A DNA stretch of 43,552 nt, taken from NCBI GenBank assembly GCA_902786565.1, contig CADACW010000001.1, forward strand, positions 119,151 to 162,702, in the 5' to 3' direction. Origin of the DNA: an uncultured Prevotellaceae bacterium. GTDB lineage: Bacteria; Bacteroidota; Bacteroidia; Bacteroidales; Bacteroidaceae. Shown here piece by piece: positions 1 to 43,552 of the stretch. The translations under genes and the position numbers were made by a program. Positions within the stretch are counted from its first letter, which is position 1; the number at the start of each line of letters is the position of its first letter. The notes under the pieces are model-generated. The model was given only the letters and a program-made list of their open reading frames with translations, had not been told where the DNA came from and ran no database searches.

Positions 1-978
1 GATGGCGAAAGTGGCCACAGCAATGAGCACGGCAGAGACATTGGTGCCAAGAGCGAGGGAATGGAGCAGGTCTTTCATAGTGGCACCCTCCTTGGTGCGC
101 ACCAGATAGATACCGAAGATGCTGAGAAAGACACCCACAGCAGCAATCAGCATAGGAGCAACGACAGCCTTCAACTGCATATCGGGCACCATAGCGAAGG
201 CTACGGCACCAAGAGCAGCGGTGGAAAGGATGGAGCCGCAGTAGCTCTCGTAAAGGTCGGCACCCATGCCGGCCACGTCGCCAACATTATCGCCAACGTT
301 GTCGGCGATGGTGGCGGGATTGCGCGGGTCATCCTCAGGAATGTCGGCTTCCACCTTACCCACGATATCGGCACCCACGTCGGCAGCCTTGGTATAGATG
401 CCACCACCGACACGGGCAAAGAGGGCCTGGGTGGAGGCACCCATGCCAAACGTGAGCATCGTAGTGGTGACGGTAATAAGGGCCATTTGCTCGCCCTCGT
501 AGAAATAGTTCAGCACAAGAAACCAGATGGCAATGTCGAGCAGACCGAGACCAACCACCGTCAGACCCATCACGGCACCGCTGCGGAAAGCAATCTTCAG
601 TCCGCCGTCCATGCTCTGACGAGCGGCATTGGCCGTGCGTGCCGAAGCATAGGTGGCGGTCTTCATGCCGAAGAAGCCAGCCAGACCACTAAAAAATCCA
701 CCGGTGAGGAAGGCGAAGGGTACCCACGGGTTCTGCCAGTGAAGCACGTAGGCCATAAAAGAGAACACCAAGGCAAGCACCACAAACACGATGCTCACCA
801 CTTTGTATTGCTGACGGAGATAAGCCATGGCACCACGGCGCACATGGCCGGCAATCTCACGCATACGAGGCGTACCCTCATCGGCACCCATCATGGAGCG
901 GAAAAAGGTCCACGCCATACCCAATGCCACGATGGAGGCAACAGGCACAAGCCAAAAGGCGGAAGGAATGGTCATCAT
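1..978 (-). CDS. hppA: Membrane-bound sodium/proton-pumping pyrophosphatase, N-terminal part (runs off window)
   Basis: This is the N-terminal 326 codons of an ion-pumping inorganic pyrophosphatase, which couples PPi hydrolysis to Na+ or H+ export across the inner membrane. The frame is open to base 1, so the gene continues outside the window. Several hydrophobic segments are visible, starting with residues 5-25. Around residues 190-245 lies the diagnostic stretch of the family: a GGG-IYTKAADVGAD segment, the acidic EADIPEDDPRNP loop that binds Mg-PPi, and NVGDNVGDVAGMGADLYESY. The ATG at 978 (or the adjacent one at 975) lies 25-30 nt from a Bacteroidetes-type promoter. Whether it pumps Na+ or H+ cannot be decided because the C-terminal determinants are missing. 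A long open frame on the opposite strand is only its shadow. Confidence 0.97.
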   Translation of the reverse strand, partial: MMTIPSAFWLVPVASIVALGMAWTFFRSMMGADEGTPRMREIAGHVRRGAMAYLRQQYKVVSIVFVVLALVFSFMAYVLHWQNPWVPFAFLTGGFFSGLAGFFGMKTATYASARTANAARQSMDGGLKIAFRSGAVMGLTVVGLGLLDIAIWFLVLNYFYEGEQMALITVTTTMLTFGMGASTQALFARVGGGIYTKAADVGADIVGKVEADIPEDDPRNPATIADNVGDNVGDVAGMGADLYESYCGSILSTAALGAVAFAMVPDMQLKAVVAPMLIAAVGVFLSIFGIYLVRTKEGATMKDLLHSLALGTNVSAVLIAVATFAI

Positions 979-1003
979 AAAAAAAGAGATTTGTTTAGTT
1001 GTG

Positions 1004-1036
1004 CAAAGGTACTAACAAATTCCGAATGTGCCAAAT
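1004..1036 (-). promoter_or_regulatory. Promoter of hppA
   Basis: Reading the minus strand, TTTG (1033-1036) is followed after about 20 nt by TACCTTTG (1004-1011). This matches the Bacteroidetes -33/-7 consensus and sits just upstream of the hppA start. Confidence 0.75.
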
Positions 1037-1054
1037 ATTTCAAACAAAAAGAAT

Positions 1055-1087
1055 GGGGAGGGTGCAGAAAAGACTGCCACCCTCCCC
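1055..1087 (-). terminator. Intrinsic terminator after the small secreted protein gene
   Basis: A GC-rich stem pairs 1074-1087 with 1055-1067 (one bulged base) around a T-rich loop. On the minus strand it is followed by ATTCTTTTTGTTT. It lies between the stop at 1114 and the hppA promoter, so it separates the two transcripts. Confidence 0.8.
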
Positions 1088-1113
1088 AGTGTAGAAATTA
1101 AGTTTAAGAAAAA

Positions 1114-1809
1114 TTACTTCACGTACTTCTTACCGTTCTGGATGTAGAGGCCCTTAGCAGCCTTCTCAACACGCTGGCCACCCAGGTTGTAGATAGCACC
1201 GTTCTCCTCAGAAGCGTTCTTCACTTCATTGATGCCAGTAGTGTCCTCGTTGATGCCAAAGACAACCTCAGCAATAGTATTGCCCTTACCGAAGGTAGCA
1301 AAGCCCTGGTCCATATTGTTCGACAGACCAATGTCGAAAATCTTACCAGTACCCTTAACGTCAACGGGATCAGCCTTCAAGGGGATGGTAATCACAGTAC
1401 CGTGAGTGCCCACAAACGGAGTCTTTTTGGTCTGGTCGATGAAGTTGAACAGATAGCCACCTTCAGCCCTGTCTTTAACAGTGGTGTAAGGAATGATATA
1501 GGCAGCTGCTCCTGTAATGTCGCCTTCTCCAACAAGTTCATTATAGGCATCCTCGTCAGAGTAAATAACGAAAGTCTCATTGCTGAGTCTGCCATTGTTG
1601 GAGATGACTACACCCTCAGGAAGAACCAATGAGAAGTTAAGGCCAACAAGAGTCTCTTGAGTGTCAAAGTCCATCTTCACCACAAGATTTGCCTTACCCT
1701 TTGCATCAGTGGTCACGTCAGCAGCGGTAAGAACAGTCACTTCGTCAGCGTGAGCTGCACCTGCGATAGCCAGCAGGCCGGCCATCATCATAAGTCTAAA
1801 TGCTTTCAT
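1114..1809 (-). CDS. Secreted protein, possible cohesin-like beta domain with C-terminal sorting-type tail
   Basis: A 231-aa protein with a signal peptide (about residues 1-21, cut after AHA). Residues 22-185 are predicted all-beta from composition: VTVLTAADV..., then repeated V/I-rich strands and a GLNFSLVLPEGV segment. This recalls the cohesin/carbohydrate-binding fold, in which a strand of this type starts the domain. The last ~40 residues (GINEV..., IYNLGGQRV, KGLYIQNGKKYVK) match the tail found on many exported Prevotella proteins, probably a type IX secretion or surface-sorting signal. The upstream neighbour on the same strand ends in dockerin-like repeats, so a cohesin/dockerin-type partnership is conceivable. 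That is inference: I see no diagnostic cohesin motif. No clear promoter is visible directly upstream, so part of its transcription may read through from the neighbour. Confidence 0.8.
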   Translation of the reverse strand: MKAFRLMMMAGLLAIAGAAHADEVTVLTAADVTTDAKGKANLVVKMDFDTQETLVGLNFSLVLPEGVVISNNGRLSNETFVIYSDEDAYNELVGEGDITGAAAYIIPYTTVKDRAEGGYLFNFIDQTKKTPFVGTHGTVITIPLKADPVDVKGTGKIFDIGLSNNMDQGFATFGKGNTIAEVVFGINEDTTGINEVKNASEENGAIYNLGGQRVEKAAKGLYIQNGKKYVK

Positions 1810-1886
1810 AATTTTTAAAATTTTAAAAATGTTAATAAATAAGTGATTAATAAATAAATTTCTTCTTCATATTTTTACTTAACTGT

Positions 1887-1918
1887 GCGTGTACCCGCCC
1901 GTTTAACCGGGCACACGC
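1887..1918 (-). terminator. Hairpin between the two secreted-protein genes
   Basis: Bases 1887-1897 pair with 1908-1918 (11 bp, one A-C mismatch, 10-nt loop). It lies just after the stop at 1931 on the minus strand. There is no strong T run, so it may attenuate rather than fully stop transcription into the 231-aa gene. Confidence 0.55.
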
Positions 1919-1930
1919 CAGTCAGTTTTA

Positions 1931-4756
1931 TTACTCAACTGTACCTCCAGCCATAATGGTCAGCGTAGCCGAGATGTCAGCGACATCCACTGTGCCATCA
2001 CCATTGACATCAGCTGCAGGATCTGAACTACCACTAGCCATAGCAGTCAAGATAGCAGAAATATCAGATACGTCTACAGTATCGTCACCATTCACGTCAC
2101 CCTGAATACCGGCAGCACCAGAGAACTTGAAGATCTTCAGATTATCGAACCAGCAGCGGCGATCCTTGTTGTCATAGTCAGAGGTAATTACGAATCGTGT
2201 GATCTTATTGTCCTCCATTTCCTGAATCTTGATGGGCTCACCAGTGCAAGTGCCTTTCTGAGCATTAGTCACAATACCCTGGACAGTTCCTTCAGCATAA
2301 TTAACAACCAACTTGAAAGTCGACTTGTTATTGTCCACACAGATAGCGCCATTGGCAGCATCTCTGGAACCTATACCTGTAACATAAGCATTGATATCCA
2401 TACCGGTATTAGCTTCATTATTGAATTCGTTATAGCCTACGACACCATTGTAGCGGTTCAGAGTAAAACCAGCCACACGCGTACCATTTGCATTCTGCAA
2501 CGCAATGCCAGTTGTACGGTTAATCAGATTGCCCCACCACATATCGAAATTGAATTCAAGAATATCGCCATCAGCAGGAGCCTCAAATTCTACCACGGCA
2601 GTACCCTTACCTACTCGAAGTACATCAGTCAAGACATCTGTATACCCAAGTGCAAAACTACTACCTTCATCATTATTCTCAGAATATGGATTGAGAGCCA
2701 TCTGACCTGCTGCACCTATTGCAAACGGAGTTCCAGCTTCGTCTGACTGTACACCCAGTGAGAAGTCGATATCAACGAAAGGCTTGACATCAGTTGTAGC
2801 CTCAAACGCTTTAATAGCTTCTTCCAGAGCAGCAATTTGAGCTTCTATGGTAGCCTCGTCGGCCTGACGACGTTCATCGTTTGTATTAGCATAGATTTCC
2901 TTGTATACCTCAGTTACAGCATTGATGACTGGGTCAATGACCGACTTGTCACCATTCACATTCTTTGGATTGTTTCGTACTGACTTTGCATTATTGATAG
3001 CAGCCAAGAGGTCAGCGATGGGCTTATTGGCAGCAACGACAGCGTTATAAGCATTCTGATAGCCACGCACCACCTGATAAGTCAGTCTGGTGGGCTCAGC
3101 ACCCTCTTCAGTGGGTTCGCTGTACTCTTCTACGCCCTGATAGAGTGTCCAATCAGCCAGTTCATCATTTGTAGCCACGCCAGAATCTTGACCATCGGCG
3201 GTAATCCAACCCTTGCTAATGATATCATTGTAGTAGGGGTCATACTTATTCAGGGCAGCCTCCAAGACTGACTGATCCCAAGGATAGTCTTTTTTCTTAG
3301 CTTGCAGTTTAACGACATTGTCGCGAGCGCTAACCATTGCATTATACTGGGCAATAAATTTATTCCAGGTATCTTTGCGAATAATAACATCTTCGACCTC
3401 ATTGAAACTGCGAATCTCAAATTCACCAATCTGGAAAGTACTTCCAGTATGAGGACCATCCCAATAGAAGCCAGCCTCAAAGGGCTCACCTTCTTTCAGC
3501 TCGCCAACAAAATAGAACTTAACGAAGTCCTCGCCCTTAATAGTACCACATTCAATTGAATCGGTTCCGACGAAAGCTTTGACGGCACATTCCAAATCCC
3601 AAACCTTGCCAGCCTTCACCTCTGTGCAGTTGCGCATAGTGGCAGAAATATAATATTTGCCAGCGGGCATCAAATCGTTCCACAGACCGATTGAACCAGG
3701 GCCGTTATCTTGGCCATAACCAATATACTTAGTCCAGTAGGGATTGTCAAGGAGTGTACGCTGACCACTTTCGTCCTTTCCTCTCTGGTGGAACCAGTTG
3801 TTTCCACGGAGCACGAAACCGCCAACCTTCTGACCATTCGAAATGTTGCCACGATTGCTGCTTGGCACAGTCCTAATGTCTTCTACGTAATTAAAGTATG
3901 AGTTTTTGGCAATGTTAACTGAACTTGCATCCAAGTATTCATTCAAAGCCTCATTAAGGCTATTCATAATATCCTCTGCCGTGGTGGCATCATCCATTCC
4001 ATTAGCAGCTATCATTCCTTCAATTGTAGGAATGACTTCATCATTCAGATAGGCACGAGCATCGGCTGCTGCAGGCGTATTGAAGTTAGGATCGTTCAAC
4101 AGTTGCTTTGCAAATGCAATCTTGTTCTGGGCAATGCGGATATCGTAGACCTCTTCAGCCGCATTGACTGAGAAATTGGTCACTTGCATGCCGACAGACA
4201 TTTTCTCAAGATGGAAAACGAGGAAGCTACCCTCTTCGACGGTAATAAAATAACTAACGGTTTTCCAATCTTCTGTAAAGTTCTCTGTAGAAGAGACTGC
4301 AACGACAGGAGCTTCTTCAGTAGAGGCAGCCATATTTAATTCGCCAGTCGTATTGAGGAAAATTCCCATATAATTGTTGCCCACGGTAGTCCCTGTGGTA
4401 GTGGTGCCCGAATTTGTTTCGCCAGCGGCCTTTATCTGATATGAAATCACGTATTGGCCCGGATCCAGTGAGAAGAGACGTGCCAAAGCAGCGTTTTCTG
4501 TAGCAGCATTCTGGCTCTGAATGACATCTTCGCCCTCTGGACCTGCACCTGGTTCAACAGCCCACACCTCATTGTTTACGGCGCTACTTGTAGCATCGGT
4601 CCATCCTTCGAGGTTTGTACTGCCGGTTTCAAAGAGGTTCTGTCCCGTGACATGCACTCGCCCAGTCTTGGTATACACATAATCTCCCTCCTCAAGAGCG
4701 AAGGAAGACATTGCGCACGACATTGCAAGTGCAGCAAAAAGTAGTTTTTTCTTCAT
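1931..4756 (-). CDS. Large secreted dockerin-containing protein
   Basis: A 941-aa exported protein: signal peptide MKKKLLFAALAMSCAMSSFA, then beta-rich segments (about residues 40-205 and 290-455) that resemble carbohydrate-binding modules. Between and after them are helical stretches (about 205-280 and 460-665), with alternating A/I/E-rich helices like FIVAR-type surface spacers. A further lectin-like beta domain covers about 670-880. The C-terminus carries two calcium-loop repeats of dockerin type I, starting near residues 887 and 916, each DVNGD-x-TVDV-x-DIS-x-x-LT followed by a glycine-rich end. Dockerins bind cohesins in cellulosomes. In Bacteroidales such repeats occur in isolated exported proteins whose partner is usually unknown. 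No glycoside hydrolase catalytic motif was recognised. It has its own promoter at 4832-4863. Confidence 0.88.
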   Translation of the reverse strand: MKKKLLFAALAMSCAMSSFALEEGDYVYTKTGRVHVTGQNLFETGSTNLEGWTDATSSAVNNEVWAVEPGAGPEGEDVIQSQNAATENAALARLFSLDPGQYVISYQIKAAGETNSGTTTTGTTVGNNYMGIFLNTTGELNMAASTEEAPVVAVSSTENFTEDWKTVSYFITVEEGSFLVFHLEKMSVGMQVTNFSVNAAEEVYDIRIAQNKIAFAKQLLNDPNFNTPAAADARAYLNDEVIPTIEGMIAANGMDDATTAEDIMNSLNEALNEYLDASSVNIAKNSYFNYVEDIRTVPSSNRGNISNGQKVGGFVLRGNNWFHQRGKDESGQRTLLDNPYWTKYIGYGQDNGPGSIGLWNDLMPAGKYYISATMRNCTEVKAGKVWDLECAVKAFVGTDSIECGTIKGEDFVKFYFVGELKEGEPFEAGFYWDGPHTGSTFQIGEFEIRSFNEVEDVIIRKDTWNKFIAQYNAMVSARDNVVKLQAKKKDYPWDQSVLEAALNKYDPYYNDIISKGWITADGQDSGVATNDELADWTLYQGVEEYSEPTEEGAEPTRLTYQVVRGYQNAYNAVVAANKPIADLLAAINNAKSVRNNPKNVNGDKSVIDPVINAVTEVYKEIYANTNDERRQADEATIEAQIAALEEAIKAFEATTDVKPFVDIDFSLGVQSDEAGTPFAIGAAGQMALNPYSENNDEGSSFALGYTDVLTDVLRVGKGTAVVEFEAPADGDILEFNFDMWWGNLINRTTGIALQNANGTRVAGFTLNRYNGVVGYNEFNNEANTGMDINAYVTGIGSRDAANGAICVDNNKSTFKLVVNYAEGTVQGIVTNAQKGTCTGEPIKIQEMEDNKITRFVITSDYDNKDRRCWFDNLKIFKFSGAAGIQGDVNGDDTVDVSDISAILTAMASGSSDPAADVNGDGTVDVADISATLTIMAGGTVE

Positions 4757-4831
4757 AGTTGTTGTTAGTTAAGTTATTTTGGGTTTGCTTTTCTGGCTTA
4801 AATACAATTAAACAAATTATCAGTTTGGGTG

Positions 4832-4863
4832 CAAAGGTAGGAAAAAAAAAAATAACACGCAAA
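4832..4863 (-). promoter_or_regulatory. Promoter of the dockerin-protein gene
   Basis: On the minus strand, TTTG (4860-4863) and TACCTTTG (4832-4839) are separated by 20 nt. The transcript would carry a ~70-nt AT-rich leader before the ATG at 4756, typical of highly expressed Bacteroidetes genes. Confidence 0.75.
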
Positions 4864-4889
4864 TTTTTTTGCAATATTTTTTTTCAATT

Positions 4890-6242
4890 TTACAACAATG
4901 AAGGAAGCTGATACAATTTCGTAGCATTCGACCCCTTCAAAAGAATGAGTTTTCGGTTTGGCTTCTGTCTTTGCAGGGTATCCTTAACCTCTTCTACTGA
5001 TGCGAATTTTCTGTATCCTGTAGTGGTGGCAGCAAACTCGGTTCCCACGAGCCACACGTCTTGCAATCCTGTAGCCTGTAGGAAGTCTACTATCTTCTGG
5101 TGCTCCTTGCTACTGTCGTCTCCCAGTTCTTTCATATCCCCGAGAATGGCCATTTTGGTCTCTCCCTGAACTGTGGCAATGCGTGCGAAATTCTGCAATG
5201 CCGCCATCATGCTGGACGGGTTGGCGTTATAGGCATCCACTATGAGCCGGTTGTCGGCAGTGTTCATCAGTTGTGAGCGGCTGTTTGTGGGTGCATAGTT
5301 CTCCAATGCGTGGCAGATTTGCTTTCTGTCCACGCCGAAATTGATGCCCACGGCGATGGCTGCCAGCACATTGTCTATATTATAGTCGCCTATGAGTTGT
5401 GTCTGCACCTTGTGCCACTTCTGCGACGCACCAGTCTGCTCCAACTCCATCAAAGGTTTGCGCCATCGTATCCTCAAGAAGGGAGTCTGCTGGTCGGCGT
5501 CGTTGACGATTTCGCCTGAAATGCACTGATACTGTTTGTCGGGATCGGTGGAGTACGGTGTGACCCATAGTGAGTCGGCGATTCTGTCAACGAGCGTGTC
5601 GTTGTCGGCGTTGACGAACACCAGTCCGTCCTCCCTGGTGCTGAGATAGTCGTAGAGTTCACATTTAGTATTGACGACGCCCTCGAATGAGCCAAACCCT
5701 TGCAGATGAGCTCGGCCCACGTTGGTGATGATGCCACAGGTGGGCTCTGCCGTCTGCGCCAGTGTCTTGATGTCGCCCGGATGGCTGGCCCCCATTTCGA
5801 TGATGGCAATCTGGTGGGATTTGTCCAGTCTGAGCAACGTCTTGGGTACGCCGATATCGTTGTTCAGATTGCCCTCTGTGGCCAACACGTTATATTTCTC
5901 GCTGAGCACAGCCTTTACCAGTTCCTTGGTGGTGGTTTTGCCATTCGTTCCGGTGATGGCTATGACAGGTATGTCGAACTGCCTTCGGTGCTCACGTGCC
6001 AAGTCCTTGAGTGTCTGCAGGCAGTCATCCACGAGTATACAGTTGTCGGCGACGGCATTGGGGTCGTCCACGATGGCGAGAGCGCATCCTTTTTGCAGTG
6101 CCGCTGCGGCAAACTTGTTGCCGTCGAACGATGCTCCCTTGAGTGCCAGGAAGATGCTTCCCTCGGGACAGTCCCTGCTGTCGGTAGTGATTCCGTTGTG
6201 CTGACGGTAGAGGTTGTAGAGTTGCTTGATGTCCATAACCAT
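4890..6242 (-). CDS. murF: UDP-N-acetylmuramoyl-tripeptide--D-alanyl-D-alanine ligase
   Basis: MurF, 450 aa, adds D-Ala-D-Ala to UDP-MurNAc-tripeptide in the cytoplasm, the last soluble step of peptidoglycan precursor synthesis. The N-terminal substrate domain has ITTDSRDCPEGSIFLALKG. The Mur ligase P-loop GTNGKTTT is at residues 98-105, followed by NLNNDIGVPKTLL. The central domain has the EMGASHPGDI segment and the C-terminal domain has VDAYNANPSSM and ILGDMKELG. The length is normal for the family. The start may be the ATG at 6242 or the one two codons later at 6236; nothing decides between them. It is not next to other mur genes except the distant murI. Confidence 0.97.
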   Translation of the reverse strand: MVMDIKQLYNLYRQHNGITTDSRDCPEGSIFLALKGASFDGNKFAAAALQKGCALAIVDDPNAVADNCILVDDCLQTLKDLAREHRRQFDIPVIAITGTNGKTTTKELVKAVLSEKYNVLATEGNLNNDIGVPKTLLRLDKSHQIAIIEMGASHPGDIKTLAQTAEPTCGIITNVGRAHLQGFGSFEGVVNTKCELYDYLSTREDGLVFVNADNDTLVDRIADSLWVTPYSTDPDKQYQCISGEIVNDADQQTPFLRIRWRKPLMELEQTGASQKWHKVQTQLIGDYNIDNVLAAIAVGINFGVDRKQICHALENYAPTNSRSQLMNTADNRLIVDAYNANPSSMMAALQNFARIATVQGETKMAILGDMKELGDDSSKEHQKIVDFLQATGLQDVWLVGTEFAATTTGYRKFASVEEVKDTLQRQKPNRKLILLKGSNATKLYQLPSLL

Positions 6243-6268
6243 TATATATATTATTACCTTTAAATAGA

Positions 6269-6298
6269 ACGGGCTGTATGGATACCCCTACAGCCCGT
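6269..6298 (-). terminator. Hairpin between tRNA-Leu and murF
   Basis: A perfect 10-bp inverted repeat (6269-6278 with 6289-6298) with a 10-nt loop lies downstream of tRNA-Leu and 26 nt before murF, both on the minus strand. It is followed by TTCTATTT. It probably ends the tRNA transcript, but it could also sit in the murF leader. Confidence 0.6.
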
Positions 6299-6329
6299 GT
6301 GCGTTAAGACTTATAAACTTTCTTCAGCG

Positions 6330-6411
6330 TACCCAGAGCCGGGGTCGAACCGGCACGGGTTTCCCCACTGGTGTTTGAGACCAGCGCGTCTACCGATTCC
6401 GCCATCTGGGC
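6330..6411 (-). tRNA. tRNA-Leu(CAA)
   Basis: The minus strand folds as an 82-nt class II tRNA. The acceptor stem GCCCAGA pairs with TCTGGGT (G1-U72 wobble) with discriminator A. The anticodon stem GCTGGT/ACCAGT encloses the loop CTCAAAC, giving anticodon CAA (reads UUG). There is a short variable arm, and the T arm contains GGTTCGACCC. The 3' CCA is not encoded (CGC follows) and must be added by the CCA-adding enzyme, which is itself encoded at 39688-41136. Confidence 0.96.
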
Positions 6412-6426
6412 CTCTGAAAGCGGGTG

Positions 6427-6458
6427 CAAAGTTACGAATAAAAAATGAAATATGCAAA
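6427..6458 (-). promoter_or_regulatory. Promoter of tRNA-Leu
   Basis: On the minus strand, TTTG (6455-6458) and TAACTTTG (6427-6434) are 20 nt apart. The -7 box ends 15 nt before the mature tRNA 5' end. Confidence 0.8.
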
Positions 6459-6484
6459 CGTTTCTGCTAAAAATATGAAAAATC

Positions 6485-6516
6485 TTTGTTTATTTGAAAT
6501 GTTTTACGTAATTTAG
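6485..6516 (+). promoter_or_regulatory. Promoter of manC
   Basis: TTTG (6485-6488), a 20-nt spacer, then TAATTTAG (6509-6516), one base off the TAnnTTTG consensus. It lies 29 nt before the manC ATG and is divergent from the tRNA promoter. Confidence 0.6.
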
Positions 6517-6545
6517 CCCCGTCTAAAGAACCTAAAATCTGATAT

Positions 6546-7637
6546 ATGGCTAACTTAAGCAATAATTATTGTATCATTTTGGCAGGCGGTCGCGGCAAGC
6601 GTCTTTGGCCCACCAGCCGCCACGAGCACCCCAAACAGTTTGTTGATTTCTTCGGAACCGGCCGCACGTTGCTGCAGTCCACCTTCGACCGCATCGCTGG
6701 CCTCATCCCCATTGACCATATTTATATATGTACGTGCAAGGAATTTGAAGAACTGGTTCACGAGCAGCTTCCCGACATTGACCATCGCCACATCCTGTCG
6801 GAACCCGTCAACCGCAACACGGCCCCCTCTGTGGCTTGGGCAGGCGTGCGCATCCACCGCGAATGTCGTGACGCCCGCGTGGTGGTGGTTCCCTCCGACC
6901 AGCTCATTATCGACGATTCAGCCTTCCGCCGCTGTCTGGAGGATGGTCTTGACTTTGTGGGCAAGACCGACATCATCCTGACGATGGGCATCCGCCCCAG
7001 CCGCCCCGAGCCCGGCTACGGCTATATCCAGATGGGCGAGCCTTCGCTCTTCTCCGGCATCAACAAGGTCCAGTCATTCACCGAGAAGCCTGAGCGTCAG
7101 TTTGCCCAGCTGTTTATGGAGAGTGGCGAGTTTCTGTGGAACACGGGTATGTTTCTCTCCAACCTGAACTATCTGCGCCAGTTTTTCCAAACCATCATCA
7201 AGGACCTGCCTCAACGTCTGTCACAGCTTATCGACATCCATTCGGAAGACGAGGAGCAGGCTTTTGTCAAACAGTACTACTCGGCCTATCCCAATCTGTC
7301 TATGGACAAGGCCGCTCTGGAGCTGTCGGACAATGTCTACGTGATGTGCTGCGACTTCGGCTGGGCCGACATCGGCACATGGCACGCTATCTACGAGTGC
7401 ATGCAGAAAGGCGATGGCGACAATGTGGTGATTGACTCGGAAGTGATTTTGGAGGGATGCCGGGGCAACATCATCAAGCTGCCTCGTGGCCACGTGGGTG
7501 TCATCAACGGTCTGGAGGGCTACATCGTGGCCGAGGAGGGCGACGTGCTGCTCATTTGCAAGAAGAGTGACTCGTCGGCGCTCATCCGCAAGTATGTGAA
7601 CGAGGTGGGCATCCGCTACGGTTCGGCCTACATCTAA
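6546..7637 (+). CDS. manC: Mannose-1-phosphate guanylyltransferase
   Basis: This 363-aa enzyme makes GDP-mannose from mannose-1-phosphate and GTP, feeding mannose, fucose or rhamnose into surface glycans. The nucleotidyltransferase signature ILAGGRGKRLWP is near residues 11-22, followed by HPKQF. VVVPSDQLI is mid-domain, with SFTEKP near 180 and LWNTGMF next. The protein stops after the beta-helix part, at the length of the single-domain type; it lacks the phosphomannose isomerase domain of the long bifunctional ManC. The GDP-mannose could supply the GT11-like enzyme at 24874-25683 after conversion to GDP-fucose (inference). Its stop codon overlaps that of the convergent murI by a few bases. 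Confidence 0.95.
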   Translation: MANLSNNYCIILAGGRGKRLWPTSRHEHPKQFVDFFGTGRTLLQSTFDRIAGLIPIDHIYICTCKEFEELVHEQLPDIDHRHILSEPVNRNTAPSVAWAGVRIHRECRDARVVVVPSDQLIIDDSAFRRCLEDGLDFVGKTDIILTMGIRPSRPEPGYGYIQMGEPSLFSGINKVQSFTEKPERQFAQLFMESGEFLWNTGMFLSNLNYLRQFFQTIIKDLPQRLSQLIDIHSEDEEQAFVKQYYSAYPNLSMDKAALELSDNVYVMCCDFGWADIGTWHAIYECMQKGDGDNVVIDSEVILEGCRGNIIKLPRGHVGVINGLEGYIVAEEGDVLLICKKSDSSALIRKYVNEVGIRYGSAYI

Positions 7638-8452
7638 ACAAGATTGATGGTGGTGGCGACTACCGGTTGGTGGAGGAACACTTGTGCCTGCTGGGCAAAT
7701 CGAGCGGCGTTTTCGGTGGTGAGGAAGCTGACCGTTGCGCCCTTTGAGCATCGGGCCTCCATTTCGGGATGGCGCTCCAGATAGTCTTTCAGCGACTGCG
7801 CCACATATTCGCCCTGGGGTACGACCTGTACGCCGGGGCGAATGTATTTTTGGATTTTTGCCATCAGGAGCGGATAGTGGGTACAGCCGAGAATGACTGC
7901 GTCGATGAGCGGATCCTGCTCCATCAGCTGGTCCAGGTATTTCTTCACGAAATAGTCGGCCCCGGGCGAGTCGGCCTCGTTATATTCCACCAGCGGCACC
8001 CAGAAAGGACAGGCCACGCCGGTCACCGTCAGTTCGGGGTGCAGTTTGCGTATCTCCATGTTGTAGCTCTCGCTCTTGATGGTTCCCTCGGTGGCCAGTA
8101 CGCCCACATGGCGTGTATGAGTGAGCGTACCGATGACCTCCGCCGTAGGTCGGATGATGCCGAGGACTCGGCGTGTGGGGTCCAGCCTTGGCAGGTCGTT
8201 CTGCTGGATGGTGCGCAGCGCCTTTGCCGATGCTGTGTTGCAGCCCAGTATGACGAGGTTGCAGCCCATCGAGAAGAGTTTTGTGACGGCCTGGCGCGTA
8301 AACCCATAGACCACGTCGAAAGAACGTGGTCCATAGGGTGCCCGGGCGTTGTCGCCCAGATAGAGATAGTCATAGTCGGGCAGCTGCTGGCGTATGCTGT
8401 TCAGGATGGTCAGTCCGCCATAGCCACTGTCGAAGATTCCAATGGGAGACAC
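7634..8452 (-). CDS. murI: Glutamate racemase
   Basis: MurI, 272 aa, converts L- to D-glutamate for peptidoglycan. Visible motifs are IGIFDSGYGGLT at the N-terminus, GDNARAPYG, and the two catalytic cysteines, C71 in GCNTAS and C190 in GCTHYP. It is the last gene of the minus-strand envelope operon, 11 nt after the third skp gene. It converges on manC with overlapping stop codons and no visible terminator between, so the two transcripts must overlap. Confidence 0.97.
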   Translation of the reverse strand: MSPIGIFDSGYGGLTILNSIRQQLPDYDYLYLGDNARAPYGPRSFDVVYGFTRQAVTKLFSMGCNLVILGCNTASAKALRTIQQNDLPRLDPTRRVLGIIRPTAEVIGTLTHTRHVGVLATEGTIKSESYNMEIRKLHPELTVTGVACPFWVPLVEYNEADSPGADYFVKKYLDQLMEQDPLIDAVILGCTHYPLLMAKIQKYIRPGVQVVPQGEYVAQSLKDYLERHPEMEARCSKGATVSFLTTENAARFAQQAQVFLHQPVVATTINLV

Positions 8453-8463
8453 TGTTTCAGTAA

Positions 8464-9018
8464 TTATTTAGAAGTCTCGGCATTGAGCATCTCCACCACC
8501 TCGCGGTTGATGTCGACGCTGAGGTCGGTGTCGATGAAGGGGCAGGCATTGGAGTCGGTGTTGACCACGAGGGTGAGTGCATACTTCTTAGCCACCTTGG
8601 CGATGGCCTCCTTGAGCTGCTTGCGCAGCGGTGCCATGGCCTCCTGCTCGGCCTTGCGCAGGTCGGCGCGGCCCTTCTTCTTGAAGTCGATGTTCTGCTG
8701 CAGGAGCTGCTGCAACTCGTTCTGCCGTTTGAGCAGGATGGTGCGCGGGAAGTCCTTCATGCCTTCAAGGAAAGCCTCGTACTTCTGGTTGAACTCCTTC
8801 TCTGTGCGCTGCAGTTCCTGGTCGTAGGCCTCCCTGAGCTGCTGCATGTGCTGCTTGACGATGGCCTGCTGTGGCATGGTGGCCAGAGCCGAGTCGTAGC
8901 TCACGTAGCCAATGCACACTGTTGGCTGGTGGTGCTGAGGCTGCGTGTTGTCCTGTGCCTCCTGTGCTGCCATAGGCAGCGCCAGGAGGAGGGTAAAGAG
9001 TAGTAACAGATGCTTCAT
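8464..9018 (-). CDS. OmpH/Skp-family periplasmic chaperone, paralogue 3
   Basis: 184 aa with a signal peptide (MKHLLLLFTLLLALPMAAQ). After a short start (CIGYVSYDSALATMP) there is a long charged helical region, about residues 55-135, rich in K/E/Q with FNQKYEAFLEGMKDFPRTILLKRQNELQQLLQQN. This is the Skp/OmpH pattern of a small beta core with coiled-coil tentacles. These proteins hold unfolded outer-membrane proteins in the periplasm. It is the third of three consecutive skp-like genes downstream of bamA and ends 11 nt before murI. The C-terminus (STDSNACPFIDTDLSVDINREVVEML) resembles that of paralogue 2. Confidence 0.9.
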   Translation of the reverse strand: MKHLLLLFTLLLALPMAAQEAQDNTQPQHHQPTVCIGYVSYDSALATMPQQAIVKQHMQQLREAYDQELQRTEKEFNQKYEAFLEGMKDFPRTILLKRQNELQQLLQQNIDFKKKGRADLRKAEQEAMAPLRKQLKEAIAKVAKKYALTLVVNTDSNACPFIDTDLSVDINREVVEMLNAETSK

Positions 9019-9024
9019 AACGGT

Positions 9025-9528
9025 TTACTTCAATCCGAGTCTTGTCTTCACTTGGGCAGTAACGTCGGTAGAGAGCGTGGTGCTGATGTAAGGGATGCCG
9101 GCGCCCGTCTCCATGATGTAGACGAATCCGCCTTCCTGTCCGATAGCCTTGATAGCGTCAACCACCTTTGTGGTGATGGCAGCCATCTTCTCCTGCTGTG
9201 CCTTTGCCAGTGCCTGCTGGTTGTCCTGATAGGTCTGCTGGATGCGCTGGTAGAGGTCCTGCAACTCCTGGTTGCGGCGCTGCTTGATATTCTCAGGCAG
9301 GGTGGCCTCTTCCTTCTCAAAGGCTTCGCCTTTCTTCTGGAGCTCTTCCTGCATCTGCTTCAGGTCGGCCTCATACTGCTGTGTCAGCTTTTCTATTTCG
9401 GCCTTGGCGGTGTTGAACTCAGGCATGGCCTGGATGATTTCCTGTGAGTTCACGTGACCGAATTTCTGTGCGGAGACGGTGACGAAACCGCAGATTGCGC
9501 AGATAGCGCAGATGATAATCTTTTTCAT
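9025..9528 (-). CDS. OmpH/Skp-family periplasmic chaperone, paralogue 2
   Basis: 167 aa, signal peptide MKKIIICAICAICGFVTVSA, then QKFGHVNSQEIIQAMPEF, the usual beginning of the OmpH domain, and a coiled coil from about residue 40 to 120 (IEKLTQQYEADLKQMQEEL...). It ends with ISTTLSTDVTAQVKTRLGLK. It is the most canonical of the three copies. Six nt separate it from the downstream paralogue. The repeated CAICAICG in the signal peptide comes from a tandem nucleotide repeat. Confidence 0.93.
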   Translation of the reverse strand: MKKIIICAICAICGFVTVSAQKFGHVNSQEIIQAMPEFNTAKAEIEKLTQQYEADLKQMQEELQKKGEAFEKEEATLPENIKQRRNQELQDLYQRIQQTYQDNQQALAKAQQEKMAAITTKVVDAIKAIGQEGGFVYIMETGAGIPYISTTLSTDVTAQVKTRLGLK

Positions 9529-9559
9529 TGTTTTGTTTGGTTTTATTTTTTAGTGATTA

Positions 9560-9575
9560 TTTTTTTTGGGGGGGG
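9560..9575. repeat. T8G8 homopolymer pair
   Basis: Eight T followed by eight G on the plus strand, in the 63-nt gap between two skp genes. Such tracts are prone to slippage, but this one is not in a coding region. Confidence 0.9.
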
Positions 9576-9591
9576 ACAGGGACGTGAGGGC

Positions 9592-10134
9592 TCAGATGGC
9601 GTAGCCAAGCTTGCGGAGCACCTCGTCGCTGATGTCAATCTTCGGGCTGCCGAAGATGATGCCTGTGTCGCTGGCACGGTCGAGTATGAGCTGATAGCCT
9701 CGCTGCTCTGCCACATCCTTGATGGCATTGTAGATTTCGTCCTGGATGGGCGTCATCAGTGCCGTGCGCTTCTTGAAGAGTTCGCCCTCTGGTCCGAAGT
9801 ATTTGCGTTTCAGGTCGCTGGCGCTCTTCTCCTTCTGCATGATGGCGTCCTGCCGGTCCTTCTTCTGCTCTGCCGAGAGGAACACCACCTCGTTCTGGTA
9901 GTTCTTGTACATGGTCTGTGCCTCTGTGGTGAGTGCATCGACCTCTGCCTGCCACTTCTTCGACACCTGTGACAGCTGTTCGTTGGCGCGCTCGTATGCA
10001 GGGATGTTCTTGAAGACATAATCCATATCGATAAGTGCAAACTTCTGAGCGTTGCAAGTGAGAAGTGACAAGTGGCAAGTGACAAGCAGTGCCACCACTT
10101 TCATCATCGTTCTAAATGTGTTGTTCATAATCAT
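9592..10134 (-). CDS. skp: OmpH/Skp-family periplasmic chaperone, paralogue 1
   Basis: 180 aa. It has a signal peptide (hydrophobic stretch around residues 11-27, cleavage near CNAQ), then KFALIDMDYVFKNIPAYERANEQL, the standard OmpH beginning. A charged coiled coil spans about residues 45-125, and a C-terminal strand region (YQLILDRASDTGIIFGSPKIDISDEVL) is typical of Skp-like proteins placed after bamA in Bacteroidetes. It starts 21 nt after bamA, so it is co-transcribed with it. The signal peptide is partly encoded by five tandem copies of a 7-nt unit (10054-10086). The start could be M1 or M3; both are ATG. Confidence 0.94.
   Translation of the reverse strand: MIMNNTFRTMMKVVALLVTCHLSLLTCNAQKFALIDMDYVFKNIPAYERANEQLSQVSKKWQAEVDALTTEAQTMYKNYQNEVVFLSAEQKKDRQDAIMQKEKSASDLKRKYFGPEGELFKKRTALMTPIQDEIYNAIKDVAEQRGYQLILDRASDTGIIFGSPKIDISDEVLRKLGYAI
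10054..10086 (-). repeat. 7-nt repeat array inside the skp signal peptide
   Basis: On the minus strand there are five near-identical consecutive units of consensus CACTTGY (one reads CACTTCT). They fill the codons for the signal peptide's hydrophobic end. As 7 is not a multiple of 3, the unit is read in all three frames in turn, giving a L/T/C/H/S mix. Confidence 0.85.
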
Positions 10135-10155
10135 TTTGTATTAGTTAGAAAAATA

Positions 10156-12885
10156 TCAGAATTCCTGTCCGAGCACGAAGTGGAACTGGCTTCCGCCCTT
10201 CCGCAGTCCGCTGTTGCCCTGATAGACCTTGTCGAAGCCGTAGGCCCAGTCGATACCCATCAGTCCGACCATCGGCAGGAAGATGCGCACGCCCACACCA
10301 GCCGAGCGCTTCATGTCGAAGGGGTTGAAGTCGCGTGTCTTGTACCAGGCGTTACCACCCTCCAGGAATCCGAGTCCGTAGATTGTGGTGTTGCCCAGCA
10401 TGAAGGGGTAGCGCAGCTCCAGCGTGAAGCGGTCGTAGGCATAGGCATCGTAGCCGCTGTACCGGCTGCCTGTCCACTCGCCGCCCACATAGTAGGCCGA
10501 GCCTGAGATAGAGCCGTTCTCATAGCCTCTGAGTCCGATGGTCTCCTCGGCATAGCTGGTGCTGTAGCCGCTCATGCCGTCGCCACCCACATAGAAGGTC
10601 TCGAAGGGCGAGCGCTTGTGCTTGTTGTAGGAGCCCAGCAATCCGAACTCGATTCTGGTCATCAGCACGAAGCACTTCTGTGCGCTGGAGAGTGCGGTGA
10701 AGGTGCGGCTCTTGAACTTCCACTTGTGATACTCCACCCACTTGTATTTCTCTGCCTGCTCGTTCTGCCAGCGGCTGTAGTCTTCGGTGTAGGTCTTCTG
10801 TGTGGCCAGGTTCTTGTAGTCCTTTCCGTCGAAGAGCGACCAGGGCGGCGTGAGTGTCACCGATGCCGAGAACTCCGAGCCGTGACGCGGGAAGAGGGGG
10901 TTGTCGGTCGATGTGCGCGTCAGCGAGAGCGAGAGGCTGATGTTGTTGGAGTTGCCGTTTGAGATGAGGAAGTACTGCCAGTCCTTCAGCATATAGCGCT
11001 GGTAGGCCAGTGTGGCCGAGAGCTGGAAGTAGTCGTCTGGCCAGCGCAGGCGCTTGCCCCACCCTACCGAAATGCCGAGCAGGTTGACATATTTGTCGTC
11101 GTCAAGATAGCTCTCATAGTTGTTGTAGTAGCCGTTGGTCATGGTGCCATAGCCTGAGTAGAGATAGCTCAACGAGTTCATGTAGGCCGAGTTGTAGTAG
11201 TTGCTCGACACGTCGCTCTGGTGCGAGAAGTATGCACCCACGTTGAGGGCGTTGGGTCGCTTGCCTCCGAACCATCCTGTGCTGTAGTTGGTTGAGAACG
11301 ATGCATAGTATCGACCGTTGGTCTGGGCATTGATGCCTATCTGCTCGCCGTCGCCCGAAGGCAAGAATCCACGGTGCAGCTTGTTCTTGCCGAGCAGGTT
11401 GCGCAGCGAGAAGTTGTTGAACTTGATGCCAGCGCGCAGTATGATGCCCGTCTGTCCCCAACCCATCGAGAGCTCCAGCTGGTCGTTGCTCTTCTGCTCC
11501 AGCATCCAGTTGATGTCTACGGTGCCGTCGTCGTAGTTGGGCTTCACGTCGGGGTTGATGGTCTCTGCGTCGAAGTATCCCATGGCAGCAATCTCACGTG
11601 CCGAGCGCATCAGTGCCTCTTTCGAGAAGAGGTCGCCGGGCTTGGTGCGCAGTTCGCGTCGCACCACCTCCTCGTAGAGTCGGTCGTTGCCGAAGATTTT
11701 CACATTGTTGAGGTGTGCCTGCGGACCTTCGGATATGCGTATCTCCAGGTCGATGCTGTCGCCCACGATGTTCACCTCGGTGGGTTCAATCTGCGAGAAG
11801 ACGTAACCGTTGTTATAATAATAGTCGTGCACGCCGTCCTCGTCCTGCAGCAGACGCTTGTTGAGCAGTTTCTGGTTGTAGACGTCGCCATGCTCCATTC
11901 CGAGCAGACGGTTCAGGTAGTCGGTGTTGGCCACGGTATTGCCCACCCAGTTGACGTTTCTGAGATAGTACTTGTCGCCCTCCTCCACTTTGACGTAGAC
12001 GTTGACGTGTTTCTCGTCGACACTCCACACCGAGTCTTCCAGGATGGTGGCGTCGCGGAATCCCAGTTCGTTATATTTCTCTATCAGCTGCTGCTTGGCC
12101 TCCTCGTAGCGTTCGGGAGTGAATTTCTTGGCTTTGAGGAACGAGCGCAGTTTGCCTGCCTCGTGTATTTTTCCGAAGGCACCCTTTGAAATGATGTTGC
12201 CCTTGATTTTGGCGTCGCTCACCTTGTCGTTGCCGTCGAAGATGATTTGGCGCACCTTCATCTTGTCCTTCTTGTCAATCATGACGTCGAGCACCACCTG
12301 GTTCTTTCCCGTCACGTCGTCGCTCTGCCTGATGTCAATCTCGGCGTTATGGTAGCCCTTGTCGTCGAAATACTTCTTGGCCAGTATCTTTGCGCGGTCA
12401 ATGATGTTCTTTGTCAGACTGTTGCCCTTTGCCATGCCCAGTTTGCTCTCCAGGTCTTCGCGCTCGCTTTTCTTCACGCCATAGTAGCGTATGTCGGTGA
12501 TGCGGGGGCGCAGCTTGAGGTTGATGCCCAGATACACCTTTGAGCCGATGATGGAGTCAGCCGTGATGGACACGTCGCTGAACAGTCCGTGCTTCCAGTA
12601 GCGCTTCACGGCCTCGGTGATTTCGCTTCCGGGCACATCCACCATCTGTCCCACGCTGAGTCCGGAGAGGTTGATGAGCACATAGTCTTCGTAGCCCTCG
12701 ACGCCCCTCACGTTGATGCCGCCGATTTCGCACTGGCGCGGCGTACCGGCGTAGCTGATGTCGGTTTGCGCCAGACACATTGAAGATTGAAAATTGAATA
12801 TTGAATATTGCAGGGCAATGCCAAGCAATAGCAATTTCAAATTCAGGCTCCTCAATCTGTTATAAAAAACATTCATTATCTTCAA
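10156..12885 (-). CDS. bamA: Outer membrane protein assembly factor BamA
   Basis: 909-aa Omp85 protein that inserts beta-barrel proteins into the outer membrane. A signal peptide (about residues 1-40, end CLAQ) is followed by about five POTRA domains up to roughly residue 480 (for example INVRGVEGYEDYVLINLSGL and VRQIIFDGNDKVSDAKIKGN). A C-terminal 16-strand barrel contains FYVGGDGMSGY and ETIGLRGYE, the lid-loop RGYE motif of the family. The chain ends in aromatic FHFVLGQEF, the beta signal for its own assembly. It lies between uppS (7 nt upstream) and skp, the normal Bacteroidetes arrangement. The signal peptide is interrupted by a 7-nt repeat array (12779-12813), so its end is unusually polar (IFNFQSSM). 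M1 or M4 may be the start. Confidence 0.97.
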   Translation of the reverse strand: MKIMNVFYNRLRSLNLKLLLLGIALQYSIFNFQSSMCLAQTDISYAGTPRQCEIGGINVRGVEGYEDYVLINLSGLSVGQMVDVPGSEITEAVKRYWKHGLFSDVSITADSIIGSKVYLGINLKLRPRITDIRYYGVKKSEREDLESKLGMAKGNSLTKNIIDRAKILAKKYFDDKGYHNAEIDIRQSDDVTGKNQVVLDVMIDKKDKMKVRQIIFDGNDKVSDAKIKGNIISKGAFGKIHEAGKLRSFLKAKKFTPERYEEAKQQLIEKYNELGFRDATILEDSVWSVDEKHVNVYVKVEEGDKYYLRNVNWVGNTVANTDYLNRLLGMEHGDVYNQKLLNKRLLQDEDGVHDYYYNNGYVFSQIEPTEVNIVGDSIDLEIRISEGPQAHLNNVKIFGNDRLYEEVVRRELRTKPGDLFSKEALMRSAREIAAMGYFDAETINPDVKPNYDDGTVDINWMLEQKSNDQLELSMGWGQTGIILRAGIKFNNFSLRNLLGKNKLHRGFLPSGDGEQIGINAQTNGRYYASFSTNYSTGWFGGKRPNALNVGAYFSHQSDVSSNYYNSAYMNSLSYLYSGYGTMTNGYYNNYESYLDDDKYVNLLGISVGWGKRLRWPDDYFQLSATLAYQRYMLKDWQYFLISNGNSNNISLSLSLTRTSTDNPLFPRHGSEFSASVTLTPPWSLFDGKDYKNLATQKTYTEDYSRWQNEQAEKYKWVEYHKWKFKSRTFTALSSAQKCFVLMTRIEFGLLGSYNKHKRSPFETFYVGGDGMSGYSTSYAEETIGLRGYENGSISGSAYYVGGEWTGSRYSGYDAYAYDRFTLELRYPFMLGNTTIYGLGFLEGGNAWYKTRDFNPFDMKRSAGVGVRIFLPMVGLMGIDWAYGFDKVYQGNSGLRKGGSQFHFVLGQEF
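12779..12813 (+). repeat. 7-nt repeat array in the bamA signal peptide
   Basis: Five consecutive heptamers of consensus ATTGAAN on the plus strand, the last diverged. On the coding (minus) strand they encode the end of the BamA signal peptide, LQYSIFNFQSSM. Confidence 0.85.
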
Positions 12886-12892
12886 TCAATTT

Positions 12893-13627
<735 letters not shown>

Positions 13628-13660
13628 AGCTCACATATATTATTATCAGTCTTCGTTGTT

Positions 13661-14404
13661 TCAGTCTTCATCGTTCATGCAGGTCTTGCAGCGGGCCCAC
13701 AGGTCGTAGGTGAGCGACACCTGCAGGGTGGTGAAGCAGTCGGTGTTCTTGAACATGCCGGTGCTCTTGATGCCGTATGGGTCGGCAATGCCGTCCAGCC
13801 TGTCGCTGCCTGTGATGTGCATCAGCAACTCTGCTGTGAGGTTGAGCCGCTGTGCCAGTTTGTATTTCACGCCCACGCCGATGGGCACCTGAAAGCCCAC
13901 TGCCGACGTGCCGTCAGGCTTGGCGAAGGCCAGTCCGGCACCGATGGCGATGAATGGCGTTATCGGCTTTGCCCCGAAATACTCGCGCCCTGTGCCGAAG
14001 GGCCAGAAGTTATACTCGAAGCACACGTTGAAGTCGACCAGGCTGGACGAGAACGTGACCACGCTGTCGGTGAGTGCCGGGTACCATGTCTCCGCATTGG
14101 CCGACGACCCCTTCAGCTGTCCGTAGTTCAGTACGGCCGCCCACGCCATCCTGGGGTTCAGCTTGTATTTGGCCACTGCCCCGCCCATGGGCTGTATATT
14201 CTTGAGCAGACTGCCGCTGAAGTCGCCCTGATAGCTCATCAGCCCCACACCGCCGCCCAGCTCCAGCCGGTATTCGGGCTGGTCCTGGGCCAGACAGTCG
14301 AGAAGGGGGAGGTGGAGTGTGAACAGTAGTATCACCATCCGCACGACCCTCACGGCAGCGTCTGCGCCACTTCTTCCCTGCCTATTCCGAAGCACGACCA
14401 TCAT
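13661..14404 (-). CDS. DUF6089-like secreted/outer-membrane beta protein
   Basis: 247 aa. The mature part (from about residue 45) begins EYRLELGGGVGLMSYQGDFSGSLL. It continues with alternating hydrophobic strands (YKLNPRMAWAAVLNYGQLKG, FEYNFWPFG, TPFIAIGAGLAFAKP, GVGVKYKLAQRLNLTAELLMH). This is the pattern of a small eight-stranded outer-membrane barrel and matches the family annotated as DUF6089, which sits upstream of uppS-bamA in many Bacteroidales. The annotated N-terminus has 22 residues before the hydrophobic VRMVILLFTLHLPLLDCLAQ. Translation may really begin at the internal ATG at 14338, or the protein has an unusually long n-region. Its role is not established; the location suggests outer-membrane biogenesis. 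Confidence 0.85.
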   Translation of the reverse strand: MMVVLRNRQGRSGADAAVRVVRMVILLFTLHLPLLDCLAQDQPEYRLELGGGVGLMSYQGDFSGSLLKNIQPMGGAVAKYKLNPRMAWAAVLNYGQLKGSSANAETWYPALTDSVVTFSSSLVDFNVCFEYNFWPFGTGREYFGAKPITPFIAIGAGLAFAKPDGTSAVGFQVPIGVGVKYKLAQRLNLTAELLMHITGSDRLDGIADPYGIKSTGMFKNTDCFTTLQVSLTYDLWARCKTCMNDED

Positions 14405-14420
14405 TTTTCTTCCACGTTGC

Positions 14421-15737
14421 TTACCACAGCTGTCCGAGCCACACCTGTCCGGCGTCGGTCACCAGCCACATCCGGCCGTCGCCGTCGCTGCACAAGGCCA
14501 CCTGCGTGCCCTTCAGTGCGGCGGGCAGGGCGTAGGCGCCGTTCTTCTTCCAGGTGATGCCCTGGTCACGCGACTGGAGCACCTCCAGCCGGCTGCCCAC
14601 GGCGAACACCGAGCCTTTGTAGTAGGCCATTGAGAGGCTCTCCTGGCTGGGCAGGGGGTAGCGGTTGGCACCGTCCAGGGGCATATAGACCCAGCGGCCT
14701 TCCGTCTTGTCTGTCTGTGCCGAGTAGCGGCTTATCTTGCGCCACAGCACGGTATTGTCGCTGCCCGGGCTCTGTCCGGCCAGCAGCACGTAGTCCATCG
14801 AGTCGGCGGGGGCGTAGGGCCAGCTCACCAGCGTCAGCTCTTTGGTGGGCAGCAGACTGGCATCGCTGTCCAGCTGCTCGTCACGCCAGTTCAGCCCGAC
14901 GCCGTCGGTGCACACCTTCAGCCGTCCGTCGGTGCCGAGGGCGAATATCTCGTGGTCGGTGGCACCTATCAGCGTGGCCAGGCCGGGGGCCTCGGTGCCG
15001 GGCAGTTTCTCCCATGGCCATTCGTGGGTGGGGGGTATGTATAGCTGGCCGCCCTGGCCGTCTTTCCCCAGATAGCTGTGCTCCACCCGGCCGTCGTCGC
15101 CTATGCGCATGGCCATCACGTCGTAGATGGTGCTGCCTAAAATCACGGTTCCACGGTCTAACATCAGCGCCGTGTCCAGACAGGTCACGAGCCGCTTGTC
15201 GGCCCATCCCTTCAGCTCGTCAGTCTCACCCAGCATGAGCCAATGGAAGTTGACGCCCGTGGTCTCGCTGGCGGTGAGCGTCATCGTGTAGTCGCGATAG
15301 GTCCTGCCGCTGCTGGAATAGACGCGCAGAGTGCGGGGAATAGAGAAGTCGAGAGAGTCGGTGGTGCCGATATACGAGAGGGTGTCGCTGGTTGGCGACT
15401 TGATGAGGGCCAAGCCCCCGTTCTTCGTCGACAGCGTACTGATCACCACGTGCTCCAGATCGGTGCCCAAAGGCAGTTCCGTCTGGTTGTAAATCTTGCG
15501 CCCTATATGGTCGATGGTCATCTTGTAGGCCGAGCCGACGAGGGTGGTCTTGATGATGGTGTCGTTGCCGGTAACCGACGAGTAGGTGTAGGTATAGCGG
15601 TTGAGCGTTCCCAGCGTGACGGCGGTGATGGCCGTGTCCTCATAGAGGGTCACGTCGCTCTCGTCGCTGTTCAGGCAGGAGGAGAGCAGGCCGAGGCCAG
15701 CCAGCAACAGGCACAATGCTCCAATGGTATTCTTCAT
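14421..15737 (-). CDS. DUF6242-like lipoprotein
   Basis: 438 aa from the ATG at 15737. An in-frame start 15 codons upstream is possible but lies before the signal peptide and overlaps the promoter box. The N-terminus MKNTIGALCLLLAGLGLLSSC is a lipoprotein signal with Cys21 as the lipidation site. Residues 25-150 form a beta domain (RYTYTYSS..., TDSLDFSIPRTLRVYSSSGRTYRDYTMTL), and the remainder has propeller-like repeats with S/T-W ends, including SRDQGITWKKNGAYALP, a BNR/Asp-box type turn. It resembles proteins annotated as DUF6242. It is the first gene of the envelope operon, 16 nt before the DUF6089-like gene, and probably sits on the periplasmic or outer-membrane surface. Confidence 0.86.
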   Translation of the reverse strand: MKNTIGALCLLLAGLGLLSSCLNSDESDVTLYEDTAITAVTLGTLNRYTYTYSSVTGNDTIIKTTLVGSAYKMTIDHIGRKIYNQTELPLGTDLEHVVISTLSTKNGGLALIKSPTSDTLSYIGTTDSLDFSIPRTLRVYSSSGRTYRDYTMTLTASETTGVNFHWLMLGETDELKGWADKRLVTCLDTALMLDRGTVILGSTIYDVMAMRIGDDGRVEHSYLGKDGQGGQLYIPPTHEWPWEKLPGTEAPGLATLIGATDHEIFALGTDGRLKVCTDGVGLNWRDEQLDSDASLLPTKELTLVSWPYAPADSMDYVLLAGQSPGSDNTVLWRKISRYSAQTDKTEGRWVYMPLDGANRYPLPSQESLSMAYYKGSVFAVGSRLEVLQSRDQGITWKKNGAYALPAALKGTQVALCSDGDGRMWLVTDAGQVWLGQLW

Positions 15738-15759
15738 CCTATTAATAGCTTTTTGGGTG

Positions 15760-15767
15760 CAAATGTA
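15760..15767 (-). promoter_or_regulatory. Likely -7 box of the envelope operon
   Basis: TACATTTG on the minus strand, followed by GCACCC and located 22 nt before the lipoprotein ATG. No TTTG is found at the right distance upstream, so the -33 element is weak or absent. Confidence 0.45.
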
Positions 15768-15880
15768 CGCACAATTCTCCAAAAAACCGCCATTTTGTTG
15801 TTTTAATTAAGTAAAATATATTATTCTTAATTGGTTTTTAAGTTGTTTTTAGGGTTTAAGGGGGTGGTTTTCAGGGGTGA

Positions 15881-16000
15881 GAGGTGAGGGGTGAGAGGTG
15901 AGAGGATAGTTTTTTAGAGGTGAGAGGTGAGGGGTGAGAGGTGAGAGGATAGTTTTTTAGAGGTGACCTCTTACCTCTCACCCCTAATCTCTCACCCCTA
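15881..16000. repeat. Tandem 43-bp direct repeat built from GTGAGAG-type heptamers, with inverted tail
   Basis: Two perfect 43-bp copies (15881-15923 and 15924-15966) consist mainly of heptamers GTGAGAG/GTGAGGG plus a T6 tract. They are followed by the inverse heptamers CTCTCAC/CCCTAAT to 16000, so the region can fold back on itself. It occupies most of the 326-nt gap between the lipoprotein gene and the dGTPase gene, immediately upstream of the dGTPase promoter. Confidence 0.92.
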
Positions 16001-16022
16001 ATATATAAAATAAGGTGTAATA

Positions 16023-16054
16023 TTTGGCCGTTTCGACGGAAATATGTAATTTTG
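16023..16054 (+). promoter_or_regulatory. Promoter of the dGTPase-like gene, near-leaderless
   Basis: TTTG (16023-16026), 20-nt spacer, TAATTTTG (16047-16054). The ATG at 16064 is only 9 nt after the -7 box, leaving an untranslated leader of about 5 nt or less. Confidence 0.8.
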
Positions 16055-16063
16055 CAGCCAGTT

Positions 16064-17383
16064 ATGAACTGGAACCAACTGATATCCAACTGCCGTCTGG
16101 GCCAGGAGCACCGCCACCTGGAGCGCCACGACGACCGCACGGAGTTCAAGCGCGACTACGACCGCCTGATTTTCTCCGCACCCTTCCGCCGCCTGCAGAA
16201 CAAGACACAAGTGTTTCCCCTGCCCGGCAGCGTGTTTGTACACAACCGACTGACCCACTCGCTTGAGGTGGCCAGCGTGGGCATGTCGCTGGGCAACGAC
16301 GTGGCAGCCCATCTGGCCGCCCATACGTCCGACCTGTCGCCCCTCGCCGCCGAAATAGGACAGATAGTGGCCACCGCCTGTCTGGCCCACGACCTGGGCA
16401 ACCCGCCCTTCGGGCACAGCGGCGAGAAGGCCATACAGACCTTCTTCACCGAGGGACCGGGCGACTATCTGCAAGCCAAGGTGAGCGAGAACTTCTGGAC
16501 CGACATCACCCGGTTCGACGGCAATGCCAACGCCTTCCGACTGCTGACCCACAGCTTCAAGGGGCGCCGCGCCGGCGGATTCGCCATGACCTACTCCACG
16601 CTGGCCAGCATTGTGAAATACCCCTTCACGTCGGGCCAGGCCACAAAGAAGAAGTTCGGATTCTTCGCCACCGAGCGCGGCCACTACGAGGCACTGGCAC
16701 AGATGCTGGGCATACCACAGACGGGCACCGACCGATGGGCACGCTACCCGCTGGTCTACCTGGTGGAGGCTGCCGACGACATCTGCTATGAAATCATGGA
16801 CCTGGAGGATGCCTACAAGCTGAAGCTGCTCTCGCTCGAAGAGACATCGGAGCTGATGCTCGGATTCTTCGGCGACGAGGCCCGCCAGCGCATCTGCCAT
16901 CGCATTGACGAAGAGGCGCTGACCGACCCCAACGAGAAGATTCAGTACCTGCGCGCCTGCGTCATAGGCAAACTGGAAAACGAGTGTGTGAAGACCTTCA
17001 TCGACCATGAGGACGAGATTCTGGCGGGCACCTTCCAAGGGTCGCTCATCGACAACATTGCACCCCTGCAGCACGACGCCTACCAGCGCTGTGTGGGCGT
17101 GGCCCGCGAGCGCATCTACCGCAGCCAGCCCGTGCTCGACGTCGAACTGTCTGGTTATCGCATCATGGCCACCCTGATGGAGCTGATGGTCGAGGCCATC
17201 GAGCACCCCAGCCGCTACTACAGCCAGCAACTGCTATGGCGCGTCAGCAGCCAGTACGACATAGAGAACCCCGACCTGGAGGCACGCCTGATGGCCGTCA
17301 TCGACTACATCAGCGGCATGACCGATGTCTATGCCCTCGATGTCTACCAGAAAATATGCGGCATCTCACTCCCCATCGTCTGA
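16064..17383 (+). CDS. dgt: dGTPase-like deoxynucleotide triphosphohydrolase (HD domain)
   Basis: 439 aa from ATG 16064; an upstream TTG in frame overlaps the promoter and is rejected. This family removes tripyrophosphate from dNTPs, controlling dNTP pools and sometimes restricting phages. HD-domain ligands are visible: RTEFKRDYDRLIFSAPFRRLQNKTQVFP, NRLTHSLEVASVG (first His), CLAHDLGNPPFGHSGE (His-Asp), then EAADDICYEIMDLEDA (Asp). The order matches Dgt/SAMHD1-type enzymes and the length is normal. It is a single gene with its own promoter; the 355-nt downstream gap contains unusual palindromes. Confidence 0.93.
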   Translation: MNWNQLISNCRLGQEHRHLERHDDRTEFKRDYDRLIFSAPFRRLQNKTQVFPLPGSVFVHNRLTHSLEVASVGMSLGNDVAAHLAAHTSDLSPLAAEIGQIVATACLAHDLGNPPFGHSGEKAIQTFFTEGPGDYLQAKVSENFWTDITRFDGNANAFRLLTHSFKGRRAGGFAMTYSTLASIVKYPFTSGQATKKKFGFFATERGHYEALAQMLGIPQTGTDRWARYPLVYLVEAADDICYEIMDLEDAYKLKLLSLEETSELMLGFFGDEARQRICHRIDEEALTDPNEKIQYLRACVIGKLENECVKTFIDHEDEILAGTFQGSLIDNIAPLQHDAYQRCVGVARERIYRSQPVLDVELSGYRIMATLMELMVEAIEHPSRYYSQQLLWRVSSQYDIENPDLEARLMAVIDYISGMTDVYALDVYQKICGISLPIV

Positions 17384-17431
17384 GTCTGCATCTGCCTGGG
17401 CAAATGTCATAAAAAAAGAAAGCCCTGCTGA

Positions 17432-17450
17432 TGGGGGCATTTTACCCCCC
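17432..17450 (+). terminator. Short G/C hairpin after the dGTPase gene
   Basis: GGGGG (17433-17437) pairs with CCCCC around CATTTTA. It lies 50 nt after the stop, with no T run afterwards. A weak terminator, or part of the palindrome cluster that follows. Confidence 0.4.
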
Positions 17451-17453
17451 TTA

Positions 17454-17518
17454 GAGATAAGTGCCACTTATCTCGGAGATAAATGCCTTTTATCTTGGAG
17501 ATAAGTGGCACTTATCTC
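17454..17518. repeat. Three tandem 21-nt palindromes, period 22
   Basis: Units at 17454-17474, 17476-17496 and 17498-17518 each have the form GAGATAARTG-CACTTATCTC or a slight variant, so each is a near-perfect inverted repeat. The outer two are complete and the central one has an A/T-changed core. They fill the gap between the dGTPase gene and the phosphatase gene, about 165-230 nt before the latter's promoter. The rest of this gap (to 17681) shows no gene. Confidence 0.9.
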
Positions 17519-17681
17519 TGAGTTTCATCCGGGCTAACTTTTAGCCCAACACTTTTTGTCAACAATTATTCACACTTTTTCCTTGTAGAATCCATTTAAG
17601 TCTTGGCCCGGTCTCCCACTTGTCTTCACCGGCCTGCCCCATGTCTCACCCGGCCACCGCTTTAATAATAAAGGTGAAATG

Positions 17682-17713
17682 TTTGGCCATTTCAGAAAGA
17701 TTTTCTAACTTTG
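17682..17713 (+). promoter_or_regulatory. Promoter of the LRR-phosphatase-dockerin gene
   Basis: TTTG (17682-17685), 20-nt spacer, TAACTTTG (17706-17713), 25 nt before the ATG at 17739. Confidence 0.8.
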
Positions 17714-17738
17714 CACCATTCAATTTTGCAAGTACTTT

Positions 17739-19859
17739 ATGATAAAGCGATGCTTTTTTCTGTCTTTGCTGCTTGCCATCTGGCTGAACACCGTGGCACG
17801 TGGCGAGACGACACCCTTCACCACCACGGTGAATGGCGTGACAATGACCTTTCTGGCCTTGAACGAGACCGAAGCCCAACTGGGTTTGGGGATGGATAGG
17901 GCCATTGCGAAGGACTATGAGGGCAGTCTGACCATTCCCGCCACGGTGATGAATGGGAAAAAGACCTACAGCGTGACACGCATTGGGCAGTTGGCCTTCA
18001 ACAGCTGCGCGGGCCTCAGTGCCGTCGAGCTGCCCGCCACCATCCAATATGTCAATTCAAACGCTTTCTACCACTGCACCGGCCTGAAACGAGTGGTGGT
18101 GCACGACCTCTCGGCCTGGTGCCGGGTGACTTTTGCCAACATCTTCGCCAATCCCCTCTTCTACGCCCGACACCTGTATGGCAGCGACGGGATTGAGGTG
18201 ACAGACCTGGTGGTGCCCGACGACGTGACGGCCATCGGCTCATACGCCTTTGCACAATGCGGCTTCAAGACGGTCACCATCCCCGGCAGCGTGAAGCAGG
18301 TGGGCAGCTATGCCTTCTACGGTTGCACGTCGCTGCTCTCGGTGGTGATGGCCCCCGGCGTGGAGGGTGTCAACTCCTACGCCTTCAGCGGGTGTGCCAG
18401 CCTGAGCAGCGTCACGCTGCCCGAGGGGCTCTACCGTCTGGGGGGCTTCGCCTTTTACAACAGCCAGTCGCTGAGCGAGATAGTACTGCCCAGCTCAATC
18501 GGCGTTATAGCCAGCGGCTGTTTCAAGCAGTGCAAAGGGCTGCAGCGGGTCATCTCGCACATCTACAGGCCCTTCCCCTTGGAGCCCGAAGTGTTTCTCT
18601 CGGTCTCGCCCGTCTGCTCGCTGGCCGTCCCTCCGGGCACGCTGACGGGCTATATCTCCTACGGATGGACCCGCGACGTGTTCGGCGGCAGCATGACCGA
18701 GGAGGGCGATGTGGAGACCAACTTCTGTGTGGAAAACCCTGTGGTGAAAAGTTTCCTGGACGAGGTTGAGTACCCCTCGGACGACTATTCCTTCACCCGC
18801 ATCACCGACTACATCCACCGGCAGACCGACTACTGGAAAGACCAGCCGCAGGCGGTCAGGATTGAGGCACCACTGACCACTGAAGGCGAGACGATGGTGC
18901 TGCAGACCCTGAAAGACGGGCAGCTGGTGCGCTCGGACACCTTCTATGTGGGCCAGAAGGGACTGGACATCTGGAACCTGACACCAAAGACCCGCTACGA
19001 CTACAAGCTCCTCCTGCCGACCGACGACGGCGGGCTGAAGCTACTGGCGCAGGGCACCTTCACCACCCAGGGGCGGTTGAGGATGCTGCGCATTGACAAT
19101 ATGCGCAATGTCCGCGACATAGGCGGATGGGCGCTGCCCGGCGGCCGCCGCGTGAGCTACGACAAAGTGTTCCGCAGTGCCGAGCTGGCCAAGAGCAGCA
19201 ACCTGATATCCGCAAAAGGCATCAAGGAACTGATTGACTTCGTCGGCATCGACGTGGAGCTGGACTTTGCCGACACCATCTACAGCAACTACAGCCCGGT
19301 GGCCGGTCTGCTGGAGCATGTCCACGGACCCGAATACCAGATGTCTGCATACGTGGGGGCTATAGGCTCGAAATATCAGGAGACCAAGAACTGCTTCGAC
19401 AGGGTGCTGCAATGCCTGCGCGAGGGCAAGAAGGTGCTGATGCACTGCAGCGACGGCGCCGACCGTGCGGGCACGCTTGCCTTCCTGATAGAAAGCCTGC
19501 TGGGCGTGTCGGAGAGCGACCTGGCCAAGGAGTACGAGCTGACCTGCTTCTACCTGGAGGGCGAAGGAGAGTACCGCCGCCACCGCACCGCCTACTACAG
19601 AGACATGGTGGAGTACGTGAAGGGAAAATTCCCCGCCCCCACGCTGAAAGAGAGCGTAGAACAGCTGATGCTGAGTTTTGGCGTGCCCCAAAGTGACATT
19701 GACGACTTGCGCCTACTGATGACCGAACAATCCGAAGAGGCCATGCCTCACGAGCCGGAGACCGACGGCACGGCCGACGTGAACGGCGACGGCGTGGTGG
19801 ACCTGAACGACGTGAAGCTGCTGATGGAGTATATCGCAACTCATAATAACGGCAAATAA
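17739..19859 (+). CDS. Secreted BspA-type LRR / tyrosine phosphatase / dockerin-like fusion
   Basis: 706 aa. The signal peptide is residues 1-22 (LSLLLAIWLNTVARG). Residues about 60-320 carry BspA/TpLRR repeats (LTIPATV, VTRIGQLAFNSCAGLSAVELP, VKQVGSYAFYGCTSLLSVVM, NSYAFSGCASLSSVTLP). Residues 375-450 look like a fibronectin-type beta domain. Residues about 450-660 form a Y_phosphatase3-like tyrosine phosphatase: it opens with NMRNVRDIGGW, and its P-loop HCSDGADRAG carries catalytic C570 and R576. The C-terminus (680-706) is one DVNGDGVVDLNDVKLLMEYI calcium-loop repeat like half a dockerin. All key phosphatase residues are present, so it may act on phosphotyrosine, phosphoinositide or another phosphoester outside the cell. 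The combination is unusual; the substrate is unknown. Confidence 0.9.
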   Translation: MIKRCFFLSLLLAIWLNTVARGETTPFTTTVNGVTMTFLALNETEAQLGLGMDRAIAKDYEGSLTIPATVMNGKKTYSVTRIGQLAFNSCAGLSAVELPATIQYVNSNAFYHCTGLKRVVVHDLSAWCRVTFANIFANPLFYARHLYGSDGIEVTDLVVPDDVTAIGSYAFAQCGFKTVTIPGSVKQVGSYAFYGCTSLLSVVMAPGVEGVNSYAFSGCASLSSVTLPEGLYRLGGFAFYNSQSLSEIVLPSSIGVIASGCFKQCKGLQRVISHIYRPFPLEPEVFLSVSPVCSLAVPPGTLTGYISYGWTRDVFGGSMTEEGDVETNFCVENPVVKSFLDEVEYPSDDYSFTRITDYIHRQTDYWKDQPQAVRIEAPLTTEGETMVLQTLKDGQLVRSDTFYVGQKGLDIWNLTPKTRYDYKLLLPTDDGGLKLLAQGTFTTQGRLRMLRIDNMRNVRDIGGWALPGGRRVSYDKVFRSAELAKSSNLISAKGIKELIDFVGIDVELDFADTIYSNYSPVAGLLEHVHGPEYQMSAYVGAIGSKYQETKNCFDRVLQCLREGKKVLMHCSDGADRAGTLAFLIESLLGVSESDLAKEYELTCFYLEGEGEYRRHRTAYYRDMVEYVKGKFPAPTLKESVEQLMLSFGVPQSDIDDLRLLMTEQSEEAMPHEPETDGTADVNGDGVVDLNDVKLLMEYIATHNNGK

Positions 19860-19891
19860 TTTGGCTGTCTCAAATAATTTGCATAACTTTG
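19860..19891 (+). promoter_or_regulatory. Promoter of the aminotransferase-GT2 pair
   Basis: TTTG (19860-19863, directly after the upstream stop), 20-nt spacer, TAACTTTG (19884-19891), 22 nt before the ATG at 19914. Confidence 0.8.
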
Positions 19892-19913
19892 CACCTCAAA
19901 AAAACGAAAGAAG

Positions 19914-21137
19914 ATGAAGATACCCTTTTCCCCACCATATATTGACGACAGCGTGGTGGCCGAAGTGACCGACTCGCTGCGCTCAGGCTGGATAACCACC
20001 GGCCCGAAAGTGAAGGCACTTGAGGAAGAAATCAAACAGCGCACAGGCGCCGGCGCCGTGCTGGGCGTCAGCTCGTGGACCATCGGCGCCATCATGACCC
20101 TGCGCTGGCTGGGCGTGAAGCCCGGCGACGAGGTCATCGTGCCCGCCTATACCTACTGTGCCACGGCACTTGCCGTGATATGGGCCGGCGCCAAGCCCGT
20201 GATGGTCGACGTGGGCCCCGACTTCAACATCTCCATAGAAGCCATACGCAGGGCCATCACCCCCCGCACCAAGGCCATCATCCCGGTGGACATTGCCGGA
20301 TGGCCGTGCGACTATCGGGCCATCATGCAGCTGGTGCAGGAGCCCGACATTGTGAAGCTGTTCCAGCCCACATCGCCCATCATGGAGCGGATGGGGCGCA
20401 TCACCGTGATCAACGACTCTGCCCACAGCATCGGCTCGCACTATGAAGGGCGATTCTCAGGTTCGGAGACCGACATTGCCATCTTCTCGCTACACGCCGT
20501 GAAAAACGTCACCACGGCCGAGGGAGGAGCCATCTGCCTGAACATGCCCGCACCCTTCGACAACGAGCAGCTGTACAAGGACTTGCGGCTGATGTCGCTC
20601 AACTGCCAGACCAAAGACGCCTTCACCAAAAGCAAGGCCGGCGGCTGGCGCTACGACATCGTGGGCATGGGCATGAAGGCCAACCTGGCCGACGTCAATG
20701 CAGCCATCGGACTGGCCCAGATCAGGCAGTACGACCAGCTGCTGGCACGCCGTAAGCAGATATTCCAAGCCTACGATGCCGCCCTGGGCAAGCACCCGTG
20801 GGCCATCCTGCCACCCTCTGCCGACGGGCGGCGCGAGAGCAGCTACCACGTCTATGCCCTGCGCATCGACGGCATCAGCGAAGCGCAGCGCGACGCCATC
20901 ATCGACGAAATCTCGAAGCGCCAGGTGGCCGTCAACGTGCACTTCATCCCCCTGCCCATGCTGACGCTGTTCAGCGGGATGGGCTACAGGATGGAAGACT
21001 ATCCGCAGGCCTACCGCAACTTTGCCCACGAGATTTCGCTGCCCAGCTATCCGCAGATGACCGATGAGCAAGTGGCCTTCGTCGTCAAGACCGTGACCGA
21101 GGCCTACGAAACCGTGATAGGAGAAACGGCGCAATGA
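19914..21137 (+). CDS. DegT/DnrJ/EryC1-family sugar aminotransferase
   Basis: 407-aa PLP-dependent enzyme of the family that aminates nucleotide-linked keto sugars. Visible features are the N-terminal PFSPPYIDDSVVAEVTDSLRSGWITTGPKV, GVSSWTIGAIMTLRWLGVKPGDEVIVPAYTY and INDSAHSIGS (cofactor-binding Asp). The Schiff-base lysine is in FSLHAVKNVTTAEGGAI near residue 200. It continues with NLADVNAAIGLAQI and a C-terminal YHVYALRID. It starts a glycan block and overlaps the following GT2 gene by 4 nt (ATGA), so translation is coupled. The amino sugar product cannot be deduced. Confidence 0.94.
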   Translation: MKIPFSPPYIDDSVVAEVTDSLRSGWITTGPKVKALEEEIKQRTGAGAVLGVSSWTIGAIMTLRWLGVKPGDEVIVPAYTYCATALAVIWAGAKPVMVDVGPDFNISIEAIRRAITPRTKAIIPVDIAGWPCDYRAIMQLVQEPDIVKLFQPTSPIMERMGRITVINDSAHSIGSHYEGRFSGSETDIAIFSLHAVKNVTTAEGGAICLNMPAPFDNEQLYKDLRLMSLNCQTKDAFTKSKAGGWRYDIVGMGMKANLADVNAAIGLAQIRQYDQLLARRKQIFQAYDAALGKHPWAILPPSADGRRESSYHVYALRIDGISEAQRDAIIDEISKRQVAVNVHFIPLPMLTLFSGMGYRMEDYPQAYRNFAHEISLPSYPQMTDEQVAFVVKTVTEAYETVIGETAQ

Positions 21138-21889
21138 GCAGAATATCGGTAGTCATCAACACCTATAACGCCAGCCAGCACTTGGAGAAGGTGCTGCAGT
21201 CGGTCAGGGACTTCGACGAGATTGTGGTGTGCGACATGGAGAGCACCGACGACACCCGCGAGATTGCCGCCCACTATGGCTGCAAGATAGTGACCTTCCC
21301 CAAAGCCAACCACAAGAGCGCCGAGCCGGCCCGCACCTTTGCCATACAGTCGGCCAGCAGCGAGTGGGTGCTCGTGGTCGATGCCGACGAGCTGGTCACG
21401 CCCGAACTGCGGCGCGTGCTCTACAAGGTCGTCAAGGCGCCCGACGGCCCCGCCGGCTACTACATTCCGCGGCAGAACATGTTCCTGGGCATGTTTGTGC
21501 GCGACTTCCACTTCGACTACCAGCTGCGATTCTTCATCCGCGAGGGCACGGAGTGGCCCCCCTACGTCCACACCTTCCCGAAGGTCCAGGGCCGGGTGGA
21601 GCGGCTGAAGGCCGGCCGCGATGCCCGTCTGCTGCATCTGATGGACGAGACGATGCACGAATATATGGCCAAGATGAACGAGTACACCGACAACGAGGTG
21701 GACAAGAAGCGTGACAAAGGCTATGGCGTGGGCGCGCTGCTGTGGCGCCCCGCCTGGCGGTTTTTCAAGAGTTACGTGATGGACGGCAGTTTCCGCATGG
21801 GCACCCGTGGCCTCATCCGCTCGCTGATGGCCGCGCAATACCAATACTGGCTGGTGTCGAAAATCATTGAGAAACGTTATCGCGCCTGA
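21134..21889 (+). CDS. Glycosyltransferase family 2, WaaE/KdtX-like
   Basis: 251 aa. GT-A fold start ISVVINTYNASQHLEKVLQSVRDFDEIVVCDMESTDDT, then the metal-binding WVLVVDADELVTPEL near residues 78-90 (DAD). RFFIREGTEWPPYVHTFP and the C-terminal region with TDNEVDKKRDKGYG and a basic helix are like the LPS inner-core glucosyltransferase WaaE/KdtX group. It probably adds a sugar to the lipopolysaccharide core at the inner-membrane face. Its last 26 nt overlap the convergent licD-like gene. Confidence 0.9.
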   Translation: MSRISVVINTYNASQHLEKVLQSVRDFDEIVVCDMESTDDTREIAAHYGCKIVTFPKANHKSAEPARTFAIQSASSEWVLVVDADELVTPELRRVLYKVVKAPDGPAGYYIPRQNMFLGMFVRDFHFDYQLRFFIREGTEWPPYVHTFPKVQGRVERLKAGRDARLLHLMDETMHEYMAKMNEYTDNEVDKKRDKGYGVGALLWRPAWRFFKSYVMDGSFRMGTRGLIRSLMAAQYQYWLVSKIIEKRYRA

Positions 21890-22712
21890 CAAACGAGCGT
21901 CGGTCGTGATATTCCTTGTAAGGCAAGTTATAGTCCAAATAGAAGAAATTGTGCTGCCGCTGGTTGTCGTGCGGCGGAACCACCATATAGTCGCCATATT
22001 TCTGGCGCAGGTACGTGTCGGCCTGCTCGACCCCCATCACCTCATGGCCTTCAAACAGGACGGGCTGCGGCGTTCCCAGTATGTCCTTGGTGATGATGCC
22101 CCTGACGCCGTCGTCATAGTCGAGCACGTATTCCGAACTTTGATAGTCGTAGGCCAGATAGGCGGCCCGCATCTGCCGCCGCGCCCACTGGTGGCTGACC
22201 AGCTTCTGGATGAGCAGGACGGGCCACGAACTGGGGCCGTGGCCATGCTTGTAGGGGTCGCGGTGGAGGAAATAGAGCAGCTTGTCGGTAGCCTTGTAGC
22301 GGGCCACGGCCAGACGCTGCATCAGCCTGTGGCGCGAAATGCCGTCGATGGGAAACACGTCGATGTAGATGCCCCCCACATAGTCGCTGTGCTCACGCTC
22401 GATGAGGGTGGTGCTGCCATCTACAATCTTGCCGAAGCCGCCCGGATAGTTAGCGTCGGTCTCTATGCTCAGGGCCTCCAACGGCTGTGGCAGCCACTCG
22501 CGGGCATGGGCCATCAGCCGGTCGTAGTCGGGCCGGGGCATACAGATGTCCATGTCGTCGTCCCAGGGTATGAACCCTTTGTGGCGCACGGCTCCAAGCA
22601 TGGTGCCTGCCCAGCAGTAATAACGCAAGTGGTGCTCGCGGCAGACCCTGTCGACGGAAAGCAGGATCTGCAGGATGTGAGTGTGTAGAACGTCTATGTC
22701 GTAAGATGCCAT
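21864..22712 (-). CDS. LicD-family phosphotransferase
   Basis: 282 aa. The LicD core is clear: RYYCWAGTMLGAVRHKGFIPWDDDMDICMPRPDYDRLM at about residues 30-67, with the GTMLGAVR and DDDMDI motifs for nucleotide and metal binding. This family transfers phosphocholine or related phosphate groups onto surface glycans. The rest (GGIYIDVFPIDGI, a basic helix, QADTYLRQKYGDYMVVPP) is as expected. The gene is the only minus-strand member inside a plus-strand glycan block and has its own promoter, divergent from the GT4 gene. No licA/B/C choline genes are nearby, so the transferred group is open. Confidence 0.93.
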   Translation of the reverse strand: MASYDIDVLHTHILQILLSVDRVCREHHLRYYCWAGTMLGAVRHKGFIPWDDDMDICMPRPDYDRLMAHAREWLPQPLEALSIETDANYPGGFGKIVDGSTTLIEREHSDYVGGIYIDVFPIDGISRHRLMQRLAVARYKATDKLLYFLHRDPYKHGHGPSSWPVLLIQKLVSHQWARRQMRAAYLAYDYQSSEYVLDYDDGVRGIITKDILGTPQPVLFEGHEVMGVEQADTYLRQKYGDYMVVPPHDNQRQHNFFYLDYNLPYKEYHDRRSFVRRDNVSQ

Positions 22713-22741
22713 CTGTCTCTTTTCTGATGCTTATGGACTGC

Positions 22742-22772
22742 CAAAGGTAGCACAAAAATGCGAATTGGCAAA
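22742..22772 (-). promoter_or_regulatory. Promoter of the licD-like gene
   Basis: On the minus strand, TTTG (22769-22772), 19-nt spacer, TACCTTTG (22742-22749), 29 nt before the ATG at 22712. It is back to back with the GT4 promoter. Confidence 0.75.
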
Positions 22773-22788
22773 ATAAAATGCTTATTTA

Positions 22789-22820
22789 TTTGCAGAATAT
22801 CCATTAATTTAGTATTTTTG
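22789..22820 (+). promoter_or_regulatory. Promoter of the GT4-acyltransferase operon, near-leaderless
   Basis: TTTG (22789-22792), 20-nt spacer, TATTTTTG (22813-22820). The GT4 ATG at 22831 is 10 nt further on, so the leader is very short. Confidence 0.75.
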
Positions 22821-22830
22821 CACACCAATT

Positions 22831-23925
22831 ATGGCACATAACCAGAAAATATTCCATATCGTCAGCAACAAGGAATGGGGCGGCGGCGAGCAATATGTCT
22901 ACGACCTATGCCAGCGGCAGCGTGCCGACGGCCTGACGGTGAGCATCTTCTGCAAGCAGGCAGAGGATGTGATGCACAAATATGAAGAGGCCGGCATCAG
23001 GGTGACCCCCCTGCCGCTGGGCGGCGCCTTCGACCTGAAAAGCGCCTGGCGGATGGCTTCGGCAGTGAGCAAGGCCGGCCCCTGCACCATCCACGCCCAC
23101 AACTTCAAGGATGCCTTCACGGCCTGCTATGCCCGCAAACTGTCGGGAAACAGGCAGGTGCGCGTGGTGATGTGCCGCCATCTGACCCGCAAGGGCAAGA
23201 ACTCCCTGCTCTACAAATGGCTCTACGGCCAGTTGGACTGCCTCTGCCTGGACTCCGAACTGTCGAAGTCGACGTTCCTAAGCACGTCGCCAGCCATCAA
23301 TCTGCAGAAGCTGCGCGTGGTGCACACCAGCATTGTCGTGCCCGAAAACGTCACGCCTGCGCCCCTCCGCCAGGAGTACAACATCCCGGCCGATTGCGCC
23401 ATTGCCATGTTTCATGGCCGTCTGGACCCGGAGAAGGGGCTCGACACGCTCGTCGAGGCTGCCTGCATGCTGAAGGACTGCCACTTCCGCCTGGTGCTGG
23501 TGGGCCGGGGCAGCGATGAGTACACGGCCCACCTGCAGCAGCTCATAGCTGACAAAGGCATTGCCGACAAGGTCGTCTTGGCTGGATTCCGACATCCCGT
23601 GCTGCCCTGCGTCGCCGCTGCCGACTTCGGCATACTGGCCTCGACCGTGCAGGAGGGCTGCCCACTCTCGCCGCAGGAATACATGTCGCAAGGCCACCCC
23701 GTGGTGGCTACCAACAATGGCGGACAGCGGGAGTACATTGCCGACGGCAAGAACGGACTGCTGGTGACACCCGGCGACGCCCGCCAACTGGCCGATGCCC
23801 TGCGCCGGCTGACGGAGGACGCCGACCTGCGCCAGCGCCTGGGACAGCAGGCCAAGGCCGACTTTGACGACCACCTGAACTACGAACACTTCTACGCCCA
23901 GATAAAGACCATCTATGACATATAA
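22831..23925 (+). CDS. Glycosyltransferase family 4
   Basis: 364 aa with a two-domain GT-B layout. N-terminal IFHIVSNKEWGGGEQYVYDLCQRQRADG has the acceptor-side glycine loop. The C-terminal half starts at AIAMFHGRLDPEKGLDTLVEAACML, with LVLVGRGSDE and the EX7E-type donor motif region ASTVQEGCPLSPQEYMSQGHPVVATNNGGQREYI. It probably extends the lipopolysaccharide core or a surface glycan. It overlaps the following acyltransferase gene by 11 nt, so the two are translated from one message. Confidence 0.93.
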   Translation: MAHNQKIFHIVSNKEWGGGEQYVYDLCQRQRADGLTVSIFCKQAEDVMHKYEEAGIRVTPLPLGGAFDLKSAWRMASAVSKAGPCTIHAHNFKDAFTACYARKLSGNRQVRVVMCRHLTRKGKNSLLYKWLYGQLDCLCLDSELSKSTFLSTSPAINLQKLRVVHTSIVVPENVTPAPLRQEYNIPADCAIAMFHGRLDPEKGLDTLVEAACMLKDCHFRLVLVGRGSDEYTAHLQQLIADKGIADKVVLAGFRHPVLPCVAAADFGILASTVQEGCPLSPQEYMSQGHPVVATNNGGQREYIADGKNGLLVTPGDARQLADALRRLTEDADLRQRLGQQAKADFDDHLNYEHFYAQIKTIYDI

Positions 23926-24844
23926 GCTACTCTACTGCGTCTGGTATCTGCTGTCGCTCCTGCCCTGGTGGGTTCACTATCTGCTGAGCGATGCCATCTA
24001 CCTCATCCTGTACCGGCTCATTGGCTATCGGGTCAAGGTGGTGAGGAGCAATCTGCAGAGTTCGTTTCCAGAAAAAAGCGACAAGGAACTGCGCCAGATA
24101 GAGCGGCGGTTCTACCACAGCCTGTGCGACTACTTCGTAGAGATGGTCAAGATGATGACGATGAGTGGAGAGGAGATGCGCCGCCGCATGGTGTTCAAGG
24201 GCACCGACACCGTGGCAGAGTGCGTGGCCGACGGCCAGTCGTGCGCCGTCTATCTGGGCCACCTGTTCAACTGGGAATGGATCACATCGCTGCCCTTCTG
24301 GGTGCCCAAGGAGGCGCAGTGTGGCCAACTGTACCACGCCCTGGAAAACCCGCTGTTCGACAGGCTACTCCTGTCACTGCGCCAGCGGTGGGGGGCCGAG
24401 TGCATCGCCCTGGTGGACATTCTGCGCAAGACCGTAGAGTTCAAGAGGAAGGGCGTGCCAACGGTCATAGGCTACATTGGCGACCAGGTGCCCCATTGGA
24501 ACAACATACACCACTGGTGCTGGTTCCTGAACCACGACACGCCCGTGATGACGGGAGCCGAGCGCATAGCTGTGAAAAACAATCAGGCACTATTCTATAT
24601 GGACGTCAGCAGGGTGAAGCGCGGCTACTACGAGGCCGAGTTCAAACTGATCAGCCGCAACCCCAAGGAGCTCAAAGAGTTTGAGTCGGTCGACATCTAC
24701 TTCCAGATGCTCGAACAGACCATACGGCGCCAGCCGGAACTCTGGCTCTGGAGCCACAACCGATGGAAGCGCACCCGCGAAGAGTTCAACGAGCGCTTCG
24801 AGGTGGTGAACGGAAAGGTGGTTCCACGCGAGGGTGCCGAATAA
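23915..24844 (+). CDS. Lipid A biosynthesis-type acyltransferase (LpxL/HtrB family)
   Basis: 309 aa. One N-terminal membrane anchor (LLYCVWYLLSLLPWWVHYLLSDAIYLILY), then RSNLQSSFPEKSDKELRQIERRFYHSLCDYFVEM as in LpxL/LpxM. The catalytic HX4E motif is HLFNWE near residue 112. It also has GYIGDQVP and the C-terminal LWSHNRWKRTRE. These enzymes put secondary acyl chains on Kdo-lipid A at the inner membrane. Its place among glycosyltransferases supports a lipopolysaccharide role. It overlaps the GT4 gene upstream; the GT11-like gene begins 29 nt after its stop. Confidence 0.94.
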   Translation: MTYKLLYCVWYLLSLLPWWVHYLLSDAIYLILYRLIGYRVKVVRSNLQSSFPEKSDKELRQIERRFYHSLCDYFVEMVKMMTMSGEEMRRRMVFKGTDTVAECVADGQSCAVYLGHLFNWEWITSLPFWVPKEAQCGQLYHALENPLFDRLLLSLRQRWGAECIALVDILRKTVEFKRKGVPTVIGYIGDQVPHWNNIHHWCWFLNHDTPVMTGAERIAVKNNQALFYMDVSRVKRGYYEAEFKLISRNPKELKEFESVDIYFQMLEQTIRRQPELWLWSHNRWKRTREEFNERFEVVNGKVVPREGAE

Positions 24845-24873
24845 TCTTAAATTATAAAAGGAAAGAGACAGTT

Positions 24874-25683
24874 ATGATTTTTGTAAAAGGTGCCGGATGG
24901 ATGTGCAACAACATCCTGCAGTACGGCCACTTCTACGCCTGGGGCAGAGAGCATGGCCGCAAGACCATGTCGATGCGCTTTGCCTTCAAGTTCCAGCATT
25001 TCCGCATCTGCAACACGCCTAACCACCATTTCCTGACCTACGTCGTGGCCAAATATGCCGCCAAGTGGGGGCTCATACCCACCATTGCCTTCAACGAGGA
25101 GGGGGCCGACACCACCGCCGGTGAGCAGGAGATGCTGAAGCACAAGCATGTGGTGGTGGCAGGATGGGAGGCCCGCTGGTATGACCTGTTTGAGAAATAC
25201 AAGGCGGAAATCATCGACCTCTTTGCCTTCAAGAAGTCGGTGGTGAAGGCCGTGGAGCCGCTGATGGCCGCCGTTCCCGCAGGCAGCTGCCGGCTGGGGG
25301 TGCACATCAGGCGCGGCGACTATGCCACATGGTACGACGGGAAATATCTTTTCGACGACGGTGTGTTCATCAGTCTCATCAGGCAGTTCGTGGAACAGCA
25401 TCCTAAAACGACGGTCTTCATCTGCGGAAACGACCCGTCGCTCAACAAGCAGCGCTACGAGACCGAACTGGGCGGCACGAAGATGGTGTTTGCCAACGGC
25501 TCGGCTGCCGAAGACCTCTGCCTGCTGTCACAGTGCGACTACCTGATAGGCCCGCCCAGCACGTTCTCGCTGACGGCTGCGATGTATCACGACACCCCAC
25601 TCTACTGGATAAAGGATGCCGGCGCACCGCTCACACCTGAAGCGTTTCAGCATTTCAACTACTTGTTCCGCCACCTGCTTTAA
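24874..25683 (+). CDS. Alpha-1,2-fucosyltransferase-like (GT11-type) enzyme
   Basis: 269 aa from ATG 24874; the longer open frame upstream only overlaps the acyltransferase gene and is not used. The N-terminus IFVKGAGWMCNNILQYGHFYAWGREHGR resembles the beginning of bacterial GT11 enzymes. The key donor-binding motif HIRRGDYATW (HxRRGDY) is near residue 142. Later motifs are TVFICGNDPSLNKQRYE and CDYLIGPPSTFSLTAAMY, the second conserved GT11 region. It would move L-fucose from GDP-fucose onto a galactose-like acceptor. No GDP-fucose synthesis genes (gmd, fcl) are in the window; manC at 6546 makes their precursor. It converges on the GT25 gene 12 nt away. Confidence 0.88.
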   Translation: MIFVKGAGWMCNNILQYGHFYAWGREHGRKTMSMRFAFKFQHFRICNTPNHHFLTYVVAKYAAKWGLIPTIAFNEEGADTTAGEQEMLKHKHVVVAGWEARWYDLFEKYKAEIIDLFAFKKSVVKAVEPLMAAVPAGSCRLGVHIRRGDYATWYDGKYLFDDGVFISLIRQFVEQHPKTTVFICGNDPSLNKQRYETELGGTKMVFANGSAAEDLCLLSQCDYLIGPPSTFSLTAAMYHDTPLYWIKDAGAPLTPEAFQHFNYLFRHLL

Positions 25684-25695
25684 CCCGCCAAAGGC

Positions 25696-26415
25696 TCAAC
25701 GGAACCAATATATCAGGCGCTTGTAGTAATACTTCAGCTTCCAACGGAATCCCTCAAACGACCGTATCTGGCCCATTGACGAGACGAAGGTTCCGCTGAA
25801 GCTGCCCTGTGTGGCCAGGCACGGATGGCACCACAGCATCTGAATGACACCGCGCTGGTAGAGATGGACCTGGTAGTAATGGTCTACGGCGATGTCGCAC
25901 TTGTAGGTCTTGGCATCGTCAAAAATGGCCTGGGCAGCCCGACGGCTCACGTACAGGCAGCCGTTGAACCTGACGCGGCCCTGCGGGGCCCGGTAGAGCC
26001 ACTGGCCCTTTATGCGCTTGGACCTCGGGACAAACTGCAACGACGAGTCCTCGTAAGAGATAACGACAGGTATGTCGGCGTAATGGCGCCTGCACTCCTG
26101 CAGCGTCTGCTCAAAATCTTTCAGGAAGTGGGGATGCAGCACAATGTCGTCTTCGAGCACCAAGGCACCCTCCAACTGGTGGTCAACGATGTATTTGCAG
26201 GCCATCAGCTGCTTTATGGCACAGCTGGTGGCCCCCGAAATATTGTCCAGTTCACAGCCGGGCTGAATATAGGCCCTCATCACCTCGTCGGTCAGTTCGT
26301 CTTTATCGTAATCGAGGATATACTCCACCGGCCCCGGCCACCCCTGGAGCTGTTGCTCCATGTGTCGCAGCCTGTCGGTCAGGTGCTTGGCGTGAATCAC
26401 TAATACGGCTGTCAT
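25696..26415 (-). CDS. Glycosyltransferase family 25 (LPS biosynthesis type)
   Basis: 239 aa. It begins VLVIHAKHLTDRLRHMEQQL, as in the LgtB/LOS galactosyltransferase family. The acidic metal site LVLEDDIVLHP is near residues 83-93, and ISGATSCAIKQLMACKYIV precedes it. RVRFNGCLYVSRRAAQAIF and ...IAVDHYYQVHLYQRG follow. It most likely adds a galactose-type residue to lipooligosaccharide. It is the last gene of a minus-strand operon that starts with the cytidylate-kinase-like gene, 30 nt after the LTA-synthase-like gene. Confidence 0.9.
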   Translation of the reverse strand: MTAVLVIHAKHLTDRLRHMEQQLQGWPGPVEYILDYDKDELTDEVMRAYIQPGCELDNISGATSCAIKQLMACKYIVDHQLEGALVLEDDIVLHPHFLKDFEQTLQECRRHYADIPVVISYEDSSLQFVPRSKRIKGQWLYRAPQGRVRFNGCLYVSRRAAQAIFDDAKTYKCDIAVDHYYQVHLYQRGVIQMLWCHPCLATQGSFSGTFVSSMGQIRSFEGFRWKLKYYYKRLIYWFR

Positions 26416-26445
26416 ACGTTGATTGCTTTTAAAGGGATAAAACTG

Positions 26446-28392
26446 TTAAGGCAGCAGGCGGTTCTGCGTCATGCGCTCCATATACTGCTGGATGATGGCC
26501 TTCACTTCGCGCTCCATCTGCCCTTGCTGGGGCAGCTGGCCTTTCAAGTTGTGCTGCATCAGCGAGTCGGTCAGGGCGTAGACGGCACGGGTCTGTATGC
26601 CGTCGAACTGCAGCACGTGGCCGTGCTTCACATATTGGTAGATGCCGTTCAGATAGTTTACTGCCCACGTGCTGTCGGGCGGGGTGTTGAAGAGGTCGAT
26701 GCCAAAGCTGAAGAAAGGCTTGTCGTAATGAAGCATGCCCATCAACGTGGGCATAATGTCTATCTGCTGGGCTACCTTGTCCTGCATCTGGCCCGGCGTG
26801 CGCGTGGTGTCGGACGGCTCATAGATGACGATGGGCGAGCAGAAACCGCCCAGGTCGGTCTGGTAGTAGTCGTGGTCGCTCTGGTTAGTGTGGTCGCTGG
26901 TGAGCACGAAGATGGTGTTCTGGAACCATGGCTGGCGGCTGGCCTCGCGGAAGAAGCGGCCTAGGGCCATATCGGTGTAGCGGATGCACTTGTGCATGAC
27001 GATGCCTTCCTCGGGATAGACCTCCTTGTATTTCTCGGGTATCTCGTAGGGGTGATGGCTGGAGGCCGTGAAGACTGCCGTCATAAACGGTTCTTTCATT
27101 TCAGACATCTTGGCGCAGTAGTATTGCAGGAAAGGCTCGTCCCAGATGGCCCACAAACCGTCGAAGTCATCGTCGCCGCCAAAGCGCGGGTCGTCATCAT
27201 AGTCTTCGCGACCATAGTAGTTCTGGAAACCGGTGCTGCGGGCAAAGGCCATAAAGCCCATAGAGCCGCGCTGCGCCCCGTGGAAGAATGCGGTCTCATA
27301 GCCTTTCCCAGCCAGCAGCGAGGCAATGCCGCTGACGTGGTTCATGGAGGCAGGGGTGAGGAAGAACGGCTCGACAAACATGGGAATGGACGAGAGGATG
27401 CTGGGCATGCCGTCGATGCTCTTACGACCATTGCAGTAAGAATACTTGAAAGTGGTGGAGAGGCCGATGATGGAGTCGATGCAGGGGGTGTAGCCCTTGT
27501 ACCGGCCATGCTCCAGGTCTTTGTTGAGGGCGCCGATGTATTCACGGCCGAAACTTTCGACAATCAGCACCACCACATTCTTCTGGGTTGTGGGAGTTGA
27601 GAGGCGGGAGGTGGGTGGTGTGTGGACAGGGGTGAAGACTGCCTCCAACTCTTCCTCACTATCAAAATAGTCGGGCACCACGAAGACATTCTTGCCAATG
27701 GTGCGATAGAGCGAGAAAGGGGTGTTCAGCACCAGGGCCGCGTCGATGGGGCGGTCTACGTACTGGTTGGCATTGCTGATGGTGATGGGGCGTACCGCAG
27801 TAGTAAAGCCGCCGCGGATGCCAGCCACCACAAAGGGGGCAACGAGAGCCAGCAGCAACAGCTGAGAGGGGTACCACAGCCACCAGCGACGGGCGGGATT
27901 GGCATTCACCGGCGTACGGTAAAAGCGCAAAATGCCATAAACAAGCAGGGCGAACAGCAGCACCAGATACCAATGGTTGACGAGTTCGGTGCCGATGACG
28001 CCCGTCAAGTTGCTCTCGTTCTGGAACTCGCCGAAGACGGTGGTCGTGGTGCGCCGCATGGTGAAGGGGAAATAGACGGAGTCTGCCAGACTGGCTGCCA
28101 GCGCCAGCGAATTGACGACGACGAACACCCACTTGGCCAGCTTTCGCCACGGGGTGAGCAGAAGTAGCGCAATGTAAGGAATGTTGGTGACGAAGATGGC
28201 TGACGTGTCGAACACCAGTCCGCCTTGCAGAATTTCTGCCAGATGGCCGGCATCCAGATGGCCTTCAAAATAAGAATAGTTCGTCAGCAGGAAGACCATT
28301 CGGGCCAAGAAGTAGATGACATAGGCCAACAACAGATTGCAGCAGAGCGCTGTCAACGGTTGGAAATAGGGATATAGCGTCTTTGCTTTCAT
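26446..28392 (-). CDS. LTA synthase-family membrane phosphotransferase, copy 1
   Basis: 648 aa. Five N-terminal membrane segments (to about residue 215) precede a periplasmic sulfatase-fold domain. Visible are NVVVLIVESFGREYIG (first metal ligand E), then SYCNGRKSIDGMPSILSSIP, where the nucleophile position has Ser rather than the Thr of classical LtaS. FFHGAQRGSMGFM, WDEPFLQYYC and TSDHTNQSDHD supply further metal ligands. Gram-negative members move phosphoglycerol or phosphoethanolamine from phospholipids to envelope glycans or lipid A. The position next to lipopolysaccharide genes suggests decoration of the core or lipid A. A proline/threonine-rich linker near residues 255-270 appears to derive from 7-nt repeats (27590-27625). 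Confidence 0.9.
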   Translation of the reverse strand: MKAKTLYPYFQPLTALCCNLLLAYVIYFLARMVFLLTNYSYFEGHLDAGHLAEILQGGLVFDTSAIFVTNIPYIALLLLTPWRKLAKWVFVVVNSLALAASLADSVYFPFTMRRTTTTVFGEFQNESNLTGVIGTELVNHWYLVLLFALLVYGILRFYRTPVNANPARRWWLWYPSQLLLLALVAPFVVAGIRGGFTTAVRPITISNANQYVDRPIDAALVLNTPFSLYRTIGKNVFVVPDYFDSEEELEAVFTPVHTPPTSRLSTPTTQKNVVVLIVESFGREYIGALNKDLEHGRYKGYTPCIDSIIGLSTTFKYSYCNGRKSIDGMPSILSSIPMFVEPFFLTPASMNHVSGIASLLAGKGYETAFFHGAQRGSMGFMAFARSTGFQNYYGREDYDDDPRFGGDDDFDGLWAIWDEPFLQYYCAKMSEMKEPFMTAVFTASSHHPYEIPEKYKEVYPEEGIVMHKCIRYTDMALGRFFREASRQPWFQNTIFVLTSDHTNQSDHDYYQTDLGGFCSPIVIYEPSDTTRTPGQMQDKVAQQIDIMPTLMGMLHYDKPFFSFGIDLFNTPPDSTWAVNYLNGIYQYVKHGHVLQFDGIQTRAVYALTDSLMQHNLKGQLPQQGQMEREVKAIIQQYMERMTQNRLLP

Positions 28393-28411
28393 TTATATAT
28401 ATATGAGGGTC

Positions 28412-30208
28412 TTATTTGCAGCTCAAGTCTTCAGATGCCAGCTGCAGAATGGCTCTGGCTGTGCGTGCCATTCGCTCTGACTGGGCCGATGTGGTCACGG
28501 TGACGCGCTCGGCTGTCAAGTCGTAGAGCGTGAAGCCGGTACTGTCGGTCATTGAAATGCCGTTGTTGAACATGTGTGTGGCGAAAGGATAGCGATAACT
28601 CTTGCTGGTGACATCACGGCTGAACGTGAAATCGGCATGGCTGATGCCCATCTGGCCCAGCAGGGTGGCGGCAAAGTCGCTCTGGTTGCAAATCATGTCC
28701 AGCCTGCGGGGCTGCCTGACAGCACCGCCTGTCCACACCATCGGAATGCGGTTGCGGTCAGGATGCTGCTCGTCAAATTCGCGGAAGTCGCTGCTGTGGT
28801 CGGGCATGAAGACTATCAGGAGATTGTCCCAAACGGGGGATGACTTCATGTCGGCAAGAAATCTGCCTATGCACTGGTCTACATACCAGAACCCGTTGAA
28901 CTGCTTCTCAGAAAACTTGTTGACGGGAACGTCCCACGGCTCGTGGCTGCTCAACGTGGAGAAGCCGATGAGGAAGGGCTTGCCGTCACGGTGGCGCTGT
29001 ACCAGTTCGCCGAGGGTCTTAAAGGTGATGTCGTCACGGACGCCCCAATTGGCTGTCTGCTGCTCCTCTATCGTGTAGTCTTGTTTCCAGTGGAGCTGCT
29101 GAAAGCCTGTACTGATGAGGTAGCCTTTCATTTTAGTGAAATTGATGTCACCGCCGTACAGGTATTCCGTGGAGTAGCCTTCACGCTGCAGGCTACGGGC
29201 AATGGCTGAAAGGTGGGCCACCTTGTTCGACATTTTCATGACCGACATGGTTGGGAAGGAGAGGTAGCCGCTGAGTGCCGAGACCGTACCGCGGTCGGTG
29301 CGGTAGCTGTTGCCGAAGCAATTGGTGAAATCGACACCCTCTTCTGCCGCTTTGCACAGATTGGGCATCACCTCTAAAAACATTTTTCCACAGCTCTCCA
29401 GCAGGACAACCACAACATTGGGACGTTGAGTCGTCAGCAATGTGTCGCCGGGTAGAGTCTGGCTGTCAAAGAGTCCATTGGTGAGCTGCGCCAGCTCCTC
29501 TTTGCTGTAAAAGTTGTAAGTGGCATTTTCGCTGGCAGTCTTCTCAAACGATGACAGGAAGCTGAAGACGGGGTTTACGGCCGAATGGTTGAGAAACTGG
29601 TTCTGCGAGAAATATACCTGGCCGATATTGGTGGTCGACTCGTCGACGCCGCCACGGATGCCTATGACAATCAAGGGGATGCAGACGAGGGCAGAGAGTG
29701 CTTCGGCAATACGGTGGCGGCTGGTCTTGATGCGGGGTTGAGGGAGCGTGTAGGCCAAAAAGAACACCGCTGTCAGCAGAATGATGATGGCCATGCGGAG
29801 AATGAGGTAGCCCGGCGATACAGAGGCCATAGCGTCAGTTGGCGTGTCAAGGTATTGCAGGCAGCTGGCGTCAAGCTTGAACTGCCAGAAGGGGTACAGA
29901 CTGGTGTCGGCCACAAAAGCGAGCGACAGGCCGACAGAGGCAAGCAGAAACCAGATGTTGAGCAGCCACCGCAGCAGTTTTGGCCATCCGATGAAGATGG
30001 AAGCAGTGACACAGAGAAAAGGCACCGCCAGCACATAGAGGGCGGTGCTGAGATCAAGGGAGAGTCCATGACCAAGCACACCAAGAACGTCGGAAGCGGT
30101 AAAGGCGTGCCCTTCAGCATTGCAGACCATAAAGGCCACTTTTGCCAACAGAAAGAACAACACCGTCAGTGCGTAGGTCTTTGTCAGCAGCAATGTTCTT
30201 TGAAACAT
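28412..30208 (-). CDS. LTA synthase-family membrane phosphotransferase, copy 2
   Basis: 598 aa with the same layout as its neighbour: membrane segments at about 10-30, 50-75, 85-105, 130-155 and 170-190, then the catalytic domain. NVVVVLLESCGKMFLEV gives the first ligand. The nucleophile region is FGNSYRTDRGTVSALSGYLSFP, here with threonine. Later come YLYGGDINFTKMKGY and VFMPDHSSDFREFDEQHPDRNRIPMVWTG, with the DHS and HPDR metal ligands. It starts 49 nt after the TerB/DnaJ gene and ends 19 nt before copy 1, so they are co-transcribed paralogues. They probably transfer different groups or act on different acceptors. Confidence 0.9.
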   Translation of the reverse strand: MFQRTLLLTKTYALTVLFFLLAKVAFMVCNAEGHAFTASDVLGVLGHGLSLDLSTALYVLAVPFLCVTASIFIGWPKLLRWLLNIWFLLASVGLSLAFVADTSLYPFWQFKLDASCLQYLDTPTDAMASVSPGYLILRMAIIILLTAVFFLAYTLPQPRIKTSRHRIAEALSALVCIPLIVIGIRGGVDESTTNIGQVYFSQNQFLNHSAVNPVFSFLSSFEKTASENATYNFYSKEELAQLTNGLFDSQTLPGDTLLTTQRPNVVVVLLESCGKMFLEVMPNLCKAAEEGVDFTNCFGNSYRTDRGTVSALSGYLSFPTMSVMKMSNKVAHLSAIARSLQREGYSTEYLYGGDINFTKMKGYLISTGFQQLHWKQDYTIEEQQTANWGVRDDITFKTLGELVQRHRDGKPFLIGFSTLSSHEPWDVPVNKFSEKQFNGFWYVDQCIGRFLADMKSSPVWDNLLIVFMPDHSSDFREFDEQHPDRNRIPMVWTGGAVRQPRRLDMICNQSDFAATLLGQMGISHADFTFSRDVTSKSYRYPFATHMFNNGISMTDSTGFTLYDLTAERVTVTTSAQSERMARTARAILQLASEDLSCK

Positions 30209-30257
30209 CGGGAATAGGTGTTAATGGAGGATGTTACCTGAAAACCTTCTTAAAGAC

Positions 30258-31022
30258 TCAGAGGCCACGCGCCTTGTAGATGCGCTCTTTGGCGGCATTG
30301 ATTTCCTGAAATTTCTTTTCGGCAGCGCGACGCACGTCATCGCCCAGTTTGGCCACACGGTCGGGGTGGTGCTCAAGGGCCAAACGGCGATAGGCTCGGC
30401 GCACCTCATCGTCAGTGGCCTGAGGACTGACACCCAGCACCTTGTAGGCATCGTCAAGGGAGTCGCCCTCCAGATGGAGCAGGGCATCAACTTCGGTCGG
30501 CGACAGGCCCATCCATTGGGCAGCCTCCTTCAACGCGACAATCTCAGCCTGGTCTATACGTCCGTCGGCCTGGGCAATGAGCACCAGGAAGTTGAGCAGT
30601 TGCAGACGGGCAGGGTAGTCCATGTTTCGGGCTATTTGCCGACAACTCTCCTGGATGGCCTGCCGATACTGCATGTCGCTCATGTCCTTTGACTTTTCAA
30701 AGATGCGGAGCAGAATGTCGTTGCCTTGTTCGACGGCGGCCTCACCGAAGTTTGAGCGGAGCATGTTGCGCACAGCCTCCATCTCGGAATGCATAATTTT
30801 GCTATCGGCCTTGATGATATAGCTGGCCATGACAAGCAGGGAGAAGAGGAAGCTGTTGCGGTCGCCCTGCATAGGATTCGGCTGTTCCCCGTAGGACACC
30901 TCAATAGATTTGGAGGACAGCACATCGAAGAGCAATCCCACACACATGCCCACAAAAAGCCCCATAGGGCCGGAGGCCATCCATCCGAGGATGCCACCAA
31001 TCCATGCTCCAACCTTTGCCAT
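30258..31022 (-). CDS. TerB-like/DnaJ-domain membrane co-chaperone (DjlA-like)
   Basis: 254 aa from ATG 31022; a TTG two codons upstream is less likely. The first 35 residues are hydrophobic and glycine-rich (VGAWIGGILGWMASGPMGLFVGMCVGLLFDVL), suggesting a membrane anchor. About residues 60-170 form a helical TerB-type domain (SLLVMASYIIKADSKIMHSEMEAVRNML... and LIAQADGRIDQAEIVALKEAA). Residues 185-254 are a J-domain with the essential HPD (LALEHHPDRV). This is the DjlA arrangement. J-proteins deliver substrates to DnaK and activate its ATPase; here probably at the inner membrane. It is 7 nt after the kinase-like gene. Confidence 0.9.
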   Translation of the reverse strand: MAKVGAWIGGILGWMASGPMGLFVGMCVGLLFDVLSSKSIEVSYGEQPNPMQGDRNSFLFSLLVMASYIIKADSKIMHSEMEAVRNMLRSNFGEAAVEQGNDILLRIFEKSKDMSDMQYRQAIQESCRQIARNMDYPARLQLLNFLVLIAQADGRIDQAEIVALKEAAQWMGLSPTEVDALLHLEGDSLDDAYKVLGVSPQATDDEVRRAYRRLALEHHPDRVAKLGDDVRRAAEKKFQEINAAKERIYKARGL

Positions 31023-31035
31023 CCCCAATCTCTGC

Positions 31036-31656
31036 TTATTCGATGGCGTGAATCAGGAAGTCTACAGCTCCGTTGACCCCAAACTTGCGTACATTCAGGG
31101 AAATGTCGTAGTTGCGTGCATCCTGCCAGTCGCTGCCCGTGAAGGTCTTAGTGTAGAGTTCACGGCTGTAGTCGTTGTCTACAATCATAGCAGCGGCATC
31201 CGATTCCGAAAGGTCATAGCGGCGTGCAATGCGCTGCTTCCGGCAATCGTCATCGGCATGGATGAAAATCTTCAGGGCGTTGGGATGGTCACGGAAGATG
31301 TAAAAACCGCAGCGGCCAATGATGACGCACGACTCTTCTGAGGCGATTTTACGGATGGCCTTGGCCTGTGCCTCGAAAAGCTGATGAGAGGTCTGGTCCT
31401 GCTCCTGCCCGTTGTACTCTGCTCCAGCCATATAGGAACGGTAGAACTGAGTGAAGTCATCGCGCCACAGGGGATTGCGGGCCTCAATGCGCTCAATTGC
31501 ATCCTCAACACTACCGAAGCGGCTGGCCACCTCGTTGATAATCTGCTTGTCGAGCAACTTCACGCCCAGACGACGGGCCAGCTCGGCGCCAATCTCATGA
31601 CCACCAGTGCCAAACTGTCTGCTGATGGTGATAACAAATTTTTCCTCCTTATTCAT
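31036..31656 (-). CDS. Cytidylate kinase-like protein
   Basis: 206 aa. P-loop kinase of the cytidylate kinase-like family: FVITISRQFGTGGHEIGAELARRLGVKLLDKQII has the atypical phosphate loop (SRQFGTGG), followed by DPLF-type helices. SCVIIGRCGFYIFRDHPNALKIFIHADDDCRKQRIARRYDL then includes the lid basic residues. The genuine cmk of the organism would have GPSGSGKS-type ends, so this is the second family, whose substrate is not known. It is the first gene of the operon leading to DnaJ-like, LTA-synthase-like and GT25 genes. A CAAAGGTT sequence 15 nt before the start resembles a -7 box but has one wrong base. Confidence 0.88.
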   Translation of the reverse strand: MNKEEKFVITISRQFGTGGHEIGAELARRLGVKLLDKQIINEVASRFGSVEDAIERIEARNPLWRDDFTQFYRSYMAGAEYNGQEQDQTSHQLFEAQAKAIRKIASEESCVIIGRCGFYIFRDHPNALKIFIHADDDCRKQRIARRYDLSESDAAAMIVDNDYSRELYTKTFTGSDWQDARNYDISLNVRKFGVNGAVDFLIHAIE

Positions 31657-31693
31657 AGCATTCCAATCAAAGGTTAGGTTTATTCTATTATTT

Positions 31694-31740
31694 CAGACCT
31701 CCCCCGACTTTTCCCCTTAAGAGAAGTCAGGGGAGGTCTG
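31694..31740. terminator. 17-bp stem hairpin between operons
   Basis: Bases 31694-31710 pair with 31724-31740 (one G-T type mismatch, 13-nt loop). It lies after the minus-strand transglutaminase-like gene and 37 nt before the kinase-like gene, so it probably ends the CHASE2 operon. The stem is longer than most terminators and lacks a strong T tract. Confidence 0.65.
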
Positions 31741-31775
31741 TGTAGATTTGACTTTAATTACTTGCCGACACAATC

Positions 31776-33782
31776 CTAAATGTCAAGCAGGATGACCTTG
31801 GCCCTGCTGTTGTCGCACTGAGGCATTGTGCGCCCGACAGCTGCACCGATGTACGTTGGGTCGCACACCACGTAGCGTCGTCCGCCAAACTTGATGTAGT
31901 CGCCCGGAACCTCTTCGTTGAAACCGACGGCTGTGGCCAGATGGCCAGGATAGTAGACCAGGATGATGGGCAGGCCCACCAGGTCGCGTACCAGACGTGA
32001 GAAGAGGATGGAACGGTCTTCACAGTCCTGATAGGGATAGTAGAGCGTCTCTTCGGCAAAGAACGGTCTGTCGCCTCCCCAAATTTTGTCGTCAAGCTCA
32101 TATTGGAAACCAGTCTGTATGAGGTCGAGGAGACGCCTTACCTGTTCGTACTCACTCTTCCCACTAAGCAGAGGCTTCAGCTGCGGATAGATTTCGTCGC
32201 GAATGTTGGCCGCCATCGGGACGTTGGCATAGATGGCCCACTTGGTCATCAGGTCGTCGTTGATGGTAGACTGTGGGTAGTCATTGCAGAAGTCAATCTG
32301 GTTCTTGTTGCTGTGGACGGTGAACTGCATCTCAGGGAATTTCCTTGATTTGAAGGTGCGCTCGGGGGTCTGCACCATATCGAACTTCTGCTCCTTGGGA
32401 ATAAAGAGCGAGAGGCCCTGCTCGTTCAGGAGATTGGCCTTGCAGATATTCAGGCTGCGCACACCGTCTTCCATCACATAGAAGCGGGTACCATCCAACT
32501 CGAAGTAGCTCTTGTTGTAGATGGTGTGCTGGCAAGCCAAAAGCATCAGCAAACGGCCGTTGTCGAAAGCCAGGCGCATCTTGTAGCCCGACCACGAATA
32601 GAGGAAGGCACTGAGCAGCGTGGCCTCATTGCTTTTTCCCATAAACTGATTGGCCATGCTCTGCAGCACTTTGTAGTAGGCCCAGTCAGAAAGTTCGTGG
32701 CTGTCGCGAATTTCCATACACTCGGACAGCAGATTGCGGTATTTCTCCGTAGACACGATCTTCAGGGCATCGACAACATCGGACTCCTTGGTGCCCTTCA
32801 TCTTGAACTTATAGCTGTCGTCAAGGTGTACCTGATACTCCGTACCGAACACCTTGAACTTATAGACCTGCTTGGTGGCGGCTTTTTCGTTCTTCAGATA
32901 GTCCTGACGAATGAATGGGTCTGGTTTTTCCTCAACAGGAGCCGGAATTGCCAAGGCTTCTTTCTCAACCTGCAAGGGGCGGCTTGGCTCCGTCTTGGGC
33001 CGTGCGGCAACGGTGGTGACGCTCTTGTCCTTGTTCTTCTTTTTCTTCTTGAGCTTGTCTACCAGCTTGTCGAACACAGAGAAGACAGAAGCAGTAGCAT
33101 CTTCCTCGGCCTGCTGTTCTTTCTGCAATTCCACCATCAGGTTATCGTCCAAGACCACGCCTTCGCTATCATCTTCGTCAAGGAGGATGACGGGGGGCAG
33201 CTCTTTCTCGCTGGGCATACGCATCGGCTCTTCCGAGCGGTACTCGGCCCAAGCGTTTTTGGTGAATTCGAGATAGGTGTTCCAGGCTTTTTCGCGGAAC
33301 TCCAGATAGCGCTTGCGGAAGCCCCAGTTGTCCTCATTCTGTTCGGGCTCGCTGGCTTCAGCCACGGCATTCTCGTCATAGACCAACCCATCGCGGGTTA
33401 CGGTACAGGGGTCTACCACACGCTTGCTGGCAGTCTTGCCTTTTCTGACAAGGCTGCTGGCCACGCTGGCAATATACTCTTTCGATCTGCTCACGATAGT
33501 GTTTTTGCTGTCCTTGAGCATCGTCTTCAGTGAGCCTGTGCCACTTGTTCTCACAATATACTCCTTGTTGGCCACCTGGTCAATCAGAGTGAGTCGTGCG
33601 TTGAATGGAATGTTCAGCTGGTCGGCATCGGTCAGCTGGTCGCCCTTCTGCAGCACCACTTTCTTTCCGTTGGTGGTCTTTTCTGGCAATCCTGTCACCT
33701 CCTTGATGATGTAGGTAGCCTTCTGAGCCCCTGCCGTCAAGCAAACAAAGCATGTCAGGAGCAGTAAAAGTCTCTTTATCAT
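31776..33782 (-). CDS. Secreted transglutaminase-fold protein with FecR-like N-terminus
   Basis: 668 aa, signal peptide MIKRLLLLLTCFVCLTAGA. Residues 20-95 form a beta domain (KKVVLQKGDQLTDADQLNIPFNARLTLID) resembling the FecR/SH3-like modules often linked with CHASE2 proteins. Residues 100-340 are charged and low-complexity, with a lysine run near 240. Residues 345-668 hold a transglutaminase-like fold: Cys in YQDCEDRS, His in YYPGHLATAV and Asp in VCDPTYI form the usual Cys-His-Asp triad. Such proteins can be periplasmic proteases or amidases. It overlaps the upstream CHASE2 gene by 4 nt, so translation is coupled. The function of the family is not known to me. Confidence 0.85.
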   Translation of the reverse strand: MIKRLLLLLTCFVCLTAGAQKATYIIKEVTGLPEKTTNGKKVVLQKGDQLTDADQLNIPFNARLTLIDQVANKEYIVRTSGTGSLKTMLKDSKNTIVSRSKEYIASVASSLVRKGKTASKRVVDPCTVTRDGLVYDENAVAEASEPEQNEDNWGFRKRYLEFREKAWNTYLEFTKNAWAEYRSEEPMRMPSEKELPPVILLDEDDSEGVVLDDNLMVELQKEQQAEEDATASVFSVFDKLVDKLKKKKKNKDKSVTTVAARPKTEPSRPLQVEKEALAIPAPVEEKPDPFIRQDYLKNEKAATKQVYKFKVFGTEYQVHLDDSYKFKMKGTKESDVVDALKIVSTEKYRNLLSECMEIRDSHELSDWAYYKVLQSMANQFMGKSNEATLLSAFLYSWSGYKMRLAFDNGRLLMLLACQHTIYNKSYFELDGTRFYVMEDGVRSLNICKANLLNEQGLSLFIPKEQKFDMVQTPERTFKSRKFPEMQFTVHSNKNQIDFCNDYPQSTINDDLMTKWAIYANVPMAANIRDEIYPQLKPLLSGKSEYEQVRRLLDLIQTGFQYELDDKIWGGDRPFFAEETLYYPYQDCEDRSILFSRLVRDLVGLPIILVYYPGHLATAVGFNEEVPGDYIKFGGRRYVVCDPTYIGAAVGRTMPQCDNSRAKVILLDI

Positions 33783-34945
33783 TGCTTCTTGTTATTCTTA
33801 AAGTTTTTGACCAAAATATTAAATAGATTTTCAGCCGATACGGTGAAGGGTATGGCCGCCAGGGCGTATGCCAGATTGATGCTGATGTTTTCCTGGCAGA
33901 AGAGGATGAAAGCCCCCCACACGAAGACTGCCATCAGCAGGAACTTGATGATACCCTTCACCAGAATGGAACTGAGCAGATAACCCAGCAACTCATTGCC
34001 GACCCTGGCTACAAGCACAGCATAGCGGTCGAAGAAGTAAATAACGACGAAAACCAGCAGGAACGAAGCGAGCCAAAGCACCCATCCGGAAGCCTCTATT
34101 ATCTCCTTCTGTTCGAGCAGGGTCTCCACACTGTAGGCCAACAATTTCACGCCGGCAATCTTTCCCTGAGGTGTGTAGTGCATATCGCTCTCGTCGCGCA
34201 TCGTCCCCAGAAACACCACGCGGTCTGCAATATAATTGCGATATTCCGAAATGCTGTCGGGCGGGATGACCTGATACTCGGTGGGCGAGAAGTTGACGCG
34301 TATGTCGCCTTTCTTCAGCTTGACCGTTTCCTGACCGGCATATTTGTCAGCCACTATCTTGCAAAGCGACGGCCGCAATTCGCCCATCACGCTGTCGGCC
34401 ACGATGACATTGCGCTTCATGTCTCCGTAGATGCTTCGCTCAAAGTCGATGAACCCCTGGTTGTATTTGCCCAGGCTGTCGGCAAAGAACGAGTTGCGGG
34501 TGATGGTCCATTGGTCGCCGTCCCACGAATCGCTGATGAGTTTATAGGCAAAGACAATATTGTCGTACCTTGTGGCTACGGCGGCTATGAGACTGTCGCC
34601 GTATGGTTTGTCCTCCTTCAGGCCCTCAAACACGCAGTCGATACCGACCACTTTGGCCCCTTGCTCCTCTACCTGCACAATAAGGTCGGCCAACTCGTCG
34701 CGGCCATACACATCGGTAATGTCGACGATGGACACTACTGTGCTCGAGTCGGCCTCGTCGGCCTGTGCAAGCAACTGATAGTAGAAATCGTCCATCGAGT
34801 AGTCGCCAATGGCTTTCGCCAACGGGCTGAAGAGCGTCAGGTTGAGGGCTATGGTCTTGTAAATCCACAGCACGACAAAAGTCGTCACTGTGGCACCTGC
34901 GATGTGCCACAGCGGCGATTTCTTTTTCACATTAGCCTCTGCCAT
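33779..34945 (-). CDS. CHASE2-domain membrane protein without output domain
   Basis: 388 aa. One N-terminal membrane helix (HIAGATVTTFVVLWIYKTIAL) is followed by an extracytoplasmic CHASE2 domain (about 30-280) with VVSIVDITDVYGRDELADLIVQVEEQGAKVVGIDCVF, VNFSPTEYQVIPPDSISEY and DRVVFLGTM. Three C-terminal membrane helices (about 285-375) follow, and the chain ends NILVKNFKNNKKQ. CHASE2 is a sensor domain usually joined to kinase, cyclase or GGDEF outputs; here none is attached, so signalling must go through a partner. The gene lies between two genes for exported proteins (12-nt gap upstream, 4-nt overlap downstream), which suggests a complex. Confidence 0.9.
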   Translation of the reverse strand: MAEANVKKKSPLWHIAGATVTTFVVLWIYKTIALNLTLFSPLAKAIGDYSMDDFYYQLLAQADEADSSTVVSIVDITDVYGRDELADLIVQVEEQGAKVVGIDCVFEGLKEDKPYGDSLIAAVATRYDNIVFAYKLISDSWDGDQWTITRNSFFADSLGKYNQGFIDFERSIYGDMKRNVIVADSVMGELRPSLCKIVADKYAGQETVKLKKGDIRVNFSPTEYQVIPPDSISEYRNYIADRVVFLGTMRDESDMHYTPQGKIAGVKLLAYSVETLLEQKEIIEASGWVLWLASFLLVFVVIYFFDRYAVLVARVGNELLGYLLSSILVKGIIKFLLMAVFVWGAFILFCQENISINLAYALAAIPFTVSAENLFNILVKNFKNNKKQ

Positions 34946-34957
34946 AGATTTCGGCTT

Positions 34958-35557
34958 TTATTGTTCCATAGCGACCACGAAGGGGATGCCCTTCTCCTTG
35001 CACTTGCTGTCTACGAAGCTTTTACCAGTGCTCAGGCCCTTGCCTATGTCGTAGGCTGCGCGCATCAGCACTTCCTTGTTGCCGTTCTTCTTGGTGCGCT
35101 GAAGCTCCATCACGGGGATAATTGTGCCAAGTTTCTGCTCACAGATGCTCTTGAACTCCTCGCAGACCTGCGATACTGAAACGGCTTGGTCGTTGGGAAG
35201 CTGTTCGTTCTTTAGCTGCGCCTCGACAAGGCTGGTAATCTGCGAAGATATCTTGTTGGCCAAATCAGACTTAGCAACTGCCGAAGCCGTCATCTTGGCT
35301 GCATCGTAGAATTCGCCTATACTCTGTGCTTCACCAAAAACATACTTGGGCTGGAAGTGCGAGTCGGTTTCGGCCTGCATTTTGAAACTCTTGGCAAGCT
35401 GGGTCTCCATTGGCAGTGCTCCCGGAACGACAGTCCATCCCTCTTTCTTAAGTCTCTTCGCTTCTTTCTTCACCTCCTTGGTGATTTCTTGAGCAACGGC
35501 TGGTGTGCCCATGCTGAGCAGAAAGAGGCACATCATCATTTGAATCATTTTTTTCAT
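34958..35557 (-). CDS. Exported protein of unknown function, first gene of the CHASE2 operon
   Basis: 199 aa. Signal peptide MKKMIQMMMCLFLLSMGTPAVA, then a basic helix (EITKEVKKEAKRLKKEGWTVVPGALPMETQL). A mixed alpha/beta domain follows, with a helix pair (AKMTASAVAKSDLANKISSQITSLVEAQL) and a strand-rich end (IPVMELQRTKKNGNKEVLMRAAYDI). The middle recalls LPP20-type envelope proteins but no lipidation cysteine is present. I do not recognise a precise family. Its promoter is at 35622-35653; the CHASE2 gene follows after 12 nt. It probably acts in the periplasm with the two other products. Confidence 0.82.
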   Translation of the reverse strand: MKKMIQMMMCLFLLSMGTPAVAQEITKEVKKEAKRLKKEGWTVVPGALPMETQLAKSFKMQAETDSHFQPKYVFGEAQSIGEFYDAAKMTASAVAKSDLANKISSQITSLVEAQLKNEQLPNDQAVSVSQVCEEFKSICEQKLGTIIPVMELQRTKKNGNKEVLMRAAYDIGKGLSTGKSFVDSKCKEKGIPFVVAMEQ

Positions 35558-35621
35558 AGCTGTTTCTTTTTAGGGTTGAAGTTTAAATAATTTCAGTACA
35601 TTTTGGCAACTATTGCCGCTG

Positions 35622-35653
35622 CAAATGTACGTGAATTTTCTGATACCACCAAA
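35622..35653 (-). promoter_or_regulatory. Promoter of the CHASE2 operon
   Basis: On the minus strand, TTTG (35650-35653), 20-nt spacer, TACATTTG (35622-35629). The leader is about 60 nt. Confidence 0.75.
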
Positions 35654-35722
35654 ATATTTTGGAATAATTTGCAAAATGAGCAGTATTTTGCGCCGGCTGT
35701 TTCAAAAAAAAGTCAAAACAGA

Positions 35723-35753
35723 TTGCCTATTAAAAAATTATTGTGTAATTTTG
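35723..35753 (+). promoter_or_regulatory. Promoter of the TonB-dependent receptor gene
   Basis: TTG (35723-35725), 20-nt spacer, TAATTTTG (35746-35753), 41 nt before the ATG at 35795. It lies inside the upstream extension of the open frame, supporting the later start. Confidence 0.7.
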
Positions 35754-35794
35754 CACCCCAAACAGTTACCATATATTATCTTATTCTACCAAAT

Positions 35795-38700
35795 ATGCAG
35801 TTGAAATTCAATCTTGTTGTTGCCCTGCTGCTCATGGTGACAGCGGTGTCGGTGGCCCAAGTCACCACATCGAGTATGGCCGGCCATGTCACGTTTGAGG
35901 ACAACAACGAGGATGTCATAGGTGCCACGGTCCAGGCCGTACACGAGCCTTCCGGAACGTGCTACAATGCCGTCACCAACGTCAGTGGCCGTTTCTCCCT
36001 ACAGGGTATGCGCACAGGCGGGCCCTATGCTGTCACCATAAGCTATATCGGGTACGACTCGCATACTGTCAAGGGCATTGTCTTGGAATTGGCTGAGACC
36101 TACCAGCTGGACGTGAAAATCAACGAGAACACCACTCTGCTTAAAGAAGTTGTGGTAAGTGGCAGAGCATCGAAGTTTACTGCCGAAAAGACAGGAGCCT
36201 CCACCAACATCACCTCGTCGCAGATTGTCAATTTGCCCACGGTGACACGCTCCATCACTGATCTGGCACGCCTCTCTCCCTACGACGGAAACGGCATGGG
36301 CTTTGCCGGCTCCGACGGGCGTACAGCCAACTTCACCGTCGACGGTGCCAATTTCAACAACAATTTCGGCCTGACCATGAAGCTCCCCGGGGGCGGCAAC
36401 CCCATCAGCATTGAAGCCCTTGAAGAGATACAGGTGGTCATATCGCCCTACGATGTGCGCCAAACCAACTTTATCGGCGGCGGAATGAATGCCATCACAA
36501 AGAGTGGCACCAACACCTTTCGCGGTTCTGCCTACGTTTATCACCAGAACGAGAATATGCAGGGCGATGCCATAGACCGCGAGCAATTCAGCGGTGCACG
36601 GGCCAAGGACCAGACCACCACCTACGGCTTCACCTTAGGAGGCCCTATCGTGAAGGACCGGCTTTTCTTCTTTGCCAATGGCGAGATGATGACCAAGCCA
36701 ACGGTGGTGAACCACTGGCGCGGTGCCACTCTCGACGACCCACAGAATGCCGAGAACTACGTCTCACGCACCACCCAATACGACTTGGCTGCCATTTCAG
36801 AATATGTGGGCCGTAACTATGGCTACGACACGGGCAGCTACACCTCGTTCCCGGCCGACGAGAACAACTATAAACTGCTGGCCCGACTGGACTGGAACAT
36901 CACCAACCGCCATCATCTGGCCCTGCGCTACAACTACACCAAGAACCGCAACTGGAAAAGCCCGAATGCTGCCTCCATGGATGGCGGACCTCGCATGACC
37001 GATGGCCGAATGTCAAAGATGGCTATGGCCTATGCCAACTCCATGTATGCTGAGGACAATCTGGTCCACTCGTTCTCCATCGACCTGAACAGCCGCTTCA
37101 CCGACAACCTGTCGAACCAGTTCCTGGCCACTTATTCGAAACTTGACGATGTGCGTGCTTCAAAGTCTGGCTCGTTCCCCTTCATCGACCTCCTCAAAGA
37201 CAACAACAACTACATCTCTTTAGGTTACGAACTGTTCACTTGGAACAACGCCATCCACAACGACATCTTTAACGTGAAGGACGATGTGACATGGTATCTC
37301 GCCACGCACAAGTTGACGGCCGGCGCAAGCTATGAGTACCAAATGGCCGACAATATGTATATGCGCAACGGATTGGGCTATTACCGCTACACCATCACCG
37401 ACGATATGTATGTCGACGGAAGACTCCAGCCGGCAGCCGTCTTCGGCAGTGTGCCGGAGATAGTGGCCATCACCTACGGCTACAATGGCGAAGACAAGCC
37501 GGCTTCGCGGGTACAGTCGGGCAAAATGGGGCTCTACCTGCAGGATGAATGGAACATCCGCGACAATCTGAAAGTCACTGCAGGTCTGCGGCTCGACGGC
37601 CTTTTCTTCGACGACGACGACTTGATGACCAACCAGGCCATTTACAACTATAACTACAACGGTAGGCACATTGACACTGGCCGATGGCCCTCCACCAAGT
37701 TTACGCTCTCACCCCGAATGGGCTTCACGTGGGATGTCTTCGGCAACAAGCTGCTGAAGGTGCGTGGCGGCACAGGTCTCTTCTCCGGGCGCCTGCCTCT
37801 GGTGTTCTTCACCAATATGCCCGCAAATTCCAATATGCTGCAATATCGCGGCATCTGGAATGCCACGGGAACCAACAACGCTGTGCAGGCCGATATGACA
37901 CAGTTTCAAGGCAAGATAATGATTGGCAATGAACTGCGCGACTACGTCACTACCCATCAGCCCAACGGGCAGCCCTATACCGACCCTGCCACACAGATGC
38001 CTTTAGGCCCGGCCAGCATTACGCCCGAGCAGGGTGTGGCCGGATCGATTATCAATGCTGTCGACCCCAGCTTCAAGATGCCTCAGGTGTGGAAGACGTC
38101 CATCGCCGCCGACTATCAGGTTCCCGTGGGATTCCCTTTCACCGCCACCTTGGAGTTTATCTTCAACAAGACCATCAATGCCGTGTGCATGTATGACTGG
38201 AGCACCAAGGACCCGGAGAGCTTCAGCCGACTGAAAGGCGCCGACAACCGTCCACTCTTCGAAGACTTCAAGCTGACCGACCCCACCACGGGCCACCCGC
38301 TGCCTACAGCCTATGTGCTGAGCAATACCAGCAAGGGCTATGGCTGGACATTCAATGTCACGCTGAATGCGCAGCCCTTCGACTGGCTGAACCTGATGGC
38401 CGCCTACACCCACACCGTGAGCAAGGAGAAGACGGGCATGCCCGGAAGCGACGCCTCGTCGGCCTTCACTTATATACCCAGCTATCAGGGAGCCAACAAC
38501 GTGGCGCTTCACAATTCGCAGTACGTCATTCCAGACCGTATCGTGGCCAGCGCCACCGTCAGCGACAAGGGCGGCAACCACTTTTCGTTCATCTATGAGA
38601 GCTGGCATGGAGGCTTCAACACCTCATTCCTGACGGTCAACGACATGAATGGCGATGGCTACAACTATGACGTCGTCTATATTCCCACAGATGCAGAGGT

Positions 38701-39172
38701 GGCCAGCAGACTGTTCCGCTTTGCCACCCCCGACGACCAGACGCGCTTTATGGACTTTGTCCACGCCAACAACTATCTGAGCAGACACCAGGGCAGCTAT
38801 GCCGAGGCTTACAGCGTCTATTCGCCGTGGGTGCACCGGCTCGACTTCGCCTATAAGCACGACTTCAGGCTGAAAATGGGAAAGAACGAGCACAAGCTCC
38901 AGTTCTGCTTCGACATCAAGAATGTGCTGAACCTCTTCAACAGCAGCTGGGGCGTGTGCAAGATTGCCAACCAAGACTTCAGCACCACGCCCAGCAGCAC
39001 CGGCAGCGTTCAGAATTCGCGCATTCTCAACTATCTGGGCCGCGACGCCGACGGCTATGCCGTCTTCTCTACGCCTAAAGGCATCAACGGCAAGACAGAA
39101 ATGTGGAAACCCTATCACTCGCTGGACCAGTGCTGGTTTGCCTCTGTAGGTCTGAAATATTATTTTAACTAA
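35795..39172 (+). CDS. Oar-like TonB-dependent outer-membrane receptor
   Basis: 1125 aa from ATG 35795 (MQLKFNLVVALLLMVTAVSVAQ signal peptide); 64 codons of open frame upstream precede the signal peptide and are not used. Residues 25-115 form a carboxypeptidase-regulatory-like beta domain (GHVTFEDNNEDVIGATVQAVHEPSGTCYNAVTNVSGRFSL). Then comes the plug (about 125-245) with SITDLARLSPYDGNGMGFAGSDGRTANFTVDGANFNNNFG, and ISIEALEEIQVVISPYDVRQTNFIGGGMNAITKSGTN, typical of Oar proteins. The barrel ends in KYYFN with the terminal aromatic signal. It lacks an adjacent SusD, so it is not a polysaccharide-uptake pair. Oar-type proteins are linked to export or adhesion in Bacteroidetes. sufE follows 6 nt later. 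Confidence 0.93.
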   Translation: MQLKFNLVVALLLMVTAVSVAQVTTSSMAGHVTFEDNNEDVIGATVQAVHEPSGTCYNAVTNVSGRFSLQGMRTGGPYAVTISYIGYDSHTVKGIVLELAETYQLDVKINENTTLLKEVVVSGRASKFTAEKTGASTNITSSQIVNLPTVTRSITDLARLSPYDGNGMGFAGSDGRTANFTVDGANFNNNFGLTMKLPGGGNPISIEALEEIQVVISPYDVRQTNFIGGGMNAITKSGTNTFRGSAYVYHQNENMQGDAIDREQFSGARAKDQTTTYGFTLGGPIVKDRLFFFANGEMMTKPTVVNHWRGATLDDPQNAENYVSRTTQYDLAAISEYVGRNYGYDTGSYTSFPADENNYKLLARLDWNITNRHHLALRYNYTKNRNWKSPNAASMDGGPRMTDGRMSKMAMAYANSMYAEDNLVHSFSIDLNSRFTDNLSNQFLATYSKLDDVRASKSGSFPFIDLLKDNNNYISLGYELFTWNNAIHNDIFNVKDDVTWYLATHKLTAGASYEYQMADNMYMRNGLGYYRYTITDDMYVDGRLQPAAVFGSVPEIVAITYGYNGEDKPASRVQSGKMGLYLQDEWNIRDNLKVTAGLRLDGLFFDDDDLMTNQAIYNYNYNGRHIDTGRWPSTKFTLSPRMGFTWDVFGNKLLKVRGGTGLFSGRLPLVFFTNMPANSNMLQYRGIWNATGTNNAVQADMTQFQGKIMIGNELRDYVTTHQPNGQPYTDPATQMPLGPASITPEQGVAGSIINAVDPSFKMPQVWKTSIAADYQVPVGFPFTATLEFIFNKTINAVCMYDWSTKDPESFSRLKGADNRPLFEDFKLTDPTTGHPLPTAYVLSNTSKGYGWTFNVTLNAQPFDWLNLMAAYTHTVSKEKTGMPGSDASSAFTYIPSYQGANNVALHNSQYVIPDRIVASATVSDKGGNHFSFIYESWHGGFNTSFLTVNDMNGDGYNYDVVYIPTDAEVASRLFRFATPDDQTRFMDFVHANNYLSRHQGSYAEAYSVYSPWVHRLDFAYKHDFRLKMGKNEHKLQFCFDIKNVLNLFNSSWGVCKIANQDFSTTPSSTGSVQNSRILNYLGRDADGYAVFSTPKGINGKTEMWKPYHSLDQCWFASVGLKYYFN

Positions 39173-39178
39173 AAAGAT

Positions 39179-39607
39179 ATGAACAGGATAAACGAAAGAC
39201 AAGACGAGATTATTGAGGAGTTTGAAGGTCTGGACGACTGGATGGACAGGTACCAGATGCTGATTGACATGGGCAACGAGCAGGCGCCCCTTGACGAGCG
39301 CTACAAGACGGAGAGCAATCTGATTGACGGCTGCCAGAGCCGTGTGTGGCTGCAGGCCGACTACGTTGACGGGCACGTGCACTTCCAGGCTGAGAGCGAC
39401 GCCCTCATTGTGAAGGGCATCGTGACGCTGCTCATCCGGGTGCTCAACGACACCACGCCTCAGGAGATACTCGATGCCGACCTCTACTTCATTGACCGCA
39501 TCGGCCTGCGTGAGCACCTCTCGCCGACGCGCAGCAATGGTCTGTTGGCCATGGTAAAGCAGATGCGCATGTACGCCCTTGCTTTTCAGGCCGCCGGCGT
39601 GAGCTAA
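39179..39607 (+). CDS. sufE: SufE-like cysteine desulfurase activator
   Basis: 142 aa. SufE takes sulfur from the cysteine desulfurase SufS for iron-sulfur cluster assembly in the cytoplasm. The N-terminal helix NERQDEIIEEFEGLDDWMDRYQMLIDMG and LPPLDE-like APLDERYKTESNLIDGCQSRVWL are characteristic. The persulfide cysteine is C51 in DGCQS. The C-terminal SPTRSNGLLAMVKQMRMYA matches the family. No other suf gene is in the window. It starts 6 nt after the TonB receptor and may be read from its promoter; an inverted repeat ends the unit. Confidence 0.95.
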   Translation: MNRINERQDEIIEEFEGLDDWMDRYQMLIDMGNEQAPLDERYKTESNLIDGCQSRVWLQADYVDGHVHFQAESDALIVKGIVTLLIRVLNDTTPQEILDADLYFIDRIGLREHLSPTRSNGLLAMVKQMRMYALAFQAAGVS

Positions 39608-39636
39608 ACCCATCCGTATGTTTCATGTAGATGAAG

Positions 39637-39673
39637 TTAAGAATTAAGAAAGACACATCTTATTAATTCTTAA
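39637..39673. terminator. Bidirectional hairpin between sufE and the CCA-adding enzyme gene
   Basis: A perfect 11-bp AT-rich inverted repeat (39637-39647 with 39663-39673, 15-nt loop) lies in the 80-nt gap between two convergent genes. The arms contain two copies of the heptamer TTAAGAA type, so it also belongs to the 7-nt repeat class. Confidence 0.65.
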
Positions 39674-39687
39674 TTCCCACGTGCAGC

Positions 39688-41136
39688 CTATGCCAACCCC
39701 ATTTCCCGGGCTTTCTCCATCAGCAGCTGCATCAGCGGTTCGCGCTCGTTCTCCACGCGGTTGTCCAGCACTGCATCCTTCAGCGTCTGTTTCAGCACGC
39801 CCACTTCGCGGCTGGGCTTCAGATTGAAGAGTGCCATGATTTCGTTGCCGTCAATGCAGGGCTGGAGCAGCCGCTTGTAGTCCTTCTCCTGCAAGTCGGC
39901 CAGCTTCTCGCGCACGATGCGGAAGTTTTCCAGAAATATCTTCTTCTTTACCTCATTCTTGCTGGTGATGTCTGCTTCGCAGAGCGTCATCAGGTCGTCG
40001 ATGTCGTCGCCGGCGTCGCTCAACAGGCGTCTCACGGCGCTGTCGGTCACCTCGTTGTCGGCAATCGCCTGCGGCCGCATGTGCAGGTCCACCAGTTTCT
40101 GCACATACTTCATCTCGGCACCCATAGGCAGCTTCAGCCTGCGGAAAATCTGGGGAACCATTTTCGCCCCAATATAATTATGGTTGTGGAACGTCCATCC
40201 CGCCAGTGCATCCCACCGTTTGGTCTGCGTCTTCCCGATGTCGTGCAGCAGGGCAGCCCATCGCAGGTACAGGTGTGAGCTGTCTGAAGGCTGGCGCGAA
40301 ATGTTGTCCAGCACCTCCAGCGTGTGGTAGAAATTGTTTTTGTGTGCCCGTCCGTTGCGCTGTTCCACAATGTCGAGCGCAGAGAGTTCGGGCAGGATGA
40401 TGTTGAGCAGGCCGCACCGCTGCAGGTCTACGAAACCACGGCTGGGCACTGCCGACATCATTATCTTGTTCAGTTCCACCTCTATGCGCTCGCCGCTCAC
40501 TATCTTGATGCGGCCGGCCATGTGCTCCAGGGCTTCAAAGGTGCGCTCCTCAATCAGAAAATTCAGCTGGGTGGCAAAGCGTATGCAGCGCATCATCCGC
40601 AGGGGGTCGTCGCTGAAGGTCACCTCTGGGTCCAGCGGCGTGGCAATGATGCCATCCTCCAGGTCGGCCAAGCCGTTGAAGGGGTCCACCAACTCGCCAA
40701 AGCGGCTGCTGTTCAGGCAGATGGCCATAGCATTGATGGTGAAGTCGCGCCGGTTCTGGTCATCTTCCAGAGTGCCGTCTTCCACGATGGGTTTGCGCGA
40801 GTCGTGGCTGTAGCTCTCGCGGCGTGCACCCACAAACTCCACTTCCATTTCCTGCTTTTCGTCATTCCGCCATTTCACTTGTGCCGTGCCGAAGTTTTTG
40901 AACACCGAGAGGTGTGCCCGTCGGCCCAGCCGTCGCTTCAGTTCCGTGGCCACGGCGATGCCGCTGCCCACCACCACCACGTCAATGTCGTTAGAGGGGC
41001 GCTCCAAGAAGAGGTCACGCACATAGCCGCCCACCACATAACATTCCACGCCCATACTGTCGGCCACATCGCCTATCTTCTTAAATATATCCTGATCCAG
41101 AATTTCGGCCAGTTCTTTGTCCGTATAGAGTCTCAT
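39688..41136 (-). CDS. cca: CCA tRNA nucleotidyltransferase / polyA polymerase-family protein with HD domain
   Basis: 482 aa. It adds or repairs the 3' CCA of tRNAs; tRNA-Leu at 6330-6411 lacks an encoded CCA and would need it. The class II nucleotidyltransferase head has VVGGYVRDLFLERPSNDIDVVVVG (metal aspartates DxD) near residues 35-58, then RRDFTINAMA and DPLRMMRCIRFATQL. A C-terminal HD domain (about 270-400) includes LRWAALLHDIGKTQTK. This fusion is normal for Bacteroidetes. The promoter is at 41165-41196; the gene marks the end of the clearly conserved chromosomal part of the window. Confidence 0.95.
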   Translation of the reverse strand: MRLYTDKELAEILDQDIFKKIGDVADSMGVECYVVGGYVRDLFLERPSNDIDVVVVGSGIAVATELKRRLGRRAHLSVFKNFGTAQVKWRNDEKQEMEVEFVGARRESYSHDSRKPIVEDGTLEDDQNRRDFTINAMAICLNSSRFGELVDPFNGLADLEDGIIATPLDPEVTFSDDPLRMMRCIRFATQLNFLIEERTFEALEHMAGRIKIVSGERIEVELNKIMMSAVPSRGFVDLQRCGLLNIILPELSALDIVEQRNGRAHKNNFYHTLEVLDNISRQPSDSSHLYLRWAALLHDIGKTQTKRWDALAGWTFHNHNYIGAKMVPQIFRRLKLPMGAEMKYVQKLVDLHMRPQAIADNEVTDSAVRRLLSDAGDDIDDLMTLCEADITSKNEVKKKIFLENFRIVREKLADLQEKDYKRLLQPCIDGNEIMALFNLKPSREVGVLKQTLKDAVLDNRVENEREPLMQLLMEKAREMGLA

Positions 41137-41164
41137 TATATGTGTAGTTTTCGCAATTTCGATG

Positions 41165-41196
41165 CAAAGTTACGAAAAAACGAGAGAAAAGCCAAA
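41165..41196 (-). promoter_or_regulatory. Promoter of the CCA-adding enzyme gene
   Basis: On the minus strand, TTTG (41193-41196), 20-nt spacer, TAACTTTG (41165-41172), 29 nt before the ATG. A second CAAAGTTACGAAAAAA copy 73 nt further on (41238-41245) repeats the -7 box but has no well-placed -33 element. Confidence 0.8.
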
Positions 41197-41493
41197 TTTA
41201 TTTGAGCTTTTCCGAGTGCAAGTAATTTCGGCGAAGCCAAAGTTACGAAAAAAGCTTGTAACAAACGAGCAATTTTCGAAGATTAACGCAGAAAGCACGT
41301 AAATAAAGGGCAAGACAGGGAATAATCGGGAATTGAAGGATGAAGGGAAAAGGCAACTTGATGCGGATTGGTGCAAGAGTTAGGTCTCTAAATCGTACCA
41401 CGCTTGAGCCACCTCTGATAGTTAAACTTTTCTAATTTCAGAGACACGGAAAAGGCAGAATGACGCTTCAAGGCTTCACAGCTAAAGCGTGGA
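41197..41493. other. Intergenic stretch at the start of the AT-rich region
   Basis: No gene was found. It holds a second copy of the -7-like box (41238-41245) and short inverted repeats: GTCTCT/AGAGAC at 41384-41389 and 41440-41445, and CCACGCTT (41398-41405) with AAGCGTGG (41485-41492). These could pair around the following small gene's start, but the arms are short and may be chance. Confidence 0.4.
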
Positions 41494-41508
41494 ATGACTT
41501 TTGCAAAG

Positions 41509-41757
41509 ATGGATGCAATCATCAGAAGAAATGCGGAGAAGGCGCAGCAAGTGAAAACAAATGTGCGATTACAGTTTACGCATTACGAATTGCCAAAACA
41601 AGAAGCCAACCCAGAGCCACAGAAACATGCCGAATCATCTATTTCTATTCCCTCACTTGGTTTATTCGATACCAACAATCCCGTCTATGACCCTACCGAA
41701 GAAGAGTTCAGAAGGAGGATGCAGAAGAAGAAAAAGAAGCGAGGGCCAAGATTATAA
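41509..41757 (+). CDS. Small basic-tailed protein of unknown function
   Basis: 82 aa from ATG 41509; an ATG five codons upstream is also in frame. It starts MDAIIRRNAEKAQQVKTNVRLQFTHYELPKQ, has a middle IPSLGLFDTNNPVYDPTEEEFRRRMQ, and ends in a run of lysines and arginines (KKKKKRGPRL). The composition looks like a real protein, not a shadow: balanced charged residues, few rare amino acids, low cysteine. A TGACTTTTG sequence directly before the start may be a degenerate -7 box, which would make the message nearly leaderless. I do not recognise the family; the basic tail suggests nucleic-acid binding. A bidirectional hairpin follows at 41788-41823. Confidence 0.5.
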   Translation: MDAIIRRNAEKAQQVKTNVRLQFTHYELPKQEANPEPQKHAESSISIPSLGLFDTNNPVYDPTEEEFRRRMQKKKKKRGPRL

Positions 41758-41787
41758 TGATAACTGTTTCTCGTTCAAATAATGAAG

Positions 41788-41823
41788 ATGGGGGCCTGCC
41801 CAATTGGTGGTAGGTGCCCCCAT
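41788..41823. terminator. Hairpin between convergent small reading frames
   Basis: ATGGGGGC(C)TGCC at 41788-41800 pairs with 41809-41823. It lies 30 nt after the small plus-strand gene and directly after the stop (41827) of the broken minus-strand frame, so it could end both transcripts. Confidence 0.6.
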
Positions 41824-41826
41824 TTA

Positions 41827-42051
41827 CTAACATTTGAAGCCCGGTTCTGTATCCTCTCCCAGTTCAAAGACATTCTCGTCAATCTTCACTGTTTCAATTT
41901 GTTCTTATGTAGCCATATTCCCAACAAAAGTAGGCAATTTATCCGAATTTTCCCCAAAAAAGGCTTTCACCGCTCGGCCTTTGGACGCTTTTCTAGGAAA
42001 AGAAGGCTTGTGGAGGTGTTTTTTTAGGTAATTATGTATCTCTTTAGAAAA
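41827..42051 (-). pseudogene. Possible broken small gene with an internal stop
   Basis: On the minus strand the frame is open from 42051 to a TAA at 41905-41907, and in the same frame from there to a TAG at 41827-41829. The two parts would read ...SDKLPTFVGNMAT-stop-EQIETVKIDENVFELGEDTEPGFKC. The second part has a natural acidic protein composition. The only ATG, at 41916, is three codons before the internal stop, and TACTTTTG at about 41925-41932 could be a -7 box (spacing to TTTG is 22 nt). This may be a decayed gene, or chance. The segment is otherwise without a gene; the overlapping plus-strand frames looked less protein-like. Confidence 0.3.
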
Positions 42052-42058
42052 TTATTCG

Positions 42059-42066
42059 TATCTTTG
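42059..42066 (+). promoter_or_regulatory. -7 box upstream of the leader peptide and coiled-coil nuclease gene
   Basis: TATCTTTG fits the TAnnTTTG consensus and lies 26 nt before the ATG of the 14-codon frame. No TTTG stands at 19-21 nt upstream, so the -33 element is weak. Confidence 0.55.
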
Positions 42067-42091
42067 TGGTCAAAAATTGGCAATACAGGAG

Positions 42092-42136
42092 ATGTCTAAA
42101 AACTCACTCGTTACAACTAATACTATTAGAGTATGA
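42092..42136 (+). CDS. 14-codon reading frame overlapping the start of the nuclease gene
   Basis: ATG at 42092 to TGA at 42134-42136 encodes MSKNSLVTTNTIRV. AGGAG, a good Shine-Dalgarno sequence and unusual in this window, stands 2-6 nt before the ATG. The stop overlaps the start of the large gene as ATGA, the arrangement used for translational coupling. Its size and place suggest a leader peptide whose translation controls that of the following gene. Too short to be sure it is made. Confidence 0.45.
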   Translation: MSKNSLVTTNTIRV

Positions 42137-43552
42137 AAGGACTGGCAATTTGGTTTCTGAAAAAAATCTATGGAATAGATGTAGATAACCTTCGAGAATA
42201 CAACAAAAGACTAAAGGAAGAGAATGGCAGACATGTCTCTAGGAATAATTCTCTGAAAAAGGACAAGGAATCCTTGTCTGAGAAGACTATGCGTTTAGAA
42301 AAAGAAAAGAGTGAACTAGAGAACACAAATCGTAAGTTGAAAAGCAACAATGATGAGACGAACAAAGAGAATTCTGGCCTAAGAACGTCCTTAGATGATG
42401 CTAATAGGGAGATTAATCGATTGAAAAGCTCACTAGATGAAGCAAATAAGAAGATTAAATCATTAGAGGAAAAGGGTTCAATAGAACCTATCCCTGAAGT
42501 GCCTAATGGTGATGATGAGAATCAAGACGAGATAGAGAATCTAAAGCGGCAATTTGACAATCTCCAAAAACAGTTGGAGCAAACAAATGAAGAAAACCAA
42601 AATCTGAGAGCGAAAACAAGCAACCGAGATTCTACTATAGATATTTTGAAAAAAGAAATAAAAGATCAAAAGGTAACTGTAGATTCACAAAAACAAACTA
42701 TAGAAACCTTGCAAGATGATAAAAGAAAGTTAGAAGAGGAGAATAGAGACCTTGAAGAAGAATTACGAAAACTAAAAGGTGATACCCTTCCCCCCATAAA
42801 TGTGTCAGGAGATGGTCCCGTCATAACACCAAAACCTCCTGTAGATATAGAATCTCCCAAACCAACAATTGACGAGACTAAACGTACCATTGATACTGTA
42901 ATAGACATAGAAACTGATAAAGAGATATATGCCAAATCTTTCTTTGCTCAGCCAGAAGGTGTTATCTTTAAGATGAGGACCGAGTTGGAGAAAGCTATCT
43001 ACCTGCATAGACCAAAGTATGTCTGCAAATACTGTGGGCAGATGGTTAAGATTTCAGGAAGGAAGACAGAACGAGGTATGGCACGCTTCTTCTCACATTT
43101 AAGAGATAGCGATGACTGTGACTATAAGACAACAACAGGCAGAACAAGACGAGAAATTAACCGAGAAAAATTTGCAAGATGTAATGAAGGCGAACGCCAT
43201 AAGTTCCTAAAGGCCGAAATCGCAAAATACCTCGAAAAGACTGAAGGGGTAACTGATGTAAGAACAGAGAACACCGTAAAAGGCAATCATCCTATTCTCA
43301 GATGGAGACGCCCAGATGTTATAGCAAACTATCGTGGACAAGAAGTTGTATTCGAACTGCAGTTAAGTACCACTTTTGTAAGTGTCATTGCGGAACGTGA
43401 TTTGTTCTACAGGTTAAACAAAAAACACATCATTTGGGTTTCTAACTTTGATGAACAAGGAGAACATGTTGACTTGACTAATATGATGGTTAAGGACATT
43501 TACTATAATAATCGAATGAACCTTTTCATCTTCGACCTTGATGCTCAAAGGA
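42133..43552 (+). CDS. Long coiled coil fused to CoiA-like PD-(D/E)XK nuclease (runs off window)
   Basis: At least 473 codons, open to the window end. Residues 1-10 are hydrophobic (MKGLAIWFLKKIYGI). Residues about 15-220 are a nearly unbroken charged coiled coil (repeated LKEEN, LKSSLDEANKKI, EENRDLEEELRKL), and 225-265 a proline-rich linker. A zinc-finger-like motif follows: C298-x2-C301, H322, C329 (YVCKYCGQM...FFSHLRDSDDC). Then comes a nuclease domain with ERHKFLKAEI near 354, RRPDVIANY (D395) and VVFELQLSTTF (E408-x-Q410), and RDLFYRLNKKHIIWV. This order, zinc motif then D...ExQ nuclease, is that of CoiA-type and DUF6035-type proteins. The gene is AT-richer than its neighbours. It could act in DNA uptake or defence; the coiled coil could serve as a sensor or scaffold. 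The membrane association of the N-terminus is uncertain. Confidence 0.8.
   Translation, partial: MKGLAIWFLKKIYGIDVDNLREYNKRLKEENGRHVSRNNSLKKDKESLSEKTMRLEKEKSELENTNRKLKSNNDETNKENSGLRTSLDDANREINRLKSSLDEANKKIKSLEEKGSIEPIPEVPNGDDENQDEIENLKRQFDNLQKQLEQTNEENQNLRAKTSNRDSTIDILKKEIKDQKVTVDSQKQTIETLQDDKRKLEEENRDLEEELRKLKGDTLPPINVSGDGPVITPKPPVDIESPKPTIDETKRTIDTVIDIETDKEIYAKSFFAQPEGVIFKMRTELEKAIYLHRPKYVCKYCGQMVKISGRKTERGMARFFSHLRDSDDCDYKTTTGRTRREINREKFARCNEGERHKFLKAEIAKYLEKTEGVTDVRTENTVKGNHPILRWRRPDVIANYRGQEVVFELQLSTTFVSVIAERDLFYRLNKKHIIWVSNFDEQGEHVDLTNMMVKDIYYNNRMNLFIFDLDAQR

Follow-up and report, generated by a model that had tools for sequence, protein, structure and literature searches.

The gene at the right-hand end of the window (the whole stretch of 43,552 nucleotides that was analysed) probably codes for a nuclease subunit, part of an exchangeable defence-like island that is built around helicases and carried by Prevotella-type bacteria. 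The gene is truncated and its 5' half is present (42133..43552, + strand): the window and its contig G000:C1 (162702 bases) share the same last base, and the open reading frame (42133-43551) runs for 473 aa without a stop up to the final base. Neither the 3' half of the gene nor DUF1848, a recurrent partner in related loci, had a match in the genome's own assembly. As the initial annotation had noted, the DNA at the right edge is poorer in G+C than the chromosome to its left, with values of 0.374 for the ORF and 0.405 for 41137-42132 versus 0.548 for 1-41136; every 1-kb step with a G+C content below 0.42 starts at or after position 41251. The location of the gene in a variable low-G+C island is supported. 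An 87-aa ORF (41494..41757, +), also at the island edge, weakly resembles the Bacteroides MobB C-terminus (E=0.0023; 17 bits, cut-off 400) and may be left over from a mobilizable element.

From its sequence the product is most likely a DNA- or RNA-cutting protein, composed of a coiled coil, a zinc-ribbon-like domain and a CoiA-like nuclease domain. The coiled coil of about 200 residues announced by the initial annotation is present at residues 16-215 (42178..42777, +; 15% E and 14% K, with 3 Pro and 4 Gly per 200 residues). It is followed by a zinc-ribbon-like DUF7830 domain (PF25169; residues 263-334, 42919..43134, +) that matches with E=8.6e-18, above the Pfam gathering score, and contains the predicted CxxC...H...C motif as C298-x2-C301...H322...C329. 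The last domain (43165..43542, +) is a DUF6035/CoiA_nuc nuclease domain of the PD-(D/E)XK type with E352, D395 and E408-x-Q410. Its match to DUF6035 (PF19500) spans residues 345-470 (E=1.3e-14; 54.9 bits, cut-off 22.6) and overlaps a match to CoiA_nuc (PF06054) at residues 352-467 (E=1.2e-6; 29.2 bits, cut-off 20.3). The kinship with CoiA and DUF6035 suggested earlier is thus borne out above the curated Pfam cut-offs, and D395, E408 and Q410 stand where they had been placed. The active site of CoiA is described as PD-EXQ (PMC1189080), and D395 and E408-x-Q410 are the PD-ExQ residues of the window protein. The initial annotation had made the assignment depend on a structure prediction; a second structure model shows the PD-(D/E)XK core fold, in a check that covered residues 85-219 of the model and hardly included the zinc part. 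A nuclease fold is probable from this model, and the CoiA kinship rests on profile, motif and probable fold. A search of solved structures by sequence gave no convincing relative. Matches to JetC, LmuB, SMC, Rad50 and others (PADLOC, NCBIfam) were rejected as identities and put down to the coiled coil, because they lay within it or scored far below the model cut-offs.

The complete protein can be seen in six close relatives (L003-L008) from Prevotella/Prevotellaceae MAGs, which are 90-95% identical over the nuclease part and 922-1005 aa long. Their second half contains WG repeats (Pfam, L008) and a C-terminal part that we read from its sequence as S1/OB-like; a more distant member, L042, has a clear S1 domain at this place, and in L086 S1 scored below the cut-off. 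WG repeats were found by Pfam in L008, L041, L042, L082, L083 and L086, in a scan that left out L084, L085 and L087. Comparison of the relatives showed a fast-diverging coiled coil between two conserved protein ends. The extension of the nuclease had been called sensor-like, a description that may suit the WG/OB half better, and this half is absent from the truncated window protein. L041 (4903-11208) codes for a family member of 2101 aa in which a very long, helical N-terminal region is combined with WG repeats.

In an alignment of nine diverse DUF6035 proteins the CCHC set, the E, H and K of one helix, P-D and E-x-Q were invariant. A pattern survey of 29 proteins, including the window protein and its six near relatives, found the CCHC pattern in all 29, PD...ExQ in 26 (not in L088-L090) and the helix pattern E-x2/3-H-x3-K, to which E352 belongs, in 22 (not in L084-L090). 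The nuclease part had matches in 15 of 299 genomes of the genus of the window, in 2 of 61 genomes of the sister genus and in 7 of 395 genomes of the phylum, one of these matches being 37 residues long. A longer query matched 43 of 399 genomes of the family, only six of them over the nuclease part and the rest over the WG part. This low and scattered occurrence marks a patchy, accessory gene. DUF6035 relatives were present in 31 plasmid records, and of seven queries against viral contigs one retrieved a relative (L121) and six retrieved none.

For the study of neighbouring genes a long family was defined by at least 43% identity over the nuclease part. With the window excluded it comprised 15 distinct loci (L003-L008, L040, L041, L042 and L082-L087); L043 has about the same sequence as L042 in a second genome, L098 is an extended version of L084, and L078-L081 repeat the contigs of L007, L005, L008 and L003. 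Distant loci outside this count were L044, L051-L054, L056-L062, L076, L088-L090 and L121, with no annotated gene at the match of L056; most of these loci, other than L076, were read for their context. Solitary PD-(D/E)XK proteins had been named for comparison, but the nuclease gene is mostly not solitary: a helicase belongs to the cluster at 10 of the 15 loci and DUF1848 at 8 of 15. The expectation that further genes of a system lie to the right of the gene holds for its relatives, since in L003-L008 co-directional, tightly spaced genes follow the nuclease. In L003, L004, L005, L006 and L008 a methyltransferase (MTase)-like protein, a UvrD-type helicase, an unknown protein and DUF1848 accompany it. 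In L007 a TOTE pair lies behind the nuclease and in L086 before it, L082 and L098 combine DUF1848 with a DpdF-like helicase, and L087 has DUF1848 together with a NERD/UvrD-like helicase and TerB. L083 has a possible Schlafen-like neighbour and L042 a YhcG nuclease; L040, L041 and L085 have no telling neighbours, L085 possessing one small coiled-coil-like gene.

Distant DUF6035 proteins were found beside Hachiman HamA/HamB and Shedu SduA (L052), beside AbiEii and genes annotated as 'ATP-dependent endonuclease' and 'ATP-dependent helicase' (L057; a pair that is Gabija-like if read from the annotation names), and adjoining AbiEii (L058), a type I restriction gene (L061) or an ABC-three-component system (L062). 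Others were located beside RecBCD-like genes named from their first residues (L051), at the end of a Vibrio phage (L060) and at the end of a viral contig (L121), and those of L044 and L053 had no notable neighbours among the genes read. Constant proximity to housekeeping genes, which would have spoken against a defence role, was not seen among the loci read.

Some partner proteins carry motifs of their own. All four DUF1848 proteins examined have a C-terminal CX3CX2C, which we take to suggest an iron-sulphur, perhaps radical-SAM-like, protein, and the MTase-like protein carries a DFGCGTG/DFCCGTG motif. ORF4 (L005 14358-16103, L008 14210-16276, L091 9096-11315) is large and gave chance-level Pfam and PADLOC matches only; its N-terminus recurs as '(Y)YIPT..LN..NIL....ISP..FY..R.FG'. 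In L084/L098, L085, L086 and L087 both the nuclease and a neighbour of 175-226 aa show, by eye, an N-terminal hydrophobic-LxG-x-D-I/V-xxxL pattern, maybe a common docking peptide.

The proximity of nuclease and DUF1848 exceeds random expectation. DUF1848 gave 73 matches, fragments counted, in 54 of 299 genomes of the genus. Both genes were present in seven genomes and lay at most 8 kb apart in six, against about 0.016-0.019 such pairs expected by random placing; presence/absence co-occurrence taken by itself gave P=0.009. Of the 15 nuclease genomes 6 thus had DUF1848 within 8 kb, and with the three discovery genomes set aside 3 of 12 did (P ~4e-7); these P values are a guide only because related genomes are not independent. 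The variety of partner helicases (UvrD-type, DpdF-like, NERD/UvrD-like) speaks for an association that arose more than once. Two of 299 genomes had the full-length TOTE TPR-OB protein (at least 77% identity); it adjoined the nuclease in both, one of them being the source locus.

The islands differ by whole blocks of genes. L005 and L008 occupy the same chromosomal site, before a gene which we take to be ffh, and their flanks are 79-88% identical at the DNA level. Their DNA is 88-91% identical in ORF1 and from DUF1848 onwards, and the proteins of ORF1, DUF1848 and the next two genes are 89-97% identical; the intervening 3.9 kb are unalignable, and the proteins encoded there are 32% or 26% identical or unrecognisable. 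In L007 ORF1 is kept at 85% and TOTE genes replace the other partners. At its start and in its leader the window gene most resembles the TOTE-type locus L007 (93% in the first 165 bases), and over the last part of the window gene L004 is equally near. Our guess is that the end of the contig here would be in keeping with strains whose modules behind a conserved gene differ.

The set of MTase-like protein, UvrD-type helicase, unknown protein and DUF1848 was also found without the nuclease, in 7 of the 11 loci fetched (L091-L096 and L100). Two of the other four are cut by contig ends (L097, L101), L099 has DUF1848 without the set and L098 includes the nuclease; the sequence of L095 stops 0.85 kb past the set. 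In L095 and L100 a NERD nuclease domain is attached to the MTase-like protein, L092 has a YhcG nuclease ahead of the set, and the neighbourhood of the set in L093 includes a PLD-like protein; no alternative nuclease was noticed beside the sets of L091, L094 and L096. A retron-type reverse transcriptase (L093 13849-15291) lies a few genes away from the nuclease-less DUF1848 cassette of that locus. Positions 3-209 of the PADLOC model PDC-M16A, its beginning, are matched by the L095 NERD domain; in L007 and L086 the helicase-like proteins align with this model from about position 300. L124 has a TOTE pair with a sub-threshold NERD match and no DUF6035 within the 16 kb read. We read these observations as a hint at a common role of the CoiA-like nuclease and NERD.

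A promoter-like leader, TATCTTTGTGGTCANNAATTGGCAATAC (42059..42086, +), which the initial annotation had not pointed out, precedes the window gene and is common to islands with different first genes. It contains TAnnTTTG, an element of Bacteroidetes promoters. Copies precede ORF1, DUF1848 or a small ORF and occur in L003-L008, L087, L088, L098 and others. With up to three mismatches the leader was found in 17 of 239 genomes of the genus, and the backward control gave none among the matches listed. Seven of the 17 sites are located before a nuclease island and three (G946, G809, G862) beside DUF1848 or its remnant; the other seven precede other genes or were left unassigned. G809 and G880 have identical neighbouring genes and hence are not independent. 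The leader was present in 7 of 12 nuclease genomes against 10 of 227 others (Fisher P=1.6e-6), a value that is circular because six of the seven (G000, G805, G880, G915, G962 and G1008) defined the motif; with these six set aside, 1 of 6 nuclease genomes and 10 of 227 others have the leader, which is not significant (P=0.25). The small ORF behind the leader (67-121 aa, 'MVDDKK..AEMAEYANGAAQYL') was seen in L005 (8866-9123), L008 (8866-9123), L003 (8954-9319), L108 and L116, and its L005 copy has no Pfam match. In the window a 14-codon mini-frame (42092..42136, +) overlaps the start of the ORF. This ATGA-coupled mini-frame, pointed out in the initial annotation, exists but is not conserved in the two relatives with leaders alignable through it: L007 lacks one base of it, which puts it out of frame, and L006 lacks its ATG. 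It was rejected as a leader peptide and is probably due to chance.

How such a nuclease might work can be imagined from its parts and partners. The coiled coil may dock or multimerise the nuclease and the WG/OB half may bind nucleic acid or a partner, while the helicase would recognise or open invading nucleic acid that the nuclease could then cut. In some cassettes without the CoiA-like nuclease a fused NERD domain may hold the slot that it occupies elsewhere. A nuclease with presumed docking and binding parts that stays constant while recognition modules change would fit a cutting subunit common to defence islands based on helicases. Another reading is that the protein processes DNA for mobile elements, in their maintenance, recombination or transfer, and that the island genes are ordinary cargo of plasmids or integrative elements. 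This is in keeping with the role of CoiA in DNA uptake, the plasmid records, the relatives at the ends of a Vibrio phage and a viral contig, the RecBCD-like genes of L051 and the weak MobB-like remnant beside the window gene. We consider it unlikely, as the long family repeatedly has helicases and DUF1848 for neighbours, mobility genes were noticed at only some of its loci (e.g. L042), and distant members accompany the defence genes of L052 and the AbiEii, endonuclease and helicase genes of L057.

A nuclease that acts by itself, toxin-like or in abortive infection, and travels with different systems by chance would account for L040, L085, L044 and L053, where no partner cassette is evident among the neighbours looked at. 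Such chance company is hard to reconcile with the close-set, co-directional genes behind the nuclease in L003-L008 and with the frequency of DUF1848 within 8 kb, also outside the discovery genomes, and it appears improbable. Even less can be said for an inactive nuclease fold acting as a structural or nucleic-acid-binding scaffold: PD..ExQ was not found in L088-L090 nor the E..H..K pattern in 7 of 29 proteins, but E, D, E-x-Q and CCHC, invariant in the nine diverse members, are kept in the window protein, which makes a scaffold very improbable.

If the gene does encode the nuclease subunit of a defence-like island, a further step is conceivable. One plug-in nuclease might serve TOTE, DUF1848/UvrD/MTase and DUF1848/DpdF-like modules in Bacteroidales under a shared leader, with recognition modules swapped whole and NERD fusions as an alternative in the same slot. 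This extension is tentative and is rated lower since the leader check on the non-defining genomes was not significant. If it were true, TOTE and DUF1848 cassettes would form one modular defence superfamily, and DUF6035, DUF7830, DUF1848 and DUF7017/TOTE, so far mainly names, would join in a modular island with an interchangeable nuclease. It would also define a small gene set whose mutual need is directly testable.

Several known systems invite comparison. The literature searched, outside which most subscription papers lie, gave no paper on DUF6035 or DUF1848 in defence and none related to UG35 with DUF1848; a search for CoiA with defence gave none on the DUF6035 family among the matches listed, and TOTE systems were represented by one preprint only. 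The window protein shares with CoiA_nuc/DUF6035 proteins having DUF7830 the order of a zinc-like motif and a PD-ExQ nuclease, but its family adds a long N-terminal coiled coil, its relatives add WG repeats and an S1/OB-like C-terminus, and these relatives reside in helicase islands. No competence operon or other neighbour suggesting a competence role was noticed in the loci read. The UvrD-type helicase, DUF1848 and MTase-like protein of the cassettes recall the PADLOC reverse-transcriptase accessory genes RTasHel, RTasDUF1848 and RT_UG35. A UG35-type DRT was nevertheless dismissed for these relatives: the one RT_UG35 match is to the MTase-like protein, at positions 30-202 of the 938-position model, and no reverse transcriptase was present in the cassettes of relatives scanned (ORF2-5 of L005 by Pfam, ORF2-4 of L008 and ORF4 of L004 by PADLOC). 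Dpd systems resemble the islands in the large SF2 helicases of L082 and L098, which match DpdF models. The scans of neighbouring genes listed no further strong match to a Dpd component; the PLD match in L093, where the nuclease is absent, is weak and DpdK-like.

CoCoNuT systems, which are described as coiled coils with PD-(D/E)xK nucleases, OB folds and helicases (PMC11090510), share the combination of coiled coil, PD-(D/E)xK nuclease, OB fold and helicase. They differ in that no McrB-like GTPase and no McrC/DUF2357 was listed among the neighbours of relatives scanned with Pfam. TOTE conflict systems are named after TPR, OB, TBP and Effector (PMC12458937) and correspond to PDC-M16A/B of PADLOC. 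Dazbog was dropped as an identity of the DUF7017 protein, since Dazbog is described with a DUF262 gene (PMC10952713). The islands depart from TOTE in that the CoiA-like nuclease is encoded by a gene of its own, that most relatives are accompanied by other partners, and that the helicase-like protein of L007 and L086, aligning from about position 300 of the 917 in PDC-M16A, is without the NERD-matching part. The resemblance lies in the genes that adjoin the nuclease in L007 and L086: a protein with DUF7017 and S1CSD-TOTE, and a helicase-like protein with strong PDC-M16A matches and a weak TBP-TOTE match (21.2 bits in L007 and 19.8 bits in L086, below the cut-off of 27).
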